Of a stretch of DNA of 64,000 nt, positions 1-64,000 are shown piece by piece (within the stretch, counting starts at the first letter, position 1; each line of letters starts with the position of its first letter). The notes under the pieces were generated by a model. That model was not told where the DNA came from. It saw only the letters and a program-made list of their open reading frames with translations, and made no database searches. Source of the DNA: a virus; the IMG/VR virus record IMGVR_UViG_3300027759_004177, positions 124,001-188,000 of that record; one strand, written 5' to 3'. The position numbers were made by a program, and so were the translations under genes.

Positions 1-793
1 ATACTCTTTTTGTTTCTCTTATGACACTAGATCCACTGATGGCAGTTACGTTCAATAGGTATGTGGAACTATCAGCATCATATACTACTGTTCCACCAGT
101 GGCATTGACATTACTAAAATCACTGTGATCGTAGTATCTTGCTTTGCTGTCGAACAATGTGTATGGTTCGCTGACACGCAGTCTACCAAACGCATCAGTT
201 GATCCTGAGCCTAGGGTAAATGTACTGGTTCCTGTTAATGTAGCAGTTACATTGCCATCTACTGTAATACTGCCACCGCCATCAGCAATGTTTACATTAC
301 CGGTAACACCGGGCATTTGTGTAATGCTCACATTGCCAGTGATACCTGGCAGTTGACCAATGTTTACATTACCACTCACTCCTACGGTGCCTGTGATGGC
401 TGGTAGTGTTGTTATAGCAACTATGTTGCCCAAGATTGCAACGTTACCTGTGACGCTAACATTGCCTGTGATTGAGGGCAAGGTTGTTATACCAGTGATG
501 TTGCCCGTAACAGTAACATTAGCGTTGCCGGTTGTTACCCAAGGTGTTGTACCTTGATTGACAACCAACACATTGCCAACAAGATACACCGGTATACGTT
601 GTGCTTCGGTGTTGTTGACTCTAACAGCATCAAGTACATTGACATTACCACTTACTGTGATGTTGTCAGACCCAAGGGTCACACGTAGGTGTGGTTCACC
701 TGATGTATCATAGGTTAATGCTTTGTGAACATTTAATAGGTTAGGTTCATTGGGATGAACGTAGTTGGTGCTGTTAGGATTCTGTACGCCCAT
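1..793 (-). CDS. Repeat-rich virion (fibre/adhesin) protein, C-terminus cut by window edge
   Basis: An open minus-strand frame starts with ATG at 793 and runs off the left edge without a stop, so at least 264 residues are visible. It opens MGVQNPNSTNYV and then becomes a run of short repeats of the type GNVNI, GNVSI, GNVAI separated by about ten residues (TTLPAITG, QLPGITG), a pattern expected of a beta-solenoid. A non-repetitive part follows (GSTDAFGRLRVSEP). The start overlaps the stop of the preceding gene as TAATG, so it is probably translated by coupling within the late fibre operon. No enzymatic motif is seen. The call as a virion surface protein is inferred from repeats and neighbours. 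Confidence 0.7.
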   Translation of the reverse strand, partial: MGVQNPNSTNYVHPNEPNLLNVHKALTYDTSGEPHLRVTLGSDNITVSGNVNVLDAVRVNNTEAQRIPVYLVGNVLVVNQGTTPWVTTGNANVTVTGNITGITTLPSITGNVSVTGNVAILGNIVAITTLPAITGTVGVSGNVNIGQLPGITGNVSITQMPGVTGNVNIADGGGSITVDGNVTATLTGTSTFTLGSGSTDAFGRLRVSEPYTLFDSKARYYDHSDFSNVNATGGTVVYDADSSTYLLNVTAISGSSVIRETKRV

Positions 794-1674
794 TACACTT
801 TGATACCAATAAAGATTTGACTTTGTCTACCTGCCGCCCAGGTGTTGCTGTTAGTGGATCCGTATCCAGTGTTGATTGCTGAACGTGTACCAGCATCTAG
901 GGCTGATGCATCGTATGTTACCAATACCACAATGCGGCCACTGGCCACACTGGTCAGTGCCGATGACAATGCTGTTAAATTGGCAGGACTAATGTATGTA
1001 TCATATTGAGTGGCTGCTGTGACAACATCACCATATGAATCTAACACTACCAAGTTGTGGCCACGGCCATATGGGTTTGGTGCATCACCTTGACGTAGTA
1101 CTTCAATGTCGTTGACCACTACTCTAGCAGGTTGAAAACTGGGAACATCATAGGTTGATGATTCTGCATAAATCTTGTTGCCACTCACATACTGTGTGGT
1201 TGATATTGCTGTGGTTGTGCCAAATGCTTCGTAGAATGTAAAAGCACTGACAGTAGAAATCCATGGACGACCCACGGTTAATCCGCTGGTGTTGGGATTG
1301 TTAACTATGGCATTGTTGTTGTATTGTGTTGGCAACGCAGAAAGATCATAAGTTGCTCTTGCTTCACCACTGGCAACTCGGTCCAGGGCGGCCAAATCCA
1401 GTTTGGCTTTTTGTTTGAGTTCTTTGGTGGCAAGACGACCAATTTTATTGTTTGTACGCAGTCTAGTTCCAGAGACGATACCAAGACTGGACAATGTTGC
1501 TGATCCACTGGCCACGGATCCATTTAATACTATATCATACCAGGTGCTGTCAAAACCACGTGCTGAATTAACGGCTGTTTTTAATTGGTTGATAGTTTGA
1601 GCATTGTCGATAGTGTAACTGTCGTACAAAGCTGTGTTTAATAAACTTTGAACTGTGATGGTGATGTTGGCCAT
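793..1674 (-). CDS. Virion protein with ubiquitin-like N-terminus and ILEI/FAM3-like C-terminal domain
   Basis: This gene encodes 293 residues. Residues about 1-75 look like a beta-grasp fold: two strands (ITITVQSLL, SYTID), a helix (QTINQLKTAVNSA), a WYDIVLNG strand and an SLGIVSGTRL ending. A lysine-rich helix follows. Residues about 180-293 carry the pattern of the ILEI/FAM3 domain: VNDIEVLRQG, then GRGHNLVVLDSYGDVV, a YDTY turn, GRIVVLVTYDASAL, and a closing strand IFIGIKV. In animals that fold occurs in FAM3 cytokine-like proteins and the POMGNT1 stem, where it binds carbohydrate. A glycan-binding adhesin role here is inference. It is TAATG-coupled on both sides within the fibre operon. 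Confidence 0.6.
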   Translation of the reverse strand: MANITITVQSLLNTALYDSYTIDNAQTINQLKTAVNSARGFDSTWYDIVLNGSVASGSATLSSLGIVSGTRLRTNNKIGRLATKELKQKAKLDLAALDRVASGEARATYDLSALPTQYNNNAIVNNPNTSGLTVGRPWISTVSAFTFYEAFGTTTAISTTQYVSGNKIYAESSTYDVPSFQPARVVVNDIEVLRQGDAPNPYGRGHNLVVLDSYGDVVTAATQYDTYISPANLTALSSALTSVASGRIVVLVTYDASALDAGTRSAINTGYGSTNSNTWAAGRQSQIFIGIKV

Positions 1675-2042
1675 TAGCGGGCTCCTGCTTGGAATCCTGG
1701 ATACATGCTGGGAGCATTGGTACGAATGTCTGCGGGATTTTTACGACTGTGCATGTCATCACCACCTGGGAAAGCAGCACCAACGGGAGCGGTTACTTCG
1801 TTAGGCTCATTGGCATACTGTGTTTGTACACCGCAATCAGCTTCTGGCGCCTCTAATCCAGCCAACTGTTGGATCACTGCCAACAAGTCTGGTTCTGGTG
1901 ATTCTGGTTCCACGGCGATCTGCATCACAGGCTCATCTGGTGCAACAGCCAAGGCGGCAATGGCATCAGGAGCAGGTTGTGCAGGTGTATCTGTAGCATC
2001 TACTAGATCTAATACTCCGCGGATAATGTCTGTTATTCTCAT
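1674..2042 (-). CDS. Small acidic, proline-rich phage protein
   Basis: This 122-residue protein starts MRITDIIRGVLDLVDA and continues as a low-complexity stretch rich in Ala, Pro, Glu and Asp. A short C-terminal part carries KNPADIRTNAPSMYPGFQ. Its first residues resemble those of the proteins starting at 24191 and 30025 in this window (MRIRDII, MKIKDVI), a shared leader discussed under findings. It lies between two fibre genes and overlaps the next gene as TAATG. I do not recognise a family; a virion assembly or head/tail accessory role is inferred from position only. Confidence 0.55.
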   Translation of the reverse strand: MRITDIIRGVLDLVDATDTPAQPAPDAIAALAVAPDEPVMQIAVEPESPEPDLLAVIQQLAGLEAPEADCGVQTQYANEPNEVTAPVGAAFPGGDDMHSRKNPADIRTNAPSMYPGFQAGAR

Positions 2043-2056
2043 ATTGTACTTATTGG

Positions 2057-4477
2057 TTAAAAGCCAGCGGCTTTGAGTCTTGCTGCCAATTGATCTAAAG
2101 CACCACCAACTGTGCTCACATTTGATGTCCAGTTTTGATAGTTGGCCATGGTGTAACTCACATTGGTCAATACTGTTAAACTACGTGCTGTGATGTTTCC
2201 TACGTTGGCATTGCCTGAAGTGTAGTTGAACTCAATAAACTTGTTGTCAAAGGTATCATCATTTTTGTAGATACCAAAGTGTGAATGTGGGCCTGTGCCG
2301 CGATTGTCTGTTCCGGTGCTGGCAGCGTCCCACCAAGCATAACCTAAAATAGTACTGCCACGCTGTGTGCCAGTGTTGTTTCTAAAGTCGATACTGATGT
2401 TGCCGGTGTTGTCTCCGGTACCAGGGCTACCATCACCAATGTGCAACCAGTATCCAGGATTGGTATTGTTGATACCGGTGTAGTCTTGTATGGCTATTTC
2501 GCCAGAACCGGCCGAGTTTAAGATAATGCCATTGCTTGCTCCACCTGCTGTACCAATTGTGGTGTCTGAGAATGTCAGGTTACCTGCTGTGGTAAATGAT
2601 GAGCTGTAGTTTGTACCATTGGCCCAGAATATTCCGCTGGATGTTATGATATTGCCTAGATTGGCCAGGCCGAACGCATCCACAGTACGGATGTTGCCCA
2701 CAATGGCTTGGTCGTAGATCAGGGCTGTGTTGGAAGCTATATTACCGGTTTCGGTTAGTGGTGTTTGTACGCTGGTTCCTGCCAAAATAAAAGTTGCGGA
2801 TTGTATATTACCACTAGTGAATAATTGTTTCCACTGCTTGCTGGCGCTACCAATACTGTACGTGTTATTAGTTACTGGAATCAAATTGCCCACAATGGCA
2901 CTCAAGTTGGCCACCGGAGCTATCAACACATTCGACGCTGTGATGTTGGCACGTAGGTTACCAATTTCCACGTTGGCGGCTGTGGTATTTGCTGTAGTAA
3001 TTAAGTTGAAGGACGTGATCGTGGCATTGGCAGCTGTGATGTTGGCACGTAGACTATTAATTTGTACGTTGGCCGCTGTGATGTTGGCACGTAGGCTACC
3101 AATCTCTACATTGGCCGAAGCTACATTGGCATTTACAACTGTTATTGCTGTGCTTTGTGTAGCAGCATTGGCAAACAAAGTAGTAATATTAGTAGTTGCT
3201 GTGCCAAGATTGGCATTGATAGTATCAATTTGTACAGCCTGTGTTACAGCGTTGGCTGTCCAGGCTGAGGTCACTGTGTCAACATAACTCTTCATGCCAG
3301 TGTTGGCTGTGATGATGGCCGCATTGGCAGCTGTAATGTTGGCACGTAGGTTATTTGTGTCTGTATATCCGGTGGCAATGTTAGTTGTGGCTGTACCCAG
3401 ATTAGCGTCTAAGGTAACTATTCTGGCATTGGCAGCAGTTACATTGGCATTGATTGCAACAACTGAAGGTAAATTGGCCTGCAAGCTGGCCACATTCGTT
3501 TGTAAACCGACGATGTTGGTAGTAGCTGTGCCAAGATTGGCATCGATGGTGTTGAGCTGACTGCCTTGTGCGACTGCGTTAGCAGACAACGCAATTAATT
3601 CAGCAACCTGAACTTGTGCATTGGCCTGCAAGGCTGCAATGGTCACTTGTTGTGCCACAGTATTGGCTGTCAGTGTACCAAGGGTGTCTGCTTGTGCAGC
3701 AGCATTTACTGTAAGTACCGCCAACGATAGGGATTGTGTAGCAGCGTTGGCAGTTAGAGTGTCTAAGGTTGCGGCTTGCGTGGCCGCATTGGCCAACAGG
3801 GAGGTAATATTTGTTGTGGCTGTGCCCAAGTTGGCATCCAGGGTAACTATTCTGGCATTGGCAGCAGTGACTCTATTGGTATTGGTTGAGATGTCAGTGC
3901 TTTGTGTGGCAGAATTGGCCAACAGAGTGGTAATATTTGTTGTGGCAGTACCTAGGTTAGCATTAATAGCTATGTTGGCCGATATCAAACTGGTCACGCT
4001 GGTATTGACACCGCCCAAGTTTGCTTCAATATTTTGTATGCGTAGATTAGCCGCAGTGACATTGGCATTGATTTGCGCCACATTGGCATTGACCGGTGCA
4101 AGTGTATTGCCAGAAACTATCAATGCATTGGCAATACTGGCAATATTACTGGATAAATTTGCACTGACCTGGGCATACACATTGGCAGTGATGTTACTGG
4201 TGGTTGTTGCGTACAAGGTATTGGCGTAAACATTGGCTGCAGTGGTTTGAGCAATAACGTTGGCCAAGCTGGCAGCGCCTAAAATATCATTTGTATACAG
4301 CGTGATGTTGCCTGTGCGTCCAGCCACAGTTCTTACTGGTGCATCAACGGTGATATTGGCATTACCTGCGGTAATATTAGCAAAATTTAAATTGATTATT
4401 TCAAATGCGTGTCTTAGCGTGTCACCCGTTAAATCGTTTGGAGCGGCACCTAAGTAGACGTTTGCAAAAGTACTCAT
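2057..4477 (-). CDS. Giant repetitive tail fibre protein
   Basis: This 806-residue protein begins MSTFANVYLGAAPNDLTGDTL, the kind of short head domain seen in T4-like fibre proteins. From about residue 60 to 520 it is built from degenerate repeats of the form ANxTAANARIVTLDANLGTA and TTNITxLxANAATQ, with regular spacing of small and hydrophobic residues suggesting a trimeric coiled or beta-rich shaft. The last 250 residues are non-repetitive (IGSASKQWKQLF, then glycine/asparagine-rich segments) and are the likely receptor-binding end. An ATAAATAC late-type box lies about 21 bases upstream of the ATG. Related repeats occur in the genes at 5898-8153 and 33598-35184. Confidence 0.85.
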   Translation of the reverse strand: MSTFANVYLGAAPNDLTGDTLRHAFEIINLNFANITAGNANITVDAPVRTVAGRTGNITLYTNDILGAASLANVIAQTTAANVYANTLYATTTSNITANVYAQVSANLSSNIASIANALIVSGNTLAPVNANVAQINANVTAANLRIQNIEANLGGVNTSVTSLISANIAINANLGTATTNITTLLANSATQSTDISTNTNRVTAANARIVTLDANLGTATTNITSLLANAATQAATLDTLTANAATQSLSLAVLTVNAAAQADTLGTLTANTVAQQVTIAALQANAQVQVAELIALSANAVAQGSQLNTIDANLGTATTNIVGLQTNVASLQANLPSVVAINANVTAANARIVTLDANLGTATTNIATGYTDTNNLRANITAANAAIITANTGMKSYVDTVTSAWTANAVTQAVQIDTINANLGTATTNITTLFANAATQSTAITVVNANVASANVEIGSLRANITAANVQINSLRANITAANATITSFNLITTANTTAANVEIGNLRANITASNVLIAPVANLSAIVGNLIPVTNNTYSIGSASKQWKQLFTSGNIQSATFILAGTSVQTPLTETGNIASNTALIYDQAIVGNIRTVDAFGLANLGNIITSSGIFWANGTNYSSSFTTAGNLTFSDTTIGTAGGASNGIILNSAGSGEIAIQDYTGINNTNPGYWLHIGDGSPGTGDNTGNISIDFRNNTGTQRGSTILGYAWWDAASTGTDNRGTGPHSHFGIYKNDDTFDNKFIEFNYTSGNANVGNITARSLTVLTNVSYTMANYQNWTSNVSTVGGALDQLAARLKAAGF

Positions 4478-4498
4478 TGTTTTAACCCTATTATAGAG

Positions 4499-4506
4499 TA
4501 TTTATC
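4499..4506 (-). promoter_or_regulatory. T4-type late promoter box
   Basis: Minus-strand GATAAATA, followed by C, matches the T4 late consensus TATAAATA except for the first base. It sits about 21 bases upstream of the ATG at 4477 in the short gap between two fibre genes. Confidence 0.6.
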
Positions 4507-4508
4507 GA

Positions 4509-5894
4509 TTAGTACGTTTGTTTCCACCCCGTTATGGTCTTGGTCCAGATAGCTTTGACGTTTGACCAGGTATTTGTGGCAGTTTTTACCTTGACATTGG
4601 CTACATAACCCCAGGTATCGGCGGCTGTTTTAACAGTTGTTCCGCCACTGGATACCATTTGATAAACTACATTACCGTATGGAACACCTACACCAGTTAC
4701 TGGATCCCAATTAGAACTTGCGGCGTATCCTGTAGTTAACAGGCTTGCATTATTTCCTGTTAAAATATCGTAGTACGCATTGAGATTTCCGTATAGTATA
4801 GGATGTATAGCATTAGGTATCGGACGTCGACTAGTTAAAGACGTATATCTAGCAAACATACCAGCCATAATAGGTGCGGCAGCACTTGTCCCAGACACAG
4901 ACTCAACTCTACCTATGTTATTTCCGCTATAAGTCATCCATACTCCGTAGGCGTTCATAGCTGCGGCAATATCTGGTACACCACGACCAATATCAGAACT
5001 TATAGTACCGCTAGTTAATGTAATATTTGGCCCATAAGAAGAATTAGAAGCAAAATATTTTCTATAGGTTAATCCATTTTGCCAAGTTGGTACTGCAATC
5101 ATTGAACTTATACCACCCGAACCACCAAAACCCGGTGTATTACCAATTTGACTATTATTATAAACTGTTTCGTTTGAACGTAACGTATTACCAGAAAATA
5201 CCGATAAATTGGTGCCTCCCACTGCTATCACATTGTGATTAGTTGATGGATAGTCTACTGTTACAATATTTCCAGTTAGTGTGGCAGAACTACCATAATC
5301 TCCAGCAGCTATAAAAACTGTAATTCCCTTAGCAGAAGCATTTGACAACGGTACTGCTAAAAAATCTCCGCAGTAATAATTTGGATATACGTTACTGTAA
5401 ATTTCTCCAAGGCCCCAACTAATGGTAATGATATCACAATCTTCATCCACTGCTCGTTGTATAGCATTACCAAAACTACTAGTTCTATTGGTAATGTTTG
5501 CTAACGTAACATTAGAACTATATGTAATGGAATTGTTATTGCCTTTATACAATACAATATTAGCTTTTGGGACCATACTAGCAACACATACTAAATCTAA
5601 CATATTTTCTACATCGTTGCTAACGCCATTATAACTATTAGTAGCACCATCAACACCAACAAATGTTACAGTGGGTGCCGTTAAACTTATATTTGCTAAT
5701 GATTTACTAAGATCACTTTGACTAAACCCGCCGTCTAGACTAATAATACCAACTTTAACATTGGCTCCGGTGTTAATAGGAATATTGTATGCTGTTGCTA
5801 CCTTAGGTCCAGTAAGTAAGGAACCCTCGCTAATGCTACTAGCGTGTGGTAATGCTTCAACTGAAGTTATATACGAGGATACGTTAGCTATCAT
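4509..5894 (-). CDS. Sedolisin-like (S53) serine-carboxyl peptidase in the fibre cluster
   Basis: This 461-residue protein has the ordered landmarks of the sedolisin family. The acid pair E96 and D100 is in VENMLD, the oxyanion Asp D199 in AAGDYGSS, and the nucleophile S337 in SGTSAAAP. The C-terminal calcium-site elements are D376-I377 (YYDIL) and NWDPVTGVGVP. Upstream are the structural signatures ISWGLGE and GVPDIAA. Known sedolisins carry a long N-terminal propeptide and a signal peptide; neither is present, and the catalytic fold starts around residue 25. After residue 420 a short tail of W-containing repeats (TWGYVANVKVKTATNTW) resembles a phage fibre attachment module. It lies between two giant fibre genes, so a virion-borne enzyme that cuts a host surface or fibre protein is inferred. 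Confidence 0.82.
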   Translation of the reverse strand: MIANVSSYITSVEALPHASSISEGSLLTGPKVATAYNIPINTGANVKVGIISLDGGFSQSDLSKSLANISLTAPTVTFVGVDGATNSYNGVSNDVENMLDLVCVASMVPKANIVLYKGNNNSITYSSNVTLANITNRTSSFGNAIQRAVDEDCDIITISWGLGEIYSNVYPNYYCGDFLAVPLSNASAKGITVFIAAGDYGSSATLTGNIVTVDYPSTNHNVIAVGGTNLSVFSGNTLRSNETVYNNSQIGNTPGFGGSGGISSMIAVPTWQNGLTYRKYFASNSSYGPNITLTSGTISSDIGRGVPDIAAAMNAYGVWMTYSGNNIGRVESVSGTSAAAPIMAGMFARYTSLTSRRPIPNAIHPILYGNLNAYYDILTGNNASLLTTGYAASSNWDPVTGVGVPYGNVVYQMVSSGGTTVKTAADTWGYVANVKVKTATNTWSNVKAIWTKTITGWKQTY

Positions 5895-5897
5895 GTC

Positions 5898-8153
5898 TTA
5901 AAATGTCTGATACCAAATATCGCCAATGTTACCTTGTGTGATTGAGGGTGCGTAACTGTTGACGTAAACATTACGAGCCACGTTGGATGTCATAGCAACA
6001 TTACCACGACTGTATACCAATCCAGTTGCGGTCAAACTGCTAGCATACAAGTTTCCGTTGTAACTGTTCAAATAACCAAACACATTAGCATTGCCAAAAC
6101 TGCCTGCGCCAAATGCGAGATTGGCGTAGGTTTGATATGCACCCAAGTTGGCCGTAATTGCATTAATGCTTGTTTGCTGTGTTGCTGAGTTGGCATTGGC
6201 AAAAGTTTGATATGCCGCCAGTCCAGTTGTAATAGTACCAATACTGGTACTCTGACTCACAGCATTGGCATTGGCAAAAGTTTGATATGCACCCAGGTTA
6301 GCATTAATAGATGCTAACGAAGCATTGACCACAGTTTGATGTAAACCCAAGTTGGCATTGATTGTGTTGATACTGGTTGTTTGTGTGGCAGCATTGGCAT
6401 TGGCCGCAGTCAGGTACCCAGTCCAGGTTGGGTTAGTTGGTAGATACGCGGCCACGTTGGCATTGCTGTAAGTGGCACCAGCAAATGCTACATTGGCGTA
6501 ATTGTAGAACGCACCAACATTGGCTGACAGCGTTGCAGAAGCTGTGTTGGCATAGGTCTGATAAGCACCAATGTTGGCGTTAACAGCAACAATTTGTGCA
6601 TATTGAGTTGCGGCATTGCTGAACAATGTGGTTACACTTGTTGCCAGGCCAGACACATTGGCATTGGCAAATGTCTGATACGCACTGATATTGGCGTTGT
6701 TGGTAGATACCAAACTTGCAATTACAAGGTTGGCAGCTGTGATGTTGGCACGTAAGGCATTGGTTTCTGTTAAGCCAGTGGCAATGTTTGTGGTAGCAGT
6801 ACCAAGGTTGGCATCTAGGTATCGTATGTTACCGTGCTGGGTGGCAGCATTGGCAGTCAAGTTGGCCAAGGTTGATGCTTGAACTCCAGCATTGCTCAAC
6901 AACAATCCATTGACTGTAGTAGCAATTGATCCAAGATTGGCATCAATGGTGTTGATACTGGTTGCTTGTGTTGCGGCATTGGCCGTCAAGTTGGCCAAGG
7001 TTGAACCTTGTGTGGCTGCATTACTTAATAGCGTAGAAATATTAGCGGCAAAGCCACCAACGTTGGCATCCAAGCTGGTCACACGAGCATTGGCCGCAAT
7101 CATATTGGCCTGTAAACTAGAAATGTTTATGGTAGCAGTTCCAAGATTGGCCTTGGTAGTTACGTTGTCAGCACTCAATGGATTCAGTATATTAGATACC
7201 AGTGTACCAATGTTGGCGTCGATGAATACAATGCGAGCATTGGCTGCTGTTACATTGGCATTGATTGTGTTGATGCTGGTGTGTTGAGTAGCAGAGTTGG
7301 CATTGGCATAAATTTGATATGCACCCAGGTTGGCTTGTATGCTACCAATAGCAGAGTTAGCATAGGTTTGATACACACCCAAGTTGGCGTTAATTGTGTT
7401 AAGGACATTTGCTTGTGAAGCCGCATTGGCATTGGCTGTGGTCAAATAACCAGTCCAAGTTGGGTTGGTAGGCAAGTACGCAGCCACCGTGGCGTTGCCA
7501 TAAGTTCCGCCGCTGAATGTGGCATTGGCATAGGTCTGGAACGCACCCAAGTTGGCCGTAATGGTATTGGAGTAAGTTTGGAACGCACCCAGGTTAGAAT
7601 TGATAGCATTGACTTGTACCGCTTGTGTTACAGCATTGCTGGACAATGTGGACACGTTTGAAGTCAGCGTTGTGATGTTGGCATTGATTGGAGCCAACAA
7701 GTTTCCAGAGTTAAGAGAAGCTGTGACAGTTTCTACCACGTTGGCAGCCAAATTGGCAGTCACTCTGGCATCAACATAGGTTTTCATGGCCAAGTTGGCA
7801 GTAACAATAGCGGCATTGGTTGCTGTTAATCTAGCATTGAGTACGGAATTGGTTGGGAAATTTGCTTGAAGATAAACGTTGGAAGCGACGCCCGGTATGT
7901 CGCTGAGACTTAGTATAAGGTTCCCGCCAGTTAACGTTTTTGGTTGTCCATTGACCATGGTGATGGTTCTGGGCAACACCGTGGTACCATTGTTGATATC
8001 GTATAAAGCAGCATTAATTTGTGCCACTAGGGTTTTACTACCAGTACCTAGATTGTATGCAGGAGTAACTCCCAATAGTTGCCACAACCTTGCATTGGTC
8101 ATTGCTGTGGATGGTGATGGTACTGTGCCTAGTGATATGTTTGCTATGGTCAT
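5898..8153 (-). CDS. Giant repetitive tail fibre protein
   Basis: This 751-residue protein starts MTIANISLGTVPSPSTAMTN, followed by a compact head (residues 1-110). A long shaft then carries repeats such as SINTINANLGAYQTYAN, AATQxTSI and NARIVFIDANIG. Two copies of a module containing AAYLPTNPTWTGYL lie about 340 residues apart (near 7450-7500 and 6400-6480), showing internal duplication. The C-terminal 70 residues (YNGNLYASSLTATGLVYSRG, ending NIGDIWYQTF) are unique and likely form the tip. A late-type box at 8176-8183 precedes it. It is the first gene of a late unit running through 1 kb. Confidence 0.85.
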   Translation of the reverse strand: MTIANISLGTVPSPSTAMTNARLWQLLGVTPAYNLGTGSKTLVAQINAALYDINNGTTVLPRTITMVNGQPKTLTGGNLILSLSDIPGVASNVYLQANFPTNSVLNARLTATNAAIVTANLAMKTYVDARVTANLAANVVETVTASLNSGNLLAPINANITTLTSNVSTLSSNAVTQAVQVNAINSNLGAFQTYSNTITANLGAFQTYANATFSGGTYGNATVAAYLPTNPTWTGYLTTANANAASQANVLNTINANLGVYQTYANSAIGSIQANLGAYQIYANANSATQHTSINTINANVTAANARIVFIDANIGTLVSNILNPLSADNVTTKANLGTATINISSLQANMIAANARVTSLDANVGGFAANISTLLSNAATQGSTLANLTANAATQATSINTIDANLGSIATTVNGLLLSNAGVQASTLANLTANAATQHGNIRYLDANLGTATTNIATGLTETNALRANITAANLVIASLVSTNNANISAYQTFANANVSGLATSVTTLFSNAATQYAQIVAVNANIGAYQTYANTASATLSANVGAFYNYANVAFAGATYSNANVAAYLPTNPTWTGYLTAANANAATQTTSINTINANLGLHQTVVNASLASINANLGAYQTFANANAVSQSTSIGTITTGLAAYQTFANANSATQQTSINAITANLGAYQTYANLAFGAGSFGNANVFGYLNSYNGNLYASSLTATGLVYSRGNVAMTSNVARNVYVNSYAPSITQGNIGDIWYQTF

Positions 8154-8175
8154 TGCTTTAACCTTGTTATTTGTG

Positions 8176-8183
8176 TATTTATG
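8176..8183 (-). promoter_or_regulatory. T4-type late promoter box
   Basis: Minus-strand CATAAATA followed by C, about 22 bases upstream of the fibre gene ATG at 8153 and just downstream of an intrinsic terminator, so the late fibre unit is insulated from the early unit above it. Confidence 0.6.
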
Positions 8184-8195
8184 GTAAAAAGCAGA

Positions 8196-8216
8196 AAGCC
8201 CGCACTTGGCGGGCTT
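8196..8216 (-). terminator. Rho-independent terminator of the UV endonuclease unit
   Basis: An eight-pair stem with core AGCCCGC/GCGGGCT and a five-base loop is followed on the minus strand by TTCTGCTTTTT. It lies 20 bases beyond the stop of the gene at 8236-9267. Confidence 0.85.
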
Positions 8217-8235
8217 GGTGTAAGTGGTATAGTAT

Positions 8236-9267
8236 TTACATGCCTAGCTGTTTTGCACGTTCATAAACCTGAGCACTGGCTAGATTTTTGCCTTTTGATT
8301 CGCATTGTATGTCAAAATCTTCCCAAAATGTCAATGCCCAGTCTGTGGTTGCTTGATTCCAGTAAAAGTCTGAGTGAGCTCGCATCTTTTGTTTCTTGTA
8401 GCCCGACTCTAACAGCACAGCATGGTCCGGCGCAGAATCCACAGGATGGTCCACCAGCACATCTTCTCTGCTGACACTATAATGCATGGCTGGACGTACA
8501 CCACGCCACGAATCAATTATGCCCTTAACTCTATCATCGGTGGGTTGTATATATTCACCTGTACGTATCCAGTGGTGGTGTATGTCAAGAACCAATGCAC
8601 AGTCTTGGGCAAGTTCAAGGCTGCTGTCGACTCCCCAGGCATTTTCGTCGTTTTCGATTGTAATACAGTTTCTTGCTTCGGGAGATAACCGTCTGAGGGC
8701 ATCTCGAATACCGGCTGGACCGCGTTTACCCGAGATGTGGACATTGATCTTGAAGTCTTGAAACGTCCGACCGTATCCCATCCATCTGACCATATCTGCA
8801 TGATATTCAAACTCCTGTATTGATCTTTCTACAATGCCGGGATTCTCACTTGCCAGCACACAAAACTGTCCTGGATGAAACGATAAACGCACATCTAGTC
8901 TACGTGCTGTTTCACCAATGGGTGCAAAGATGCGTTCTAAATGGTCCTGTATTGATCTATCTTGCCACCAGTCAATCCAATCTTTTTCAGTGTAGCCTTG
9001 TAGCATTTCACTACCCAGTCGCACCATGCGTCGTTCTGGTGGTAGTGTGGCCACACGCTCGATCAGTTTTACAGCCGCAACAGCGTTGTGATTCATGATG
9101 TCCCACTGACGCTGTTCCGCTTCAAGTGGATGCTCACGCAACCAACGCATGGTGGTGCTACGTCCATTGAGATCGCGATCTACAGCATTGACTTTCATAC
9201 CGCCACATTCGCTGGGGTCATTGAGCCATTTGCAACAGAAACCAATACGCTTGAGTTTAGTGGACAA
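8236..9267 (-). CDS. uvsE: UV damage endonuclease (UvdE/UvsE family)
   Basis: Homology begins at KLKRIGFCCKWLNDP and runs to the end, covering about 343 residues, the usual size for UvdE. This TIM-barrel enzyme nicks DNA 5' of UV photoproducts. Visible family signatures are RLSFHPGQFCVLASEN, the metal-ligand strands INVHISGKRG and ITIENDENAWG, LVLDIHHHW and MHYSVSRE. The frame stays open further upstream, but that part lies inside the preceding gene. I prefer the TTG at 9267, which follows AGGAG by four bases and gives an 11-base overlap; GTG codons slightly further upstream are alternatives. A terminator follows the stop. Phage-borne repair of UV damage fits a sunlit aquatic habitat (inference). 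Confidence 0.9.
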   Translation of the reverse strand: MSTKLKRIGFCCKWLNDPSECGGMKVNAVDRDLNGRSTTMRWLREHPLEAEQRQWDIMNHNAVAAVKLIERVATLPPERRMVRLGSEMLQGYTEKDWIDWWQDRSIQDHLERIFAPIGETARRLDVRLSFHPGQFCVLASENPGIVERSIQEFEYHADMVRWMGYGRTFQDFKINVHISGKRGPAGIRDALRRLSPEARNCITIENDENAWGVDSSLELAQDCALVLDIHHHWIRTGEYIQPTDDRVKGIIDSWRGVRPAMHYSVSREDVLVDHPVDSAPDHAVLLESGYKKQKMRAHSDFYWNQATTDWALTFWEDFDIQCESKGKNLASAQVYERAKQLGM

Positions 9268-9544
9268 GATACTCCTCAAATTCCCAGTATACACTACCAC
9301 GCTTTTCTGCGTCAATGATTGCCTGCTCAAAACCTGCGTCTGCAGCGTCCAGGCAACGAAGATCAATGGCCGCATCAAGCACTTGTAATATGGCCACGCC
9401 AACTTCGTGATTGTCAGTGCCTATCAAGTTTTCACCGATATCAATCAGGCTGTCTAACACGCTGTCTAATTCGTCCATGGTCAAGTCTTCTAACCGAACA
9501 CGATTTTCTAAAAAATCTTTGATAAGTTTTTCTGGGTTTTTCAT
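9257..9544 (-). CDS. Hypothetical acidic helical protein
   Basis: This 95-residue protein is rich in Asp, Glu and Leu (MDELDSVLDSLIDIGENLIG) and looks entirely helical, with no signal peptide or membrane segment. Its ATG overlaps the stop of the upstream gene as ATGA, and its end overlaps the TTG start of the UV endonuclease, placing it in an early operon. I do not recognise a family. Its charge would suit a small inhibitor or partner protein, but nothing in the sequence identifies a target. Confidence 0.6.
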   Translation of the reverse strand: MKNPEKLIKDFLENRVRLEDLTMDELDSVLDSLIDIGENLIGTDNHEVGVAILQVLDAAIDLRCLDAADAGFEQAIIDAEKRGSVYWEFEEYLVH

Positions 9545-9717
9545 TTCATCTCCATGATGCGTTTGATCACTTCCTGAGCATCTTTGTATTTACTTGTTTC
9601 CACAGCCTGCTCCAGATAGTCAAACTGCTGTTTGTGGAGATGGTTTATAAAATCTTGTATCTGATCACGGCTAATAGTGTAGCGTATCTGGTACAAGGGA
9701 TTGTCAGGTTTTTCCAT
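9541..9717 (-). CDS. Hypothetical 58-residue protein
   Basis: The likely product is MEKPDNPLYQIRYTISRDQ... with ATG at 9717, because an upstream extension would lie inside the preceding gene that stops at 9719. It is a short, mixed-charge, probably helical protein (QDFINHLHKQQFDYLEQAVE, then KDAQEVIKRIMEM). It is ATGA-coupled to the next gene. No family recognised. Confidence 0.5.
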   Translation of the reverse strand: MEKPDNPLYQIRYTISRDQIQDFINHLHKQQFDYLEQAVETSKYKDAQEVIKRIMEMK

Positions 9718-9718
9718 T

Positions 9719-9955
9719 TTATTTGTCCGTGTTGTATGGTCCAATGCCCATTTGTTTTTGATACTCTTCCTTGAGGATTTTTTTGCCGTCAATCATCATC
9801 ATACGTTTACCGGTGTCCTCGTCTGTAAATTCCAATATCCAATCACCTTCGATATCACCCGGGCACATGTATTTTTGGCAGTTGTAGACACCCACAGCAA
9901 AATGTATTACAAAATACGCCATGCCAAGAACAAACCAAAAACGCCAATGGTACAT
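9719..9955 (-). CDS. Small membrane-anchored hypothetical protein
   Basis: This 78-residue protein has one N-terminal hydrophobic segment (WFVLGMAYFVIHFAVGVY, residues about 6-23), then two cysteines (NCQKYMC) and a soluble domain with GDWILEFTDEDTGKRMMMIDG, suggestive of a small beta hairpin. The likely topology is a single-pass inner-membrane protein, with the C-terminal part on either side. It sits in a run of tightly packed early genes of unknown function. Confidence 0.55.
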   Translation of the reverse strand: MYHWRFWFVLGMAYFVIHFAVGVYNCQKYMCPGDIEGDWILEFTDEDTGKRMMMIDGKKILKEEYQKQMGIGPYNTDK

Positions 9956-9957
9956 GA

Positions 9958-10167
9958 TTAACCTTGAACAAATACTTCTACAGTTTGAACATGACCAACA
10001 AATTGTTCAAACGTCATGGTATCGTACGGGCTGTGACAGTAAAACGCTTCGGGCATTTTAACTCGCTGGCCATTTTTATAGCACTCGTGGAATGTTTTGA
10101 TGTTGTCTGGTTCCACATCATCCCAGGGACGATATTCATAACCCAAATAATTATAGATGCTATTCAT
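9958..10167 (-). CDS. Hypothetical 69-residue protein
   Basis: This small soluble protein is rich in aromatic residues (YNYLGYEYRPWDD, FYCHSPYDTMTFEQF). No membrane segment or known motif is visible. It abuts the neighbouring genes by a few bases and is probably co-transcribed from the sigma70-like promoter at 10873-10901. Confidence 0.5.
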   Translation of the reverse strand: MNSIYNYLGYEYRPWDDVEPDNIKTFHECYKNGQRVKMPEAFYCHSPYDTMTFEQFVGHVQTVEVFVQG

Positions 10168-10413
10168 TTAATAATCTCCAAAATAAACATTAAAGGCACG
10201 AGCATTGTGTTTGAGGGTACTGCGATTTCTTCGGTGTGGGCCACGATACACTATGCGAAAACGATATCCCAACTGACGTAATCCACGTCGAACTGTTTCT
10301 AACTGACTGATCGGAATCATACGCATTTCAGGATTTGCTTGCACAGTCATATACACATCATTAAAGCCGGCAATGAACGATTGTGTACGAAGTTCTTGTG
10401 GAACGTATGGCAT
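10168..10413 (-). CDS. Hypothetical basic protein
   Basis: This 81-residue protein has a strongly basic C-terminal half (LRQLGYRFRIVYRGPHRRNRSTLKH) that could contact nucleic acid. The N-terminal half is neutral. It lies one base from the next stop/start junctions of the same early operon. I do not recognise a family; nucleic-acid binding is inferred from charge only. Confidence 0.5.
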   Translation of the reverse strand: MPYVPQELRTQSFIAGFNDVYMTVQANPEMRMIPISQLETVRRGLRQLGYRFRIVYRGPHRRNRSTLKHNARAFNVYFGDY

Positions 10414-10414
10414 C

Positions 10415-10843
10415 TTAGTTGGCCTCGTAAGCGGCTTTGAGTTTTTTCATAAACTCAGCACGGATCTTGGCCGCTTGTTTGGGAGTGTACGGAGCATCAT
10501 CTTCACCAACTGATGTAGAGCCAATAACAAGACGTGGCTTGGTAACTTTGACGGTGCGTGGCTTGGCCGGCTTCTTGGGTTTTGCAAACGGATTTTCATC
10601 CTTGATCAAGCCAGTAAGCAGGCCTGTGGCTTCAGGCGTATTGAACTTGGGGTAAGAAATTGCCAAGTTGGTAAGAACATACTTGGCGGCGTCATTTTTA
10701 GTCATTGGGGTTGGCAATATTGCCATACTGATGTCTGTGTCACCTAACTTGGCCAACTGTTGGGCACGACTAATGTCGTTGGCAGTACGGAATTTTAACG
10801 CACCGTCGACACGGCTAAAACCTGCGAATTGAACTGTACTCAT
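10415..10843 (-). CDS. Hypothetical protein with basic, proline-rich middle
   Basis: This 142-residue protein has an N-terminal globular half (VDGALKFRTANDISRAQQLAKLG), then a Lys/Pro-rich linker (FAKPKKPAKPRTVKVTKPR), and a helical C-terminus (TPKQAAKIRAEFMKKLKAAYEAN). It is the first gene after the promoter at 10873-10901 and has a recognisable ribosome-binding stretch (AAGGAGCA). The family is unknown; the linker composition suggests binding to nucleic acid or another acidic partner (inference). Confidence 0.6.
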   Translation of the reverse strand: MSTVQFAGFSRVDGALKFRTANDISRAQQLAKLGDTDISMAILPTPMTKNDAAKYVLTNLAISYPKFNTPEATGLLTGLIKDENPFAKPKKPAKPRTVKVTKPRLVIGSTSVGEDDAPYTPKQAAKIRAEFMKKLKAAYEAN

Positions 10844-10872
10844 ATCTGCTCCTTATTAGTTACTATACAAGT

Positions 10873-10901
10873 ATTATACTATTTTGGGAATTATTGGTCT
10901 A
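10873..10901 (-). promoter_or_regulatory. Sigma70-like early promoter
   Basis: On the minus strand TAGACC and TATAAT are separated by exactly 17 bases, 30 bases upstream of the ATG at 10843. It is one of a family of nearly identical promoters in this window. Confidence 0.75.
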
Positions 10902-11037
10902 CCATTTTTTGAGGGTGTTTTTGACTGCGTTTATAGCGGGTTTTGAGCTCCACACGCTGGGGGCGAAACGGGGTGTCGCGAAAAAACAACACATTGTGAA
11001 TGCGTGTTCGGCGTGGGATTTGTTGCTGATTCTTCAT
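10891..11037 (-). CDS. Very small basic protein, possibly translated from a leaderless mRNA
   Basis: A 48-residue frame, MKNQQQIPRRTRIHNVLFF ... MVDQ, contains twelve Arg/Lys residues and few acidic ones. A near-perfect promoter (TTGACC, 17 bases, TATAAT) ends only nine bases before the ATG, so transcription would begin about three bases before the start codon and no ribosome-binding site would be present. The downstream promoter's -35 box lies across the stop codon. The placement and composition suggest a real early gene, perhaps a nucleic-acid or polymerase-binding peptide, but an untranslated small RNA is an alternative. Confidence 0.5.
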   Translation of the reverse strand: MKNQQQIPRRTRIHNVLFFRDTPFRPQRVELKTRYKRSQKHPQKMVDQ

Positions 11038-11046
11038 AATATAGTA

Positions 11047-11075
11047 ATTATACAATATTACGAATTTTAGGTCAA
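11047..11075 (-). promoter_or_regulatory. Sigma70-like early promoter
   Basis: Minus-strand TTGACC, 17-base spacer, TATAAT, immediately upstream of the small gene ending at 11037 and directly after the stop of the gene at 11076. Confidence 0.8.
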
Positions 11076-11291
11076 CTAGTGCAGGGTATTGGTCAGTTGG
11101 TCCGGATCTGTGTAGCCCAGTATTGCAAATATCTTGGCTAGTTTTTCTGGAACTTCAAACGGCATATTATCAGGTAGAAATACACTTTTTAATTCGCCAT
11201 TGGGTCCAAGTATAATACCATAGTCATCGTCTTCGATTTCTGTGTCATATAAACCATCTTCGATTGCTAATTCTTCTGATAACTTAGTCAT
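11076..11291 (-). CDS. Hypothetical acidic protein
   Basis: This 71-residue protein is strongly acidic (EDGLYDTEIEDDDYG) with a helical C-terminal part (PEKLAKIFAILGYTDPDQLTN). Its ATG overlaps the stop of the HExxH protein as ATGA, so the two are coupled and may act together. No family recognised. Confidence 0.55.
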   Translation of the reverse strand: MTKLSEELAIEDGLYDTEIEDDDYGIILGPNGELKSVFLPDNMPFEVPEKLAKIFAILGYTDPDQLTNTLH

Positions 11292-11899
11292 GATAGCTCC
11301 AGTTTGTATCTACTAATATACTTATTCACTTGTTTTTCTAATTTTAACATAACTTTACGATCTCGCCTAAAGTATCGGTTATACATGCGATACACTTTTG
11401 TCAAGACCATGTGCTGTTTATAAACTACCATTTCACTGGCCACATTAAAAGCATGAGCCTGTATTTCATCTTCACATCCTAGATAGTCCTGCATGGTTTC
11501 GTTGTATCTAGAATTTAGTCGATCTCTATAACCACGACCGTGACGGTATCCACGCCGACGGCAATAATATTGATGCAAGTATTCGTGAGTCAAGATGTCT
11601 GCCAAATGGAAACTCATTGCCGCCCAGTCGTAGTTTTTAAAACCAATTTTACGACAGCGTGGACTAAAGTTTAAGGTGATATAAACACAAGGTTCGTTTT
11701 GTTCATCTTCGTGCGGTCGATATTCGCCAAGAATGGTAAAGTTCTTGCGTGTCAAGTCCGGATCTCGTACACAGGCGAATCGCAACTGTGGGTCACGGAA
11801 CTGCATACGGATCAGGTGTGTGAATTGCTCGGGCGTAAAAGTCCGGCCACTGTGTCTTGTGGCCAGAGACTCCAAACGCTCAAGAGCTAGAAAAAACAT
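11288..11899 (-). CDS. Putative zinc metallopeptidase-like protein (HExxH)
   Basis: This 203-residue protein has the metallopeptidase motif H105-E-Y-L-H109 in DILTHEYLHQYYC, preceded by a helix (WAAMSFHLA). Downstream, CEDEIQAHAFNVASE offers an acidic third ligand, as in gluzincin-type or SprT-like proteins. The flanks are very basic (RRRGYRHGRGYRDR), suggesting contact with nucleic acid or phosphates. There is no signal peptide, so it should act in the cytoplasm. SprT-like DNA-protein crosslink proteases and anti-repressor-type peptidases are both conceivable; the substrate is unknown. Confidence 0.65.
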   Translation of the reverse strand: MFFLALERLESLATRHSGRTFTPEQFTHLIRMQFRDPQLRFACVRDPDLTRKNFTILGEYRPHEDEQNEPCVYITLNFSPRCRKIGFKNYDWAAMSFHLADILTHEYLHQYYCRRRGYRHGRGYRDRLNSRYNETMQDYLGCEDEIQAHAFNVASEMVVYKQHMVLTKVYRMYNRYFRRDRKVMLKLEKQVNKYISRYKLELS

Positions 11900-12214
11900 T
11901 TATTTAAATAAGATCAAGGCCATTATGACTGCTTGTAGTATAAATCCAGCACCAATGGTGATGATGTTGAACATGTCTTTGAGAATGATAGCACGTCCAA
12001 ATAACAGTACCAGGCCGGCCCACATGAACAACACTATGTCGATAGGCGGAGTACGATCACTCAACCCAGTCAGTAGTGCTAACAAGGTTGGAATGGTAGC
12101 ACAATGTATTACTATGGGTGCCAACCATCCTAGGGTGTCGGCACTGAGCTGACCAAAATGATTGCTAAAAAATTTACTTATAACAGGTTTGAAATTGTTG
12201 ATATCGAATTTCAT
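11900..12214 (-). CDS. Small multi-pass membrane protein, holin candidate
   Basis: This 104-residue protein has at least three hydrophobic stretches (WLAPIVIHCATIPTLLALL, IVLFMWAGLVLLFG, IITIGAGFILQAVIMALILF) after a short charged N-terminus. It is ATGA-coupled directly to the signal-anchored cell-wall hydrolase, the classic position for a holin. Size and topology would suit a class I holin. This is inference from topology and context, with no family motif recognised. Confidence 0.55.
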   Translation of the reverse strand: MKFDINNFKPVISKFFSNHFGQLSADTLGWLAPIVIHCATIPTLLALLTGLSDRTPPIDIVLFMWAGLVLLFGRAIILKDMFNIITIGAGFILQAVIMALILFK

Positions 12215-12792
12215 CGGTTTTCCCTATAAAAAATGTGACGACCAATTTTGGCCACTTGTGGTTTGCCCCAGCGTGGGTTTACATAGTCAGCATGATAATA
12301 CATGGCTTCCTTCATGCTGGGCAAACGGAAGTTTTCCAGTAGAACTTTTTTGGCCACTTCTTCACTTTCTTTGTAGTGTGCCGCATAAATGGGTTTGACT
12401 CGGCTGACACCATCACAGGTCCAACTGAACTGGCAAACGATTTTTTCATAGATTACATTTTTTTGATAAACCACACCGCACACATCACGTCCAAAGCGAC
12501 CGTCTTCCACACGGTTCATAGTAACTTGTGCTACTGCCACTTTGCCTTCAAACGGTTCTGTTGCGGCTTCGTAATAAATGTTTTTGGTCAAGCATTCCAA
12601 TTGTTTGGTCCGCTCTGTGACACTCACAAATCCCTGACGATAAACTTCGTTGTCGACTTTGAGAGTTTGTAATTTGGTATTGGTAACTACAACAACCACA
12701 GCAACCAAAACCATAAAGCAAATTAAACGCATTGATGTTTTTACTAGTTGAACAGCATCAAGGTGTTTAATCTTATCCAAAATTGCGATCAT
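12211..12792 (-). CDS. Signal-anchored cell-wall hydrolase (SleB / Hydrolase_2 family), likely endolysin
   Basis: This 193-residue protein has an N-terminal hydrophobic anchor (residues 22-38, LICFMVLVAVVVVVTNT) followed by the SleB-type domain: CLTKNIYYEAATEPFEGKVAV, VAQVTMNRV, VCGVVYQK and QFSWTCDG. SleB-family enzymes are lytic transglycosylase-like muramidases; the Glu in YYEA is the presumed catalytic residue. A single uncleaved anchor is typical of SAR endolysins, which accumulate in the inner membrane and are released at lysis. The neighbouring membrane protein is a holin candidate. A sigma70-like promoter at 12849-12877 and a good AAGGAGGA ribosome site precede it. Confidence 0.85.
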   Translation of the reverse strand: MIAILDKIKHLDAVQLVKTSMRLICFMVLVAVVVVVTNTKLQTLKVDNEVYRQGFVSVTERTKQLECLTKNIYYEAATEPFEGKVAVAQVTMNRVEDGRFGRDVCGVVYQKNVIYEKIVCQFSWTCDGVSRVKPIYAAHYKESEEVAKKVLLENFRLPSMKEAMYYHADYVNPRWGKPQVAKIGRHIFYRENR

Positions 12793-12848
12793 ATAATTCC
12801 TCCTTTTTTGGACTTCGTAGTTCTATTTAAGTATCGAAAACAATAGTA

Positions 12849-12877
12849 ATAATACTATATAAGTGACGCAAAGTCAA
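12849..12877 (-). promoter_or_regulatory. Sigma70-like promoter for the lysis genes
   Basis: Minus-strand TTGACT, 17-base spacer, TATTAT, about 56 bases upstream of the endolysin ATG. The remaining bases of 12793-12916 hold only the leader and the ribosome-binding site. Confidence 0.6.
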
Positions 12878-12916
12878 GGTAAGTATTGCCCAATGGCGAA
12901 AAACGCAGTTAAAACC

Positions 12917-14923
12917 CTACTTATTCTGGGATAAGTATGTAGTTAATGACACGTTTTGAGCCTGACTTTGGTAGATTTTGAGTCTGGGATCAGGATTGTT
13001 GTAGATATTTACACCTACCCCATTTAGGGCACGAGTGTTGAGAGTTTCGGCGACCGCGGCCCGAATTGAGTCTCCGGCCGCATCATTGGTTATAATATTG
13101 GCAAAAAACTGGTATCCTTCAACTTGTGTTTTGTCGCTGGCTGTTTGACCAATATTTTCAGCAAAACCCAAAAGACCCAATGTGGTACCCGATGTGAATA
13201 CTACTCCGGCACGATTCAAGTTGGCCACTTCGACAGCAACACGATCCAACATTGTGTACCACCCGGTGTTACAAACGGATGTGGCATCGGCCAATGTACC
13301 GGTAGTTGGTAATGAACTCAGTGCAGAGTTTACTGTTGTAACATTTGAAGTTATGATAGAAAACGGCAACAACAAAAGTGGATTGGGTGGCGTTCCATCC
13401 CCGGCACCTTCACTGCTTTCAGGAATTTCTGACGCCAAATATGCATTGTAAGCATTGCTGTAATCAATGATGGCCCGGTCGAGACTGGCCAAGGATGTGG
13501 TAATGCCTGCCTGGTTAGCCAATGTGTTATAGTTAGAATTTATAACATAGAATTTATTGGTGTAAGGATCACCGGCACAGGCACCAAGATAATCAACCAT
13601 TACAGGATTGCCCAGGGCTCCTGATCCGGTACCAAATGCATTGGTCAATGTGGTGACAGTACTGCCGTACAATATATTAGATGCAGAATTGGCTGTCAAA
13701 TACGATAAAGTTGGAGTTTCTAAAGTTAGCAAAAATCTGCTCATTTCTGCCCAAGACCTAAATCTGGCCTGTCCAAGTTTTTTTCCAAGGTACTGACCAA
13801 GCTCTGTGAATGTGTATATTCCCAAGGCATTTAGTGCTGAGTATAAGTTGGCTGGCACTACCTTGTTAAGATCGAGATAATCTGCTAGAGTTAACAATTG
13901 ACTGGCGTTGCCAGTACTGGTTGTTATTCCAGTTGCTGTAACTGCAGCGGCCAAATTGCCGCCGGTAACAGTTTTATAAATGTTCAGTACCACAGTAGGA
14001 CTATTGCCAGTGACAGCTTCTGTTATTGTTGTTTCTTTGAGTGTTGGAAATTCTATTTCGCCCACAAACGAAGAAACAGTGGTCATTACTTCTTCTTGTA
14101 TGGTGGTGGTTTTGACCGCTGGAACATCGGGCAGGTTGGTGATATCCAGGCCCACATTGGTCAATTGATCTGCCAGGGCATTCAGATAACCTAGATTTTG
14201 ATTTAATATGTTTTGACCAAACACATAAGGATCACCGATTTGTGTAATGTTGTTGATATCATACATGGTTCCCCAATTGGCCACGACATTGGCTAATAAA
14301 ACAGCATTGGTGCCAATACCATTGGTAACTAAATCTGTTGGACCAGCAAATCCCACTCCTGTTTGGGCATAGGTTGTATTTCTCAACATCGACATAGAAC
14401 TTACTGTATCAAAAACCTGTTGGGCATAACCTTGACTACGCTGATATATGTTGGCAAATCCCGAATAGCCCGAATCAAAAGGCAATTGGGCCTGTTTTTT
14501 AACAATGCCGCTAACACCAGTGAGTGTACAGTTTTTGATCACGTTACCATTAAATGATGCGCCAAATACATTTCCCGTGGTGGTATAAATTTTTCCAAGA
14601 TGTGATATAAAGCTGCCGGTTGCAATCACGGTATTGGCAGTCCAGGCAGTGATCGACGCACTACTGGTAGGAGTTACATTGCCTGGATATAGGTCTAATA
14701 AAAAATGACCAGACGTTATGGTACTGCCGATGGTATTTAATTGAGAGACAATGTTGGCAGTTTGACTGGGTGAAATACCCGAGTTGATGTAACAGTTGGC
14801 AAATGACGCTAAAGCCGAGTTGGTTTGATAGGCGGAGATATTGGCTAGTAGTGCCGGACTAGCACCAAGGCCTTGGCTGTTGATGATACTGCTGGTGGCA
14901 TTTAACGCAATGGCTGTGGCCAT
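12917..14923 (-). CDS. Large virion structural protein (baseplate/tail, unknown homologue)
   Basis: This 668-residue protein lacks a signal peptide and is rich in Asn, Thr, Ala and Ser, like the virion proteins in this window. It starts MATAIALNATSSIINSQGLG. Non-repetitive segments include GSTITSGHFLLDLYPG, LGKIYTTTGNVFGASF and VEGYQFFANIITND. It lies directly upstream of the PAAR spike gene (one base apart), so a baseplate hub, spike or adaptor role is likely by context. I do not recognise the family by sequence. Confidence 0.65.
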   Translation of the reverse strand: MATAIALNATSSIINSQGLGASPALLANISAYQTNSALASFANCYINSGISPSQTANIVSQLNTIGSTITSGHFLLDLYPGNVTPTSSASITAWTANTVIATGSFISHLGKIYTTTGNVFGASFNGNVIKNCTLTGVSGIVKKQAQLPFDSGYSGFANIYQRSQGYAQQVFDTVSSMSMLRNTTYAQTGVGFAGPTDLVTNGIGTNAVLLANVVANWGTMYDINNITQIGDPYVFGQNILNQNLGYLNALADQLTNVGLDITNLPDVPAVKTTTIQEEVMTTVSSFVGEIEFPTLKETTITEAVTGNSPTVVLNIYKTVTGGNLAAAVTATGITTSTGNASQLLTLADYLDLNKVVPANLYSALNALGIYTFTELGQYLGKKLGQARFRSWAEMSRFLLTLETPTLSYLTANSASNILYGSTVTTLTNAFGTGSGALGNPVMVDYLGACAGDPYTNKFYVINSNYNTLANQAGITTSLASLDRAIIDYSNAYNAYLASEIPESSEGAGDGTPPNPLLLLPFSIITSNVTTVNSALSSLPTTGTLADATSVCNTGWYTMLDRVAVEVANLNRAGVVFTSGTTLGLLGFAENIGQTASDKTQVEGYQFFANIITNDAAGDSIRAAVAETLNTRALNGVGVNIYNNPDPRLKIYQSQAQNVSLTTYLSQNK

Positions 14924-14924
14924 G

Positions 14925-15254
14925 TCATGGACCTACATATACGTTGGGAATACCTTCGGTGACAAAATGTTGTCCACAAGTGCAAGGTGCACCTAACATG
15001 GCAACTGGTCGCCATTCTACTAGAATGTTGGGAATACCCTGTGCTATCACTGCAGCGGCACAGACTGGATTAAATCCAGGTGCTTTGGGATTGTAAGGAT
15101 TGCCGTGTATAGTAATCAAAGATCCCACATAAGCCGTTGGCAAGCCAGCTGTACCAACTCTTACAGTCTGGGCTCCAAGTGCTATAACTCCCGGGGGTGG
15201 TGGAAATCCATTGACACTTGCAGGGATTCCACAGCTGGCTATTGGTACTGGCAT
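14925..15254 (-). CDS. PAAR-domain spike tip protein (gp5.4-like)
   Basis: This 109-residue protein has the PAAR layout: three glycine/proline-rich strands (MPVPIASCGIPASVNG, ALGAQTVRVGTAGLPTAYVGS), an internal His (ITIHGNPYNP) and cysteines (NPVC, PCTCGQH) that would bind the metal at the cone tip. In T4 the gp5.4 PAAR protein sharpens the central spike that pierces the outer membrane. The adjacent 668-residue protein is probably part of the same assembly. The full length is about the usual PAAR size, so no effector extension is present. Confidence 0.75.
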   Translation of the reverse strand: MPVPIASCGIPASVNGFPPPPGVIALGAQTVRVGTAGLPTAYVGSLITIHGNPYNPKAPGFNPVCAAAVIAQGIPNILVEWRPVAMLGAPCTCGQHFVTEGIPNVYVGP

Positions 15255-15566
15255 TTAAGTTATGATCCCACCTTTGGTAACTGGCTGAATACCTGTGGTA
15301 GTTTGGATATAGTGTGCTTCTAACTTATCTACTACCGGACTATGCATGATTACATGAGTTTTGTTCAGCGTTATATTAGTATTTATATCCGCAGAAAACA
15401 GGCTTTGCATGAGTCCCAGACCCTGTGGGCTAGGCACCACTGTGCAGGGTCGACTTACTACAAATGCTGAGTCAGTTTCTTCTACCAATTTGGCAATGGT
15501 TTCGTCACCATTGACCAGCTTGAAACACACGATACTGCCGGCATTGTAACCTTTTTGAATTAACAT
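15255..15566 (-). CDS. Small beta-barrel (Sm/SH3-like) phage protein
   Basis: This 103-residue protein has a sequence pattern recalling an Sm-like barrel: GSIVCFKLVNGDETIAKLVEE, followed by a Pro-containing strand (SRPCTVVPSPQGLGLMQS) and NITLNKTHVIMHSPV. T4-like phages often encode such short barrels of unknown role. It lies in a late-looking cluster between the PAAR gene and glutaredoxin. The RNA-binding or assembly role is undetermined; the fold is an inference from pattern only. Confidence 0.5.
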   Translation of the reverse strand: MLIQKGYNAGSIVCFKLVNGDETIAKLVEETDSAFVVSRPCTVVPSPQGLGLMQSLFSADINTNITLNKTHVIMHSPVVDKLEAHYIQTTTGIQPVTKGGIIT

Positions 15567-15568
15567 TT

Positions 15569-15817
15569 TTATCCTTTGAGTTGTTGAAAAAACTCGTTGT
15601 CTTGTTTGCTTAGTCCTTGATATCCACCTTCTACTAACAGTTCGCCATCTCTATAAATCTGTGGTACTGTTCTGTGCCCTTGTCCAACAATAAAATTTCG
15701 TGCATCTTCATCTTCGTCAATGCGTATTTCTGTATAGTCAATGCCTTTTAGTTTCAACAGGGCCTTGGCCTTGTCGCAGAACGGGCAATGTGTTTTTGAA
15801 TAAACTGTTATCATCAT
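15569..15817 (-). CDS. Glutaredoxin
   Basis: This 82-residue glutaredoxin has the active site C-P-F-C at residues 11-14, the TVPQIYRDG cis-Pro loop and the GGYQGL glutathione-binding end. Such phage glutaredoxins supply electrons to ribonucleotide reductase, and nrdB and nrdA lie just upstream in the same direction, separated only by SGNH-type genes. ATG at 15817 follows GAGG at a slightly long spacing; the next codon is also ATG. Confidence 0.92.
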   Translation of the reverse strand: MMITVYSKTHCPFCDKAKALLKLKGIDYTEIRIDEDEDARNFIVGQGHRTVPQIYRDGELLVEGGYQGLSKQDNEFFQQLKG

Positions 15818-15830
15818 TTTTATTATCCTC

Positions 15831-16544
15831 TTATAGTATTTTATCGTTTTTTAGCTGGGCAATAAATTTATCAATCCAATACTTGTAACCTTCACTGTTG
15901 GGGTGGAATCCGTCGTCACTGAGTAAATCAAGTCGAGCACAAGTTTCAAACATGCCCAACTGATCTTCCAATATCCAGTTGGTAAAATCAATTTGATCAA
16001 TTAATGTTTGTAAACTGGAAAATCTTTGAGTACCGTATTCACAGGTGTGTTGAGTCATTGTATTGGGGTCAGCAACAAACTGATTTAACATACAGGTATG
16101 ATATGCAGGTATACCAAGGCTTTTTAGATAACCCTGTGTTTTTACAATTTCTAATATGCTGTTGTAGTATAACTGTTCGTGATCCACAAAGGTATGATAA
16201 TTCTTAAACAACATGTTGGCAAAACTATGATCAAGATGATCCCATCCACCTGCTCCGCCGGTACAAACATAATACTTGTCAAATAGAAATTTTTGTTGAG
16301 CCCAGTTTTTAAATAATTCTTTATTGTCGGTACTTATGCACACATCATATCTTGACAGGCCGGTCCAAGACACGTAAACAACATCAAACTTTTCCCGAGC
16401 AGTGGCCATGACAACAGAGTCGGCAATGTACTTGTTGCCAACCCCAGACTGAGCCAAGTTAACAACCACAGGATCTGGTATGTGTTTTTTAATTAGGGGA
16501 GTTAAATCTTCAGCAAAACTACATCCACTAACCAAAACCTTCAC
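15831..16544 (-). CDS. SGNH/GDSL hydrolase-like protein (copy 1)
   Basis: This 237-residue protein starts MKVLVSGCSFAEDLT, where GCSF is block I of SGNH hydrolases with the nucleophile Ser. Near the C-terminus SDDGFHPNSEGYKYW is block V with the Asp-x-x-His pair. A Gly/Asn block (SGVGNKYIADS) lies between. The family includes esterases and acyl- or glycan-deacetylases. There is no signal peptide. It overlaps nrdB as ATGA. Two further SGNH-type proteins occur at 17668-18375 and 37336-37989. The substrate is unknown. Confidence 0.7.
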   Translation of the reverse strand: MKVLVSGCSFAEDLTPLIKKHIPDPVVVNLAQSGVGNKYIADSVVMATAREKFDVVYVSWTGLSRYDVCISTDNKELFKNWAQQKFLFDKYYVCTGGAGGWDHLDHSFANMLFKNYHTFVDHEQLYYNSILEIVKTQGYLKSLGIPAYHTCMLNQFVADPNTMTQHTCEYGTQRFSSLQTLIDQIDFTNWILEDQLGMFETCARLDLLSDDGFHPNSEGYKYWIDKFIAQLKNDKIL

Positions 16545-17668
16545 AGGCTAAATCCTTTAAAGGTATTTTGGTCTACGTCTTGTTTTGTGCCACCAATCAC
16601 ATAAGTGGTAATTTCTGTTTCTTGTGGAGCAACCTGTACATCTGATCCGGCAATCCATTTCATAGTCCACGGCAGGGGATTACTTGCACCTGGCTTCATA
16701 CCACAATCCAGACCCACTGCGGTCATACGTTTACAGGTCAACCAATCAATGTACTGCGCCAACAACACTTCATTGAGTCCAATCATACTTCCGTCTTTAA
16801 ACAAGTACTTGGCCCAGGCTTTTTCTTGTGCGGCTGCTGCCAAGAACATTTGCTCACACTCGGCCTTGGTTTCCACTTTGAGTAAAGCATAGTCAGGATC
16901 ATCTGTAGGCAATAATTTAAGAAGTGTTTGTGTACTACCCAAATGAATATTTTCATCGCGAGCGATAAGTTTGATAATCTTGGCATTGCCTTCCATTTTC
17001 TTAAGTTCAGCAAAGGCCCATGAGCAAGCAAAACTAACATAAAAACGAATTCCTTCTAGGGCATTTACGCTGTTAAGACACAACCATAATTTCTTTTTAA
17101 GTTGATAAGGATCAACTACAATTTGTTTTCCATTGACTGTATGAGTGCCGTAGCCTAACATACGGAACCAACCGCTGGCTTCAATTAGGTCATCGTAATA
17201 TTTGCTGATGTCTGTGGCACAGGCAACAATTTCATCTAACTCCATCAGCTCATCAAAGATCACGCTGGGATCACTGTACACGTTACGAATGATGTGTGTA
17301 TAGCTACGTGAATGAATAGTTTCGTTAAATGCCCAAGTCTCAATCCAGGTCTCTAGCTCGGGGATGGTGGCGAGAGGAAGGAATGCCAAATTAGGACTGC
17401 GTCCTTGCACAGAATCCAACAGGATCTGACGCTTTAGGTTTGATGTAAAGATATGCTTTTCAAAGTCTGTTAGATCTTTAAAGTCTTTTGCATCGTGCAT
17501 GACATCAATCTCTTCTGGACGCCAAAAGAATCCCAACTGTTTATCTGTGAGTTTGTCAAACTGTCGATACTTGAGTACATCATAACGCTGTACAGCCGGT
17601 GTGCCATTGGTATCAAGAAAAGCCAATGATTTGGTATGATCTGTTTTTTTAATATTGAATACTGACAT
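16541..17668 (-). CDS. nrdB: Ribonucleotide reductase class Ia, beta subunit
   Basis: This 375-residue protein holds the di-iron site and radical of class Ia RNR. Ligands align as D85, E116, H119, E205, E239 and H242, and the radical tyrosine is Y123 (in HSRSYTHI), one residue offset from E. coli numbering. The C-terminus (QNTFKGFSL) is the tail that docks on NrdA. With NrdA and glutaredoxin it converts host ribonucleotides to dNTPs for phage replication. It is bracketed by two SGNH-type genes with ATGA and TAATG overlaps, so the order is nrdA - SGNH - nrdB - SGNH - grx. Confidence 0.96.
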   Translation of the reverse strand: MSVFNIKKTDHTKSLAFLDTNGTPAVQRYDVLKYRQFDKLTDKQLGFFWRPEEIDVMHDAKDFKDLTDFEKHIFTSNLKRQILLDSVQGRSPNLAFLPLATIPELETWIETWAFNETIHSRSYTHIIRNVYSDPSVIFDELMELDEIVACATDISKYYDDLIEASGWFRMLGYGTHTVNGKQIVVDPYQLKKKLWLCLNSVNALEGIRFYVSFACSWAFAELKKMEGNAKIIKLIARDENIHLGSTQTLLKLLPTDDPDYALLKVETKAECEQMFLAAAAQEKAWAKYLFKDGSMIGLNEVLLAQYIDWLTCKRMTAVGLDCGMKPGASNPLPWTMKWIAGSDVQVAPQETEITTYVIGGTKQDVDQNTFKGFSL

Positions 17669-18375
17669 TATACTTCCTTTATTTTATCTTTTAATACTGA
17701 AACTATTCTTTGAGCAATTTTTTCTCTGCCCTGTAGATTTGGATGATCGTTACATGGACGAATATATTTTTCGACTGCTGGTCTTCCAGAGTTTAACCAA
17801 TTATACAGGTTAGCTACTAAATTTTTAGATTCCGGAGCATACCACTCCGGGTCAAATTCTGACTGTACCACACACGTTTCTTTAGGGAGTACCCACACAT
17901 GATGCGGAATGCTATTCCACAGTGAATATTGTTTATCGATTCTATTAGAATATGAAGTTTCAAATGTGCTAATAAACCAGGGTTGTATTTTGTGTTGCAT
18001 ACAATAACTGTACAATGTAAAACAGGTTGATGCAGAGATCCAAGAATCTTGATACTCATTGATACTTTTTTTATTAACATCTGATGATAAATGTATCATT
18101 GTATTATTGTCGTCGTAATAAAATCTACGAGCTGAAGACGTCAATGAAAAAATAGCATGGTCTCCTGCACCAGCACCGCTTTCTGTTAGCAACGGTATCA
18201 TGCTCGGTTGGCTAGATCCTGGAATACTGAAGTTTTTGTATGGCACATTTAATAACTCGCTGACCATTGCAGGATAGCTAGCCAAAGGCTCACTGGGCAC
18301 AATATTATTTTTTTGATACCAGGATTCTAGTTCGCCGACCTCGGCTGACCAACTATCTCCAAAAAAATATAACAT
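17668..18375 (-). CDS. SGNH/GDSL hydrolase-like protein (copy 2)
   Basis: This 235-residue protein begins MLYFFGDSWSAEVGEL, with GDSW as block I (nucleophile Ser). It has NFSIPGSSQPSM as the Gly block and CNDHPNLQGREKIA as block V. It has no signal peptide. It sits between nrdA and nrdB, coupled to nrdB by TAATG. It is clearly diverged from copy 1. The enzymatic target is not evident; esterase or deacetylase activity on small glycans is the family norm. Confidence 0.7.
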   Translation of the reverse strand: MLYFFGDSWSAEVGELESWYQKNNIVPSEPLASYPAMVSELLNVPYKNFSIPGSSQPSMIPLLTESGAGAGDHAIFSLTSSARRFYYDDNNTMIHLSSDVNKKSINEYQDSWISASTCFTLYSYCMQHKIQPWFISTFETSYSNRIDKQYSLWNSIPHHVWVLPKETCVVQSEFDPEWYAPESKNLVANLYNWLNSGRPAVEKYIRPCNDHPNLQGREKIAQRIVSVLKDKIKEV

Positions 18376-18387
18376 GTACAGTAACCC

Positions 18388-20682
18388 TTAAATTACGCAA
18401 CTATCACAGTCGGCATCGTCGCTGTTAGTGCCTTCGGGCAATGCAGCTAACTTGTCAACGTCAATTTCGCCTTGTCCATCATTGGTATTAAAATAATACA
18501 ACTGTTTGGTGCCATATTTGTAGCACATGATCAAATGTTGTAGCATTTCACTCATTGGAATCTTTTCATCTGCATAAAAGCGAGGATTGTAACTGGTATT
18601 GACACTGATACCCTGATCAATGTACTTTTGCAGTACAGCACAAAGTTTCAAATATCCTTCTGGGCTACGTTGATCCCATAGCAATTCGTATTTGTTTTTT
18701 AGGCGACGATACTCGGGCACAACTTGTTTGAGTACGCCATCTTTGCTTTGTTTGATACTTACATAACTGCGTGGGGGCTCAATGCCATTGGTAGCATTGC
18801 TGATTTGTGCCGATGTTTCTGCCGGCATCAGTGCCATTAGGGTAGCATTACGCTGACCAGTGGCTTTGATTTGTTCACGTAGTTTTGCCCAAGGCATACG
18901 TTCTTGGTGCGGTACCAATTCATCAATCTCTGCTTTACGTGTGTCAATGGGAAGAATACCTCTAGCAGATTTTAAATCGTGTGTTCGTGTGCAGGCACCT
19001 TGTTCAGCGGCGAGATCAGCTGAGGCTTTTAAAAGATAGTAACTCCAGGCCTCAGCGTACTCGTCTACTAGTGTTAGTGCTTGTGGATCTGAATAACTTA
19101 CATCGTTCTTTGCCAAGAAATAAGCAAAGTTGATAATACCTACTCCAAGCGGACGAAACTCTTCGGTAGCTATCTCTGCAGCTTTGACAGGATAATTCTG
19201 ATAGCTCAATAGTGCATCTAATCCACGTACAGCCAGTTCACAAGGCTTCTGGAAGTCATGTGGGCTTTTTACATTGCCCCAATTGATTGCACTCAAGGTA
19301 CATAGTGCAATCCTACCATCCTCGTCGTTGACATCCTTAAGTGGAACTGTTGGTAAATCAATTTCACAACAAAGGTTTGACATCTTAACGGGTGCTACTC
19401 TCTCATCGAATGGACTGTGCGTGTTGGCATGGTCCACGTTTTGCAAATAGATACGACCGGTATCTTTGCGTTCCTGCATAAAACGGGCAAACAAATCTGC
19501 GGCTTTGAACGTTTTTTTACGTAGTTTGGTATTGCGTTCAGCCCTTTCGTACAGCTCTTTGAAACGGTCCTGATCTGCAAAGAAAGCTTCGTACATTTCA
19601 GGTACGTCGTGGGGGCTAAAACAGGTAATATCGCCACCTTGAATCAGTCTTTCGTACATTAATTTGTTGAATTGAACACCATAATCCATGTGACGTACAC
19701 GATTATCCTCTGTGCCCTTGTTGTTCTTCAATACAATAAGGTCTTCAATTTCATAATGCCACAATGGATAGTACAGAGTGGCTGCACCATTACGCACACC
19801 ACCCTGGCTACAACTGCGTGTGGCACTTTGGAATAGTTTGTAGAATGGAACTACACCTGTGTGGTATGCATCACCCGATCGAATGGGACTACCCAGGGCA
19901 CGGATGCGGCCTGCACCGATGCCGATGCCTGCTTTCTGTGAGACATACTTAACAATACTGCTAGTAGTAGCATTAATACTATCAAGACTGTCATCTGTTT
20001 CAATGAGTACACAGCTCGAAAATTGTTTTTGTGGAGTACGTACCCCAGCCATAACAGGGGTAGGAAGGCTGATATCGCCAAGGCTAATTGCATCATAATA
20101 ATCCTTTACCCAACGTAGCCTTGTTTCTCGAGGATACGACTGGAATAGTGTGGCCGCAATAAGCATATAGGCCATTTGTGGTGTTTCAAAAATTTCTCGG
20201 GTTACACGGTTTTGTACCAGATACTTGCCACGGAACTGTTCCATAGCAACATAGGTAAAATTTTCATCACGTTCATGATGAATGTAGTTGTTTAGGGTCG
20301 TCCACTCATCTTCAGTGTAGGCTTCTAATAGGCCACGATCATAAAATCCTGTCGCCACGTTGCGTGTGACCTGTGTGTACAAGGACCATGGCGTATAGTC
20401 GTTATAAATTTGCTTGCGTAGATGATAGTTGATCAAACGACCAGCTACATATTGATAGTTCGGAGTTTCTTCTGAAATCAAATCAGCAGCACTTTTGATC
20501 AAGGTTTCTTGAATATCTGCTGTTTTAATACCGTTGTAAAACTGTATGTGACTTTTTATTTCTACTTCGCTGGCACTAACACCTGTGATGCCTTCGGTTG
20601 CCCAGAATACTACTTTGTGTAACTTTTCTAAATCGAGGTCTTCCATGTGACCTTCTCTTTTTGTTACTTGAATTGTTGTCAT
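18388..20682 (-). CDS. nrdA: Ribonucleotide reductase class Ia, alpha subunit
   Basis: This 764-residue protein has an ATP-cone N-terminus (VTKREGHMEDLDLEKLHKVV), so allosteric activity control appears retained. The catalytic set is complete: Cys in FSSCVLIETDDS, the N-L-C-C-E loop in MSNLCCEIDLP, the partner Cys in CTLSAINWG, and the Tyr pair in KQLYYFNT. The C-terminal CDSCVI is the swinging thiol pair reduced by glutaredoxin or thioredoxin. The length matches bacterial and T4 NrdA. An AAGAGGC ribosome site precedes ATG at 20682. No intron or intein is visible. Confidence 0.96.
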   Translation of the reverse strand: MTTIQVTKREGHMEDLDLEKLHKVVFWATEGITGVSASEVEIKSHIQFYNGIKTADIQETLIKSAADLISEETPNYQYVAGRLINYHLRKQIYNDYTPWSLYTQVTRNVATGFYDRGLLEAYTEDEWTTLNNYIHHERDENFTYVAMEQFRGKYLVQNRVTREIFETPQMAYMLIAATLFQSYPRETRLRWVKDYYDAISLGDISLPTPVMAGVRTPQKQFSSCVLIETDDSLDSINATTSSIVKYVSQKAGIGIGAGRIRALGSPIRSGDAYHTGVVPFYKLFQSATRSCSQGGVRNGAATLYYPLWHYEIEDLIVLKNNKGTEDNRVRHMDYGVQFNKLMYERLIQGGDITCFSPHDVPEMYEAFFADQDRFKELYERAERNTKLRKKTFKAADLFARFMQERKDTGRIYLQNVDHANTHSPFDERVAPVKMSNLCCEIDLPTVPLKDVNDEDGRIALCTLSAINWGNVKSPHDFQKPCELAVRGLDALLSYQNYPVKAAEIATEEFRPLGVGIINFAYFLAKNDVSYSDPQALTLVDEYAEAWSYYLLKASADLAAEQGACTRTHDLKSARGILPIDTRKAEIDELVPHQERMPWAKLREQIKATGQRNATLMALMPAETSAQISNATNGIEPPRSYVSIKQSKDGVLKQVVPEYRRLKNKYELLWDQRSPEGYLKLCAVLQKYIDQGISVNTSYNPRFYADEKIPMSEMLQHLIMCYKYGTKQLYYFNTNDGQGEIDVDKLAALPEGTNSDDADCDSCVI

Positions 20683-20691
20683 TGATGCCTC

Positions 20692-21141
20692 TTAGTAAGA
20701 TTCTAATTGTAATTCTTTTTCATTGTACTGCCGTTTAATTTTTAACGTTTTATCAACTTGTTTGATATTTACTACCTCTCCGTCAATCATATTAAGGATA
20801 TATTTTCCCTGATCAAAACAAGCTAAATTATACTCATATCCTGTTTTGGGATCATAGTATAATCTAAACTCAATGTCGGTTTGCATTCTATGACCAGTTA
20901 ATGCTATAGTATAGACTATTCCCAAACATTTTGCAACATCGCAATAGACATTTTCCAAAATTAATGTCCACGGATCGGGCCAAGTGGTTGGTTGATCGAA
21001 ATCCAGGTTGTAAGGGACAAAAGGTGCTCCAGCCCAAAACTCTGCAGTTTGGGCAAGTGCTTGATCCAATGGTAAAGACTCTATAGTCGCTCGAAAGTCA
21101 CGCCAAGATCTCATCCGATCTTCAGCTTTAAGTTGAAACAT
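20692..21141 (-). CDS. Hypothetical protein next to nrdA
   Basis: This 149-residue soluble protein has mixed alpha/beta character. Segments include PWTLILENVYCDVAKCLGIVYTI, HRMQTDIEFRLYYDPKTGYEYN and a basic C-terminus (LKIKRQYNEKELQLESY). No catalytic motif is recognised. It lies between nrdA and the pectate-lyase-fold tail protein, with gaps of nine and three bases. A role in virion structure or nucleotide metabolism cannot be distinguished from sequence. Confidence 0.55.
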   Translation of the reverse strand: MFQLKAEDRMRSWRDFRATIESLPLDQALAQTAEFWAGAPFVPYNLDFDQPTTWPDPWTLILENVYCDVAKCLGIVYTIALTGHRMQTDIEFRLYYDPKTGYEYNLACFDQGKYILNMIDGEVVNIKQVDKTLKIKRQYNEKELQLESY

Positions 21142-21144
21142 TGT

Positions 21145-22275
21145 TTATATAAATTGTTTAATATTGTATTTTAAAGTGGATGTTGATCCAACGGTACAGG
21201 TCATTACACCGCCAAGATTGGCCCAGATGTTTGCACCAATGCTGACAGCAGGTTCACTGAACTCATCATCAAACGAACATACACCGCCACTGCGATTATA
21301 TTTGATTGTACCAATTCTGTAATTTGTGCCGCTGGTGATTTCGTAATCAATTCGACCAGCACCATTGGCTAGTGTTGTAACGGCATTAGTTCCAGCAGAC
21401 ATTGGCACACGTACGGTGTCAAAATAATTGCTGCGTGTTATTACTCCACTAACTGCATCAGCAACGTTAATAGCACCAGTAGTGGCACCACGAAGAGTAC
21501 TACTTGAAACTTCAATGTTTGAAGAAGAACCTGTGACACTTACATTATATGTGCCACCAACAAAGCCTACGCCGTCAAATGTCACGTTGGTTGCACTTAC
21601 TAACAATGCAGCTGGCACACTAGTGGATGTTGTGACCAATCCCAAATCACGAATTGTAATATTACCCGGTAAGGTAGCTCCTACACCGTATGTTCCCCCG
21701 GTGATTTGAAACAAACTGTCACAAGTTTGTATGACTCCAACGTTGCTGGTAATGATGCTGTTGTTTTTTCCGTCACCAACTAAAGTACAGTTTGGTGGTA
21801 TCACCAGATTGCTGGTAATTCTGTAGTTACCGGCCGGGAATCGAATTGTTCTGCGAATGGAATTGTATGTGGTACTTAACGAACTGATGTAAACTTGTCT
21901 AATGGCTCGATCAATGGCTGCTGTGTCGTTGGTAGTTCCGTCGCCCTTGGCTCCAAAGTCTCTAACACTTATAGTTTCGTCTAGGACATTCTGTAAAGTT
22001 CTAACAACTGGAGTTAATGCCGATGCACCGGTGACACTGGTATAACCAGCTTCTGTTCCTTTGAATGTGTAACTGGAAATTAATCCAATAAAATCAGTGT
22101 ACTCGGTGAGAATTTCTGTTACACCTTCGGTAGGAGCTCCTTCTTCTAAGGTACCATTGCCGATGTATAATCTGCGTTCGTCAAGGCTCCAACCCAGTTC
22201 GGCACTGGCCAAATTGGGTAGGTCTTGTTGTAAGCCTCTGCGATGCTGAATTCTGCTGATTTGAACAATTGCCAT
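21145..22275 (-). CDS. Tail protein with pectate-lyase-type beta-helix
   Basis: This 376-residue protein has two parts. Residues 1-45 (RIQHRRGLQQDLP, LASAELGWSLDERRLYIGNG) form the short phage appendage module found in many fibre proteins. From about residue 100, ISVRDFGAKGDGTTNDTAAI is the signature of the pectate lyase superfamily 3 beta-helix, followed by repeated strands (NITIRDLGL, VTFDGVGFVGG, GVITRSNYFD). Such proteins act as tailspikes or glycan-binding or degrading appendages. Catalytic residues cannot be assigned. A weak CTAAATAC box lies about 25 bases upstream. Confidence 0.82.
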   Translation of the reverse strand: MAIVQISRIQHRRGLQQDLPNLASAELGWSLDERRLYIGNGTLEEGAPTEGVTEILTEYTDFIGLISSYTFKGTEAGYTSVTGASALTPVVRTLQNVLDETISVRDFGAKGDGTTNDTAAIDRAIRQVYISSLSTTYNSIRRTIRFPAGNYRITSNLVIPPNCTLVGDGKNNSIITSNVGVIQTCDSLFQITGGTYGVGATLPGNITIRDLGLVTTSTSVPAALLVSATNVTFDGVGFVGGTYNVSVTGSSSNIEVSSSTLRGATTGAINVADAVSGVITRSNYFDTVRVPMSAGTNAVTTLANGAGRIDYEITSGTNYRIGTIKYNRSGGVCSFDDEFSEPAVSIGANIWANLGGVMTCTVGSTSTLKYNIKQFI

Positions 22276-22299
22276 TTACATTAATCCTGAAATATAATG

Positions 22300-22306
22300 T
22301 ATTTAG
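22300..22306 (-). promoter_or_regulatory. Possible late promoter box (weak)
   Basis: Minus-strand CTAAATA followed by C, about 25 bases upstream of the tail gene ATG at 22275; it lies across the last codons of the exonuclease gene. It has two mismatches to the T4 late consensus, so this is tentative. Confidence 0.35.
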
Positions 22307-23013
22307 TTTGCGAGATAATACTGCTCGACTCGTTTGTTCCATTCCACACAGTAGTGATCAAATTCTGCGCCTTCCAGCACAAATTCCTGATAAACAGGGG
22401 TGTCAAACACGCCGGGTTCTAGCTCTTTTGGTTGCTGACACATAAGTATTACACCTTTTTTGATGTCGGTTCCATACATGTTATTGTGGGCTTGTGCGTA
22501 GGCCGCCAATTGTACAAAATAATCGCCAATGTATTCACGCTTTTTGAGTTTGTTGGTTTGTTTGTAATCCATGATGGCAGGTGCATCGTTGTGTACACCC
22601 ACGCTGTCTGTGGTGCCGGCATATAACCCACTATAATACACAGGCACTTCGACTCCCCACACTTCGTTGACTTGAGCGAAGCCTTCAAGAATAACTTGTG
22701 CAGCCATGAACCATGAAGGCTGTGCAAACGGATTACCGGGCAGTTCTTTCATTTCACCAGTTTTAACATAGTGCTCTAAGTAGCTGTGCATACGTGTTCC
22801 GCGATTGGCAGCTTCTGTGGTGATCTGTTGAGCACGTTGTTCGCCTACTGCCCGTTTCCAATTGGCCAAGGCCGCTTTGCTTTCTGCAGATTTGGTCTTG
22901 TCTAGGATTGTAGTGACACTGGGTACTTTGCTACCGTCAGGCAAACAGTAATGTCGCTTGCCGTTGATTGTTTCTCTATCACATGGTGTGTAATTGTATT
23001 TTTCTATCAGCAT
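22303..23013 (-). CDS. PD-(D/E)XK exonuclease (RecB-like)
   Basis: This 236-residue protein has RecB-type nuclease motifs: GTRMHSYLEHYV (His/Glu helix), the Asp of AGTTDSVG, PAIMDYKQT as the D-x-K strand, and YFVQLAAYAQAH as the Q-x3-Y helix. The arrangement resembles Cas4/MGME1-type single-strand exonucleases common in T4-like marine phages, which act in recombination or end processing. It overlaps the IscA gene by one base, and these nucleases can carry an iron-sulfur cluster. No conserved C-terminal Cys set is visible here, so a cluster is not supported. Confidence 0.82.
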   Translation of the reverse strand: MLIEKYNYTPCDRETINGKRHYCLPDGSKVPSVTTILDKTKSAESKAALANWKRAVGEQRAQQITTEAANRGTRMHSYLEHYVKTGEMKELPGNPFAQPSWFMAAQVILEGFAQVNEVWGVEVPVYYSGLYAGTTDSVGVHNDAPAIMDYKQTNKLKKREYIGDYFVQLAAYAQAHNNMYGTDIKKGVILMCQQPKELEPGVFDTPVYQEFVLEGAEFDHYCVEWNKRVEQYYLAN

Positions 23014-23339
23014 TATATTCTAAATGATTCGCCGCAACCGCAACGATCCTTTTCTGCGGTATTACGGAATTCAAATCCTTCGTTGAGTCCTTGTCGTACA
23101 TAGTCTACTTCTAAATCTTTAAAATAAGGCAAATCTTTTTCAGATATATAAACACAAAATGTTTCAAATAATTTAGTGTATCCCGGGTCTAAGTCGGTGA
23201 CTTTATCTAAATATTCCAGTGTGTAGGCCAAGCCGCTGCAACCTGTGGTACGCACACCTATGCGTATGCCTCGCCCTTGTCCACGACGCTTTAAATTTTC
23301 TTGTATTTTTTGTTGTGCAGATTCAGTTACTGCTATCAT
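23013..23339 (-). CDS. iscA: A-type iron-sulfur carrier (IscA/HesB family)
   Basis: This 108-residue protein has the three conserved cysteines of A-type carriers: C34 in TTGCSGLAY, and C100 and C102 in RCGCGESF. ATCs receive Fe-S clusters from a scaffold and deliver them to apo-enzymes. It overlaps the IscU-type scaffold gene by 17 bases, so both proteins are made together. The only iron-sulfur clients visible in this window are two radical SAM enzymes. Phage-borne HesB/IscA-like genes are known from aquatic virus genomes; the pairing with a full scaffold is notable. Confidence 0.93.
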   Translation of the reverse strand: MIAVTESAQQKIQENLKRRGQGRGIRIGVRTTGCSGLAYTLEYLDKVTDLDPGYTKLFETFCVYISEKDLPYFKDLEVDYVRQGLNEGFEFRNTAEKDRCGCGESFRI

Positions 23340-23715
23340 CTGGATGTTTTTTCTTATAATCTTCTATAGCCGCTTTGATTGCATCTTCGGCCAAGATCGA
23401 ACAGTGGATCTTGACCGGCGGTAACGCGAGTTCTTCTGCAATCTGAGTATTTTTAATTTCCATTGCGGCATCAAGCGTTTTGCCTTTGACCCATTCCGTA
23501 ACAAGACTTGAACTGGCAATCGCAGATCCACATCCGTACGTTTTGAACTTAGCGTCTTGAATAATCCCATTTTCAACCCTTATTTGAAGTTTCATCACAT
23601 CGCCGCAGGCTGGAGCACCCACCATGCCAGTACCCACATTGACGTCACCGGCATCCATCTTGCCTACATTGCGTGGATTTTCATAATGATCAATTACTTT
23701 GTCTGAATATGCCAT
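23323..23715 (-). CDS. iscU: Iron-sulfur cluster scaffold IscU
   Basis: This 130-residue protein is full length for IscU. It has C37-x-D39 (APACGDVM), C62 (TYGCGSAIASSS) and H104-C105 (VKIHCSILAEDAI), the complete cluster-binding set. The LPPVK motif at 98-102 is the site recognised by the HscA chaperone, so the phage scaffold could use the host HscA/HscB and IscS. ATG follows AAGGAG, and a TTGACA-17-TAAAAT promoter lies 18 bases upstream, marking this as an early operon iscU-iscA-exonuclease. Confidence 0.95.
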   Translation of the reverse strand: MAYSDKVIDHYENPRNVGKMDAGDVNVGTGMVGAPACGDVMKLQIRVENGIIQDAKFKTYGCGSAIASSSLVTEWVKGKTLDAAMEIKNTQIAEELALPPVKIHCSILAEDAIKAAIEDYKKKHPDDSSN

Positions 23716-23733
23716 AGATACACTCCTTACGCT

Positions 23734-23762
23734 ATTTTAACGTATTTAATTGGGTTTGTCAA
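23734..23762 (-). promoter_or_regulatory. Sigma70-like promoter of the iscU operon
   Basis: Minus-strand TTGACA, 17-base spacer, TAAAAT, with a leader of about 12 bases carrying AAGGAG before the iscU ATG. Confidence 0.7.
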
Positions 23763-23765
23763 ATA

Positions 23766-24191
23766 TTATTTCTTAGCGGCTCGTTTGGCCATACTGCTAA
23801 CTACCTTGGCCGGATTGCCGGGTGCGGCTACTTCAGCACCAAGTGGGTCAGAGTTGTCAAGTTCAGATTCCGGTGGAGCCAAGTACACATACTTGACAGC
23901 ACTATGGTCATCATCTTTGATGTCTTTGATTAAGGCCTTGACAGAATCATTATGCTGGTATGCTGCATCTAACGCTGCAAAATTAAATGCTTCGTTGCCA
24001 GGAATGTTTCTTACTTGATTGATGATTGTGTCAACTTTGACACGTGGGGTTACTGCGTTGCTTTGTTCGGCTTCATTGCGTAGCCATTCTAAGGCAGTGA
24101 TCAAAGCAGAGTCACCACGTGTCTCTGCTTCATCTTCAATTACTTCGTCTACTAGTTCTATAGACTCTAGGATGATATCCCGAATACGCAT
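23766..24191 (-). CDS. Putative head-internal protein with capsid-targeting-like N-terminus
   Basis: This 141-residue acidic protein begins MRIRDIILESIELVDEV. The IILE-S junction fits the (L/I)-x-E consensus cut by T4 prohead protease gp21, and the leader resembles other N-termini in this window. The rest is helical (ALITALEWLRNEAEQ, DSVKALIKDIKDDD) with a Pro/Ala-rich, basic tail (SSMAKRAAKK). It is TAATG-coupled to the upstream 234-residue gene. A core or internal head protein role is inferred; no enzyme motif is seen. Confidence 0.5.
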   Translation of the reverse strand: MRIRDIILESIELVDEVIEDEAETRGDSALITALEWLRNEAEQSNAVTPRVKVDTIINQVRNIPGNEAFNFAALDAAYQHNDSVKALIKDIKDDDHSAVKYVYLAPPESELDNSDPLGAEVAAPGNPAKVVSSMAKRAAKK

Positions 24192-24895
24192 TAACGACGC
24201 TCGCGGCCTAGTTCTTCTTCTCCGCCAACTGCTGCATCTGTGGCATCAAAACCGTCAGCTTCAGGAGCGGCACCTAGGTCAGCATCTAGATCACTGTCCA
24301 TACCACCTTCAGGGGGAACGGCACCAGCAAGACCTTGATCAGCACCCAGGCCCATGTCCATTGGAGCAGCAACTTGCTCACCACTGAGTTGACGAACTGC
24401 TGTGTCTGAACTCTCACGTGCTGTGCTCAATGCTTGATACAGGTCTGCCAACATTGGGCTGATACCTGTTTTGAATGTTTCAGCTTGCTCACTGCCAATT
24501 TGATCACGGATTGTGTCAATCAGGGCAGGTACTTGTTCGTTTTGAATCTTAGAGATTTTCTCTAACATGTCTTGTACAGAGTCAACAATGTCTTTGGCGG
24601 CTAGAACAGCTTCGCTACGACCTAGTTCACTTTCAAACAAGCCTTGTTCAGAATTCATCCACTTGTCCAGTCCTTCTTTGACCAGCATAAGTTCCATATA
24701 CTTAGAATTCTTTTCAGCGGTGTGTGCGCCAAATGATTTTTTAATTTGTGTGATGTTTTCACCAAGAGCTTTTGCTAAACGCTGTGCTTTAGCATAAGTT
24801 AAATTGTCATAATCAACTGAAAAACCAAAGCGGCTTTCCATGACTTTGTTAATCTTTTGTGGTGTTACTTCGGTTCGCATTTCAGAAAGTCTCAT
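24191..24895 (-). CDS. Helical, acidic-tailed protein, scaffold-like
   Basis: This 234-residue protein starts MRLSEMRTEVTPQ. A long helical region (residues 15-170, with KNSKYMELMLVKEGLDKWMN and VDSVQDMLEKISKIQNEQVP) is followed by a Gly/Ala/Asp-rich low-complexity tail ending EEELGRERR. Composition and layout are reminiscent of phage scaffold or prohead core proteins, though no specific homologue is recognised. It lies in a run of coupled minus-strand genes. Confidence 0.5.
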   Translation of the reverse strand: MRLSEMRTEVTPQKINKVMESRFGFSVDYDNLTYAKAQRLAKALGENITQIKKSFGAHTAEKNSKYMELMLVKEGLDKWMNSEQGLFESELGRSEAVLAAKDIVDSVQDMLEKISKIQNEQVPALIDTIRDQIGSEQAETFKTGISPMLADLYQALSTARESSDTAVRQLSGEQVAAPMDMGLGADQGLAGAVPPEGGMDSDLDADLGAAPEADGFDATDAAVGGEEELGRERR

Positions 24896-24901
24896 GATGT
24901 A

Positions 24902-25432
24902 TTATTCCCATATCTTGTAGTATTTAGCCGTCTTGTGCATTTTTAATATTTTGTCCCGGGCAAGAGTTAGCCTGTTTTCTGCCACTTCTAACCTGGGCAA
25001 TCTAGTATCAACTGTTACATAATCCCTACGTTGCCTGGCTTTTTCTATAGTATTACGCAAGGCCAACATGTCTGTATAATTTTTATTTATTTCTCTGTCC
25101 CAGAACAACAATTCATCTGCTTGATAATACTTGTTCTTGATAGTGTAAATCGTGTACAAGATTGCTGATATTTTGCTTTCAAATCTGTGTACAAATTCCC
25201 TGTTGTGATCCAGCACATCGCAGGTTCGATTGGGATTTACATTCAGGTGATACAGGCCTATGCGATACCCGTTGTTAACCGGGATACAAACAGGAGTTTT
25301 TTCTTCCGCATGTATTTTGCCCAGCTCACGCTCAGTCCACTGCTTGATATAGTCAGTGGCGGCATTGGTTAATTTGCGTATTTCGTGATTTGGAGGTCTA
25401 ACGGATTTTTTTCGTGTATGTGATTTGGCCAT
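24902..25432 (-). CDS. Hypothetical basic protein
   Basis: This 176-residue protein is markedly basic at both ends (MAKSHTRKKSVRPPN; LTLARDKILKMHKTAKYYKIW). In between are a mixed alpha/beta part (VCIPVNNGYRIGLYHLNVNPN) and a coiled helix (LALRNTIEKARQRRDYV). A similar N-to-C arrangement is common among uncharacterised virion or assembly proteins of T4-like marine phages. There is no catalytic motif. Its 5' end overlaps the upstream small gene by 35 bases. Confidence 0.55.
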   Translation of the reverse strand: MAKSHTRKKSVRPPNHEIRKLTNAATDYIKQWTERELGKIHAEEKTPVCIPVNNGYRIGLYHLNVNPNRTCDVLDHNREFVHRFESKISAILYTIYTIKNKYYQADELLFWDREINKNYTDMLALRNTIEKARQRRDYVTVDTRLPRLEVAENRLTLARDKILKMHKTAKYYKIWE

Positions 25433-25607
25433 TTTCTTGACGGCGCAACAGGATGTCCTGTGTCGTTAATTGATTAGCAATTTCTTGCTCACGCTCATTC
25501 AGCGTGTTCTTGTTTATTTTAGATTCGTGTTGGAATCTGCCTAGCAAATCGGCTTGTTCGTTAGTAATGCCAATTTGTATGTTATTCAGTAATTCTACAA
25601 TTTTCAT
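25398..25607 (-). CDS. Hypothetical helical protein
   Basis: This 69-residue charged protein starts MKIVELLNNIQIGITNEQ and continues with helices (NEREQEIANQLTTQDILLRRQ). It overlaps its neighbours by ATGA upstream and by 35 bases downstream. No family recognised; probably a small assembly or regulatory factor. Confidence 0.5.
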   Translation of the reverse strand: MKIVELLNNIQIGITNEQADLLGRFQHESKINKNTLNEREQEIANQLTTQDILLRRQENGQITYTKKIR

Positions 25608-25864
25608 TTGAGTATTAGATGTACAATCAATCCAAGCAGGGCTGTGAGTATTATACCAAACACACTGACACCAATGGTAATGATAGTTTTATTGCCTTCG
25701 CCACCTACTCGACCCAAGCTGTCTTTGATGTCCACAATATGGCTTTCTAGTTTGTCCATACGGTGATCTAAATTTTCTAATTTAAATTCCAAGTTAGAGT
25801 ACCTTTCCGCACAAATTTCTACGTGTGCCTCAAGACTCTTCTTTTCAATTTCAGTGGTGGCCAT
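25604..25864 (-). CDS. Coiled-coil protein with C-terminal membrane segment (XhlA-like layout)
   Basis: This 86-residue protein has a heptad-patterned coiled coil (residues 9-50, LEFKLENLDHRMDKLESHIVDIKDSL), a short glycine hinge, and one C-terminal transmembrane helix (IITIGVSVFGIILTALLGLIV). The layout matches XhlA-type hemolysin or holin accessory proteins and membrane-tethered phage proteins. A role in lysis or membrane attachment is possible. A late-type box at 25954-25961 would give it a leader of about 85 bases. Confidence 0.6.
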   Translation of the reverse strand: MATTEIEKKSLEAHVEICAERYSNLEFKLENLDHRMDKLESHIVDIKDSLGRVGGEGNKTIITIGVSVFGIILTALLGLIVHLILK

Positions 25865-25953
25865 CTATACTTCTCGCTTTCAGGTAGCGACGCTTTTTCT
25901 TGAGCCTGTATGTGCCTTAATCGTGAGCCTTAATGGTGCCGTAGCATCTAGTA

Positions 25954-25961
25954 TATTTATT
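25954..25961 (-). promoter_or_regulatory. T4-type late promoter box
   Basis: Minus-strand AATAAATA followed by TAC, overlapping the stop codon of the gene at 25957. The 91 bases between this and the next gene hold the leader; short repeats of GGCTCA are visible but no clear hairpin. Confidence 0.5.
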
Positions 25962-26391
25962 CGATTGTAACTTGTTTAATGTATATATTTTTAATGGTGC
26001 CATAGGGATAAAAGATGGGCAACATAAAACGGGCAGTTTCTTCTAGGCCAGTGACAATGGGCACTTGTTCAATATCTTGCAACAATCCTGCCAGGGGTGT
26101 TCCAGCAAGATCGTATACTCCTTCTCGTTCCACAGTCCAACTCCAGGTCCATATTTTTTGAGTGCCAGTGTAGAAGTCACCAAATTCAGCAACACCGATG
26201 TCTTCAAGGGTTGAAGTTATGGGTTCTTGTATGTTCTGCGGCTGTGTACGCAGGCCAATGCATTGTAGTAGTGTTTCCCAGTTGCGTTGTTGATTGCGTT
26301 CTGCGTTGTCAAGATCCTGGCTACGAATGACACCAGTGGCAGTGATATCTACTAGAGTGAATCCTTGGAAGAAATATAAGTTTGATGACAT
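25957..26391 (-). CDS. T4-like virion-associated protein
   Basis: The likely product is 144 residues starting MSSNLYFFQGFTLVDITATGV; the frame upstream of this ATG passes through the promoter box and is not expected to be translated. Landmarks are ERNQQRNWETLLQCIGLRTQ and FYTGTQKIWTWSWTVERE. The pattern recalls a conserved structural protein of marine T4-like phages. A late box ends only seven bases before the ATG, so a very short or absent leader is implied. Position among virion genes supports a structural role. Confidence 0.6.
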   Translation of the reverse strand: MSSNLYFFQGFTLVDITATGVIRSQDLDNAERNQQRNWETLLQCIGLRTQPQNIQEPITSTLEDIGVAEFGDFYTGTQKIWTWSWTVEREGVYDLAGTPLAGLLQDIEQVPIVTGLEETARFMLPIFYPYGTIKNIYIKQVTIE

Positions 26392-26399
26392 GATAAACA

Positions 26400-26407
26400 T
26401 ATTTATC
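26400..26407 (-). promoter_or_regulatory. T4-type late promoter box
   Basis: Minus-strand GATAAATA followed by TG, directly after a terminator hairpin and just ahead of ATG at 26391. Confidence 0.6.
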
Positions 26408-26414
26408 GGCCACA

Positions 26415-26442
26415 AAAAAAGCACTGATTAAAGTGCTTTTTT
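26415..26442 (-). terminator. Rho-independent terminator after virion paralogue B
   Basis: Eleven-pair stem AAAAAAGCACT/AGTGCTTTTTT with a six-base loop, followed by further T on the minus strand. It ends the unit of the gene at 26461-26877. Confidence 0.9.
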
Positions 26443-26460
26443 GTTTGTAGTTGTAAACTA

Positions 26461-26877
26461 TTAGGCTAGTTTGAAACCACCGGAACTAGTTACAGTAACT
26501 TGAGCTGCACCACCGTAAACGTTGCCTGCACCACCAATGTTGCCACTGGCTTGTAGGATTGTTTGTAGTTCAGTTGCACTCATAGCACTACGCTCAGCTA
26601 GGATACTAACTTGTTGTGCGCCACTTGTACCAGCATCAACTTGATACATAACTGGTTGAGCATTACTACTCAATGTACGGATAATTGTTTCTACTGCACC
26701 ACCTGTGCCTAGCTCTGCAGCTAAGTTTGCTGTACCAGCAATGAATGAAACTTTGAAACATGTAACTGGTGCATTCAAACCAGTGTTGATGATAGCTGCG
26801 TTTGCGTTTAGTGTACCATAAGTACCAACGTTACGAACTTGTTGTGCATCACCTGCACGACGTGTAAAAATTGCCAT
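26461..26877 (-). CDS. Small virion protein, tandem paralogue B
   Basis: This 138-residue protein (MAIFTRRAGDAQQVRNVGT...) is clearly paralogous to the gene at 26981-27403. Both share an N-terminal MAI-x-TR, the segment LNANAAIINTGLNAP, the motif ANLAAELG, a V-E-x-I-x-x-x-S-x-NA stretch, and an ending SGGFKLA/TGGIKLA. The protein is small, Ala/Thr-rich and beta-like. It has its own late box, a perfect AAGGAG ribosome site and its own terminator, suggesting strong late expression as a decoration or other abundant virion protein (inference). Confidence 0.7.
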   Translation of the reverse strand: MAIFTRRAGDAQQVRNVGTYGTLNANAAIINTGLNAPVTCFKVSFIAGTANLAAELGTGGAVETIIRTLSSNAQPVMYQVDAGTSGAQQVSILAERSAMSATELQTILQASGNIGGAGNVYGGAAQVTVTSSGGFKLA

Positions 26878-26917
26878 TTTAAATCTCCTTAATATATTTG
26901 CGTGTTACGCATAATAA

Positions 26918-26925
26918 TATTTATG
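26918..26925 (-). promoter_or_regulatory. T4-type late promoter box
   Basis: Minus-strand CATAAATA followed by TT, 40 bases upstream of ATG at 26877 and directly after a terminator. Confidence 0.65.
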
Positions 26926-26934
26926 CCGGCCACA

Positions 26935-26961
26935 AAAAAAGCGTAACTGGTACGCTTTTTT
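26935..26961 (-). terminator. Rho-independent terminator after virion paralogue A
   Basis: Stem AAAAAAGCGTA/TACGCTTTTTT with a five-base loop, followed by TGTGGCC and then the late box of the next gene. Confidence 0.9.
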
Positions 26962-26980
26962 GTTTATAGTTGTCGAACTA

Positions 26981-27403
26981 TTAGGCTAGCTTGATACCGC
27001 CAGTACTTGTAACAACTGCTGTAGAGGCAGTAACTGTACTGAATGCACCGATGTTAGAACCTAGAGCACGGATTGCGTTTTGCAATGATGTGTCATCTAC
27101 CCAGCTTGAACGCTCAACAATAACGCTCAACTGTGATTGAGCAGCTGCGTCAACTTGGTAAGCAACAACTGTTGCATTGGCAGAAATTGTGTTGAGGATT
27201 GCTTCAACAGCACCTGCTGTACCATTTGTACCACGACCTAGTTCAGCGGCCAAGTTACTTGTTACACCTAGTGTACCAATTTTGTAAGCTGCGATTGGAC
27301 TATTTAGACCAACGTTGATGATTGCAGCATTAGCTTGAATGCTTTGTGCGCCAACGTTTTTAACTGCTTCTGTCGTACCTTTGAATCTTGTTTGGATTGC
27401 CAT
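26981..27403 (-). CDS. Small virion protein, tandem paralogue A
   Basis: This 140-residue protein (MAIQTRFKGTTEAVKNVGA...) is the partner of the gene at 26461-26877, sharing the AAIIN-x-GLN core, SNLAAELGRG, ATVVAYQVDA and STGGIKLA. It is preceded by a perfect TATAAATA late promoter and AAGGAG, and followed by its own hairpin terminator. Identical layout around both copies implies duplication of the whole promoter-gene-terminator cassette. The product is presumably an abundant virion surface or head protein. Confidence 0.7.
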   Translation of the reverse strand: MAIQTRFKGTTEAVKNVGAQSIQANAAIINVGLNSPIAAYKIGTLGVTSNLAAELGRGTNGTAGAVEAILNTISANATVVAYQVDAAAQSQLSVIVERSSWVDDTSLQNAIRALGSNIGAFSTVTASTAVVTSTGGIKLA

Positions 27404-27444
27404 TTTTAAATCTCCTTAATTTATTTGCGAATCACGCATACTTT

Positions 27445-27452
27445 TATTTATA
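27445..27452 (-). promoter_or_regulatory. Perfect T4-type late promoter
   Basis: Minus-strand TATAAATA followed by AAA, 41 bases upstream of the ATG at 27403; an exact match to the T4 late consensus. Confidence 0.8.
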
Positions 27453-27462
27453 CAAGTTGATG

Positions 27463-28539
27463 TTATTTGTTGAAATGACTTTGCCTAAACCCCGTGCTGA
27501 CCAGCTTATAAGGGCCTTGTGTGGGACTATTAAATACAAACCCTTCCCCTCCAGCGCCGCCTGGGGTAGACATAGCTATATTTTTAACCTGCTGTGTAAA
27601 TACTCGATCTAGGTAGTCTTTTAGTTGATAAATGCTGTTATAAATCATTTTAAGAGCGTTCCAGCCCTTGATATTTCTATATAAAATACCGCCTTGATTA
27701 TCGCCTATTAGTTTTTTATAGTTAGCAGGATCGTTTTGTTTTAGCCACTCGTCCACTGATAGATCAGTCTGGCGTGTTATTTTTTGATTGAAATACTGTT
27801 CTAGTTTTGCTCTAGCAGATTTGGTGCCCAGTTGATTTAAAAAAGTATCTACTAGATTTCCGTATTGACTGAGAATTGTTTCTGCATTTTTGTACAGTTG
27901 CGTGAGCTGTCTATTATAGGTGCCTAGTCCAAATTGATTGTCTATATTTGGCCCCAACAAGGCCACGTTGCCAGAGCCTTCCAGTCCTTCGCCGTTCCAG
28001 GGTCGTTCATTCATGCTGTGTACAAATATCACTGCATTTTTACCTGCCAGTGCCTGACCTGCTTTGCTGTTGGCCGGTATCGCATATTGTGCTGTGGGCC
28101 CACTTAAAACATAATTTCCTTTTACGGGATTGGACAAAGTAAAATAGTCGCCTTTAAAAGTCACTGGCTGAGAGCCAACACTTTGTTCTAAGCTAGTCCA
28201 TATGATTTCAAGTTTTTTATATAAATCTGGACGTTGGGTTCCAGACTTTTTATTTGTATCGTATGCAATCCAGTCTTGTACACTATGAGCCAATATGCCT
28301 TTTGGATACATGTACTTGTCTGAACAAAAGAACTGTCCTCGAGCGTCGCGGCCAAAGAATAGTGCTACTTCGCCGTCCCACTTGATTGTTATCTGTTCGG
28401 GATTGGTGATAATTTCTTTGAGAGTGTCAACTGCTCGTTTGGCTTCGGCACTACTGGTAAAGATAGCATTTTCAGGATGGGGTATTCTGGGATTGTCCGC
28501 AGTACCTTCAAATAAGAAATCAACAAAATCCAATCTCAT
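27463..28539 (-). CDS. Ligase/nucleotidyltransferase-fold protein (KxDG), head-targeting-like N-terminus
   Basis: This 358-residue protein (ATG at 28539, ATGA-coupled to the upstream nucleotidyltransferase gene) carries elements of the covalent nucleotidyltransferase fold of ATP/NAD ligases and capping enzymes. Motif I is K53-W-D-G in ITIKWDGEVALFFGR, a middle strand is VTFKGDYF, motif IV is E332-G-F-V-F, and motif V is GPYKLVSTG with K345. Residues 1-12 (MRLDFVDFLFEG) contain an L-F-E-G site like the T4 capsid-targeting peptides. A packaged DNA or RNA ligase-like enzyme is inferred. An inactive adenylate-binding protein is possible. Confidence 0.65.
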   Translation of the reverse strand: MRLDFVDFLFEGTADNPRIPHPENAIFTSSAEAKRAVDTLKEIITNPEQITIKWDGEVALFFGRDARGQFFCSDKYMYPKGILAHSVQDWIAYDTNKKSGTQRPDLYKKLEIIWTSLEQSVGSQPVTFKGDYFTLSNPVKGNYVLSGPTAQYAIPANSKAGQALAGKNAVIFVHSMNERPWNGEGLEGSGNVALLGPNIDNQFGLGTYNRQLTQLYKNAETILSQYGNLVDTFLNQLGTKSARAKLEQYFNQKITRQTDLSVDEWLKQNDPANYKKLIGDNQGGILYRNIKGWNALKMIYNSIYQLKDYLDRVFTQQVKNIAMSTPGGAGGEGFVFNSPTQGPYKLVSTGFRQSHFNK

Positions 28540-29309
28540 AGGTTGTGTCCCATAGTTCTGAACCAAGCAGCACTTCCTGGAGTGATATCTTCTGGTAATG
28601 TCAGCATGCCTTTGGCCACAGCTTGGTGTGCCTGTGCCAATTTACCTTCACGGTCTGGATCACTTTTTAGTGCGGCCATGACTGTGGCTACAGAGTCTAG
28701 ATCTGCGGCTCGAGCACCAGGGTTCAACAATATTTTTGCGATTTCGTTACGGTCACGGCTGACCATGGTGCTGTCAGCATCACGATTATTGAGCGTACCG
28801 GCAAAGGCATCCACCTTCATGTTCTTAAAGTTGGCAATGCTGTTCAACAAAATATACAGGTGTGCGGCTTTGAATTTGGGGTCAGCATACATGCCACGTG
28901 GGCCGTGCTGATGCCAAGCAGCCACACGCTTGGCGTCGGCTATGATCATGAGATCTACCTGTGCATGACGCTGTTTTCCATCTTGAGCCGAGTAAGGAAC
29001 ATCCACATGTACGTTACGACCTTTGACTGCTGTTTTGAATCCTTTGGCCTGCAAGTATTGTGCCAGGGCCTGCTTGGCACCTGTGGCATTGTCTGATCCA
29101 AAGTTTTTTACAGCAGCACGCTCATCGATAAAAAGATCAATGTCACCACTTTCAACCTTGTAACCAGCAGAACCTATGTCGGCTATAATTTTGTTTTGCA
29201 AAGCGGAAGGTAATTCTAATTTGACTGTGTTGATCACTGTGGCAACATCTTCTTTGGCCACAGCTGACGTGTTGTCGAATACTTTTCCGCCTTCATATAG
29301 ATACATCAT
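28536..29309 (-). CDS. Polymerase-beta-type nucleotidyltransferase, head-targeting-like N-terminus
   Basis: This 257-residue protein has the pol-beta superfamily signature: the G-S pair in DIGSAGYKVESG followed by D56-I-D58 in SGDIDLFID, with a further acidic strand (AQVDLMI, D119, or VHVDVP, D103) for the third carboxylate. It starts MMYLYEGGKVF, where L-Y-E-G fits the (L/I)-x-E head-protease consensus. It overlaps both neighbours by ATGA, in the same unit as the ligase-fold protein. Possible activities include tRNA or DNA nucleotidyl transfer or protein AMPylation; sequence alone does not decide. Confidence 0.7.
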   Translation of the reverse strand: MMYLYEGGKVFDNTSAVAKEDVATVINTVKLELPSALQNKIIADIGSAGYKVESGDIDLFIDERAAVKNFGSDNATGAKQALAQYLQAKGFKTAVKGRNVHVDVPYSAQDGKQRHAQVDLMIIADAKRVAAWHQHGPRGMYADPKFKAAHLYILLNSIANFKNMKVDAFAGTLNNRDADSTMVSRDRNEIAKILLNPGARAADLDSVATVMAALKSDPDREGKLAQAHQAVAKGMLTLPEDITPGSAAWFRTMGHNL

Positions 29310-30025
29310 GCACCCGTCTGTCTTGGTTGTTGTGTAGTTCTGTTGTAATACACCTGTTGAGTACTTGAATGCTGTTCTAATTTTCTAATAGATTCTGGAT
29401 CAGTCACAACTTCCCCGGCGTCATTTACCCAACGATTGTTATCTTCGTCCTTGGTCCATATTTCGCCTTGTTTGTCCTTGACCGTGATTGGTTGCACATT
29501 GCCCTTGAGTGCAGTTACAGGTTTAGCCGGTGTTGGTTTTACCGCGGCTATGTATTGATTCAGTGATTGAGTCAACGGTTCCGGTATGGGTTTTCCGCCG
29601 GGATAACTTGTCCAAGCGCCGGTAGTGGGATTCAACACGTACTCATTTTTTTTATAAAATACTTTCAAAGGAGGACCTTCGTCGCTGATACTAAATTGTT
29701 GCAGGTGTGGAGATAAAGCAGGTTTGTTGTTTTGGTTAATGTCTGCTGCTTGACGTGCATCTTGTGTGGAAAAAACATTAGAAAGAATACTGCTGATATA
29801 TGCTGTTACAGATTTAGGGTCAACTGATTGAGGTAATGCAGGTGTAAATAATTGCTTTCCACTTTTATCTTTGGCCAAGTCCATTCCAAACTGTTGTAAT
29901 CCCTGTGGAGTTTTATTTTGCTGGGGGAGTTGATTCCATTCATCCGTCCAAGTTTTTGTTGCTCGTTGGACTCGTTGATCAACAGTTTCTGCCTCCGTCA
30001 ATTGAATCACATCTTTAATCTTCAC
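29306..30025 (-). CDS. Hypothetical protein with capsid-targeting-like leader
   Basis: This 239-residue protein starts MKIKDVIQLTEAETVDQ, strongly resembling the MK-x5-IAE leader of T4 internal head proteins, with L-T-E as the likely gp21 cut site. The rest is Gln/Pro/Thr-rich with little predicted fold, apart from a possible WW-like stretch (GEIWTKDEDNNRWVNDAGE) and EYVLNPTTGAWTSYPGG. It leads into the nucleotidyltransferase and ligase-fold genes by ATGA overlaps. An internal, ejected head protein is inferred. Confidence 0.55.
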   Translation of the reverse strand: MKIKDVIQLTEAETVDQRVQRATKTWTDEWNQLPQQNKTPQGLQQFGMDLAKDKSGKQLFTPALPQSVDPKSVTAYISSILSNVFSTQDARQAADINQNNKPALSPHLQQFSISDEGPPLKVFYKKNEYVLNPTTGAWTSYPGGKPIPEPLTQSLNQYIAAVKPTPAKPVTALKGNVQPITVKDKQGEIWTKDEDNNRWVNDAGEVVTDPESIRKLEQHSSTQQVYYNRTTQQPRQTGA

Positions 30026-30263
30026 GTTTTATTTTCCTAACACCGCGTTTGAATTTGTCTGGCTCTTGAGTGCGAATACTGTTAATCAGTCTACGTTCCA
30101 ACTCAGCAGCTGCTTCGGGTTCGTAGTTTTCACGTATGTAATTGATCAAGTTTATAGCACCGGCGATCACATTAGAGGCACGACTTTCCACAAGATTCTC
30201 ACGATCTTTGTGTACTAACATGGTGTCTAGTTCGTCAAGTATGCTACGTGCTCGCTTTTGCAA
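30015..30263 (-). CDS. Hypothetical helical protein (TTG start)
   Basis: This 82-residue protein starts at TTG 30263, preceded by GGAG at a six-base spacing. It is mostly helical: RARSILDELDTMLVHKDRENLVESRA, NVIAGAINLINYIRENYEP, AAAELERRLINSI, then a basic C-terminus (KFKRGVRKIKRED). Similar short helical proteins are common near helicase genes of T4-like phages, but no function is known to me. A late box at 30284-30291 would make it the first gene of a late unit that includes the head-targeted proteins. Confidence 0.55.
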   Translation of the reverse strand: MQKRARSILDELDTMLVHKDRENLVESRASNVIAGAINLINYIRENYEPEAAAELERRLINSIRTQEPDKFKRGVRKIKRED

Positions 30264-30283
30264 GATATGCTCCAGTAATGTAG

Positions 30284-30291
30284 TATTTATG
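30284..30291 (-). promoter_or_regulatory. T4-type late promoter box
   Basis: Minus-strand CATAAATA followed by CT, 20 bases upstream of the TTG at 30263; it directly follows the helicase gene end. Confidence 0.6.
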
Positions 30292-30296
30292 CGGGG

Positions 30297-31721
30297 TTAT
30301 TCAGACTTGCTTTTGAGTCCAGCAATCATTTGCTTTAATTTATTGCTTTCTACGCTGGAGCCCGGCGGTGGGGCAGTATCTTTTTCTAGGTTCCATCCTT
30401 CTTTGACCACTGGATTAAGTGTGGTTGTGGGTTTGAGTTGATTTAAGATATTGGCCGCGGGTCTAAATTGACCCCCTGAACTTTCCTGTCCTTCTTCTCC
30501 GGGATCAGTGATACGCATGGTTTCGATGTTGTACTCCAAGTCGATCTTCATACCAACACCTGTACTACTGCGACTCTTCATACACTGGATTTGATAGCGT
30601 CCACGTTCTTTCATGGCTCTGCTTGTAAAGATACCAAACACGTTGTCGGCTGTGTTGATCTTTGAAATACCACCAGCAATATGACTGTGGTCAAACTCAA
30701 TTTCTTCTACCGCACTACGATTCAACTGCGAAGCTGTCACAAACAACACATTGAGTTCTTGCGATAAATTACGCAGTTCTTCTGCCACATATTTGTCTTT
30801 GATAAACTGATCATTGGGATTGACTTTGACACTCACAGGCATTACCAAGTCCAAGTAGTCGACCATCACAAAGTCTACCTTGTTATTAGTTTGTATTTGA
30901 TACTCTTTGATAAAGCTACGGATGTCATTTACGTTGCTCTGTGCCGGCAAGGCCTTAATACGATACTTGCCAGACTTCTTGCCCACCATCTTGACTTTGA
31001 GTTCTGTGGTTTCAATGTCCTTGCGTATGTCTTTAGTGCCTGTGCTGGTCAACATGGCGTCTGTTCTTAGGGCTACAAGTTCTTCACTCAGTTCTAAACT
31101 CACATACACACCACTCAGTCCTTGTTGTAACCAACTCAGTGCTATGTTCATCATGACCAAACTCTTGCCTGAACCTGAACCACCAGCAAAGATATTGAGT
31201 TCTCCACGACTCATGCCGCCGTACAAGATCTTGTCCATGGTGGGCCAACCTGTGCTCACTTGTCCGCCACTATTATAGTATTTGTCAATACGTGCTTTGG
31301 GATCAGCAAAATAATCTGTACCCAAGTCTTTGGTCAGGCCAATTTGTACCGCGTCTTTGATCAGTTTTTCCACAGGATCGTAATCGCCTTCTTCCAACAG
31401 GTCAGCGGCTTTGAGAATAGCACGGCTAAGTTCTTCCTTGCGACTAAATCCTTCAAACTCCTGCATAAACCATTCTTGATGTCCATCAATGGCTGTGGGA
31501 ATGGGTCTAAGTTCTACGCCAGTCACTGCTTGGATCTGTTCGTATGTGGGAAGTGTTTTATATTCAGCCGAGTGCGTGGCAATAAACTTGGCCACATCAC
31601 GCAGACTGCGATCAAAATTTTCTGGATTGTAAATGTTTTGCACCCGCACATAACTCTGTGCGTCCTGCATCATTAGTTCTAAAAATAATTTTTGTATTTC
31701 GGGTGTGTAATCAGTGGCCAT
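30297..31721 (-). CDS. Replicative DNA helicase (DnaB/T4 gp41 family)
   Basis: This 474-residue protein has an N-terminal helical domain (residues 1-155) and a RecA-like motor domain. Walker A is GGSGSGKS (about 180-187), Walker B is VDFVMVDYLDLV (about 277-285), with a QLNRSA-type sensor stretch (TASQLNRSAVEE) and an arginine-containing KSRSSTGVG near the end. It unwinds the fork as a hexamer with the primase encoded immediately upstream. A Pro-rich C-terminal extension follows residue 430. Two bases separate it from the primase gene, so they form a unit. Confidence 0.93.
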   Translation of the reverse strand: MATDYTPEIQKLFLELMMQDAQSYVRVQNIYNPENFDRSLRDVAKFIATHSAEYKTLPTYEQIQAVTGVELRPIPTAIDGHQEWFMQEFEGFSRKEELSRAILKAADLLEEGDYDPVEKLIKDAVQIGLTKDLGTDYFADPKARIDKYYNSGGQVSTGWPTMDKILYGGMSRGELNIFAGGSGSGKSLVMMNIALSWLQQGLSGVYVSLELSEELVALRTDAMLTSTGTKDIRKDIETTELKVKMVGKKSGKYRIKALPAQSNVNDIRSFIKEYQIQTNNKVDFVMVDYLDLVMPVSVKVNPNDQFIKDKYVAEELRNLSQELNVLFVTASQLNRSAVEEIEFDHSHIAGGISKINTADNVFGIFTSRAMKERGRYQIQCMKSRSSTGVGMKIDLEYNIETMRITDPGEEGQESSGGQFRPAANILNQLKPTTTLNPVVKEGWNLEKDTAPPPGSSVESNKLKQMIAGLKSKSE

Positions 31722-31723
31722 AG

Positions 31724-32758
31724 TTAATTATATATTTTCTTTCGACGTAGTTCAATTTTTAATCGGTTCGATTGTCTAGCTTCTAATATTGTTTTGATCA
31801 CAAACAATTTACCAAATGCCGCTACTGCACTGGCAACGTCTTTGTGCGTTTCTTGCCATACAGGAAAACTCACTGTCCATCCGTATTCTATTGCTGTGTC
31901 TACTAGTCGAGCACCGGCTCGATCAGCATCGGGTACCACAATGACTTCTCTGCCTAGGCTGTCAATAATGTCTGCTTGTGTCTCATGACATTCGTTACCT
32001 AAGATAGCAACTCCATCTATGGCCATGGCATCAAACGGTCCTTCTACCACAACAACAAATTTGGCATCCTTTGGTTGCCGATCCACGTTGAACACATAGT
32101 TGGGTTCGTGGCTGTTGTGATACTTGGGCTTGACACCTTCATCAAATGTTCTAGCTGTGTAGCCAATGATTTGATTGTGCCAAGTAAACGGCACAATCAC
32201 ACGACGATTTAGATTGTATTGTGTTTCTGGAGTCCAATAAAATTCATACCGGCTTAAATCTATCTTGCGTGTGGCCGAGTACAGTACAGCATTGTGAAAT
32301 TCTTTGGGTACATCTCTATCATTATTTAAGGTATAAAAATTACTTAATGCGTGAAATGATTGTGCTTCTTCAGGTAAGGGACGAGCTTTGAACTTGATTT
32401 CTTCTTGCTCTGCTACTTCTATCAATGTTTCCGGAGCTACCAGTTCACGTATGCGGATAGCATCAATGACCAGTCGCTTAATTGTGCCTTCGTCTGCACC
32501 CAACCAGTTCAGTAGTTTGCGAAACTTGTAGGTCAAATGACGACCGGGAACATAACTGGCTTTGAAGTTGCAATTAAAACAGTGATAGCTGACGCCACCA
32601 TCAGCGTTCATTACTAGTCCGCCACGACCACGTGTATCCGCCGTTTCGCCATTGTGTGAGCAACAAACACCGTTGAAACTGATCCAACCCGACGTGGCGT
32701 TGGTTTTACGTTTATGCGGTAATATTTGGACAACTGCGTCGCGAATAGAGTTCAACAT
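31724..32758 (-). CDS. DNA primase (T4 gp61-like, zinc ribbon plus Toprim)
   Basis: This 344-residue protein has an N-terminal zinc ribbon (GVCCSHNGETADT ... VSYHCFNCNF), as in bacterial DnaG and gp61, and a Toprim catalytic core with VVVVEGPFDAMAIDG and VIVVPDADRAGARLVDTA. It lays down RNA primers for lagging-strand synthesis with the adjacent helicase. A sigma70-like promoter ends only seven bases before the ATG, so the transcript would be leaderless or nearly so, and no strong ribosome-binding site is present. Confidence 0.92.
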   Translation of the reverse strand: MLNSIRDAVVQILPHKRKTNATSGWISFNGVCCSHNGETADTRGRGGLVMNADGGVSYHCFNCNFKASYVPGRHLTYKFRKLLNWLGADEGTIKRLVIDAIRIRELVAPETLIEVAEQEEIKFKARPLPEEAQSFHALSNFYTLNNDRDVPKEFHNAVLYSATRKIDLSRYEFYWTPETQYNLNRRVIVPFTWHNQIIGYTARTFDEGVKPKYHNSHEPNYVFNVDRQPKDAKFVVVVEGPFDAMAIDGVAILGNECHETQADIIDSLGREVIVVPDADRAGARLVDTAIEYGWTVSFPVWQETHKDVASAVAAFGKLFVIKTILEARQSNRLKIELRRKKIYN

Positions 32759-32765
32759 TCCTACT

Positions 32766-32794
32766 AGTATAACAGAATTTTTGGATTAGGTCAA
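32766..32794 (-). promoter_or_regulatory. Sigma70-like early promoter of primase-helicase
   Basis: Minus-strand TTGACC, 17-base spacer, TATACT; the predicted start point falls on or within a base or two of the primase ATG. Confidence 0.75.
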
Positions 32795-32847
32795 CGGATC
32801 GATAACCAAATCTTAGAATGGTTTGGTAGCACTCTGTGTCCATAATG

Positions 32848-33594
32848 TTAATATCCAAACCTTGTTTTGTATGCGGCATGCTGTGCCTGTATCTCTGCCA
32901 AGGTCAATGCACCGTCCCAGACCTTGACCAGGCCCACATCGGCTGTTACAACTTCTGTATTTTGGACGGAACTGACATATCTACCAAACAATCTTAGGCC
33001 GTTAAATCCACTGACACCAGCTCTAGTTCCGTGAGTACCGGTAGGCGCAGTACTGCCGGCCGCATAGGCATTTGTGGTAGTAGTGCCGTTGGATGTCATC
33101 CAAGCAAATCTCCAAGCACCTGTTTGAGCTGTGCTACTACTGCCTAAAAATGACCCGTTGTAGAAAATATCTTGTACTCCACCGGCATTACCCCACAGGC
33201 CCATTAACCAGTCTGGACTGGCTGTGTTGGCATTTAACAATCTACCTGCTGTGCCTGACTGTGATCGGTAAACCATCATTACTGTATAGGCCTGTGAAGA
33301 GGATGAATAATTTGGACCAAACCTCAACATATCTGTGTCGTTGTTAGTGGTCTTGCGGAATATGCCACCAGCAGTTGATGCCCACGCCATACTGCCATTG
33401 GTATTGCTTGTGGTTATAGCAAAAGCCCCAGTGCCCGCTATGGTACTGCCGTTCGCAGGCATGGCCGCGTAGTTGGCCGCATCTAGATCTAACACCAAGC
33501 TGGCTGAGGTTGTTGGGCCGGCAGAAACTGCCACTGGTTTTTTATAAACTCTTTGTGATGGTTGATGTATTGAACTAAATCGACCTAATTTCAT
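32848..33594 (-). CDS. Concanavalin A/LamG-like lectin-domain virion protein
   Basis: This 248-residue protein has a short N-terminal linker (MKLGRFSSIHQPSQRVYKKP) and then a jellyroll typical of phage surface proteins: SLVLDLDAANY, YTVMMVYRS, DIFYNGSFLG, GAWRFAWMTSNGTT, GFNGLRLFGRY and the closing DVGLVKVWDGALTLAEIQAQH. LamG/ConA-like domains bind glycans. It is the last gene of a fibre unit with the 528- and 169-residue proteins, so it is probably the receptor-binding tip or decoration. Confidence 0.8.
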   Translation of the reverse strand: MKLGRFSSIHQPSQRVYKKPVAVSAGPTTSASLVLDLDAANYAAMPANGSTIAGTGAFAITTSNTNGSMAWASTAGGIFRKTTNNDTDMLRFGPNYSSSSQAYTVMMVYRSQSGTAGRLLNANTASPDWLMGLWGNAGGVQDIFYNGSFLGSSSTAQTGAWRFAWMTSNGTTTTNAYAAGSTAPTGTHGTRAGVSGFNGLRLFGRYVSSVQNTEVVTADVGLVKVWDGALTLAEIQAQHAAYKTRFGY

Positions 33595-33597
33595 AGG

Positions 33598-35184
33598 TTA
33601 TCCATAGTTACTGATTTGGCCCAACACCCGATAAGCGGCGCCACCTAGGTGTATCAAGCTAAAGCTCATGATGTCTGTATTACTTGCTGTACCTACGCCA
33701 GCAACAGCTCCAACCCATCGAACAGTTTGGTTAACACCATTGACTTGTACGTTGGCCACACGATAAGCAGTGGCACCTTGGTCAACAATGATAGTAGCAC
33801 CAGAGACTGTGCTTGCAATAGCGTTGACATTGGTAAAGTTTGCTGTCACGTTGGCAGTTAAGGCAGCATAGAATGTGGTACCAAGATTAAAGTTGCAAGT
33901 CAAGTTACCACCACTATTACTAATGTTACCATAGGTTTCATAGTAGGCACTTTGTTGTACCACATTGCCAGTGACAGTTAGGTTAGCAGTAGTCACACCT
34001 GTTGTCAGGTATGAGGCCACGTTGGTGTTGCTGTAGGTTCCTACTGTGCTCAAGATGTTTACACCATTGGCAAAGTTAAATTGACTGGCATTGATGTTGC
34101 CTGCTGTGACATTACCTGTTATATAGGCGCCACGGTTGGCAACTAAATTGCCAGATGCACTGATGTTGCCTTCGTTGACCGCATTTCCAGCTGTGGAAAT
34201 TGAGCTAAATCCAGATATACTTGGTGCCGGACTAGCACCGGTTGTGATGATTCCACCAAAAGACATTATTAGATATTCGGCTCGTACATTACCTGAGTAT
34301 ATGGGCAGGTAAGCAGCCACGTTGGCATTGGCATAGGTGCCAGCCACTGTGCTCAAGATGTTTACACCATTGGCAAAGTTGTATTGTGTGGCATTGATGT
34401 TACCCACGCTAATATTACCAGCAAGGTAACCTGCCACGTTGGCGTTGGCATACACTTGTGTTTGTAATGTGGCAATACTTGTTGCCTGAGTGGCCGCATT
34501 GGCCACAGTACTGAAGGTTAGGTTACCATAAGTTTGATAAGCACCCAGGTTAGCATTTACGGTGTTGATACTGGTTGCTTGTGTGGCTGCATTGGACAAC
34601 AATGTTGTAATGTCTGCGGCTTGACTGGTTGCATTAGCTACTGTACTAAAAGTTAAGTTACCATAATTCTGATATGCCCCCAAATTGGCCGTAATTGAGT
34701 TTATACTTGTGGCTTGTGTTGCGGCATTGCTATTAGCAAAAGTTTGATACGCACCAATGTTGGCACTGGAAATATTTTGACTGGCCAAATATCCAATCAC
34801 ATTGGCATTGGCATAACTGCTGGTGCCATAGTTCAAGTTGGCATAGGTATAGAAACTGCCAATGTTGGCCGTGATGGCATTGATGCTGGTGGCCTGTGTA
34901 GCTGCATTGGTATGCAATGTGCCAATATTGGCACCAATGTAGGCCTCAACATTGGCATTGCCGTAACTGCTGGTACCAAATGTGGCATTAGCATAGGTTC
35001 CTAGAGCCTGTAATTGTACATTGGTTGCCAAGGTGCTCATACCACCTGCGGTTACGCCATCCTGTACACGTACAGTACGCAATCCAGTGTCCACAACCAA
35101 TTCACCCAATGGGCCCACATAGGTATTTGCCGCGGTAGTATTACCACGCTTCATTAAAATCTGTGATATATTGATACGTGCCAT
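33598..35184 (-). CDS. Repetitive tail fibre protein
   Basis: This 528-residue protein starts with the common appendage module (RINISQILMKRGNTTAANTYVG, LGELVVDTGLRTVRVQDG). The shaft repeats are of the AATQATSINTVNANLGAYQTYGN type, related to those in the two giant fibres near the left end, plus repeats of FANGVNILSTVAGTYANANVAAYL. The C-terminal 120 residues have a different, beta-rich composition (NLTCNFNLGTTFYAALTANV). It is separated by three bases from the lectin protein and by one base from the gene upstream. Confidence 0.85.
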   Translation of the reverse strand: MARINISQILMKRGNTTAANTYVGPLGELVVDTGLRTVRVQDGVTAGGMSTLATNVQLQALGTYANATFGTSSYGNANVEAYIGANIGTLHTNAATQATSINAITANIGSFYTYANLNYGTSSYANANVIGYLASQNISSANIGAYQTFANSNAATQATSINSITANLGAYQNYGNLTFSTVANATSQAADITTLLSNAATQATSINTVNANLGAYQTYGNLTFSTVANAATQATSIATLQTQVYANANVAGYLAGNISVGNINATQYNFANGVNILSTVAGTYANANVAAYLPIYSGNVRAEYLIMSFGGIITTGASPAPSISGFSSISTAGNAVNEGNISASGNLVANRGAYITGNVTAGNINASQFNFANGVNILSTVGTYSNTNVASYLTTGVTTANLTVTGNVVQQSAYYETYGNISNSGGNLTCNFNLGTTFYAALTANVTANFTNVNAIASTVSGATIIVDQGATAYRVANVQVNGVNQTVRWVGAVAGVGTASNTDIMSFSLIHLGGAAYRVLGQISNYG

Positions 35185-35185
35185 C

Positions 35186-35695
35186 TTAGATCGAACCGCC
35201 GTCTAGGGTGTAAGTGTCTGATTCTGCAGGCGGCGTTGAGTTGGCATAATAAGCCGGTAACACTTCTAAATCTAGTGGAACTCCGTAATTGTCGTCGATA
35301 TATACCGGACGTGTCACGTCTGTGCTGGTAACTGTGGTACTAAACGCCAGCTTGTAAAAACGCTGTTCTAGGCCGTTAATAGTGTTGGCATCAAATGTAA
35401 ATGTACCTTGTCCTAACTGAATATTTCCGCCCACATTGGCGCCAAACAACACAGGATAGCTTTTGACAGTCAACTGATTGGTTGGATCTTGTATACTTGC
35501 AGTAACACTACTGCCAGTCAAATCAACTTTTTTCTGGTCTTGATTTCGTATGATAACTTGGATAGGATTGTCTACACCTTGGTAGACTTTGATTGGGCGG
35601 CTGTACACTTGGCGGTTCCTTGTTGTAAATATTGCGGGGTCAAAAACCTGCACCTCGGCAAGATTTGGATATAAATATGCTTTGACAGTAATCAT
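35186..35695 (-). CDS. Virion protein, baseplate/fibre attachment type
   Basis: This 169-residue protein contains a beta-sandwich pattern (PIQVIIRNQDQKKVDLTGSSVTASIQD, FTFDANTINGLEQRFYKLAFS) reminiscent of the N-terminal domains of BppU-like upper baseplate proteins. It starts the unit 35695-32848 and is preceded by a GATAAATA late box at 35716-35723. It is likely the fibre-network or baseplate connector for the following fibre proteins; homology is inferred by pattern only. Confidence 0.6.
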   Translation of the reverse strand: MITVKAYLYPNLAEVQVFDPAIFTTRNRQVYSRPIKVYQGVDNPIQVIIRNQDQKKVDLTGSSVTASIQDPTNQLTVKSYPVLFGANVGGNIQLGQGTFTFDANTINGLEQRFYKLAFSTTVTSTDVTRPVYIDDNYGVPLDLEVLPAYYANSTPPAESDTYTLDGGSI

Positions 35696-35715
35696 TTATT
35701 TGCTCGTCTTTAACA

Positions 35716-35723
35716 TATTTATC
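35716..35723 (-). promoter_or_regulatory. T4-type late promoter box (divergent intergenic)
   Basis: Minus-strand GATAAATA followed by TG, 20 bases upstream of ATG at 35695. It sits in the 35-base gap shared with a plus-strand gene. Confidence 0.6.
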
Positions 35724-35730
35724 GGACAAC

Positions 35731-36105
35731 GTGGAAGAACACTACAAGCAACTGCTCGCACAATACCCATACCTAAGCCATATCACCTATGGCGGTAATG
35801 ACTACATTGGCATCATACAAAATTCAGACGAAGTTATAACTACACTTTATGACTTTGGCCTGCTCAAGGACACTGAAGTCAAGAAAACCTTCTTGAGTTT
35901 GGGAGAAACATGGTGGTGGGAAAGCAATAGGCTCATGCCCATCAATGTGTTTTTAAAGCAGGATTGGAGTGTATTCCGAGTGTGTCTACGTACCATGAAC
36001 AGCAAGGACGTAGAAATTAAAATGGGCCCTTATGTGAGCCTGAAAGAAATGGCCACTAAACGTAGCAAACGCAAATCAATAACCCTAGTTCGTAAGGTTA
36101 GTTAA
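35731..36105 (+). CDS. Hypothetical protein, lone plus-strand gene (GTG start)
   Basis: This 124-residue protein starts with GTG (MEEHYKQLLAQYPYLSHITYGG); no other in-frame start precedes it because a stop lies just upstream. It is soluble and alpha/beta: YIGIIQNSDEVITTLYDFGLL, then a Trp-rich GETWWWESNRLMPINVFLK, and a basic C-terminus (KEMATKRSKRKSITLVRK). No ribosome site is evident. It is convergent with the mini-DnaE gene and overlaps its end by 21 bases. I recall similar conserved proteins in marine T4-like phages, but no function. Confidence 0.65.
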   Translation: MEEHYKQLLAQYPYLSHITYGGNDYIGIIQNSDEVITTLYDFGLLKDTEVKKTFLSLGETWWWESNRLMPINVFLKQDWSVFRVCLRTMNSKDVEIKMGPYVSLKEMATKRSKRKSITLVRKVS

Positions 36106-36666
36106 CAAGTTCATATTGACCACAACTAGATGACTGTATGCACAACTGTGGCTCTTTTTAAATGCATACTGTCCATCATCTGTTTGATCCCAGATAGTTT
36201 CTGCAACTTCTCGCCAAGTTTTTCCAATTAGATGACGCTTGGCTGGACGGATTATGGCCATAAACATCATTAGCCTGGGTATGCTATTAACTGCTTCGGG
36301 CATTTGAATCAGGGTCTTATAGTGATTGCCGATGTGTATTAATTTTCCGCAAAATTCAGGATCATACAATCGATCCCATTCGGGTTCTTGAGCCATCAAT
36401 TCTTGTAAATGTGCTTCGTTCTTTATCTGTGTATATAATGATACATTTAAAAAGTCTAGTTTTGTATAGCCACGTGCTTCAGCTGACTCATAATCAATGC
36501 TGGCACGACCTGTAAACGGATCTGCAGGAATATCTGTTACATACACACCTGTATTGTGTGCTACCCAATCACCGTCTCTGTTGATACTGGCAGGGGTGTG
36601 CTTTAACAAACTTAATGCTTGAGTGCGATCCGCAAAGTCAATGTCAATGTCTGACTTAAACTTCAT
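36085..36666 (-). CDS. Miniature DNA polymerase III alpha-like (DnaE palm) protein
   Basis: This 193-residue protein aligns in order with core segments of bacterial DnaE. SDIDIDF (D8, D10) matches the catalytic P-D-x-D-x-D-F strand, TGVYVTDIP matches the G-G-V-V segment, ARGYTKLDFLNV matches G-L-x-K-F-D-F-L-G-L (third catalytic Asp, here D71), IPRLMMFMAIIRP matches the A-L-x-R-P-G region, and FKKSHSCAYSHLVVVNM matches the N-K-S-H-x-A-A-Y helix. The full-length family is around 1,100 residues. All three carboxylates survive, but fingers, PHP and beta-binding parts are gone. It may be a relic adapted for another role or a tiny nucleotidyl transferase. Confidence 0.6.
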   Translation of the reverse strand: MKFKSDIDIDFADRTQALSLLKHTPASINRDGDWVAHNTGVYVTDIPADPFTGRASIDYESAEARGYTKLDFLNVSLYTQIKNEAHLQELMAQEPEWDRLYDPEFCGKLIHIGNHYKTLIQMPEAVNSIPRLMMFMAIIRPAKRHLIGKTWREVAETIWDQTDDGQYAFKKSHSCAYSHLVVVNMNLLTNLTN

Positions 36667-37343
36667 AGTCCGGCCTTTGCTAATATGTCACTGACCCATT
36701 CAGTATCTGCCAAGTAATCTTTAAATTTGCGTTGCCAGTGGTCGGGGTCTATCCACGGAAGTATGATCGCCACTTGTTCTGGACCCAGTTGATCCAGGAA
36801 GTCGACACCCGATGCACAATTATACACAATCCAAGGGCTAACACGACCGGTAGCAATATGATGTACCACACGATTGCTGTTACCATACCGAAAATAATCG
36901 CTAAAACCGTTTTTAAGGTCAGGATGATCGTCGGCATAATTTTGCATTTCATTTAAAGCCCTTTCAAGTGCATCTTGTGTTGCTTCTCTACGCAAGTAAT
37001 CGTGCAAGTATTCAACATAAAAATCGTCTTTGAGCCAGTGGTCAATCTTCTTGTTGTTCTTCAACAGCCACTCTAAGAAGGCCGGTGGATTGATGCCACG
37101 TATGCCCACCATGTGCCTGCCCCACTTGACAAACGCATTGTAATACGGACTCTTAACAAAGTCATCATAGCTTTTTAACTTGGCAGATCCTTGTGTTATT
37201 TCATAAAAACGCAAGTAAGCCCTGAGTCCCAGTTGCACACCAGTTTCTTTTTCTTGTTGCCAGCGTCGTTTGGGTTCGCAAAGATGCACAGCCAGGGTTG
37301 ATTCCTTGCTAAAATCCTTTTCACAATAACGACACTTATACAT
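36663..37343 (-). CDS. C2H2-type zinc-finger protein
   Basis: This 226-residue protein starts MYKCRYCEKDFSKESTLAVHLC, a classic C-x2-C-x12-H-x-C finger, followed by an arginine/tryptophan stretch and a helical body (SPYYNAFVKWGRHMVGIRGINPPAFLEWLL) with an all-alpha look. Finger-bearing proteins of this size are recurrent in marine T4-like phages without assigned function. It is ATGA-coupled to the mini-DnaE gene, so a nucleic-acid role is plausible. Confidence 0.7.
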   Translation of the reverse strand: MYKCRYCEKDFSKESTLAVHLCEPKRRWQQEKETGVQLGLRAYLRFYEITQGSAKLKSYDDFVKSPYYNAFVKWGRHMVGIRGINPPAFLEWLLKNNKKIDHWLKDDFYVEYLHDYLRREATQDALERALNEMQNYADDHPDLKNGFSDYFRYGNSNRVVHHIATGRVSPWIVYNCASGVDFLDQLGPEQVAIILPWIDPDHWQRKFKDYLADTEWVSDILAKAGL

Positions 37344-37989
37344 TTTTTATACAATCCACCAGATACCGAACTAGTATTATAACATCTTCGCTGTAGTGAT
37401 GTCTAGCGTTGGCGGGTAAATCTAGATCTTTTTCAAAAGGTTTGCAACCATTTTGTTCTAGATATTCATTGCCAATAAACGAAAATGGAACAAATCCTGT
37501 TCCCAGATCTATGTTTTGATGGTGGCGCTCGCAAGTGTTAAAAATACAAAAGCCTATACCTTTGTTTTTTAAGTAACCCGAAAACATACGCAGATCCAAA
37601 TACAATTGATTTAAATACTGCATGCCAATGTCGTAACGATAACGATCCAGTATGTAATCACCAATCATTTTGTGTTCCACTGTGCTGTCAAAGTCATTGA
37701 CATCGCAAAAAGTGGCCTGCATGCCCTGGCGATTATAACTGACCCAATGTCCTTCTCTGGGTTTAGGTATGGTCAGAAACGGACTTTCTTGACGATCATA
37801 AAAGGTCAGGCCCAAGACAACAAAATCCACTGGATTTGTTTCTATGTAGTCCACAGTGGTGCGTATGATACGTCTATTACTGCTACCAGCTTTGGCTATG
37901 TTTACAGCTGAGCCGCCAAGTAGTTGACCAAACTGATTTTGATAGTGATAGCTGTCCATAAAACTACAGCCATTGATCAAAATGTTCAT
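37336..37989 (-). CDS. SGNH-like protein (copy 3)
   Basis: This 217-residue protein begins MNILINGCSFMDSYHYQNQ (block I GCSF), carries AVNIAKAGSSNRRIIRTTVD (Gly and Asn block) and VDFVVLGLTFYDRQE, and ends with LPANARHHYSEDVII as a possible block V, where the usual D-x-x-H is not clear. It is closer to copy 1 than to copy 2 by its start. Its neighbours are the zinc-finger and gp62-like genes. If the terminal His serves as base, a hydrolase is possible; otherwise it may be a binding protein. Confidence 0.55.
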   Translation of the reverse strand: MNILINGCSFMDSYHYQNQFGQLLGGSAVNIAKAGSSNRRIIRTTVDYIETNPVDFVVLGLTFYDRQESPFLTIPKPREGHWVSYNRQGMQATFCDVNDFDSTVEHKMIGDYILDRYRYDIGMQYLNQLYLDLRMFSGYLKNKGIGFCIFNTCERHHQNIDLGTGFVPFSFIGNEYLEQNGCKPFEKDLDLPANARHHYSEDVIILVRYLVDCIKNV

Positions 37990-38456
37990 AGCTCTTTCTT
38001 GATATCTTTGTCTGCCCAGCCCATGCCTTTGGCGTAGGCTTTAAGATCATCTTTGTCGTTGAGTTCACTCATTAGCTTGAGATCATCTTCTTTCAAATGC
38101 GGATACAGTTCACGCAAAAACTTGATACTCTTGTTGTCGTTTGTTTTCTTTTTTGGGGCAATCCATTGATGATACTGATTGCCCATGCCTGGACTTACAG
38201 TTGTGGCCAGCAACCATTGTAGTTTTTTGTGTTGTGCGGTGTTTACATCAAAGAAATGTTTGTTAAGACGCTCGTTACAACTCATCAAGTAGTAGGCCTG
38301 CAAGTCTGGGTTACCTGTCACAGTTGCGCCATAACGAATCATCAAGAACGGCGAAAACTTTTTCTTTTCTTCGTCAGTCAAACTGTCGTAGAAGTTCCTG
38401 TCCTTGCGATCAAATGCAGACATTTCACTTCGAATGCTTAACTTATCTTCACTCAT
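37986..38456 (-). CDS. Possible sliding-clamp loader small subunit (gp62-like)
   Basis: This 156-residue all-helical protein has a layout like cyanophage gp62: an N-terminal segment FYDSLTDEEKKKFSPFLMIRY, then YLMSCNERLNKHFF and HKKLQWLLATT, a basic linker (APKKKTNDNKSIK), and a C-terminal helical part (FLRELYPHLKEDDLKLM). The gp62 subunit stabilises the gp44 ring that loads the clamp. No gp44 or clamp gene is visible in the window, which weakens the call. It is ATGA-coupled to the SGNH-like gene. Confidence 0.4.
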   Translation of the reverse strand: MSEDKLSIRSEMSAFDRKDRNFYDSLTDEEKKKFSPFLMIRYGATVTGNPDLQAYYLMSCNERLNKHFFDVNTAQHKKLQWLLATTVSPGMGNQYHQWIAPKKKTNDNKSIKFLRELYPHLKEDDLKLMSELNDKDDLKAYAKGMGWADKDIKKEL

Positions 38457-38733
38457 CTTGGGCTTTTTGATTGTTGCGACGTTCTTGGATGGTTAACTTT
38501 TCTTCGCCTTTGGTACGTTTGTTGTGTCTTGGATTACCGCATAGGGTACAATGTGCTTGTCCGCAATCCATTGCATGATGTTTGGCTAACCTATGCGGTT
38601 GTGCTTCGTCAATACGTTTTGAAGCTTCGCCAAAATTCTTGTGTGCTTTGATAATGTTAAGTTGCTTTTTAATTGCAGTCCACGCACGATGCATACGATC
38701 GCCGTGTTTGATTTTATCTTCTTCTTTGCTCAT
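38449..38733 (-). CDS. Small Cys-containing hypothetical protein
   Basis: This 94-residue basic protein has a zinc-knuckle-like pair of Cys sites (MDCGQAHCTLCGNPRHN) flanked by basic helices. A similar Cys cluster with N-P-R occurs in short bacterial and phage proteins I recall. It is tightly packed in the operon and overlaps the gp62-like gene by eight bases. A zinc-stabilised binding role is plausible; the target is unknown. Confidence 0.5.
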   Translation of the reverse strand: MSKEEDKIKHGDRMHRAWTAIKKQLNIIKAHKNFGEASKRIDEAQPHRLAKHHAMDCGQAHCTLCGNPRHNKRTKGEEKLTIQERRNNQKAQDE

Positions 38734-38742
38734 ACTGTCTCC

Positions 38743-39018
38743 TTAAACTGGATGCCACCCAGGCGGATCTTCGCCTCTTTGTAATTCATATATAACTATA
38801 ACACGTTCTATAGCTTCTTGTAAAGCAGGATTTGTTTTGGCCGCATGATGTATCTGATCCCATAAAGTAACACGCTGGGCTCTTGCATCTTTCTCTAACC
38901 TATCATAAGTCCAACCAATGGCTATTCTATCACCAGGATGGGCACCCGATTCTCTAGCGTAAGTTACACCATCTGCATGTTCGTAAATGTATGTGGCACC
39001 TGGTTTGAGTCGGCCCAT
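38743..39018 (-). CDS. Hypothetical protein
   Basis: This 91-residue protein starts MGRLKPGATYIYEHADGVTYARESGAHPGD and ends with a helical stretch (LWDQIHHAAKTNPALQEAIERVIVIYELQ) and GEDPPGWHPV. No known motif. It has one base between it and the next gene, and is part of the UvsW-containing operon. Composition suggests a small soluble accessory protein. Confidence 0.55.
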   Translation of the reverse strand: MGRLKPGATYIYEHADGVTYARESGAHPGDRIAIGWTYDRLEKDARAQRVTLWDQIHHAAKTNPALQEAIERVIVIYELQRGEDPPGWHPV

Positions 39019-39019
39019 G

Positions 39020-39520
39020 TTACCATACTTTTCCGTAATCGACTACTTCACTTTGGCGGCTGATATCTTTGATAAAGAAAGCACACATGGGCTTTGGGCC
39101 TTCAGTCAAGGGAATAGCCAATAGTTGTCCAGGTTTGAGTTTGGGAAAATACCATTTGACGTCTTGATAAATGTCCACGATCTCTACAGGATGGAACTCG
39201 GGCATGTAACTGGTCAGGGGATTGAATGTAAACACGTTGAATCCGCGATCATTGATGCTGGTCAATGGTACAACTTCCAGGTCGCCAAAGTCGGGTTCGC
39301 CTATTAGGATTTGCCAATCCACCGGCATGCGAATAGTGTTGTTGCCGATGCGTAGTACTAGTGCAGGACTGTTAAACGATTCCAAAAAAATCAAAGGTAT
39401 ATAAAAGTAATCGGGATCTTTGGGATCACTGTTGTCCAGTACACAAAATCGTACTTCGTCTATCTCGTCTGGAATTGAATCCATTGAGTAACTGGTGTTG
39501 TCTAGGGTTAGTATTCTCAT
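39020..39520 (-). CDS. Hypothetical protein next to UvsW
   Basis: The likely product is 166 residues starting MRILTLDNTSYSMDSIPDE at 39520, where the ATG overlaps the uvsW stop as ATGA; a longer frame would run inside uvsW. The body is beta-rich (PDYFYIPLIFLESFNSPALVLRIGNN, IRMPVDWQILIGEPDFGDLEVV) with a C-terminal AFFIKDISRQ. It looks like a compact all-beta or alpha/beta protein conserved among T4-like phages. Function unknown. Confidence 0.6.
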   Translation of the reverse strand: MRILTLDNTSYSMDSIPDEIDEVRFCVLDNSDPKDPDYFYIPLIFLESFNSPALVLRIGNNTIRMPVDWQILIGEPDFGDLEVVPLTSINDRGFNVFTFNPLTSYMPEFHPVEIVDIYQDVKWYFPKLKPGQLLAIPLTEGPKPMCAFFIKDISRQSEVVDYGKVW

Positions 39521-40974
39521 TGCCAATCGGCCTTCTCTAATGTAAATGGGTAGTTGGCTTCCTTGTAAAAAGCCTTGCGTCGTGTCAGGTGTCGCTTGGC
39601 AAATTTGCAAGTGCTGGTTATGTCCCAGATTTGGACGTGATCTTTGTCTTCCGCCTTGCGGATGCCACGACCGATCGACTGGATGACGCGAACAAAAGAC
39701 TTACCGGGCTCAATAAGCACAAGATTAAATATCCTAGGGATATTAATGCCCACAGCAGCAACACCATAGGTAGCCACAATAATCTTATCACTGCTAATCG
39801 CAACTTCATCATATTCATCTTTCCTGTCTTTGGCTTTGGTGGCCCCCGACACAAATACTGCACGATCGCCTAGTCGTTCCACCAGTAATTTACCAGTGGC
39901 AATGCGATCTACTAGAACTAGCGTATTGCCGGTGCCGTTTACCCGAGTGACTAAATCAGCGATATAATCCAATCTCTCGGATGTTTCTACTAGATATTTT
40001 AATTCTGTTTGATAATTTGTATACTCCACATGATCAACCAACTGTACTATATTTACATGACAGTTTGCAAGATGACCAGCTTCTTGAAGTTCACTTGCAC
40101 TGAGCTTGCCCACCACATTACCTAGGCTACAGAAAATACTGACCGCGGCATAGTCTTCCTTGGGTATAGTGCCGGTCAGTCCCCAGCGGATGGGCACATG
40201 ACTGAACACACCTGTAAGCAAGGTCTTCAATGCATCGGCCTTGGCCATGTGTACTTCGTCAACCATGATACATACCACATCTTCAATGAAGTCGCCGATG
40301 GTACATTCGGCTTCGTGATTCCGTGTGTTCTTTAATAAGATATTTAGACTTTGCCAAGTGCAAATGGTATGTGTCCGGCCAAATTCTTTACGGTCGCCAA
40401 AATACACACCCACATCTAGTCCTAGATTCCGATAATCATCTTCGGTCTGTGTGACCAAGCTCTTGTTAGGAACAATAATGATGCTACGTCCATAGGGCTC
40501 TATGCTCTTACTTAGGGCCGCAGTCATGATAGTTTTACCTGCTCCGGTGGCAATTTCTTGTATGCTTTGTGGATTGGTTAAAAAGTTATTCAAGATTTCT
40601 ACTTGATAGTCACGCAACATAATGGGTTCACCGGCTCTAGGGTGTCCCGCAGGCCATGCTGTGCCGGCAAAGGTATCTTCTGCAATTTGATCAAATGCAA
40701 ATGAAGTTGAATATTCTCTAGTGTCTTCTACTTCAATATCGTAGCCTTGCTCTTCCAAGTAAGGCAAAATTTCTGGCAATAGATTAATATAAGTGCTACC
40801 GCCCAGCTGAAAAAACGCAACCTTGCCATCCCAGCGGCCAAGACGAACACTGGGTTGATACCTTGCCCCGGGAATTTCATATTTGAATTTATTAACGAGA
40901 TTTTTACGTGTGGTCAAATCCAGTCCTTCTATTTTGACATTGACTTCATCACGTATAATTAGTTTAGCTTGCAA
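39517..40974 (-). CDS. uvsW: UvsW-type superfamily 2 DNA helicase
   Basis: This 485-residue protein has an N-terminal DNA-binding region (residues 1-110) and two RecA-like lobes. Motif I is EIATGAGKT, motif II is the DEVH box (IMVDEVHMA), motif III is GLTGTIPKE, and motif VI is QSIGRGIRK. T4 UvsW unwinds branched DNA and helps switch origins to recombination-dependent replication. The size is close to T4 UvsW. The next gene upstream overlaps it by 16 bases and is its probable functional partner. Confidence 0.92.
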   Translation of the reverse strand: MQAKLIIRDEVNVKIEGLDLTTRKNLVNKFKYEIPGARYQPSVRLGRWDGKVAFFQLGGSTYINLLPEILPYLEEQGYDIEVEDTREYSTSFAFDQIAEDTFAGTAWPAGHPRAGEPIMLRDYQVEILNNFLTNPQSIQEIATGAGKTIMTAALSKSIEPYGRSIIIVPNKSLVTQTEDDYRNLGLDVGVYFGDRKEFGRTHTICTWQSLNILLKNTRNHEAECTIGDFIEDVVCIMVDEVHMAKADALKTLLTGVFSHVPIRWGLTGTIPKEDYAAVSIFCSLGNVVGKLSASELQEAGHLANCHVNIVQLVDHVEYTNYQTELKYLVETSERLDYIADLVTRVNGTGNTLVLVDRIATGKLLVERLGDRAVFVSGATKAKDRKDEYDEVAISSDKIIVATYGVAAVGINIPRIFNLVLIEPGKSFVRVIQSIGRGIRKAEDKDHVQIWDITSTCKFAKRHLTRRKAFYKEANYPFTLEKADWQ

Positions 40975-42149
40975 ACTTCTGGTCCTTTAGTGTTTTTATT
41001 ATACACATCTTTAGTGAAGTACACAACCTTTTCGGCGGCCTGTATCCACATCTGTCTGTCGCCACCATACAGCATACCAGCACCGCTGACCATGAGTGGA
41101 ATACGTTCAACTGGTTGTTTGGGTATTTTACTGGTATAGACGATTTTGGTATTGCTGTCAATGATATTGTTTGCACTCTTGTTGGTAAAATTAACTATTT
41201 GGTCAGGAAAGAACTTTGTGAATTCCGCTAACAGTCTACCACTCAGGTCAGGTTCATACACAAATATAGGAAATCTACAGGTAAGTTCTGCATAATCAAT
41301 CAAGTCTTTGATCAAGTTACCAGAAGTACCGGTATCCACTTTGAGCTGACGGTTAGCACACAGACTCCAAAATCTGGTATTAAAGTTTCTAATTACATCT
41401 GTTTCTATGTCTTTGTGTACCGAATATCCCAGCACAGGAGCATGGTCGCACAAGGTAAGAATGTTGCTTAACGCAAATCCACCCAAGGAATCGGTCACAT
41501 AATCTATCAAACTTGCTTCGGCATTGGCCACAGTTAGTCCTTGATTGGCATACTGCAATTCAATCTTGAAGTCTGTTTGTTCTGTTGCCAATACCAATTT
41601 CATCAGATCTTTGACGCTGACGTCAATGTTAAAATTGTGTTGTTGGGCAAATGCATGAATCCAGTTCAAATTCCATTCAGTCAGTGCGGCTTCGTGTATT
41701 CTAGTGTCTCGATTGTATTTAAACGACCCTTTGCTTTCTTTGGTGGCTGTTCTTACTGTGTCTATCAATTCTGGATCGTAAGGAAATTTAAGTTTGATTG
41801 TGTCGGTTTCAACCCAGACTCGAGTACTGCGGTCAATTTCTCTGATGGGCAATCGGTATTGAGGTGTGCGGACCGGCTCTACATCAATGCCAAGTTTAAA
41901 TAATTGTCGTTCGTATTTTAGCACCAAATCCGCGGCCAACCGGGCCTGCTTGTCAGTGTAGCCCTTGTTTTGTCCCAGTGTCTGTTCAGCCAAGCTGGGT
42001 ACAATTTTCATATCGTATCTGGCCAGGCTAATCGGACTTTCGCTCACTGTGAAAATACTGTAGTTGCTTTTACCGTCGGGCTTGCGATAACCGGCAATGA
42101 TTTCAATGTAGTCTTCCACGTGAGGATGTTTAAATAATGTCAGTGCCAT
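40959..42149 (-). CDS. HARP-like / helicase-related phage protein
   Basis: The product is 396 residues starting MALTLFKHPHVEDYIEII at 42149. Residues about 115-180 (IKLKFPYDPELIDTVRTAT, then KYNRDTRIHEAALTEWNLNWIHAFAQQH) match the layout of HARP-type DNA-binding modules of SNF2 helicases. The C-terminal part (PVERIPLMVSGAGMLYGGDRQMWIQ) recalls a helicase second lobe. Clear Walker motifs are absent, so it may bind DNA rather than unwind it. It overlaps uvsW by 16 bases. A TTGATT-17-TACAAT promoter stops six bases before the ATG. Confidence 0.55.
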   Translation of the reverse strand: MALTLFKHPHVEDYIEIIAGYRKPDGKSNYSIFTVSESPISLARYDMKIVPSLAEQTLGQNKGYTDKQARLAADLVLKYERQLFKLGIDVEPVRTPQYRLPIREIDRSTRVWVETDTIKLKFPYDPELIDTVRTATKESKGSFKYNRDTRIHEAALTEWNLNWIHAFAQQHNFNIDVSVKDLMKLVLATEQTDFKIELQYANQGLTVANAEASLIDYVTDSLGGFALSNILTLCDHAPVLGYSVHKDIETDVIRNFNTRFWSLCANRQLKVDTGTSGNLIKDLIDYAELTCRFPIFVYEPDLSGRLLAEFTKFFPDQIVNFTNKSANNIIDSNTKIVYTSKIPKQPVERIPLMVSGAGMLYGGDRQMWIQAAEKVVYFTKDVYNKNTKGPEVCKLN

Positions 42150-42155
42150 GTTGCT

Positions 42156-42184
42156 ATTGTAACATATATTTACAGCAAAATCAA
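42156..42184 (-). promoter_or_regulatory. Sigma70-like early promoter, leaderless geometry
   Basis: Minus-strand TTGATT, 17-base spacer, TACAAT, with only six bases to the ATG at 42149; directly after the terminator at 42192-42219. Confidence 0.6.
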
Positions 42185-42191
42185 ATAAAAA

Positions 42192-42219
42192 AATCCCCGA
42201 GCGATTAAACCCGGGGATT
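42192..42219 (-). terminator. Rho-independent terminator of the AAA ATPase gene
   Basis: Stem AATCCCCG/CGGGGATT with a 12-base loop; on the minus strand it is followed by TTTTTATTTG. Confidence 0.85.
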
Positions 42220-42256
42220 GTCAAACCATAACTCAGGAGCTAAAAAGAGTCATGGG

Positions 42257-42277
42257 CCACAGTCTAGGTGACTGTGG
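42257..42277 (-). other. Second perfect hairpin before the terminator
   Basis: CCACAGTC/GACTGTGG with a five-base loop, seven bases after the stop at 42285 and 38 bases ahead of the terminator. With no T-run it may be a stabilising 3' end structure or a protein-binding element. Confidence 0.55.
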
Positions 42278-42284
42278 AAACCGT

Positions 42285-43331
42285 TTATGCTGCGGCCTTC
42301 ATACAAGTTACTTCGGCCATGGCCTTCCATTTGAGTGGGAAACTCTTACGCAAGTCTGCAATCTTGATAGCCATACGCAGGCTCATTTCGCGGAACTTGT
42401 TCTTGTTGGACTCAAGGAACTCAATGATTTCATCTTGTTCACATTGAGCAAAATCGTACTCTGCAAACAACTCACCATCTTTGGCAATCTGCTTGATACG
42501 GAGTACCTTGTCACGCATGGTGTCAAGAGTCAAGTCAAGATAGTGACAACGACTTTGTAATGCATCCAAGTGATCACGCAACTTCTGGCTTTTCATTTGA
42601 TCAAACTTGAGGTTGGTGATAAACACCACAGAGCCATTGAAGTTGAAGCTGTCTGGAATGCCTTCGCGACGCAACAAACTGCTATCACTCAACCACGAAA
42701 TCTTACGCTTCTTACCCGAGTCCAAGGCGCCTTTGAGCAGGTTCAAGGCCACGTCATCCAGCAAGATACTGTCACAGTCATCAAACACCAACATACAGTT
42801 GGCATCTGAATACTTGTAGAGTGTACTGTACAAACCTAGGGCAGTGGCTGAACCTTTGACAACTTCGGCACGGAGACGCTTGCCTGAGATCTGATCAAAC
42901 AAACAGGCCTTTTCAACGATGCGTTCTACACCAAACGATTTACCAACGCCCGGAGGACCTGATACGATCATGGCACGGATCTCGCCATTGGTGGCGGCCG
43001 TGGTCATTTCATCCAATATTTCAAAACGCTGACGGATACGCTCAATCACTTGTTCGTCACTTTCGGCTGCTGTTTCAAGTGCAATGGCTTCAGCCACAGG
43101 AGTGTTACCAGCTTCAACAAAATCTGCTTCTGTTACAAAATCGTAGTCACTCATGCCATCAACCTTGACACGGATTTCTTCTGGAAAGCCAGGAAACCGG
43201 CCACCATTTTTGACAGTGACATAGCCACCTTTGGCTGTATTTTTATATTGTTCTACCAATTGGAATACCTGACCGCTCACATCTGTTGTGCGATATGCGC
43301 CAGATTTAATGCGAATAAATGATACTGACAT
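42285..43331 (-). CDS. AAA+ family ATPase
   Basis: This 348-residue protein (ATG at 43331, AAGGAG six bases upstream) has an N-terminal region of about 100 residues and an AAA core. Walker A is VSGPPGVGKS, Walker B is MLVFDDCDSIL, sensor 1 is SVVFITNLKF, and an Arg-rich C-terminal helical domain follows (FREMSLRMAIKIADLRKSF). A C-terminal Ala-rich end follows. It is not gp44-like (no clamp-loader motifs). Chaperone-like or packaging/remodelling roles are possible. A consensus promoter and two 3' hairpins make it a single-gene unit. Confidence 0.85.
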   Translation of the reverse strand: MSVSFIRIKSGAYRTTDVSGQVFQLVEQYKNTAKGGYVTVKNGGRFPGFPEEIRVKVDGMSDYDFVTEADFVEAGNTPVAEAIALETAAESDEQVIERIRQRFEILDEMTTAATNGEIRAMIVSGPPGVGKSFGVERIVEKACLFDQISGKRLRAEVVKGSATALGLYSTLYKYSDANCMLVFDDCDSILLDDVALNLLKGALDSGKKRKISWLSDSSLLRREGIPDSFNFNGSVVFITNLKFDQMKSQKLRDHLDALQSRCHYLDLTLDTMRDKVLRIKQIAKDGELFAEYDFAQCEQDEIIEFLESNKNKFREMSLRMAIKIADLRKSFPLKWKAMAEVTCMKAAA

Positions 43332-43362
43332 ACTTAGCTCCTTCTTTATTAACAATACAACT

Positions 43363-43391
43363 ATTATACATTAATGGGAATTATTGGTCAA
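43363..43391 (-). promoter_or_regulatory. Sigma70-like early promoter
   Basis: Minus-strand TTGACC, 17-base spacer, TATAAT, 31 bases upstream of ATG at 43331. Confidence 0.8.
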
Positions 43392-43579
43392 CTGTTTACA
43401 GTAGCATAAGGGCTGTATTGTTCCGTGTTGTCTTTATGCAACACTATATTTGTACGGTTAGTGACCACTAACTTAGCCTCAGAATATTCCGTTTCCATAC
43501 AGTTGATCCAATCAATGTATTCTGATTCAAAAGGAAATGCCTGTTCGTATTCGTTGATAATCATGTCTTTGAGTTTCAT
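43388..43579 (-). CDS. Hypothetical 63-residue protein
   Basis: This small acidic protein starts MKLKDMIINEYEQAFPFESEYIDW. The MKLKDMII leader resembles the head-targeting-like leaders in this window (MRIRDII, MKIKDVI), but no (L/I)-x-E site follows closely. It overlaps the next gene by ATGA. No family recognised. Confidence 0.45.
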   Translation of the reverse strand: MKLKDMIINEYEQAFPFESEYIDWINCMETEYSEAKLVVTNRTNIVLHKDNTEQYSPYATVNS

Positions 43580-43797
43580 AATAGTTTTATTGTTAATCCA
43601 ATTGAGTAAATCATTAATAATCCAAGATTAACTGTGATCATTGCACGGTCACGAATCAATATGGCCCATATTAAAAATATGAAACTGCCTGCATTTAATA
43701 CAATGGCCGAATATGGATATATTCCCAAACTGGCCAATACTGCACCCGATAATGTCACTGCGGTGGCAGTCCATTTTATTATATTAACGGTGTTCAT
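43576..43797 (-). CDS. Small membrane protein
   Basis: This 73-residue protein has two or three membrane helices (IIKWTATAVTLSGAVLASLGI, AIVLNAGSFIFLIWAILI, MITVNLGLLMIYSIGLTI). The short loops carry Tyr, Arg and Asp. The layout recalls small PQ-loop-like or holin-type proteins, without a diagnostic motif. It lies between a 63-residue gene and a gamma-glutamylcyclotransferase-like gene, overlapped at both ends. Confidence 0.55.
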   Translation of the reverse strand: MNTVNIIKWTATAVTLSGAVLASLGIYPYSAIVLNAGSFIFLIWAILIRDRAMITVNLGLLMIYSIGLTIKLL

Positions 43798-44261
43798 TAA
43801 TTAAAATATTGAAAGTACGTTTTTTCTGCTTCGATACGTCTTTTTTCAATTTGTTGAATTAATAATAGACTTGAATACAACTGAGTATTATCCACTCCAT
43901 GCTCTTTGTATCCTTCCATTAACATTTCTAAATATCCATCGCTGGGATATTCGTCGGGTAAATCTCCGGTCATATAATATGTCATACATTCCACTGATTT
44001 ACCATTATGTAATACACGAACCGTCTTCTTTAGATAATATGCAGGATAACCCTCTAGGGCATCTAATGCCAGTTCGCAATCAGCAGTAATTTCCCATAAT
44101 ACTCCCTGAGTAACAAACTCAGGATCAGTAATTATGTCCGCATGACGTGCAAAACGGAATTCATGTCCCATTAATGTGGCTCGGCCCAAACTCTGAGCTT
44201 TGGGGCAACGACTAGCCATTTGGGAGGTGTTGGTATTCATACCATATGCGAAATATTTCAT
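43797..44261 (-). CDS. Gamma-glutamylcyclotransferase-like (GGCT/AIG2) protein
   Basis: This 154-residue protein has the BtrG/GGCT fold pattern: MKYFAYGMNTNTSQMASRCP at the N-terminus, ATLMGHEFRFAR, VLWEITADCELALDALEGYP with the catalytic Glu in the L-E-G-Y turn, and VECMTYYM. Such enzymes release 5-oxoproline from gamma-glutamyl peptides. An early promoter ends six bases before the ATG, giving a likely leaderless mRNA. T4-like phages carry related genes of unknown role. The cellular substrate is undetermined. Confidence 0.75.
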   Translation of the reverse strand: MKYFAYGMNTNTSQMASRCPKAQSLGRATLMGHEFRFARHADIITDPEFVTQGVLWEITADCELALDALEGYPAYYLKKTVRVLHNGKSVECMTYYMTGDLPDEYPSDGYLEMLMEGYKEHGVDNTQLYSSLLLIQQIEKRRIEAEKTYFQYFN

Positions 44262-44267
44262 AATACA

Positions 44268-44296
44268 ATTATATATTAAAAGGATTTATTGGTCAA
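44268..44296 (-). promoter_or_regulatory. Sigma70-like early promoter, leaderless geometry
   Basis: Minus-strand TTGACC, 17-base spacer, TATAAT; the start point would coincide with the ATG at 44261. It lies directly after the groEL terminator. Confidence 0.8.
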
Positions 44297-44300
44297 CAAA

Positions 44301-44320
44301 AAACCCGCTGTAGCGGGTTT
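44301..44320 (-). terminator. Rho-independent terminator of groES-groEL
   Basis: AAACCCGC/GCGGGTTT stem with a four-base loop; followed on the minus strand by TTTTTTG. Confidence 0.9.
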
Positions 44321-44339
44321 GATGTTAGTACACACTAAC

Positions 44340-45962
<1,623 letters not shown>

Positions 45963-46259
45963 TTATTCTCCTTGAATAACAGCGAGGATATCTTCCTCTT
46001 TTAAAATTAATAGTTCTTCTCCGTCGACTTTGACAGTCTGTCCAGAAAATTTACCAAATAAGACTCGATCTTCGACAGCGACACCAAGTGCAGAAATCTC
46101 ACCTGTGGTTGCATTGCGTTTACCTGGTCCAACAGCAAGTACTCGTCCTTGATCGGCTTTCTCTGTGGCTGCATCAGGAATAAAGATGCCGCCCTTGGTT
46201 ACAGTTTCACTGTCAACACGGCGAACTACGACCCTATCAGATAGCGGTTTTAGATTCAT
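45963..46259 (-). CDS. groS: Co-chaperonin GroES
   Basis: This 98-residue protein starts [16 protein letters not shown] (ATG at 46259 after AAGGAG with a six-base spacer; an adjacent ATG lies one codon upstream). The mobile loop [15 protein letters not shown] carries the G-G-I-F-I-P element that binds GroEL, followed by [12 protein letters not shown] and [13 protein letters not shown]. It lies four bases before groL. Two promoters precede it, one sigma70-like and one late-type. Confidence 0.96.
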
Positions 46260-46299
46260 CATAATCTCCTTTAAATGAAATGATATAAAATAGTTTTTT

Positions 46300-46328
46300 A
46301 TTGTACTACAAGATTGTGGCATTGTCAA
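46300..46328 (-). promoter_or_regulatory. Sigma70-like promoter of groES-groEL
   Basis: Minus-strand TTGACA, 17-base spacer, TACAAT, 40 bases upstream of groES. Confidence 0.7.
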
Positions 46329-46343
46329 CAACTACCACAAATT

Positions 46344-46351
46344 TATTTATA
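46344..46351 (-). promoter_or_regulatory. Perfect T4-type late promoter upstream of groES
   Basis: Minus-strand TATAAATA followed by AAT, 84 bases upstream of groES and upstream of the sigma70-like promoter, so the chaperonins could be made both early and late. Confidence 0.65.
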
Positions 46352-46353
46352 CT

Positions 46354-47115
46354 TCAAAAATACTGGGCATTGGCTCTTGGGAAGAAACATTCGTTATTTT
46401 GTAGTGGTTTAATTTTGATAGTTTCTAGTACAGTTTGCTTGCCCAGGCCCATGGCCAGGCTGTAAACAAAGTTTTGGTTGGCCATAATTAGGTTAGCACC
46501 AGCCACAATGTTGGCCAGTTCTAAAAAGTTATTGACTGGATGATATGGGATGGCAACTCCGGTTACCTGTACAAAATCCGCATGCTCTTCTTTGGTTCCT
46601 ACAAAAATACCCAGCCGATCTAACACACCATCTTCGGCCATTTTTTTCCATGTAGCATCAGCGGCAGGGTCACGATAACGGAATGTACGGCTTACTACCA
46701 TGGGTTTGGTTGTGACTGGATCTGCTTCTAGCCAAGGAGTATCATAATCTGCCAGGGTAAATGGCAAACCAAATGCTATGTGATATGCTTGTACATAGTT
46801 ACCTTCAAACCCACGGAACAAGGTACCACGGAACCGATCTAGGTCCACCGCAGGTTCAGCATCGCCTTGGCGCCAGGTACCCACTGATTCGATATAACTC
46901 TGACGCTTGAGCAGGGGCTTTAACCATTCAAAGTCTTGTTCGGTAAAGCGACCCTTGTGTGCAGGATCTACTTCGTCGGGTCTATATCCATATTGGCTTA
47001 CGCAATTTTCAATGTTGTTTAAGGCAACTAAAAATTGCCCCGATTCCATTTTTTTTACCACGCTTAGGCTGTAGATAAGGTCGCCTAGTGTACCTGAATG
47101 TCTGTATGTTTTCAT
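46354..47115 (-). CDS. Glycosyltransferase-9-like protein
   Basis: This 253-residue protein opens MKTYRHSGTLGDLIYSL, the S-G-x-x-G-D-x-x-x nucleotide-sugar loop of ADP-heptose-type transferases, and ends with SLAMGLGKQTVLETI. The central part differs from bacterial heptosyltransferases (YHIAFGLPFTLADYDTPWLE). It is ATGA-coupled to a second GT9 protein. A transfer of a heptose or related sugar in a phage-coded glycan pathway is inferred. Confidence 0.65.
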   Translation of the reverse strand: MKTYRHSGTLGDLIYSLSVVKKMESGQFLVALNNIENCVSQYGYRPDEVDPAHKGRFTEQDFEWLKPLLKRQSYIESVGTWRQGDAEPAVDLDRFRGTLFRGFEGNYVQAYHIAFGLPFTLADYDTPWLEADPVTTKPMVVSRTFRYRDPAADATWKKMAEDGVLDRLGIFVGTKEEHADFVQVTGVAIPYHPVNNFLELANIVAGANLIMANQNFVYSLAMGLGKQTVLETIKIKPLQNNECFFPRANAQYF

Positions 47116-48002
47116 AATTGTCCTAAAATAGCTGTAGCAATTTTTTCTGTGTCAAAGTTGTTGTTACAAGGTGTCTCACCTTTTTTACATACTAATTGGC
47201 GTACAGGACGGGCCTGGTCCCGATTACACCCGCGACAATCTTCCATGGTTGTAATGGCTGTAGAATTATAGGCAGGTTCAAAACGTCGGTATGGCATAAT
47301 ACATTCAGGATCCAAGTGTGTCAGCAAAGCGACAATATGAGTGCTACTTGCGGCAGCACATTGAAATGGCCCTGAATCTATGCCAACAAAACATTGTGCA
47401 TGATCGCACAGATATTTCATTTGTTGACTATTGTATTTTGCACGGAGATCAACAAACAGCGGATGATCAATGTAGTGATCTGTCGCCCCACCTACGCATA
47501 CCACTTTGAAATCTGTGCGGGATTCAAACAATTGAGCATATACATCAAGCCATATATCCAAGGTAATGTTTTTGGCAGTCCAATGCCAGTTACGCATGTG
47601 AACCACAATGAACCGGTCTCCTATGTCTGTCAAGTCTGCGTCTACCGCTTGTTTATCTTCATCAGTGGGAAATAACTCTACCGCCATGTTTTTAGTTGTG
47701 TCCGCAAACACACGATAAAAGTAATTTTTTACATAGTGTTCTGTGGGATTGAGCTCGTAGGCATCATCAAGGTTGTAGTACAAGTCCCATCGACCTTTGA
47801 CATCAGGAACTTGATCAACTGGGAACACATTGCGAACGTGCGGATTGTTGCGGTAAGGTTCTGCAAAGTCTGTGGCTATGTCAATGTTGGCATCGGCGCC
47901 ATATCGACGTTTGAGTTCACGTACAACGCCTGTGGTCATGATGACATCGCCAATGGCGGCACGTCTCTGTACTAGGATGTTTATTGGTTTTTCAATCTTC
48001 AC
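47112..48002 (-). CDS. Glycosyltransferase family 9 (heptosyltransferase-like)
   Basis: This 296-residue protein has RRAAIGDVIMTTGVVRELKRRYG at the N-terminus and the characteristic C-terminal FVGIDSGPFQCAAASSTHIVALLT. Family 9 enzymes move heptoses from ADP-heptose to lipopolysaccharide cores. The C-terminal region with cysteines (MEDCRGCNRDQARP, VCKKGETPCNNN) is unusual and may hold a metal. It is the middle of a glycan gene unit. Confidence 0.8.
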   Translation of the reverse strand: MKIEKPINILVQRRAAIGDVIMTTGVVRELKRRYGADANIDIATDFAEPYRNNPHVRNVFPVDQVPDVKGRWDLYYNLDDAYELNPTEHYVKNYFYRVFADTTKNMAVELFPTDEDKQAVDADLTDIGDRFIVVHMRNWHWTAKNITLDIWLDVYAQLFESRTDFKVVCVGGATDHYIDHPLFVDLRAKYNSQQMKYLCDHAQCFVGIDSGPFQCAAASSTHIVALLTHLDPECIMPYRRFEPAYNSTAITTMEDCRGCNRDQARPVRQLVCKKGETPCNNNFDTEKIATAILGQL

Positions 48003-48363
48003 TGGTATGGTCTTGTTTGATTTCTCGAACAGGGTCGTTGAGCTTGTCTGCTATTGAATTTTTGTATTGCACTCTATAATTGTTTAGGTCTCTTATGTCT
48101 AATGCACGTTTCCCAATTTCTGCTAGATCAGCACCGTCAATACGACATTTTTTAAAATCATCTTCCATGGCCCAAATACGTCGATGTATATCTTCTAATG
48201 CCGATAGCTCTGCTTGTATCAACTGTACATCCAATTTGGCTATTTGTGCAGAGTAGAAATCCAATTCAGCTGTGTTGGAGCCACGGGTTTTGTCGTATTT
48301 TACACGAGCTATGGTATATCTGTCAACCAGCTCGATCACAGGAAAACTAAACTCAGTCGTCAT
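47992..48363 (-). CDS. Small helical protein in the glycan cluster
   Basis: This 123-residue, all-helical charged protein (YSAQIAKLDVQLIQAELSALEDIHRRIWAMEDDF, IGKRALDIRDLNNYRVQYKNSIADKL) looks like a helical bundle. I associate it loosely with a family of short proteins found next to glycan genes in phages, without a certain name. It overlaps both neighbours by about ten bases, so it is surely part of the unit. Confidence 0.55.
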   Translation of the reverse strand: MTTEFSFPVIELVDRYTIARVKYDKTRGSNTAELDFYSAQIAKLDVQLIQAELSALEDIHRRIWAMEDDFKKCRIDGADLAEIGKRALDIRDLNNYRVQYKNSIADKLNDPVREIKQDHTSED

Positions 48364-49576
48364 TGAAATCGGTTTTTAATTTGGGAAAGTAACGCATAAA
48401 TCCGTCGCCGGGCTGATTTCGTATTGCCTTGATCTTGTTTGTAATCTCTGTGTAAAAATTCCAGGCCAACGGAACAAATATGACTTTTTTATCTGCAGGC
48501 ATCTGTTGAATGTAGTCACTGCTGACCACAGGTATTTCTGTGCCCGGGCAGTACAATCCTTGTTTGAGAGGATTATCATCTATCACAACATCAAGATCAA
48601 TGCCCGACGCATTGATCAAAGTCATGCCCTTGGCCGCAGCCCCATAGCCTATTACTGTATAACCAAATCCGCGATACTCATCAATTTGATCTTTTAATCG
48701 TGTTAATAAATCTTTTACATTGGTAGACCAGGTGTGATATGTGTCTGGTTGATGTAGTCGTGTTTCTGTAGCCAATATGTTTTTTACTCTGTGCTCGTTG
48801 CGTGGTTGCTTGGCCAGCACAAAAATATAACTTGTACCGTGTATAGGAGTCTTGACCACATCTATTAGATACATGCCGGCACGTTCAGCCAACTGCTTCA
48901 TTGATTCAGCATTGTAATAACTGATATGTTCGTGATAGATTGTGTCAAATTCTCCGTTTACAACCATGTCGGCTTGACTTGTACTGATAAAAAGTCTGCC
49001 ATCGGGTCGCAAATATTCTGCAGCCAACTTTAAATAACTCAAGGGATCAGGAATATGACTAAAAGCATTTTGACTGGTAATTGCATCAAAACTGTCCTGC
49101 CCCAACTGTTTAGCTGTTTCTGCGTTCCAGAATCCACACACCACTGAGTGGTTGGCACTGGATATAGGATACAAGTTTTCTGCAGGATCTATGCCCCAGG
49201 TTTGAAACTGTGCCTGACGGAATGCGTCAAGTTGACTGCCATCGTTACAGCCAATGTCTAGGACTGTGGTAGGCCAATAGCTAAATTGCTCACGCACAAA
49301 CCAAGCATACCAAGCACTATACTTTCTCAGTGTGGCACTAGTACCTGACACATACAGATAGTGTTTGTAGATCAACTCAGGGTTTACTGCATGAGTCAAT
49401 TGTAGGTGATCGCAAGACTCACAGCGATTGATACTTAATGGATAGCGTGATTCATGTATGGTGGTACGGATTTCTCTAAAAGCGTTGGCCAGTGGTTGCG
49501 GCTCAAAATTCAAAGTGGGTGTCAGCACATGGTGACCACATGCTAGACATTCTGTTATAGGCTTAAATTTTTCCAT
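48353..49576 (-). CDS. Sugar C-methyltransferase-type SAM enzyme
   Basis: This 407-residue protein shows the three-part layout of nucleotide-sugar C-methyltransferases. It has an N-terminal Cys-rich zinc domain (CLACGHHVLTPTLNFEPQPLANAF, then CESCDHLQL), a central class I SAM domain (VLDIGCNDGSQLDAF, PDGRLFISTSQADM) and a C-terminal domain with VIGYGAAAKGMTLINASGIDLD and YCPGTEIPV. Known members methylate a ketosugar at C3 in antibiotic and surface glycan pathways. It points to a methyl-branched or deoxy sugar. The length is usual for the family. Confidence 0.9.
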   Translation of the reverse strand: MEKFKPITECLACGHHVLTPTLNFEPQPLANAFREIRTTIHESRYPLSINRCESCDHLQLTHAVNPELIYKHYLYVSGTSATLRKYSAWYAWFVREQFSYWPTTVLDIGCNDGSQLDAFRQAQFQTWGIDPAENLYPISSANHSVVCGFWNAETAKQLGQDSFDAITSQNAFSHIPDPLSYLKLAAEYLRPDGRLFISTSQADMVVNGEFDTIYHEHISYYNAESMKQLAERAGMYLIDVVKTPIHGTSYIFVLAKQPRNEHRVKNILATETRLHQPDTYHTWSTNVKDLLTRLKDQIDEYRGFGYTVIGYGAAAKGMTLINASGIDLDVVIDDNPLKQGLYCPGTEIPVVSSDYIQQMPADKKVIFVPLAWNFYTEITNKIKAIRNQPGDGFMRYFPKLKTDFNDD

Positions 49577-50301
49577 TAGTTTTTAATTGCTGTACCGTTG
49601 GGTGCAATACAACCTTCTACGCCCAGGTTTTGTATTTCGTGTACATGCGGTTGTGGCAAAAATTTATACAACACATGCTCAATATCTACATATCCGCCTG
49701 CGGCTACACGTTGAGCAAAGAACACAAAACTGTCTTGATAAATCTGTATAGTTTCATCAAGCCTGGCAACGGGCCACGACCATAAACGTGCCATGTACTG
49801 TAGCGGAACTGTGGTTACTTCTATGGGAAATTGACTTTTATACTTAGGACCAATGATAAACTTGTCTGCTATGTCAGTTTGCTCATAGGTCTCTGGATCA
49901 AACATGTCATTCAATACGTAACGTCCAGACATTTTGTGTATACGATCAACACCTGCAAATTGACCAGAATCTTTTAGCATGGTCAATGCACGACTAAAAC
50001 ACATGATTTCTGTGCCATTTTTGACCACGTCCCAGTTGTCGCTGTCGTACATGTCTTGTACGTCTGGGTCTGTACTAAAATTAATCACTGTGTCACAGGA
50101 TTTTGCCAACGCTATTAGTTGTTCTTCGGTTACTGGAGTGCCACAGCATTCCATGATAAAGATCTTGGCTGTGGGTATTTTGTTCTTGATACTGGTGATT
50201 GTATCGATAGTTTGTTGCAATCGTTCTGCAGGAGAGAACACACCAAACTTACTATTAACAGCACTTGTTACTACAAATGCATGTTTTATTTGCTGAGCCA
50301 T
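49576..50301 (-). CDS. Glycosyltransferase-like protein of unclear family
   Basis: This 241-residue protein begins MAQQIKHAFVVTSAVNSKFG and contains AKIFIMECCGTPVTEEQ, CDTVINFSTDPDVQDMYDSDNWDVVKNG, and a HKMSGRYVLND block reminiscent of the acceptor region of phage and bacterial glycan transferases. No D-x-D is clear. It has no signal peptide and is coupled to both neighbours (15-base and one-base overlaps). A transferase is likely from context; the family is uncertain. Confidence 0.55.
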   Translation of the reverse strand: MAQQIKHAFVVTSAVNSKFGVFSPAERLQQTIDTITSIKNKIPTAKIFIMECCGTPVTEEQLIALAKSCDTVINFSTDPDVQDMYDSDNWDVVKNGTEIMCFSRALTMLKDSGQFAGVDRIHKMSGRYVLNDMFDPETYEQTDIADKFIIGPKYKSQFPIEVTTVPLQYMARLWSWPVARLDETIQIYQDSFVFFAQRVAAGGYVDIEHVLYKFLPQPHVHEIQNLGVEGCIAPNGTAIKN

Positions 50302-51326
50302 CTGTTATTCTCCAAAGTCCATTTAGTCATTTCTGCGATGCGTTCACTTAGTTTAATCTTTGGCTCCCATCCTAGCTCTTTTAACAGGCCGCCATCTAAC
50401 GCATAGCGTAGGTCATGTCCAGGTCTGCTTCCGTGGAAGTCGACCATTTCATAGTTTAATTCTCGGCCTTGTGCAGCCGCCACCATCCGGGCCAAGGTCA
50501 AGTTATCAATTTCTTCTGTGCCTACCAGGTTAAACTTGGGGCAATGAGCCCAACCATAGTCGCCTGTGTGTTTATAGTCTGCTGGCAACGTTTCAAGAAT
50601 AAACATCAGGCCTTCGGCCACATCCTTGGCATGGATATACATGCGTGTGCCAGCTTCTGTACAATCTTCGTTGGCATGGATATACACTTTTTCGCCATCC
50701 CTGGCACGTTGGATGCACATGGGAATGAACTTCTCTGGATGTTGGCGTTCACCAAACACGTTCATGGTGTGGGTTACCACGATAGGCATCTTGTAGGTGT
50801 TTTCATAAGCCACACAAAACTCTTCTGCGGCCGCTTTGCTAGCAGAGTAAGGGTTTGTTGAGTTATAACGATCATATTCTCGATAGCTGACTCCCGGAGG
50901 AGCAACACCAAAGATTTCGTCTGTGGAGAAATAAACAAAACGTTCCAGATTAGGCAGGTGCTTGCGAGCATAGTCCAACAAATGTACTGTACCAACCACG
51001 TTGTCTTGCACAAACTCCATGGGATACTGGATACTGCGATCCACGTGCGATCCTGCGGCCAGGTGTAGCACAATATCAATCGGCCCAATATCCTTGACAA
51101 TCATTTCGTTAAGTTCGGCTTTGAGATCGTGGAATACAATGCGTAGTCGCTTGCTTACTTTCGCAGGATCATGATCCTGTAACATATCGTGTAGTCTGTT
51201 TAAATTGCCTGAAATATCCAGGCGATCCAGACATACGATCCGCCAGTCGGTGTCGTTTAAAATTTTATCAATTACATGATGTGCGATGAATCCAGCACCG
51301 CCGGTGATTAATACTGTCTTTGACAT
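50286..51326 (-). CDS. dTDP-glucose 4,6-dehydratase-type SDR (copy 1)
   Basis: This 346-residue extended SDR has GGAGFIAHHVIDKIL (NAD-binding G-x-x-G-x-x), the T-D-E catalytic motif in FSTDEIFGVAPP, the Y-x-x-x-K pair in NPYSASKAAAEEF, and MNVFGERQHPEKFIP. It would convert an NDP-hexose to the 4-keto-6-deoxy form, the intermediate that C-methyltransferases act on. A perfect TTGACA-17-TATAAT promoter and AGGAA precede it, so the unit 51326-46354 may run from here. A second SDR of this kind is at 57812-58756. Confidence 0.92.
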   Translation of the reverse strand: MSKTVLITGGAGFIAHHVIDKILNDTDWRIVCLDRLDISGNLNRLHDMLQDHDPAKVSKRLRIVFHDLKAELNEMIVKDIGPIDIVLHLAAGSHVDRSIQYPMEFVQDNVVGTVHLLDYARKHLPNLERFVYFSTDEIFGVAPPGVSYREYDRYNSTNPYSASKAAAEEFCVAYENTYKMPIVVTHTMNVFGERQHPEKFIPMCIQRARDGEKVYIHANEDCTEAGTRMYIHAKDVAEGLMFILETLPADYKHTGDYGWAHCPKFNLVGTEEIDNLTLARMVAAAQGRELNYEMVDFHGSRPGHDLRYALDGGLLKELGWEPKIKLSERIAEMTKWTLENNRWLSK

Positions 51327-51348
51327 GTTGTTCCTAATTGAATTTTAT

Positions 51349-51377
51349 ATTATATACTAGTTGAAATGCAATGTCAA
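51349..51377 (-). promoter_or_regulatory. Perfect-consensus sigma70 promoter of the glycan unit
   Basis: Minus-strand TTGACA, 17-base spacer, TATAAT, both boxes exact consensus, 22 bases before ATG at 51326; the -35 lies across the stop of the radical SAM gene. Confidence 0.85.
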
Positions 51378-52231
51378 GCACGACAAGCATCTGTACAGCT
51401 CTTACACAGGCTTTCATCTGTGTAATAGGGTAAAGCATTTAATTCCAATAACCGTGTCATGGCCGGATTGGTTGGTAAATCCGCATAATCCTGTTCGAGC
51501 AAATTGCCCATAACATGTTTTTTATCATAGTCCATACAGCACAGCAGTACTTCGCCGTTTGGTAGCAACACTCCCTGATTGTACAGATCGGTTTTGCTAC
51601 ATTTGACGGGATAGTTGTGTTTGGGACTGAACGCAATTGGTTGCTCTTTGACCGACTCTGTATCCAAGGTACCAGCACGATCGTGTGCAGCAATTGACCA
51701 TGAGTGACTAACACCGACCCCGGGAAGATTTTGGATTGCGGGATGAACTCCGTGATCGCTCATGGTCATGGCTTCGTAGTGTATGCCAGCGGCCTGTACC
51801 ACAGCAGTTACACCAGCAAATGCATAGTTCCATTCTTCACTGGGTTTCCAACCTTTCATGTTGCCTTGATCGTCGGGGAAATGTATTTTGACAATGTCAA
51901 TTTGCTTGGCATAGTTAAACAACAGTTCGCCCATGCGGTGCACAGTTGCTTCGTCCCAGTTGTACAATGTGGTAAAAATTGCTGCTCTAAATCCCCGTTG
52001 CATGGCATATTCAAACATGTCAGTGCAATCGGGATTGACCCAAGGTTCTGCCTGTCCCGAAAAGTCCAGTCGCACATGAGTGGGTATTTTGTCTACTATG
52101 GTTTTAAAGTCTGCCAGCGTCATGTATTTTACATCATCGCCGTAGGCATCTCGTAAACTGTCCTGCGGACAGTAGTTGCACATCAATGGGCAACCAATCA
52201 TTGTGGTAATTTCTAAGGTGTATGCGTTCAT
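51374..52231 (-). CDS. Radical SAM enzyme with C-terminal Cys-rich region
   Basis: This 285-residue protein has the radical SAM triad C14-x3-C18-x2-C21 (MIGCPLMCNYCPQ) and the GxD-like strand HVRLDFSGQAEPW. A C-terminal region resembling SPASM/twitch cluster sites carries GEVLLCCMDYDKK and DESLCKSCTDACRA. A 4Fe-4S cluster is therefore expected, a plausible client of the phage IscU/IscA system. The position between GT17 and a dehydratase suggests an unusual sugar modification, but the substrate is unknown. Confidence 0.85.
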   Translation of the reverse strand: MNAYTLEITTMIGCPLMCNYCPQDSLRDAYGDDVKYMTLADFKTIVDKIPTHVRLDFSGQAEPWVNPDCTDMFEYAMQRGFRAAIFTTLYNWDEATVHRMGELLFNYAKQIDIVKIHFPDDQGNMKGWKPSEEWNYAFAGVTAVVQAAGIHYEAMTMSDHGVHPAIQNLPGVGVSHSWSIAAHDRAGTLDTESVKEQPIAFSPKHNYPVKCSKTDLYNQGVLLPNGEVLLCCMDYDKKHVMGNLLEQDYADLPTNPAMTRLLELNALPYYTDESLCKSCTDACRA

Positions 52232-53097
52232 CTGATTGTGTATGGAAACTCTGGTAATAGGGCTCTGGCCTGTGCAACTGGATTATTCAAAATGTACTGT
52301 TGATATTTATTCTGATTGTCGCACAGGTATTTTGGAAAGTAGTTGTCCAACTCTACAATTTCATAACTGTCGTCGCTGTCTTGTTTCCAACTGGTGCGTT
52401 TGGCGATGCTGGCTTCGGGGTCTATTTGTGCCAAAAATTCTGGTGTGTTTACTTCCTGATGGCTAAAACTCTGGGCTTTGTCTATCAAATAGTCTCTATC
52501 GCCCAGATAACCAAAATGCCATCCTGCGTGTTCTACCACTTCACATCCGTTGTTGGCAAACTGATATTCACTGCCAAAAAAACTAAAACGCATGTCTCTT
52601 AGGCTGTTGGCTGTGATATCTTTGAGCACACGGCATCTAGCAGCCATGCCCCAAATGTTATATCTATCGGGACTCAGCTTCATATAATTAAATTTAAAAT
52701 TAAATATGGGCATACGCATAGCAAATATGGTCTGATCACTACGACGCATATAATCAACAGCCTGTGTTCGCGGTATTTCATCAACATCCGAAATGATAAT
52801 GATATCGTTGTCATCGGCCTTGGTTAACCCGCGAACAATGGCATTACGCTGATGATGTTCGTTGTCCCAGGGATTGGCACTGGCCGGCATATCGGTCACT
52901 TGTACATAGATCACTTTGTCCAAATAGGGCTTAAAGCGGTCTGTATGATCGTACAAGTTGAATGGTTTGGCTCGATTTGTAAAGGTTTGGTTAGATTCAA
53001 CAATGACAAAGTGGTCTACTTTGTCGTATAATTCACTTAAACGCAGTTCCAGTAGGTCAAGCTCATTGTAAAATGTAAAGCAATCATATATTTTCAT
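52228..53097 (-). CDS. Glycosyltransferase family 17
   Basis: The product is 289 residues, starting MKIYDCFTFYNELDLLELRL at 53097, ATGA-coupled to the radical SAM gene. Family 17 landmarks are NELDLLELRLSEL, DHFVIVESNQTFT, IIISDVDEIPR (metal-binding D-x-D-E) and GWHFGYLGD. The known animal member adds a bisecting GlcNAc; bacterial and phage members work on surface glycans. The frame extends upstream, but the plus-strand promoter region lies there. Confidence 0.85.
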   Translation of the reverse strand: MKIYDCFTFYNELDLLELRLSELYDKVDHFVIVESNQTFTNRAKPFNLYDHTDRFKPYLDKVIYVQVTDMPASANPWDNEHHQRNAIVRGLTKADDNDIIIISDVDEIPRTQAVDYMRRSDQTIFAMRMPIFNFKFNYMKLSPDRYNIWGMAARCRVLKDITANSLRDMRFSFFGSEYQFANNGCEVVEHAGWHFGYLGDRDYLIDKAQSFSHQEVNTPEFLAQIDPEASIAKRTSWKQDSDDSYEIVELDNYFPKYLCDNQNKYQQYILNNPVAQARALLPEFPYTIR

Positions 53098-53113
53098 AGC
53101 TGTATTTAAGCAT

Positions 53114-53121
53114 AATAAATA
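53114..53121 (+). promoter_or_regulatory. T4-type late promoter box for the plus-strand glycan unit
   Basis: Plus-strand AATAAATA followed by CC, 27 bases ahead of the ATG at 53149, which also has AAGGA. The 51-base gap to the divergent GT17 gene holds no other signal I can name with confidence. Confidence 0.6.
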
Positions 53122-53148
53122 CCTTACTGTCAAATTTTCAAGGATCAT

Positions 53149-53790
53149 ATGTACGCTGTCGCAAGTATCAACACACTAGACTATCAAGATTTAGCCGATT
53201 TAACTGATGCACCCAAACAGGAATACTGTGATCTACACGGATACGAATTCCATGTACTCAAGGAAACACGGTACAGTCCTATTATGGGCTTTAACAAAAT
53301 CCACTATGTATTAGACATTTTTAAACAACGCCCTGATATCGAGTGGTTGTTGTTTAGTGAATGCGATGCCATGATTACCAACATGACTATCCGAATGGAA
53401 GATCGGATTGATAACGATTATCATTTTATTGTACCCGTAGATAGATTAAACATCAACTCAGGCAACTTCTTGGCTCGTAACAGTGAAGAAGGTCGTGCTT
53501 ACTTACAAATGATTGTGGACTTGGAAGAAAGCTACCAGGATGTAGAGTGGGCCGAACAACAGGTTATCATTGACACAGTATCAGACCTGTCTGCTATTGT
53601 TAAAATTGTTCCACAGCGTTACATGAACAGCTATGAACCGCAGATTTATGATTACTGCGATGCACGTTTTGATATCATGGGTAACTCAGGCGCTTGGGAA
53701 CCCGGAGATTGGATTGTACACTGGCCTGGAACATATAAGCCAGCTCGCATTGCTCGTGCCACAGAACTGACCAAACAAATTGTTAGATGA
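53149..53790 (+). CDS. GT34-like (galactosyl/mannosyl) glycosyltransferase
   Basis: This 213-residue protein follows the family 34 pattern: a start typical of MYAVASINTLDYQDL, the segment EYCDLHGYEFHVL, DIEWLLFSECDAMITNM (the acidic metal-binding stretch), NINSGNFLARNSEEG, and GDWIVHWPGTYKPARI at the C-terminus. Related yeast and plant enzymes transfer galactose or mannose. There is no signal or membrane segment. It is the first gene of a plus-strand unit of eight coupled genes. Confidence 0.8.
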   Translation: MYAVASINTLDYQDLADLTDAPKQEYCDLHGYEFHVLKETRYSPIMGFNKIHYVLDIFKQRPDIEWLLFSECDAMITNMTIRMEDRIDNDYHFIVPVDRLNINSGNFLARNSEEGRAYLQMIVDLEESYQDVEWAEQQVIIDTVSDLSAIVKIVPQRYMNSYEPQIYDYCDARFDIMGNSGAWEPGDWIVHWPGTYKPARIARATELTKQIVR

Positions 53791-54602
53791 TGGAACACAT
53801 TTTTAAACTGCCGCCTATCAGGCAAGCCTACAGCAACGATTATACACAGTATGGTCGTCCGGGTGTGATTGGTTATTGGTTTGAAATGGATCATCCCTAT
53901 GAAGGGCATAGAGATTTTAGTCAAACCCTAGATATCTACCTAAATGACTACAACTGGAGTAAAATACTCAAATCTGGCACCACCATAGTAGACATTGGTG
54001 CACACAGTGGAGATACTGCTGTACCCATGATGGCCATGAGTGGCTATTGTGTACTGACTGTAGAATGTAATCCTACCATATATCCTTGGTTGGAGTTTGC
54101 CTGCAACATGAATCGCCATCTGGGCAAGTTTGTGGTTGCCAGTGAAGCTGTGACCACAGAAGATGACGTCACAGTAACATTCAGTGATCACAACAACGGT
54201 ATGTGTAACGGAGGCCTAGTAAATCATAACTGGGGCATCGGCGCTGGATCAGGTTCTATTGATGTGCCGGGTATCCGGTTAGAAACCCTGTGTCGTAGAT
54301 ATTTAAATGCGGAAGAAATTGCCCGCATTGATCTTATCAAGGTTGACACCGAGGGTCATGATTTTGTAATATTAGACAGTAGCCGTGAGTTTATTGACAG
54401 CTTACGTCCAAAGTTGTTTGTAGAGTGGTTTAGTGGCTTTGGCACAGAAGAAGTCCGGCGTATGTTTGATATTGTTGCCAGCATGGACTATGTTCCGTTA
54501 TATCCAAAAACATTCGAGACAGCTGATCCAGCTCGACCCAGCGAAGATTTGTTGTTGATACACAGTACAAAATTACAAGAGTTTTTACAAGAAGTACGAT
54601 AA
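53787..54602 (+). CDS. FkbM-family methyltransferase (copy 1)
   Basis: This 271-residue protein has TTIVDIGAHSGDTAVPMMAMSG as the SAM motif I, LTVECNPTIYPWLEFAC, VDTEGHDFVILDSSREFI (the conserved D-x-E-G segment of FkbM enzymes), and a C-terminal LFVEWFSGF. FkbM enzymes O-methylate sugars and other hydroxyls. It is ATGA-coupled to the preceding gene and TAATG-coupled to the following SDR. A second FkbM gene follows at 55422. Confidence 0.88.
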   Translation: MMEHIFKLPPIRQAYSNDYTQYGRPGVIGYWFEMDHPYEGHRDFSQTLDIYLNDYNWSKILKSGTTIVDIGAHSGDTAVPMMAMSGYCVLTVECNPTIYPWLEFACNMNRHLGKFVVASEAVTTEDDVTVTFSDHNNGMCNGGLVNHNWGIGAGSGSIDVPGIRLETLCRRYLNAEEIARIDLIKVDTEGHDFVILDSSREFIDSLRPKLFVEWFSGFGTEEVRRMFDIVASMDYVPLYPKTFETADPARPSEDLLLIHSTKLQEFLQEVR

Positions 54603-55438
54603 TGAAAATTTTAATCACCGGCACCACAGGATTTTTAGGACGCAGCCTGGCCGACTATTTTGGTACCACTCACGAGGTCATTGAACACACCAGAACCAGT
54701 GTTAGACTCAGTGGAGCCATTTACATACACAAACCCGACCTAATCATTCATTGTGCTGGCGAAATATACAAGGCCGACGTCATGTACAATACCAATGTTG
54801 GCATGGTCAACGAAATACTGGAAAGTGTGCGTGAATACTGTCCTGGTTGCCGAGTTATACAGATAGGTAGCAGCGCCGAATATGGCCCAATGAATCGTGC
54901 TACATCAGAAACAGATCCAATCAATCCAGTGGACGTGTACCAAGCCACCAAAGGTGCAGCCACCCTGTTGTGTCAGGCCTATGCCCGACAGTACGGGCTT
55001 AAAACCATGGTGGCCCGCATATACTCAGGTTATGGCATACACGAAAGACCACACAGGTTATTTCCCACACTATATCGTGCGTTTTTCAATGATGAGCCAA
55101 TGACCTTGTATCAAGGCTATCACGACTTTATCTACATTGAAGACTTTGTACGTGCCATAGATCAAGTCAAAGATTTTGTTTGGGAACCAGGTGAAATCAT
55201 AAACTTTGGCTCCGGTCGACAGCACAGCAATTTTGAAGTACTAGAAGCCTGGGAACGAGTTACTGGACGTACAGCACCAGTAGAAAAACGTGATCAACTC
55301 AGTAAGGCTTACGAAAGTACAGTATGGGTATGTGACAACACCAAATTACGCCTGCGATGTGGAGTCCAACTACAATATGACTTGGACGCAGGCATACAAG
55401 ATTTTATAAAGAAAATGCAAAATGTTAAAACAAATTAA
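54602..55438 (+). CDS. Sugar-nucleotide epimerase/reductase-type SDR
   Basis: This 278-residue protein has KILITGTTGFLGRSLADYFG (NAD(P) site), SSAEYGPMNRATSETD with the catalytic Ser, DVYQATKGAATLLC as the Y-x-x-x-K pair, RIYSGYGIHERPHRLFP and INFGSGRQHSNFEVL. Lacking the T-D-E motif of dehydratases, it is more like epimerases/reductases that finish a deoxysugar. It overlaps the next gene by 17 bases. Confidence 0.85.
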   Translation: MKILITGTTGFLGRSLADYFGTTHEVIEHTRTSVRLSGAIYIHKPDLIIHCAGEIYKADVMYNTNVGMVNEILESVREYCPGCRVIQIGSSAEYGPMNRATSETDPINPVDVYQATKGAATLLCQAYARQYGLKTMVARIYSGYGIHERPHRLFPTLYRAFFNDEPMTLYQGYHDFIYIEDFVRAIDQVKDFVWEPGEIINFGSGRQHSNFEVLEAWERVTGRTAPVEKRDQLSKAYESTVWVCDNTKLRLRCGVQLQYDLDAGIQDFIKKMQNVKTN

Positions 55439-56132
55439 AACAACAAAAGATAGAATTCACAATATTGAAACCGACGATGCAGAAATTGTTGATTGGTTTG
55501 ATCGTCCAGACGTGACCATGACTGACTGCATTCTAGATCAGCTCAACAATGAACGTCTATACGATCCGGTACTGGCCAACAAAGAAAATTTAATCATGCT
55601 CGATGTTGGGGCAAACATAGGACTGTTTAGTTTGTATGCTCAGGACAGCGCCAAACAGATCATTTGCCTAGAGCCAACTCCTAACACACTTGGCATTTTA
55701 GAAAAACTCACTGCCGGCATTGACTGTATTAAAATAGCACCTGTTGCTCTCAGTGACAGCGACGGGGAAATTACATTTTACATCAATGAAAACCCCACAA
55801 TCAATTCCGTGGTCAACCAAGCGGGTACAGAAGTTCGAGTACAAGCTCGCACCATTGAAACTGTGTTACGAGAGCAGGCTCTTGACTGGGTGGACTTTGT
55901 CAAATGCGACATCGAAGGCTCAGAAATGTTGGCCATTACCGAAGCTACCTTAGACCCAGTCAAGGACAAGATTGGTAGTTGGTACATTGAAGTGCATCAA
56001 ACCAATGGCAACACTGGTGCTCCGTGGCCCGGCAACTTGGAAGATAACAGACAGCAACTACTTGCTGTTTTACGCAACGCTGGCTATTCAGCAGAACCAA
56101 TTATCCACGATCAAATATTTGCATGGAAATGA
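55422..56132 (+). CDS. FkbM-family methyltransferase (copy 2)
   Basis: This 236-residue protein has NLIMLDVGANIGLFSLYAQ as motif I, IICLEPTPNTLGILEKL, VALSDSDGEITFYINENPTINS, and WVDFVKCDIEGSEMLAITE as the D-I-E-G-S motif. It is a close FkbM type (with the S-V-x-S-like NSVVNQ segment). It shares the unit with a first FkbM enzyme, suggesting two O-methylations in the product glycan. It ends with ATGA overlapping the transketolase half gene. Confidence 0.9.
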   Translation: MLKQIKTTKDRIHNIETDDAEIVDWFDRPDVTMTDCILDQLNNERLYDPVLANKENLIMLDVGANIGLFSLYAQDSAKQIICLEPTPNTLGILEKLTAGIDCIKIAPVALSDSDGEITFYINENPTINSVVNQAGTEVRVQARTIETVLREQALDWVDFVKCDIEGSEMLAITEATLDPVKDKIGSWYIEVHQTNGNTGAPWPGNLEDNRQQLLAVLRNAGYSAEPIIHDQIFAWK

Positions 56133-56743
56133 CACCTTTACAACGCAGAGTAGTTGATATCACATATCAGGAACGACTAAGTCATCTTAGTTCAACATTG
56201 AGTGCTTTGCCTATCATTGAAGAAATTTATGCTGAACGCCAAGCGGATGAAGTATTCATCTTGAGCAACGGTCATGCAGGCTTGGCTCTGTATGTCGTGC
56301 TAGAAAAGTATTACGGTGTGGATCCTGTTGAGATGTTACATAAACATGGTATACACCCAGGCAAGGACTTGGCAAATCATTTGTATTGCTCTACTGGTAG
56401 TTTGGGCTCAGGATTGCCTATTGCTGTGGGGCATGCATTGGCCACTCCCAACAAAAGAGTTTATTGCATGATTTCAGACGGTGAATGTGCTGAAGGTAGC
56501 ATATGGGAAAGTCTGCGTTTTATCAATGAACATCCGGTTGATAATTTAGAAGTGTATGTGAATGTCAACGGACTAGGTGCTTACGATGCAATCAACTCTG
56601 CATACTTGATCAAACGGTTGCAATGTTTTTTACCACGTATTCGCATTAAACAAAGTGATCCATTAAGCTGGTCATTTGCCCAAGATTTGCTGACACACTA
56701 CTATGTATTAAATGAAGAAAATTATCAGGAGATTGTTCGATGA
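56129..56743 (+). CDS. Transketolase-like, thiamine-diphosphate (N-terminal) half
   Basis: This 204-residue protein corresponds to the first domain of transketolases: ILSNGHAGLALYVVLE, a YCSTGSLGSGLPIAVGHAL stretch and the TPP loop MISDGECAEGSIWES ... YVNVNGLGAYD (D-G-E to N). It is shorter than a full N-domain. ATGA overlap with the gene upstream supports the ATG at 56129; an ATG six bases earlier is an alternative. It functions only as a pair with the next gene, a two-gene form also seen in archaea and in some glycan clusters. Confidence 0.9.
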   Translation: MTPLQRRVVDITYQERLSHLSSTLSALPIIEEIYAERQADEVFILSNGHAGLALYVVLEKYYGVDPVEMLHKHGIHPGKDLANHLYCSTGSLGSGLPIAVGHALATPNKRVYCMISDGECAEGSIWESLRFINEHPVDNLEVYVNVNGLGAYDAINSAYLIKRLQCFLPRIRIKQSDPLSWSFAQDLLTHYYVLNEENYQEIVR

Positions 56744-57222
56744 GAAAAGAATGTGCTCAACTACTCCTGGAAGAAATGAGTGTGAACGATCGTATTCGTG
56801 TGGTCACTGCTGACCTAGGGTTTGGCATCTTAGATCATATTCGCAATGCCTATCCAGATCGATTTTACAATGTGGGTGCTGCCGAGCAACTAATGATTGG
56901 TGTGGCTGTGGGCATGGCCGAAAATGGATTAATTCCTGTGTGTTATTCAATGAGCAGTTTCTTATTGTATCGCCCATTTGAATTCCTGCGTAATTATGTT
57001 GACTACGAAGGCGTTAATGTCAAACTGTTGGGATCAGGTCGCAACAAAGATTACAGTCATGATGGCATTAGCCATTGGGCACACGATGATGAAAAAGTGT
57101 TACAGGCATTGCCAAACATTGAAATATACAAGCCGGGTAGCCTGGAAGAACTTGATGTGAATTTTGATCAATGGATCAACAGCACCAAACCTGGCTACTT
57201 AAATTTAACGAGAAAAATATGA
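56740..57222 (+). CDS. Transketolase-like, pyrimidine-binding (C-terminal) half
   Basis: This 160-residue protein supplies the pyrimidine domain: RVVTADLGFGILDHI, NVGAAEQLMIGVAVGMAENG with the Glu that activates TPP, and a LLGSGRNKDYSHDGISHWAHDD loop with acceptor-side His. The usual third domain after the Pyr domain is absent. It overlaps both neighbours by ATGA. With the preceding half it should transfer a two-carbon unit, plausibly making a branched ketosugar. Confidence 0.9.
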   Translation: MRKECAQLLLEEMSVNDRIRVVTADLGFGILDHIRNAYPDRFYNVGAAEQLMIGVAVGMAENGLIPVCYSMSSFLLYRPFEFLRNYVDYEGVNVKLLGSGRNKDYSHDGISHWAHDDEKVLQALPNIEIYKPGSLEELDVNFDQWINSTKPGYLNLTRKI

Positions 57223-57815
57223 GTCAAGAACTTATAGATGCACAAAAACTCACTGATGTACTGAGCAGTCACGTGTACTCCCCTATCATTGCATATCTTG
57301 AAAAAAGCAAGGGTAACTATTTAGAAATTGGTGTGTTTAACGGAGTGGGCCTACATACTGTAGCGACCGCGTATCCTAAAAAATTATGCGAAGCAGTTGA
57401 TCCTTTTATTGAGGATGGATACACTACCCGATCATCGGGGTGTAATACTGGTGCTGTTATGGATGCACAAAGAAATTCGACCATGGCATTTGTAAAAGAA
57501 TGTAAAAATGTTAATCTTAACATCATGACCAGTCACGAATATTTTAAACAATTAACACCAGTAAAGATTGCCAAATTAAACATTGGTGCTGTGCTGATTG
57601 ACGGAAATCATCACTACGAGTTTGTGGTTAATGATTATCAGTTGGCCATGACTGTGATTGATCGTAAAGAAGGATTGGTTGTGTTTGATGACATCCAAGT
57701 CGATGGTGTCAGGCAGGCACTCAATGAATTTACAATTGAATACGCAGATAGAATTGAAAAAACTGAATCCATAGCAGATGTAGCTACTGCTGTTTTTATT
57801 AAAGAGGCCTTATGA
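57219..57815 (+). CDS. Class I SAM methyltransferase (Methyltransf_24-like)
   Basis: The product is 198 residues starting MSQELIDAQKLTDVLSSHV (ATGA overlap at 57219). Motif I is NYLEIGVFNGVGLHTVA, followed by EAVDPFIEDGY, MDAQRNSTMAFVKEC and IGAVLIDGNHHYEFVVND, where the D-G-x-H-x-Y element is typical of the Methyltransf_24 family. The next motif FDDIQVDGVRQAL follows. It would methylate an OH or NH of a sugar or amino sugar. The upstream part of the frame lies inside the transketolase gene and is not counted. Confidence 0.8.
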   Translation: MSQELIDAQKLTDVLSSHVYSPIIAYLEKSKGNYLEIGVFNGVGLHTVATAYPKKLCEAVDPFIEDGYTTRSSGCNTGAVMDAQRNSTMAFVKECKNVNLNIMTSHEYFKQLTPVKIAKLNIGAVLIDGNHHYEFVVNDYQLAMTVIDRKEGLVVFDDIQVDGVRQALNEFTIEYADRIEKTESIADVATAVFIKEAL

Positions 57816-58756
57816 AACGTGTAGTATATGTAACCGGGTGTTTGGGCTTGATTGGTAGTCATGTGACTCGTGCTTGTCTTGACAAAGGATGGCATGTGCG
57901 TGGGGTGGATAGTGTGACCTATGCGGCCACTGCCAACATAGATGAGTTCTTTGCTTACGAAAACTTCATGTTTGAAGAATCAGACATCAATGATATCGAA
58001 CGTCTTTATAACTGCGACTATATCATTAATACAGCCGCAGAAACACACGTGGACAACTCAATCCTTTCCAGTGATGTTTTCCTAAAAAGCAACATCAATG
58101 GTGTACACCATTTGCTAGAACTCATCAAAGAAGCCAAACACAAGCCAACTCTGCTACACTTTAGCACAGACGAAGTTTACGGCGATTTAGTTGACGGTTT
58201 CCATGCAGAAACAGACCTGTTGAAGCCAAGTAACCCTTATAGTGCCACCAAGGCAGCCGCAGATCAATTGATACTAGCTTGGGCACGTACATTCAATGTG
58301 CCTTATGTGATTGTGCGTCCAACCAACAACTATGGTATTGGACAATACATTGAGAAGTTTATTCCCACCAGTATCAAAGCACTGAGCCTGGGTCGTCCTA
58401 TTCCCTTACACGATGCTGGTTTACCCAAGCGTACCTGGCTACACGCAAGTGACACAGCCGAAGCCATTATTACTCTAATAGAAGCTGGTGTGCAAAACGA
58501 TATCTTTAATATTTCGGGCAACTACGAAGAACAAAACATTGTGGTTGCTAAAAAGATCATTGACATGTACTACTTGGGTGGATGTAAAGGATTGTATGAT
58601 GAGCATCTCGATACAGGTATCAAGCGTCAAGGACAGGATGTGCGTTATGCAATTGATGACGCCAAAATAAAAGCCCTGGGTTGGATGCCCCGGGCCAATT
58701 TTGATACAGAACTACGAGCAATAGTGGATCACTACGCTAAAAACTTCGTCTGGTAA
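57812..58756 (+). CDS. dTDP-glucose 4,6-dehydratase-type SDR (copy 2)
   Basis: This 314-residue protein has YVTGCLGLIGSHVTRACL, the T-D-E motif in FSTDEVYGDLV, Y-x-x-x-K in NPYSATKAAADQL, and NNYGIGQYIEKFIPTSIKA, all close to RmlB. The C-terminus (GIKRQGQDVRYAIDDAKIKALGW) matches the dehydratase end. It closes the plus-strand unit and meets a convergent small gene with no space between them. Two dehydratases in one cluster suggest two different NDP-sugars or acquisition from separate sources. Confidence 0.92.
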   Translation: MKRVVYVTGCLGLIGSHVTRACLDKGWHVRGVDSVTYAATANIDEFFAYENFMFEESDINDIERLYNCDYIINTAAETHVDNSILSSDVFLKSNINGVHHLLELIKEAKHKPTLLHFSTDEVYGDLVDGFHAETDLLKPSNPYSATKAAADQLILAWARTFNVPYVIVRPTNNYGIGQYIEKFIPTSIKALSLGRPIPLHDAGLPKRTWLHASDTAEAIITLIEAGVQNDIFNISGNYEEQNIVVAKKIIDMYYLGGCKGLYDEHLDTGIKRQGQDVRYAIDDAKIKALGWMPRANFDTELRAIVDHYAKNFVW

Positions 58757-58918
58757 TTACTCTGCTTCATTGGAACTAACACGTTCACCAAGATACTGTT
58801 TGACAACACGAACCAATTTGCGTTCAGTATCATAAACAAACTCTTTGGCTTCTTCTTCGGTATTGACTACCAAAATAAAACCATTTGCCGCACGGCGAAT
58901 TTCAAGTGATTCAAACAT
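58757..58918 (-). CDS. Small conserved phage protein
   Basis: A 53-residue frame starts MFESLEIRRAANGFILVVNTEEE with ATG at 58918, GGAG nine bases upstream, and a TTGACC-17-TATACT promoter 31 bases upstream. It reads as a small alpha/beta protein (FVYDTERKLVRVVKQYLGERV). I recall proteins of similar size and start in marine T4-like phages. Its stop abuts the plus-strand dehydratase stop, so the two units converge. Function unknown. Confidence 0.7.
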   Translation of the reverse strand: MFESLEIRRAANGFILVVNTEEEAKEFVYDTERKLVRVVKQYLGERVSSNEAE

Positions 58919-58949
58919 ATACTACTCCAATAAGGGTTGACTAGTAGCT

Positions 58950-58978
58950 AGTATAGCACGGTTGCCATTAAAGGTCAA
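58950..58978 (-). promoter_or_regulatory. Sigma70-like early promoter
   Basis: Minus-strand TTGACC, 17-base spacer, TATACT, 31 bases upstream of the ATG at 58918. Confidence 0.75.
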
Positions 58979-58987
58979 TGCCTTTGG

Positions 58988-59164
58988 TTATCTGCCGCGA
59001 CCGGCGGATTTTTTGGCTGGTTTGTTTGTGCTGACTTGACCGCCGTGTTTGGCGGCTTGTACATGTGCTGTTTTGGTTCCGGGCACTCGTGGATTGGCTG
59101 CTACAGCCTTGGCGGCGTTGGCCATGTTGATAAAAGGATTTTTGGATTTTTTAGTGTCTGTCAT
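58988..59164 (-). CDS. Small basic protein
   Basis: A 58-residue frame starts MTDTKKSKNPFINMANAAKA and ends with a Lys/Arg/Gly-rich tail (NKPAKKSAGRGR). It is rich in Ala and Lys, histone-tail-like, and may be disordered and nucleic-acid binding. It lies two bases after the stop of the exported beta-barrel gene and would be read from the same promoter (59686-59714). No family recognised. Confidence 0.55.
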   Translation of the reverse strand: MTDTKKSKNPFINMANAAKAVAANPRVPGTKTAHVQAAKHGGQVSTNKPAKKSAGRGR

Positions 59165-59166
59165 AA

Positions 59167-59655
59167 TTAGAAAGTGTATTTAAAATTCATTCCGGTATAA
59201 GTTGCTTTGTCGTAAGTTCCTTGTTGCCATAAAAATGTGCTTATACAAGCACTAAATTTGGTTTCATCAAATCTTCTGCATACTTGTCCGAATACCATTG
59301 CTTTGGTTTCGTGGTTCCATCTAGATGTTTGATACCCGGTTGAAATCTGTGGTGTCAAGTGTATACTCCAGTTGTTTTTTGACCATACATCAAATGTGGA
59401 CACAAGACTTTTAGCAGTTCTTCCCATACTGTTATTGTTTACTTTGACTCCGATGGCAATGACATCTGTAAAATAATATCCAACACCAACACCAAAATTC
59501 ATGTTGTCTCCACCAAAGGAAGCACGAGTGGTCTCTTTTTCCCAGTGGTACCCAGGACCAATTGCTTGAATATACATATCGCCCTTGTTGCCGGCTGATG
59601 CCAAATTGGAAATTGTTAGAGCACTCAAAAACAGCAAAAAATAAATTTTTTTCAT
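59167..59655 (-). CDS. Exported outer-membrane-type beta-barrel protein
   Basis: The product is 162 residues (ATG at 59655). A clear signal peptide MKKIYFLLFLSALTISNLASA ends with A-S-A. The mature part alternates polar and hydrophobic residues as in small beta-barrels (MNFGVGVGYYFTDVIAIGVKV, WSIHLTPQISTGYQ) and ends with an aromatic, MNFKYTF, like the C-terminal signature of outer-membrane proteins. Homology to OmpW/OmpA-type barrels is inferred. A consensus early promoter lies 30 bases upstream, so it would be inserted into the host envelope early, possibly to block further phage adsorption. Confidence 0.75.
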   Translation of the reverse strand: MKKIYFLLFLSALTISNLASAGNKGDMYIQAIGPGYHWEKETTRASFGGDNMNFGVGVGYYFTDVIAIGVKVNNNSMGRTAKSLVSTFDVWSKNNWSIHLTPQISTGYQTSRWNHETKAMVFGQVCRRFDETKFSACISTFLWQQGTYDKATYTGMNFKYTF

Positions 59656-59685
59656 TTTATATCTCAATTAGTTTATCGAGTTTAA

Positions 59686-59714
59686 ATTATATATTAAAAT
59701 TTATTATAGGTCAA
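59686..59714 (-). promoter_or_regulatory. Sigma70-like early promoter of the outer-membrane protein
   Basis: Minus-strand TTGACC, 17-base spacer, TATAAT; the tRNA-Thr gene ends five bases upstream of the -35. Confidence 0.8.
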
Positions 59715-59718
59715 CCTA

Positions 59719-59793
59719 TGGTGCCCCTTGACAGAATCGAACTGCCAATTGATGATTACAAATCAACTGTTATACCATTTAACTAAAGGGGCC
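59719..59793 (-). tRNA. tRNA-Thr (anticodon TGT), CCA encoded
   Basis: A 75-base cloverleaf: acceptor GCCCCTT/AAGGGGC, D-stem GTTA/TAAC, anticodon loop TTTGTAA (anticodon TGT), T-arm GGCAG/CTGTC with TTCGATT, discriminator A and an encoded CCA. One mismatch (T-T) lies in the anticodon stem. It would read ACA codons. The location between an early unit and the redoxin gene fits a processed transcript. Confidence 0.88.
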
Positions 59794-59817
59794 GTATAAA
59801 ACTGTATTTTACTTGTT

Positions 59818-60345
59818 TTAGTTGGCTTTGTCAATGAGATCGGTTAAAACAGCGTTACCCGATACTTTTCTGTATCTGTGCGATTGACTTTTAAGTATCT
59901 CCAATGGAGCACTTTCTTTAAAAGGGTTGTGCCAAATACGTTCTGGTTCACCGTTGTTAATAATAATCACATATTGCCAGTATCTGGCCAAATCAAATGT
60001 TTCTTTTTTGTACTTATAATGTTCTGCCAATGCTTGCACAAATGCCATGTCTCTGTCAGGTAGCCCTATTAAGGTTGGTGCTCTCTTTTCAATGTGCGGC
60101 CCTATTAACCAATCCGTTGAGTCAACTACATAAATTTTGTCAATGCCTAATTCTTTAAACTGAGCGTAGTTACTTGTAAAACTGTCTAGTTGTAACCCTG
60201 AACACATTGTACGAAAATTTGTTAAAGAAAAAACAATCACACGGAGATTGGCAAACAGATCATCATAATCAAATGTTGCTATCTGATTATGATGAAATGT
60301 TTTAAATGTTAGTTGTTTAAGTGTTTGTTGAAACAGTGAGTTCAC
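59818..60345 (-). CDS. Peroxiredoxin-like redoxin protein (degenerate motif)
   Basis: This 175-residue protein (GTG at 60345, three bases after the upstream stop) resembles Prx5/AhpE-type redoxins: VIVFSLTNFRTMCSGLQLDSF, with a Cys (C48) where the peroxidatic residue lies, then YAQFKELGIDKIYVVDSTDWL and APTLIGLPDRDMAFVQAL. The usual P-x3-T-x2-C motif is altered (LTNFRTMC). It may lack peroxidase activity or use another resolving partner such as the phage glutaredoxin. It is co-transcribed with the TRAP-type binding protein from the late box at 61365-61372. Confidence 0.6.
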   Translation of the reverse strand: MNSLFQQTLKQLTFKTFHHNQIATFDYDDLFANLRVIVFSLTNFRTMCSGLQLDSFTSNYAQFKELGIDKIYVVDSTDWLIGPHIEKRAPTLIGLPDRDMAFVQALAEHYKYKKETFDLARYWQYVIIINNGEPERIWHNPFKESAPLEILKSQSHRYRKVSGNAVLTDLIDKAN

Positions 60346-60348
60346 AAA

Positions 60349-61335
60349 TTATGCTTTGATAATTCCGTCGATTAGGCCTGGATAGAAGAAGTCGCGATAC
60401 TTGTCGTATAGCGGAGCAACAGCTTGTTTGAATTTATCTGTATCTTCTTTGTTTAGTTCTGTGTAAGTTACGCCAATGTCGCTGTGATCTTTTTTAGCAG
60501 CAAACGCTTCAGCTTCCTCAACTGACCACTTGCGTTCTAGGCGACTAGCGTATTTGCATGCTTCGCTAAACTTGGCTTGTTCATCTTCGCTTAATGTAGC
60601 TAAGAATTTGTTGCCAATAATAATACTAGTCAAGAACAAATTGTGTTTGGTGTTGACCATGTACCTCTTGCTTGTATTCTTGAACTGTGCTAGGTACCGT
60701 GGAATAGTTGTTTCGAGAGCATCGGCACCAATGCCTTCTTGTTTGAAAAAGTCTGGGTCAAGATATAGATCTCGCATTGAAAAAACTTGCGGAATAGCAC
60801 CAATGGCTTCGCAAGTGTCAACAGTTACAGGATTATTTGTTGTGGCGAACCCAATACCGCTTAGACTATCTAAATCGCTGATTGGTTTTTCGCTAACGAT
60901 ACAGCGGAATCCACCTGAATATGTAAACTCCATACCTATAGCTGGACTTTTGTCTTTTAGGCCGTCTAACATCTTACGACCAATTGGGCCTTCTAGTACA
61001 CGTTTTGCATGATCGTGATCTTGGAAAATAAACGGCATTTCCAATGCCAAAAACTCCGGGCTATGCCAACGAGCTAAATCAACAACATGCATTTGACTCA
61101 TTTGAATATCGCCGGAGTCAATTAACATCATTGGGTCAGCTTTAAAAGATAATGATGAATCTCTCATTTTTTTGTCAGGATATTTGTTGCTGTATTCTTT
61201 TAAAGTAAAAATTTCTACTTCAAATTTGCCGTCGGTTAATTCGGCAATTTTTTCTTTAAATGCTTCGGCTGTGCGTAGGAACAAATTTATAGGTTCGTGT
61301 GCGATTAACCAGGTGATTTTTTTCTTTTGATTCAT
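60349..61335 (-). CDS. TRAP-type solute-binding protein (DctP family) without signal peptide
   Basis: The product is 328 residues from ATG 61335 (GGAG upstream). Family landmarks are WLIAHEPINLFLRTAEAFKEKI, MLIDSGDIQMSQMHVVDL, EFTYSGGFRCIVSEKPI, DLDSLSGIGFATTNNPVTVDTCEAIG and DALETTIPRYLAQF. DctP proteins bind C4-dicarboxylates and related acids in the periplasm and hand them to a TRAP membrane pair. Here the domain starts at residue 5 with no export signal, so the protein should stay in the cytoplasm or act otherwise. A perfect TATAAATA late box precedes it. No TRAP membrane components are seen. Confidence 0.88.
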   Translation of the reverse strand: MNQKKKITWLIAHEPINLFLRTAEAFKEKIAELTDGKFEVEIFTLKEYSNKYPDKKMRDSSLSFKADPMMLIDSGDIQMSQMHVVDLARWHSPEFLALEMPFIFQDHDHAKRVLEGPIGRKMLDGLKDKSPAIGMEFTYSGGFRCIVSEKPISDLDSLSGIGFATTNNPVTVDTCEAIGAIPQVFSMRDLYLDPDFFKQEGIGADALETTIPRYLAQFKNTSKRYMVNTKHNLFLTSIIIGNKFLATLSEDEQAKFSEACKYASRLERKWSVEEAEAFAAKKDHSDIGVTYTELNKEDTDKFKQAVAPLYDKYRDFFYPGLIDGIIKA

Positions 61336-61364
61336 GGGATTCTCCAATAGGATTTTGTATTATA

Positions 61365-61372
61365 TATTTATA
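61365..61372 (-). promoter_or_regulatory. Perfect T4-type late promoter of the DctP-redoxin unit
   Basis: Minus-strand TATAAATA followed by TA, 29 bases upstream of ATG at 61335. Confidence 0.8.
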
Positions 61373-61388
61373 CTTGCGCCTAGGATTC

Positions 61389-61644
61389 AATAAGTTTGGG
61401 CACATTAAAATCTGCTTTTCGACTGTGGACCACAATGCCAACGGGTCGCTATCCCGCATTAAATGGCTTGCTCTCCCGAGCATTTTTCATGGAATCTCGA
61501 TCGCTGTTGCTGTTTTAAAATTGCTTGTACCCTCGGGAGTACCCGATTTAACATGTCATGCCACGGGGCCAATACTACATACTGCAACAGGACTACCACA
61601 AGTATCAGATGGTCGCCACACCATGTGCCCAAACTTATTAACTC
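61389..61644 (-). ncRNA. Candidate structured phage RNA closed by a 17-bp terminal stem
   Basis: About 250 bases without a plausible gene. A perfect 17-base inverted repeat bounds it: AATAAGTTTGGGCACAT at 61389-61405 (plus strand) and its exact reverse complement at 61623-61639. Inside are two hairpins at 61527-61542 and 61469-61482 whose apical segments contain mutually complementary CTCGGGAG and CTCCCGAG, hinting at a kissing interaction; a 7-base long-range pairing of 61504-61510 with 61584-61590; and small hairpins at 61442-61456 and 61424-61434. A sigma70-like promoter at 61652-61680 on the minus strand places a start point about 61644, five bases before the closing stem. No T-run terminator follows. 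Plus-strand transcription cannot be excluded. Confidence 0.55.
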
Positions 61645-61651
61645 GTATACT

Positions 61652-61680
61652 AGTATACACTATATGTCTATGTTATGCAA
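61652..61680 (-). promoter_or_regulatory. Sigma70-like promoter with palindromic operator-like overlap
   Basis: Minus-strand TTGCAT, 17-base spacer, TATACT. The -10 lies within a perfect 14-base palindrome GTATACTAGTATAC (61645-61658), which could bind a dimeric repressor. The -35 overlaps the end of the gene at 61673. Confidence 0.55.
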
Positions 61681-62056
61681 CCCAGCCCTGTCCGGAAATT
61701 GCATGGAACCAGGGATAAAATGAGCTGGGGATATCAAACTGCCATGTACCTTCCTGATCAATCCATGCTGTTGGTGGCTGTGCCAAATGTTGATATCGTG
61801 GTAATACTTCTGTACCGTTTACTGTTAGCGATTTGATTTCAACTGCACCGCCACGAGGTTCAATTACACGACACTTTAAATGCACAGAAGATAGCAAATC
61901 AAATGTGTGTATTGTATCTGTTTCGGCAATTAAATGTCCATTGAGACGCATACGATAATGTATGTTGCCGTGGGCAACTATGACCAATCGTACTTGCAAT
62001 TGATCCGGGGTTTTAATATCCAATACGTCGGAGAAAGTGTTTATATCTTGGTGCAT
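61673..62056 (-). CDS. Small beta-sandwich-like partner of the radical SAM gene
   Basis: This 127-residue protein looks all-beta: VRLVIVAHGNIHYRMRLNGHLI, HTFDLLSSVHLKCRVIEPRGGAVEIKSLTVNG, and a C-terminal WQFDIPSSFYPWFHAISGQGWVA rich in aromatic residues. It overlaps the radical SAM gene by 44 bases, so the two are surely expressed together and may interact. The sequence could be the substrate or the recognition subunit of that enzyme. No family recognised. Confidence 0.6.
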   Translation of the reverse strand: MHQDINTFSDVLDIKTPDQLQVRLVIVAHGNIHYRMRLNGHLIAETDTIHTFDLLSSVHLKCRVIEPRGGAVEIKSLTVNGTEVLPRYQHLAQPPTAWIDQEGTWQFDIPSSFYPWFHAISGQGWVA

Positions 62057-63308
62057 AATCTAGTATCGTGTTGTTCCTGATTGTTTCAAAACTTTTTAAG
62101 AAACTGACTAATTCTTTCAGTGATTCCTCTGCATCTGCAGGCGGGGTGTATGTTTTAACAAACTCCAGGTACTCAGTGGCCAACTGTGCAATAATCTCGT
62201 GACTTAAATCACTTCTGCGAGTATTCACTTGCGGAGTATACGATCCTAATCGATCAACCACAGCCTGTAACTTTGCAACGGTTTCTTGTCTGATATCGTC
62301 TGGCATCAGTTCCATACGCAAACAACGTGGTTGGTGCAATATGTTACAGCTCTCGGCGATAATGTTGTGTTCGATCATGAACTCAAAAACTTGGTCCAGT
62401 TCGCTGATAGTAAACAAGTTAGGAGTGATACGTAGTTCTAGTTTTAATCCGGGATTACGATCACGCAAGGCCACAAACTTGAGAATGTTTGCCAAGATCT
62501 GATCAGTAGGTCCTGGATAACGCACATAATCGTTTAATGACGTAACTGACTCTATACTGATACCTAGATGAAACTCTTGGAATCTAGGTATCAATTGTTC
62601 TATACGTTCATCGTATATTGTGCCGTTGGTAGTTGTGCCAACTATTAGATCTTGTCCATCCAAGTGCTCGCAAATGTCGTAGAAGGCTTGATTATATAAT
62701 GTTTCTCCACCCAGGAAGTGTATGTAACGTATGTATGGAAACGATTTTAACTCTGCAACAAAGCGATTGACTGTTGCTGAATCTTCAGTCCAAGACTGAT
62801 ACGGCTTGGGTTCAGCAAATAATCGACTATCCAGCTTGTTTAATTTTTTATAGTCTGCAACAAGACGTGAGCTTGCTGTGGGGTCGCACATGATACAGGC
62901 ACTATTACAAGTATTACCTAGGTCTATTTGTAAATCTGTTGGAAAATGTGGGCTGGCACCCGCATGACTGTTGCTGTATTCAAATACAGGCAAGTGTGGG
63001 CTAGAACGAAAGGTTAATGGAAACTCTGCAAGACCAATAGCACTTTTGTTTAGTTGTCTAACACGACCCGAAAGTTTTCCAAACTGATCTTGGTAGTAAC
63101 AAGGCTCACACTCTTTGGGTTTGTTGCCGGCTAATAGTTGTTGACGCAGGTCTCTCATGGGCCCACTGTTGTAAAAATCCATCAGCGAAGTTGTGCGTAT
63201 GTTGAAGGCGGTAGCACCGTTTTTGCTCCAGCGACACACATCATAACTACCATCGTAAGTTAATCTAATGTGGAACCAGGGACTTGAACAGAATGAGTCT
63301 TTTAACAT
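62013..63308 (-). CDS. Twitch/SPASM-type radical SAM enzyme
   Basis: This 431-residue protein has the core motif C-x3-C-x2-C in IDLGNTCNSACIMCDPT (residues about 128-143), IHFLGGETLYN as the G-G-E strand, and LGISIESVTSLNDYVRYPG. An N-terminal region with Cys residues (DSFCSSPWFHIRL, YDVCRWSKNG, PKECEPCYYQDQFG) resembles an auxiliary SPASM/twitch cluster segment moved to the front. Such enzymes with related order are common in marine phages and modify peptides or sugars. It needs Fe-S clusters, which the phage IscU/IscA could supply. A tRNA-Ser lies eight bases upstream of its ATG. Confidence 0.88.
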   Translation of the reverse strand: MLKDSFCSSPWFHIRLTYDGSYDVCRWSKNGATAFNIRTTSLMDFYNSGPMRDLRQQLLAGNKPKECEPCYYQDQFGKLSGRVRQLNKSAIGLAEFPLTFRSSPHLPVFEYSNSHAGASPHFPTDLQIDLGNTCNSACIMCDPTASSRLVADYKKLNKLDSRLFAEPKPYQSWTEDSATVNRFVAELKSFPYIRYIHFLGGETLYNQAFYDICEHLDGQDLIVGTTTNGTIYDERIEQLIPRFQEFHLGISIESVTSLNDYVRYPGPTDQILANILKFVALRDRNPGLKLELRITPNLFTISELDQVFEFMIEHNIIAESCNILHQPRCLRMELMPDDIRQETVAKLQAVVDRLGSYTPQVNTRRSDLSHEIIAQLATEYLEFVKTYTPPADAEESLKELVSFLKSFETIRNNTILDYAPRYKHFLRRIGY

Positions 63309-63315
63309 AATTATA

Positions 63316-63405
63316 TGGCGGAGAGTGTGAGATTCGAACTCACGATAGTGTTGCCACTATGCCGGTTTAGTAGACCGGTGCCTTCAGCCGCTCGGCCAAC
63401 TCTCC
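63316..63405 (-). tRNA. tRNA-Ser (anticodon ACT), CCA encoded
   Basis: A 90-base class II tRNA: acceptor GGAGAGT/ACTCTCC with G discriminator and CCA, D-arm GCC/GGC, anticodon stem CCGGT/ACCGG with loop CTACTAA (anticodon ACT), a long variable arm ATAGTG-GCAA-CACTAT, and T-arm GTGAG/CTCAC with TTCGAAT. Serine identity (long variable arm, G73) is clear. Anticodon ACT with A at position 34 is very unusual; bacteria normally read AGT/AGC with GCT. Confidence 0.88.
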
Positions 63406-63413
63406 ATAAATAC
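63405..63413 (+). promoter_or_regulatory. T4-type late promoter box
   Basis: Plus-strand CATAAATAC, 19 bases ahead of the ATG at 63433; it touches the 5' end of the divergent tRNA-Ser gene. Confidence 0.6.
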
Positions 63414-63432
63414 TTTTTTATAAAGGCAAAAC

Positions 63433-63708
63433 ATGAAAAAATTAATATTTCTATTGGCAACATTCTTTTGTGTTTCTGCCATGGCTTTTACTACTCAAAA
63501 ACCTGTTGACTGTTTTGGAACACCTGAAGTTACCAAAATGCTACGAGAAGAATTCAACGAAGTCATCATATTTGACAGTATCAACAACCTGACCGGCAAA
63601 AGCAGAATTTCTTTGTTTGTAAATTCTAAAACTGGAACATGGACCTTGGTTGAATACGACAACGACAATGCCTGCATTTTAGGTGCTGGTCAAAGTCGTT
63701 CCACCTGA
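63433..63708 (+). CDS. Small exported protein
   Basis: This 91-residue protein has a signal peptide, MKKLIFLLATFFCVSAMA, ending A-M-A. The mature part has two cysteines (VDCFGTPEVTKM and NDNACILGAG) likely to form a disulfide, and beta strands (FNEVIIFDSIN, SRISLFVNSKTGTWTLVEYD). A late box and AAGG precede it. It is convergent with, and overlaps by 19 bases, the dCMP deaminase gene. I do not recognise a family; periplasmic action late in infection is inferred. Confidence 0.65.
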   Translation: MKKLIFLLATFFCVSAMAFTTQKPVDCFGTPEVTKMLREEFNEVIIFDSINNLTGKSRISLFVNSKTGTWTLVEYDNDNACILGAGQSRST

Positions 63709-64000
63709 CTGACTTCCACGCCCGACTTAGTTAAAAAATCAACGCCGGTGGTATCTCTGTAGGCTGTGCCAAACCACACCCGAGCTATACCACTTTGATA
63801 TATCAGTTTGGCACAGTCTAAGCAAGGGCTGTGAGTAACAAATAGATCAGCACCATGCCCAGACTCATTGCTACGTGCCAGTTTTGCAATAGCATTTGTT
63901 TCAGCATGGAGAACTTCTGGTTTGGTTTTAAGTTCATGATGTCCATCCTCTCTAAGTTCTATTATTTCTTCGCAGTCATTGTCCCAACCGGCGGGCATGC
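63690..64000 (-). CDS. Deoxycytidylate deaminase, N-terminus cut by window edge
   Basis: The visible 103 residues include the zinc-binding deaminase core: the His-Ala-Glu motif in LHAETNAIAKLA and P-C-L-D-C in THSPCLDCAKLIYQSG, followed by VWFGTAYRDTTGVDFLTKSG, and an upstream PAGWDNDCEEI that matches the loop before the active site. dCMP deaminase makes dUMP for thymidylate synthesis, complementing the NrdA/NrdB pathway. The frame stays open at the window end; the usual start, about 40 residues earlier, lies outside. Confidence 0.9.
   Translation of the reverse strand, partial: MPAGWDNDCEEIIELREDGHHELKTKPEVLHAETNAIAKLARSNESGHGADLFVTHSPCLDCAKLIYQSGIARVWFGTAYRDTTGVDFLTKSGVEVSQVERL

Follow-up and report, generated by a model that had tools for sequence, protein, structure and literature searches.

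A putative head-packaged cassette of a pol-beta nucleotidyltransferase and a DUF6267 protein in a T4-superfamily jumbo phage

Three overlapping genes of a water-borne 357-kb phage, here called A, B and C, probably encode a cassette of enzyme cargo that is packaged into the phage head and processed by a gp21-type prohead protease. Judged from the sequences compared, packaging and processing are probable at least for the product of gene A and for the DUF6267 protein encoded by gene C. The nucleotidyltransferase (NTase) of the pol-beta superfamily that is encoded between them by gene B is likely, though with somewhat less confidence, to be carried along into the head. As the role of the pair, RNA repair is proposed only tentatively.

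The window analysed here is a stretch of 64,000 nucleotides, corresponding to bases 124001-188000 in a virus record of 356,865 bases. The gp21 homologue that an earlier note on this DNA had sought outside the window is encoded in the same genome (PF03420, E=3e-25), together with a T4-type major capsid protein gp23 (E=5e-99), and the virus is therefore assigned to the T4-superfamily jumbo phages. In the window, a gene for a DnaB-like (gp41-type) helicase (30297-31721) is followed by UP2 and then by genes A, B and C (Table 1). The three coupled genes lie exactly where the note had placed them, all on the minus strand, with overlaps of 4 bases between A and B (29306-29309) and between B and C (28536-28539), and gene A overlaps the preceding UP2 gene by 11 bases. 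No RNA families were found in 26000-31000 of the window, no match was obtained with the defence-system and NCBIfam libraries, and searches of solved structures by sequence gave nothing useful.

Table 1. Features of the cassette and its surroundings (positions in the window; a slash marks a putative cleavage site)
Feature	Positions	Strand	Basis or remark
UP2, 82 aa	30015-30263	-	PHROG 11854 'virion structural protein' match, E=4e-16; constant gene preceding the cassette
Gene A ('UP'), 239 aa, GTG start	29306-30025	-	Leader MKIKDVIQLTE/A, then low-complexity, fast-evolving body
Gene A leader, residues 1-11, probable capsid-targeting sequence, site LTE/A	29993-30025	-	Homology end at codon 7-8
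Gene B, 257-aa pol-beta superfamily NTase	28536-29309	-	Invariant catalytic residues; AlphaFold2 fold match
Gene B leader MMYLYE/GG, protease-site half only	29292-29309	-	Leader alignment of relatives
Gene B catalytic motif GSAGYKVESGDID (residues 46-58)	29136-29174	-	Conservation in relatives
Gene B third catalytic Asp, D119 of QVDLM	28953-28955	-	Conservation in relatives
Gene C, 358-aa DUF6267 protein (PF19782) with ligase-type nucleotidyltransferase motifs	27463-28539	-	Pfam and motif conservation
Gene C leader MRLDFVDFLFE/G, probable capsid-targeting sequence	28507-28539	-	E11 invariant 22/22; F5, L9 >90%
Gene C motif I, K53-W-D-G, predicted nucleotidylated lysine	28372-28383	-	Conservation in relatives
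Gene C motif IV, E332-G-F-V-F	27532-27546	-	Conservation in relatives
Gene C motif V lysine K345	27505-27507	-	13 residues before C-terminus
Exchange cassette	27474-30002	.	Low identity to otherwise near-identical relative L010
Another leader-bearing gene, MRLSEMRTE/V	24191-24895	-	PHROG 14154 'virion structural protein'
Another leader-bearing gene, MRIRDIILE/S	23766-24191	-	Leader pattern

Leaders and candidate cleavage sites

For the T4 capsid-targeting sequence, targeting depends on residues 4 and 7 and processing on residues 8 and 10, and gp21 cleaves behind L/I-x-E (PMC9026906). N-terminal leaders with [L/I]-x-E are indeed present in all three proteins, each of which has a sole [LI]xE[AGSN] site (at residue 9, 4 and 9 for genes A, B and C, respectively). 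The earlier description of all three as T4-type leaders stands for genes A and C, in which a leader of roughly 10 residues closes with [L/I]-x-E and a small residue follows. It does not extend fully to the NTase, which shares the cleavage half only and has two relatives without it. With 6 residues, the NTase leader lacks an E-6 targeting position and is, judged by its sequence, too short for a full targeting sequence. Gene C fits the targeting positions, with F5 and F8 before E11. Gene A of the window departs from the hydrophobic/aromatic rule, with D5 (E-6) and Q8 (E-3) before E11, but most of its relatives conform (I3 and V6 before E9).

The bare motif was rejected as proof of packaging, because it is too common: [LI]xE occurs in about the first 14 residues of 58 of the 422 genes of the genome, against 36-41 expected. 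A fuller T4-like pattern, in which K/R close to the start precedes an acidic residue, two hydrophobic ones and Glu, was found in 10 genes out of 443, where about 0.5 would be expected, but since it was chosen after the leaders had been seen, and since gene starts were set by a simple rule, we relied on independent tests instead.

The frequency of the motif would suit the view that the leaders are a product of chance or composition, ordinary N-termini with a common tripeptide that are partly fixed by overlap with the upstream gene. Codons 1-4 of gene A do overlap UP2 (30015-30025) and are thus constrained by it. Nevertheless, we consider this explanation very improbable, and conservation of the leaders is the first argument against it. 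The leader Glu is invariant in 22/22 DUF6267 relatives, 22-98% identical to gene C of the window, and also among those of only 22-50% identity; the relatives compared are not independent of one another, being from a single group of metagenome-derived phages. Most of these leaders have Leu/Ile at -2 and Phe/Tyr at -6, and the linker behind them differs in length and sequence. Similar leaders occur on DUF6267 proteins of named phages: MMKFTQFLAE/S in DLP6, MMLDFKNFITE/Q in C48C1, MINFSKYITE/D in Melnitz and MYNDLLVE/D in HTVC008M. In one relative (L024), the leader reads MKSYHEYLAE/A, compared with MKTYQEFIAE/A in what we take, following the earlier note, to be the T4 capsid-targeting leader. 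The cyanophage DUF6267 proteins examined have no leader. In the structure model of gene C, residues 1-18, the leader region, are of low confidence (pLDDT <50).

Gene A provides a second argument. Its product gave no convincing family match, and the bodies of its relatives fall into at least 7 clusters without mutual blastp similarity, yet most begin with MKI[NK][ED][IV][IVL]xE. DNA homology to four relatives (L003, L008, L035 and L036) spans UP2 and ends at 30002-30006, that is at codon 7-8 of the gene A leader. Leader residues 5-9, which lie outside the overlap with UP2, are conserved although the bodies are not. The Glu is absent from the gene A leaders of three relatives (L013, L017 and L024). 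We read the gene A product as an adapter or as cargo.

The third argument comes from gene fusions. Gene A and the NTase are joined into a single protein in L041-L045, with [LI]-x-E/GGN at the junction (L041, L043); the fused versions have LKE/GG or INE/GG there, in place of the NTase leader site. L013 carries a fusion of another kind, with a second pol-beta-like NTase behind a different leader-bearing domain and LYE/GGW at the junction. This second NTase (GS...GDIDL...QIDF) occurs in many relatives; a profile comparison with the first found no match between the two, although both have GS...GDxD and a later QVD/QID. The presence of the same cut site in two independent fusions is as predicted for selection for cleavage.

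The fusions also bear on the question whether the NTase is itself a packaged protein. Its leader could be a relic of the fusion with gene A, in which case only gene A and DUF6267 would be cargo, and the NTase would stay in the producer cell or enter bound to the gene A product. We regard this as possible, but on balance unlikely. The junction sites are in line with it, as are the restriction of the NTase leader to the protease-site half and the existence of NTases that start with MGGN (L040/L046 type). However, all other distinct NTases with a readable N-terminus retain [L/I]xE in front of Gly or Ser, whereas a functionless relic should decay. Because the leader has the cleavage half only, and two relatives lack it, the NTase may enter the head with its neighbour.

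The genome combines its gp21-type protease with core proteins that are rich in [L/I]xE. The [LI]xE[AGSN] sites number 9 (1.7 expected) in gp22, 7 (0.8 expected) in gp21, 4 (1.0 expected) in gp23 and 2 (1.4 expected) in the portal protein. It could be argued that the leader-bearing proteins are likewise structural or core parts of the prohead, such as scaffold helpers, which would be packaged but inactive in the host. UP2 and the gene at 24191-24895 do match PHROG families annotated as virion structural. As an account of the cassette, a purely structural role is nonetheless improbable, because two of the proteins have complete and invariant catalytic sets, which structure alone would not preserve.

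Allelic exchange of the cassette

Compared across relatives, the three genes behave as an allelic cassette that is swapped between phages. Against L010, the flanking proteins are 92-100% identical, but those of genes A, B and C only 75, 71 and 43%. Against L003, the flanking proteins are mostly 69-78% identical (some higher), and gene B reaches 95% and gene C 97%. Against L035, gene C is 98% and gene B 71% identical, and gene A has no match. Allele switches are located near 27474, 28525, 29309 and 30002, each in one relative or another, and all are close to gene borders. Such exchange is expected of host-facing cargo, and it resembles the variability of the genes for internal proteins among T4 relatives (PMC9026906).

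The nucleotidyltransferase and the DUF6267 protein

The pol-beta motif reported for gene B is borne out. The residues G46-S47...G55-D56-I-D58 and D119 are present and, with the exception of I57, invariant across 30 relatives. The AlphaFold2 model has a pLDDT of 82, with a poorly modelled loop behind the GS motif, and its fold matches that of DNA polymerase lambda (E=1.6e-6, probability 1.0, TM 0.43-0.49). Gene B thus combines GS...GDxD, a third Asp and a palm fold, the features of the pol-beta superfamily. It matched no Pfam family above the curated cut-off, and no named phage with this NTase was found at E 1e-5 or at E 0.01. In particular, gene B does not match the RlaP model (PF10127), for which a genome-wide search allowing E values up to 1 gave no match.

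Gene C matches the DUF6267 model (PF19782) with E=8e-14 and 52.2 bits (cut-off 27), and is a member of a family, also represented by PHROG 455, that has no assigned function; a literature search found no paper on DUF6267. Residues typical of covalent nucleotidyltransferases such as ligases and capping enzymes, namely KxDG, an acidic residue of motif III, EGxV and the Lys of motif V, are invariant in 22 DUF6267 proteins (K53, D55, G56, G130-D131, E332-G-F-V and K345), and W54 varies. The claim of a ligase with KWDG and EGFVF motifs is half right: the motifs and K345 are present, but the 'ligase' is a DUF6267 protein with ligase-type residues and without an OB domain. In ATP-dependent DNA ligases, an OB domain with motif VI is found behind motif V. 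Gene C has no such domain, because the chain ends 13 residues past K345, and the ligation of DNA nicks that had been suggested for the pair is unlikely.

Structural comparison with the PDB returned DNA or RNA ligases as many of the top matches for gene C, none of them significant (best E=0.13). In the viral library, it matched uncharacterised phage proteins as well as cytidyltransferase fusions, of which the S-PM2 protein is an example. The genome carries an ordinary DNA ligase gene separate from gene C, and a profile comparison of DUF6267 with this ligase found no match. Canonical RNA ligase models had no match in the genome either. The lack of an OB domain and the presence of a separate DNA ligase favour an RNA-ligase-like or otherwise end-modifying role of gene C over the sealing of DNA nicks. 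An association of the two enzymes is suggested by gene order, DUF6267 being encoded downstream of the NTase in 31/31 loci that are long enough to tell. For DUF6267, we propose a ligase-type active site together with a head-packaging leader.

Known packaged proteins and the proposed role of the cassette

With the internal proteins IPI-IPIII and Alt of T4, the cassette shares a 10-12-residue leader of the form [YFI]-x-x-[FI]-[LIV]-x-E before a small residue, a gp21 protease in the genome, and hypervariable, exchangeable cargo. It differs from them in that the cargo consists of a pol-beta NTase and a DUF6267 protein, in that cleavage sites are also found at fusion junctions, and in that we infer packaging, cleavage and injection of the products from the genes. 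Because the leaders look like the head-loading labels of T4, the products are probably injected along with the viral DNA.

Cyanophages offer a further parallel. In Synechococcus phage S-SM1, a cytidylyltransferase (T4-GC190) with the leader MKKFSAFLNE/A adjoins DUF6267 (T4-GC71) behind gp41. As in the window, DUF6267 is thus found behind the helicase and beside a nucleotidyltransferase, and an [L/I]xE leader is present, but the partner is cytidylyltransferase-like rather than a pol-beta NTase, and it is the partner that bears the leader. T4-GC190 was detected by mass spectrometry in purified S-SM1 virions (PMC3037559). On capsid targeting in connection with cyanophages, the literature search yielded a single review. 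In S-PM2, the same cytidylyltransferase is fused behind DUF6267 and has no leader, and according to the same study it was not seen in the virion (PMC3037559). The contrast fits leader-dependent packaging, with the proviso that the depth of the two virion studies may differ. The earlier proposal of T4-type packaging and gp21 cleavage is thus strengthened, short of confirmation, by the invariant Glu, the exchange of bodies, the junction sites, the sites in gp21 and the scaffold, and this virion-associated neighbour of DUF6267.

We propose that T4-type leaders would bring the gene A product and the DUF6267 protein into the prohead core, which the NTase would reach directly or together with the gene A product. 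Cleavage by gp21 after the leader Glu would then free the mature proteins, which would remain in the head and pass into the host with the DNA. There, the NTase may add nucleotides through its pol-beta active site, and DUF6267 may form a covalent lysine-nucleotide intermediate through its ligase-type active site, so that both enzymes would work on nucleic-acid ends prior to phage gene expression. The preferred substrate would be host or phage RNA that has been cut by host defences and is to be repaired. That RlaP pol-beta NTases and RNA ligases work together to repair RNA in phages has been described as a principle (PMC7824862), and the coupling of a pol-beta NTase with a ligase-type enzyme in a jumbo phage is similar. 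However, the NTase does not match the RlaP model, DUF6267 does not match the known RNA ligase models, and the leaders suggest delivery by the virion.

Alternatively, the enzymes may be packaged but serve host takeover instead of repair, modifying host RNA or proteins by nucleotidylylation, tRNA tailing or end blocking. Either tRNA or protein can be the substrate of stand-alone pol-beta NTases, and allele exchange is typical of host-facing genes. With Alt, T4 provides a precedent for an injected enzyme that modifies the host (PMC9026906). We hold this alternative to be somewhat less likely, since the invariant ligase-type residues and the strict pairing of the NTase with DUF6267 better fit end processing.

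In its general form, repair by packaged enzymes can be put forward as a conjecture that we favour but would not call probable: T4-superfamily jumbo phages may inject a premade pair of an NTase and a ligase-type enzyme, released by protease from leader-tagged and sometimes fused precursors, which would mend nucleic acids broken by host defences ahead of any phage gene expression, with the cargo being swapped behind a constant leader. Packaged repair enzymes would directly counter RNA- or DNA-cutting defences in the first minutes of infection. If right, the reading further suggests that T4-type leader-borne enzyme cargo reaches far past enteric phages, to jumbo phages of fresh water and to myoviruses of the sea, with the leader as a constant socket for exchangeable cargo. 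Since such leaders are open to sequence searches, these alone could serve to predict injected proteins. It would also suggest what class of function DUF6267 has and by what route it is delivered; the family occurs in approximately 470 phage records, and it is annotated as hypothetical in nearly all of them.

Variants of the cassette in relatives

In relatives, a second pol-beta-like nucleotidyltransferase (NTase) with a leader of its own sits between the NTase and DUF6267 genes, and shows the pattern E/GGWDTT...GS...GDIDL...Q[VI]DFMW (slash, predicted gp21 cut). No such second leader-bearing NTase lies between the two genes in the window phage. The counterpart of gene A at locus L028 of a relative encodes 782 aa; behind its leader, MKTNEIVTE/G, the protein has a long repeat of Ala, Pro and Thr and matches PHROGs of LysM/endolysin type. 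The DUF6267 and cytidylyltransferase parts of S-PM2 are two ORFs in the older record and one reading frame of ~591 aa in the newer (L077 versus L076; AJ630128 and LN828717). The length of this stretch differs by a few bases between the records, and one of them may thus contain a sequencing error there.

Leader-bearing proteins outside the window

A superoxide dismutase of the Fe/Mn type (Pfam E=6e-19), encoded by the phage, carries an N-terminal extension of 20 residues, MDLRETLDLLE/AKS, and is possibly another head-packaged enzyme. Elsewhere, small proteins with leaders are clustered (MKIVEIVQE/S, MKIKEIVQE/G, MKTFKDYVSD/A and MMKPFQTYIAE/L, the last belonging to PHROG 14802, 'virion structural').

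Metabolic, chaperone and repair genes in the window

The phage-encoded solute-binding protein of DctP type (TRAP transporter; Pfam E=1e-36) has no obvious signal peptide. Iron-sulphur cluster assembly is encoded by adjoining IscU-like (NifU_N, E=2e-52) and IscA-like (Fe-S_biosyn) genes, and GroEL (Pfam E=6e-75) by a gene adjoining a GroES-like one. Two genes that lie among tail-like genes encode a UV endonuclease of UvdE type and a protease of the subtilase family.

Locations of the features (G000, full virus record; L049 and L055, pieces of it)
Feature	Location	Strand
Second NTase, relatives	L011:8771-9784	
	L039:4985-6004	
	L013:3279-4556	
Gene-A counterpart	L028:5649-7997	
Superoxide dismutase	G000:C1:53893-54435 (= L049:15893-16435)	-
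Small-protein cluster	G000:C1:221236-224854 (L055)	
DctP-type protein	window 60349-61347	-
IscU-like/IscA-like pair	window 23013-23715	-
GroEL	window 44340-46331	-
UvdE-type endonuclease	window 8236-9402	-
Subtilase-family protease	window 4509-5894	-

Follow-up and report, generated by a model that had tools for sequence, protein, structure and literature searches.

A family of structured noncoding RNAs in the tRNA-array neighbourhood of jumbo phages

The locus and its neighbourhood

The DNA analysed here, referred to as the window, is a stretch of 64,000 nucleotides that corresponds to bases 124001-188000 of the 356,865-base IMG/VR record IMGVR_UViG_3300027759_004177. Its genes point to a large tailed phage and include those for minor head proteins, a DnaB-type helicase, ribonucleotide reductase and GroEL. 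The helicase is ~45% identical to its counterparts in Agrobacterium phage Atu_ph07 and Pseudomonas phage PA5oct, and the phage-encoded GroEL (44340-45959, minus strand; PHROG E 2.4e-182) has its nearest clear phage match in Vibrio phage 2.275.O, at 60% identity. All 12 tRNA genes of the record are encoded on the minus strand, from 183.7 to 202.0 kb, and the RNA described here is located among them on the same strand, at 185.4-185.6 kb. Features of the locus are collected in Table 1.

The initial annotation of this region had proposed an undescribed structured RNA of ~250 nt, bounded by a perfect 17-base inverted repeat and filling the only gene-free stretch over 300 bases in the window. ORF tiling gives a gap of 485 nt, the next largest being 209 nt, and the repeat is present; the window has no second one of such length within 300 nt (Markov control, 0). 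The coordinates proposed for the RNA were right, but the RNA lies on the minus strand. Single-sequence folding of the whole minus-strand RNA was more favorable than that of shuffled sequences (z -3.77), while the interior without its closing stem folded no better than shuffles (z -0.22). Fold energy alone would thus not carry the claim of a structured RNA, and the proof comes from comparative evidence.

Two neighbouring genes on the minus strand deserve mention in their own right. The first (60349-61347) encodes a DctP/TRAP-type solute-binding protein (Pfam E 1.4e-36) whose translation begins without an obvious signal peptide; such a gene is unusual for a phage and its product has perhaps been repurposed. 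DctP homologues also adjoin the RNA in two of its relatives, L048 and L100. The second (62013-63308) encodes a Radical SAM/SPASM-like protein of 431 amino acids with relatives in more than 30 IMG/VR contigs. This gene is usually followed by an ORF of ~127 amino acids that overlaps its end, and the two products possibly form a modifying pair. Among the records containing radical-SAM relatives, which are mostly fragments, the RNA was found only in L005, L006 and the G009 record.

Table 1. Coordinates of the RNA, its helices and adjacent features in the window
Feature	Position	Strand	Basis
Structured RNA, ~255 nt (model positions 1-256)	61387..61641	-	cmsearch with R1, 265.5 bits, E 1.3e-81 (window sequence belonged to the R1 training set)
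Candidate sigma-70-type promoter, TTGCAT-17-TATACT	61652..61680	-	Sequence; equivalents in 8 further lineages
P1 closing stem, 5' strand, AAUAAGUUUGGGCACAU	61623..61639	-	Perfect 17-bp inverted repeat
P1 closing stem, 3' strand, AUGUGCCCAAACUUAUU	61389..61405	-	Perfect 17-bp inverted repeat
P2 hairpin, GGU-GUGGCG-ACC, loop nearly invariant	61611..61622	-	Covariation
P3 5' strand, AUCUG; partner CAGAU at 61410-61414	61606..61610	-	Covariation
P4 5' strand, AC-N-U-GUGG, bulged U; partner CCAC-N'-GU at 61422-61428	61596..61603	-	Covariation
P5 region, arms 61581-61590 and 61504-61513, around P6, P7 and P8	61504..61590	-	Covariation
P8 hairpin, UCGGG-UACU-CCCGA, most conserved element	61533..61546	-	Comparison
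P9, CCAUGA (61488-61493) with UUGUGG (61430-61435), around P10, P11 and P12	61430..61493	-	Comparison
P10 hairpin, GCUC-GGGA-GAGC	61470..61481	-	Comparison
P12 hairpin, GCGGG-AUAGCGA-CCCGU	61441..61457	-	Covariation
tRNA-Ser, 5' of the RNA	63316..63405	-	ARAGORN and Rfam
tRNA-Thr(TGT), 3' of the RNA	59719..59792	-	ARAGORN and Rfam

Relatives of the RNA and the conservation of its fold

An exact scan with one arm of the repeat found two contigs, and in one of them, L003, the sequence was 78% identical over exactly the extent of the RNA, with unrelated flanks. Three conserved stretches used as scan patterns led to eleven aligned versions, from which the covariance model R1 was built. With R1, a member that had not gone into the model was recovered from a phage contig of 374 kb (E 2.5e-50), and a pattern based on P8 led to the most distant members, L100, L102, L096 and L112 (E 1e-52 to 5e-10); these E-values are rough, the calibration having been short. 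Altogether, pattern and covariance-model searches place the RNA in 20 IMG/VR phage contigs, which are metagenome assemblies, as 16 distinct full-length versions and one partial version. Pairwise identity among thirteen versions ranges from 59 to 99%. A match to the core only (25 bits over 43 nt with R1, 36 bits with R2) occurs in L095, which is probably a member of the family. It sits on the minus strand in a 311-nt gap (2037-2347) of a dense tRNA array, where only the P6-P8 core and a GUUGAAAAGCC motif are recognizable, and it may be a distant relative whose periphery differs.

Beyond IMG/VR, the searches took in one genome per species as well as deposited phages. BLASTN comparison of several members with deposited phages returned short chance matches only. 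Of two pattern scans across 84,980 genomes of bacteria and archaea, the first yielded none and the second three matches, which were rejected by the model. R1 or R2 gave no convincing match in T4, Atu_ph07, PA5oct, RaK2, 121Q, phage G, XacN1, CcrColossus or two Vibrio jumbo phages, stricter filters having been applied in the R1 run.

Comparison of these sequences supports twelve helices comprising 70 base pairs. Double changes were found among the homologues in 11 of the 12 helices, the exception being P6, which varies on one side only. Across sixteen sequences, both sides have changed in 46 of the 70 pairs, versus 21.2 ± 2.8 after shuffling and no more than 13 when partners were slid, and 96.4% of cells are paired. 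Covariance-model alignments lean toward the model structure, but the first alignment (A2), made from eleven sequences with MAFFT, gave the same result: 32 of 70 pairs had changed on both sides, versus 11.9 ± 2.1 when shuffled, and pairing fell from 97% to about 36-40% once partners were displaced by 1-3 columns. Five members outside the derivation of the structure contribute 13-21 double changes each that are kept as standard pairs, in an alignment that was model-guided and so favours the structure somewhat. The excess of G-U cells (87) over A-C cells (4) identifies the minus strand as the functional RNA strand. A coding explanation was rejected, as counts of stops per frame revealed no reading frame open across the family.

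The architecture that sequence comparison shows to be conserved consists of an 18-bp closing stem, P1, followed by a nested spine of P3 and P4 with a bulged U, the P2 hairpin with its GUGGCG loop, and two arms, P5-P8 and P9-P12. In P1, both sides have changed in 14 of 18 pairs across the 16 sequences. All three pairs of P2 covary (GGU/ACC, GGC/GCC, AGU/ACU and AAC/GUU), four of the five pairs of P3 show double changes with 100% of cells paired, and the N-N' pair beside the bulged U of P4 is U-A, A-U, C-G or G-C in different phages. P5 covaries at 5/5 pairs, its register in the window being shifted to CUGUUGC/GCAACAG, as does P12 (5/5 pairs; 98.6% of cells paired). A G-C/A-U exchange divides the sixteen P8 sequences 7 to 9, with every cell paired, and the P10 loop is a GNRA tetraloop in most relatives. 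Single-stranded residues are conserved as well: thirteen sequences show no change in 40 of 114 unpaired columns, about a third, a pattern suggestive of a partner or of tertiary contacts. The conserved helices are nested, and a helix search for an extra pseudoknot found no well-supported crossing helix.

Two other elements of the initial annotation exist in the window but proved to be local accidents rather than conserved parts of the RNA. The 8-base loop complement CTCCCGAG/CTCGGGAG, which had been read as a kissing interaction, occurs only in the window sequence and a 99% identical twin, and most relatives have hairpins of the GCCU-GNRA-AGGC type in its place. The 14-base palindrome over the -10 box (61645-61658) is confined to the window, L005 and L006. 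The window RNA also contains a 10-nt pairing (90%), CTGTTGCTGT/ACTGCAACAG.

A long terminal inverted repeat might instead mark a mobile element, small, non-autonomous and bounded by 17-base ends, and the exact gene-level position of the RNA does shift among relatives. This explanation retains only the faintest probability. Each of 15 records with an R1 match contains one match, as does the window's own genome; the 260-kb G050 record has a second match that is marginal and partial (E 0.005-0.026). The repeat is single copy, does not surround unrelated DNA, and is found elsewhere only together with the same RNA, so that a transposable unit is not supported. Moreover, the P1 arms change together while the interior is conserved, the opposite of what is seen in a MITE, and the position of the RNA is tied to the tRNA array.

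Genomic placement and predicted expression

In the five records examined, the RNA resides within a tRNA array or no more than ~7 kb away from one, on the array strand; across the family its usual place is the edge of the tRNA gene cluster. It belongs to the phage tRNA-array neighbourhood, a point absent from the initial annotation. In most relatives the RNA comes immediately after a tRNA-Ser gene, and tRNA-Thr(TGT) is the next tRNA downstream; where both flanking tRNAs are seen, they are likewise mostly tRNA-Ser and tRNA-Thr(UGU), respectively. The epimerase, redoxin-like and DctP genes that neighbour the RNA in the window reappear around it in L100, where the RNA occupies another position within the group. 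This pattern fits vertical descent combined with local rearrangement.

Two kinds of placement can be recognized. In one the RNA follows a tRNA, in most cases tRNA-Ser, at a distance of 4-9 nt; in the other a sigma-70-type -10 box immediately precedes it. Seven versions (L003, L051/L052, L049/L054, L055, L056, L058 and L102) start 4-9 nt past a complete tRNA gene, which is tRNA-Ser in all except L003, where it is tRNA-Val. Because the flanking tRNA genes are complete, the RNA is not an intron within them. The lineages without a close tRNA are window/L005, L006, L048, L050, L059, L075/L078, L096, L100 and L112, and in 9/9 of these a sigma-70-like -10 box precedes the RNA at short distance. It was read directly from the sequence in L096 and abuts the aligned RNA start in L112. 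The predicted promoters, some of them near consensus (L050, for instance), include TTGACA-17-TATACT in L050, TTGACT-17-TATAAT in L059, TTGACA-17-TAAAAT in L100 and TTGACT-17-TAAAAT in L112. These calls are matches to the sigma-70 consensus, not measured starts, and single promoter sites are common by chance, so the weight rests on the matching position in nine lineages. The promoter proposed in the initial annotation is present in the window sequence, and the family as a whole suggests that the RNA has a promoter of its own wherever an adjacent tRNA is missing. L100 has the arrangement of a complete unit, in which a promoter match and the RNA are followed by a 7-bp intrinsic terminator, ~6 nt beyond the end of the RNA, and then by a convergent gene. 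Synthesis would be carried out by a host-type RNA polymerase, either from this promoter or within a tRNA precursor, and the RNA ends would be defined by the transcription start or by nucleases that process tRNAs, and clamped together by P1.

On the 3' side, tRNA-Thr follows within about 25 nt in L003, L050, L055, L056 and L102, and other genes follow in L059, L096, L075 and L112. An AU-rich stretch, AGTATTAAATA or close to it, separates the RNA from tRNA-Thr in L003, L050, L055 and L056 and is a possible nuclease processing site. In the divergent members L059 and L096, the product of the 3' gene begins with an FGDSY motif and appears by eye to be SGNH-hydrolase-like.

The position of the RNA just 5' of the DctP gene in the window, L006 and L048 could also be that of a cis-acting leader, such as a riboswitch or thermometer, controlling the downstream gene (here, the DctP-type gene). 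A leader should keep its gene, whereas the downstream feature changes from tRNA-Thr in five versions to other genes in four, and the terminator and convergent gene that follow the RNA in L100 bring this reading close to refutation; we consider it very improbable. A free-standing gene, conserved in fold and loops while its downstream features vary, instead argues for a stable, trans-acting RNA.

Relationship to known RNAs and possible role

The window RNA is unmatched in Rfam at gathering and permissive thresholds, and five diverse relatives reach chance-level scores at most. The models for GOLLD, ROOL, RNase P and 6S RNA match neither the window RNA nor these relatives, ARAGORN finds no tmRNA, and literature searches identified no described family that fits. 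The initial annotation likewise recognized no known class, and the family is new in sequence and structure relative to Rfam 15. Such models might have missed an RNA that has diverged far within a known class (RNase P RNA, tmRNA, 6S, GOLLD, ROOL or a group I intron), and the tRNA-array setting would fit RNase P, GOLLD or ROOL. Resemblance to RNase P RNA extends to the closing stem, the long-range helix with a bulged U and the tRNA context, and the size is similar to that of small RNase P RNAs. However, RNase P RNA has a P2/P4 pseudoknot, whereas the helices here are nested in P1/P3/P4 order without it. Together with the chance-level Rfam scores of the window RNA and its diverse relatives, even at the permissive threshold, this makes a diverged known class very improbable.

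In setting, the RNA is comparable to other phage RNAs to which the tests run indicate no relationship. The T4 RNAs rnaC and rnaD (species 1 and 2 RNA) are likewise small stable RNAs encoded beside a tRNA cluster on the same strand. For the RNA described here, processing from a tRNA-cluster transcript would be compatible with the placement of seven versions 4-9 nt behind a tRNA. They are only 139 and 119 nt in length, however, and R1, with its stricter filters, finds nothing in T4 (NC_000866). GOLLD, a large structured noncoding RNA, occurs in phages and prophages and often lies near tRNA islands, as does ROOL; both form RNA-only cages, and their functions are unknown (PMC12286853). With GOLLD the likeness is one of shared setting, not homology. 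Many GOLLD RNAs exceed 800 nt, versus ~255 nt here. The solved ROOL example is a nanocage of 659 nt (PMC12286853), while the present RNA has under half that length. In phage ICP1, the most abundant transcript is a noncoding RNA of ~800 nt that its authors liken to GOLLD and ROOL (PMC7567579). The best reading is a new family of this loose kind, phage tRNA-array RNAs, that is a member of none of those named.

The proposal of an undescribed structured RNA is thus borne out by homologues, covariation and the lack of an Rfam match, and it is practically certain that a genuine structured RNA gene occupies this locus. As an explanation of the whole, a free-standing noncoding RNA gene of a new family in jumbo phages has a probability of about 0.93. 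What the RNA does is a more tentative matter. During infection the stable fold may act in trans, with its conserved loops binding a protein or an RNP; this is the weak step of the proposal, and its odds fall somewhat short of even. The tRNA-array setting makes tRNA or the translation machinery the first candidate target. More doubtful still is the idea of a new functional class (a ribozyme, an RNP scaffold or an RNA assembly) used on the host tRNA or translation machinery, in which the conserved loops GUGGCG, P8 UACU, AUUUUA and CGAAAAG would form the functional core. The RNA, with a length of ~255 nt that is far below that of GOLLD or ROOL, is correspondingly easier to make, probe and solve, and the alignment and covariance model make it findable in other genomes and transcriptomes, so that the question of its role becomes testable. 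The few structured RNAs described from phage tRNA arrays thus gain a family that covariation strongly supports.
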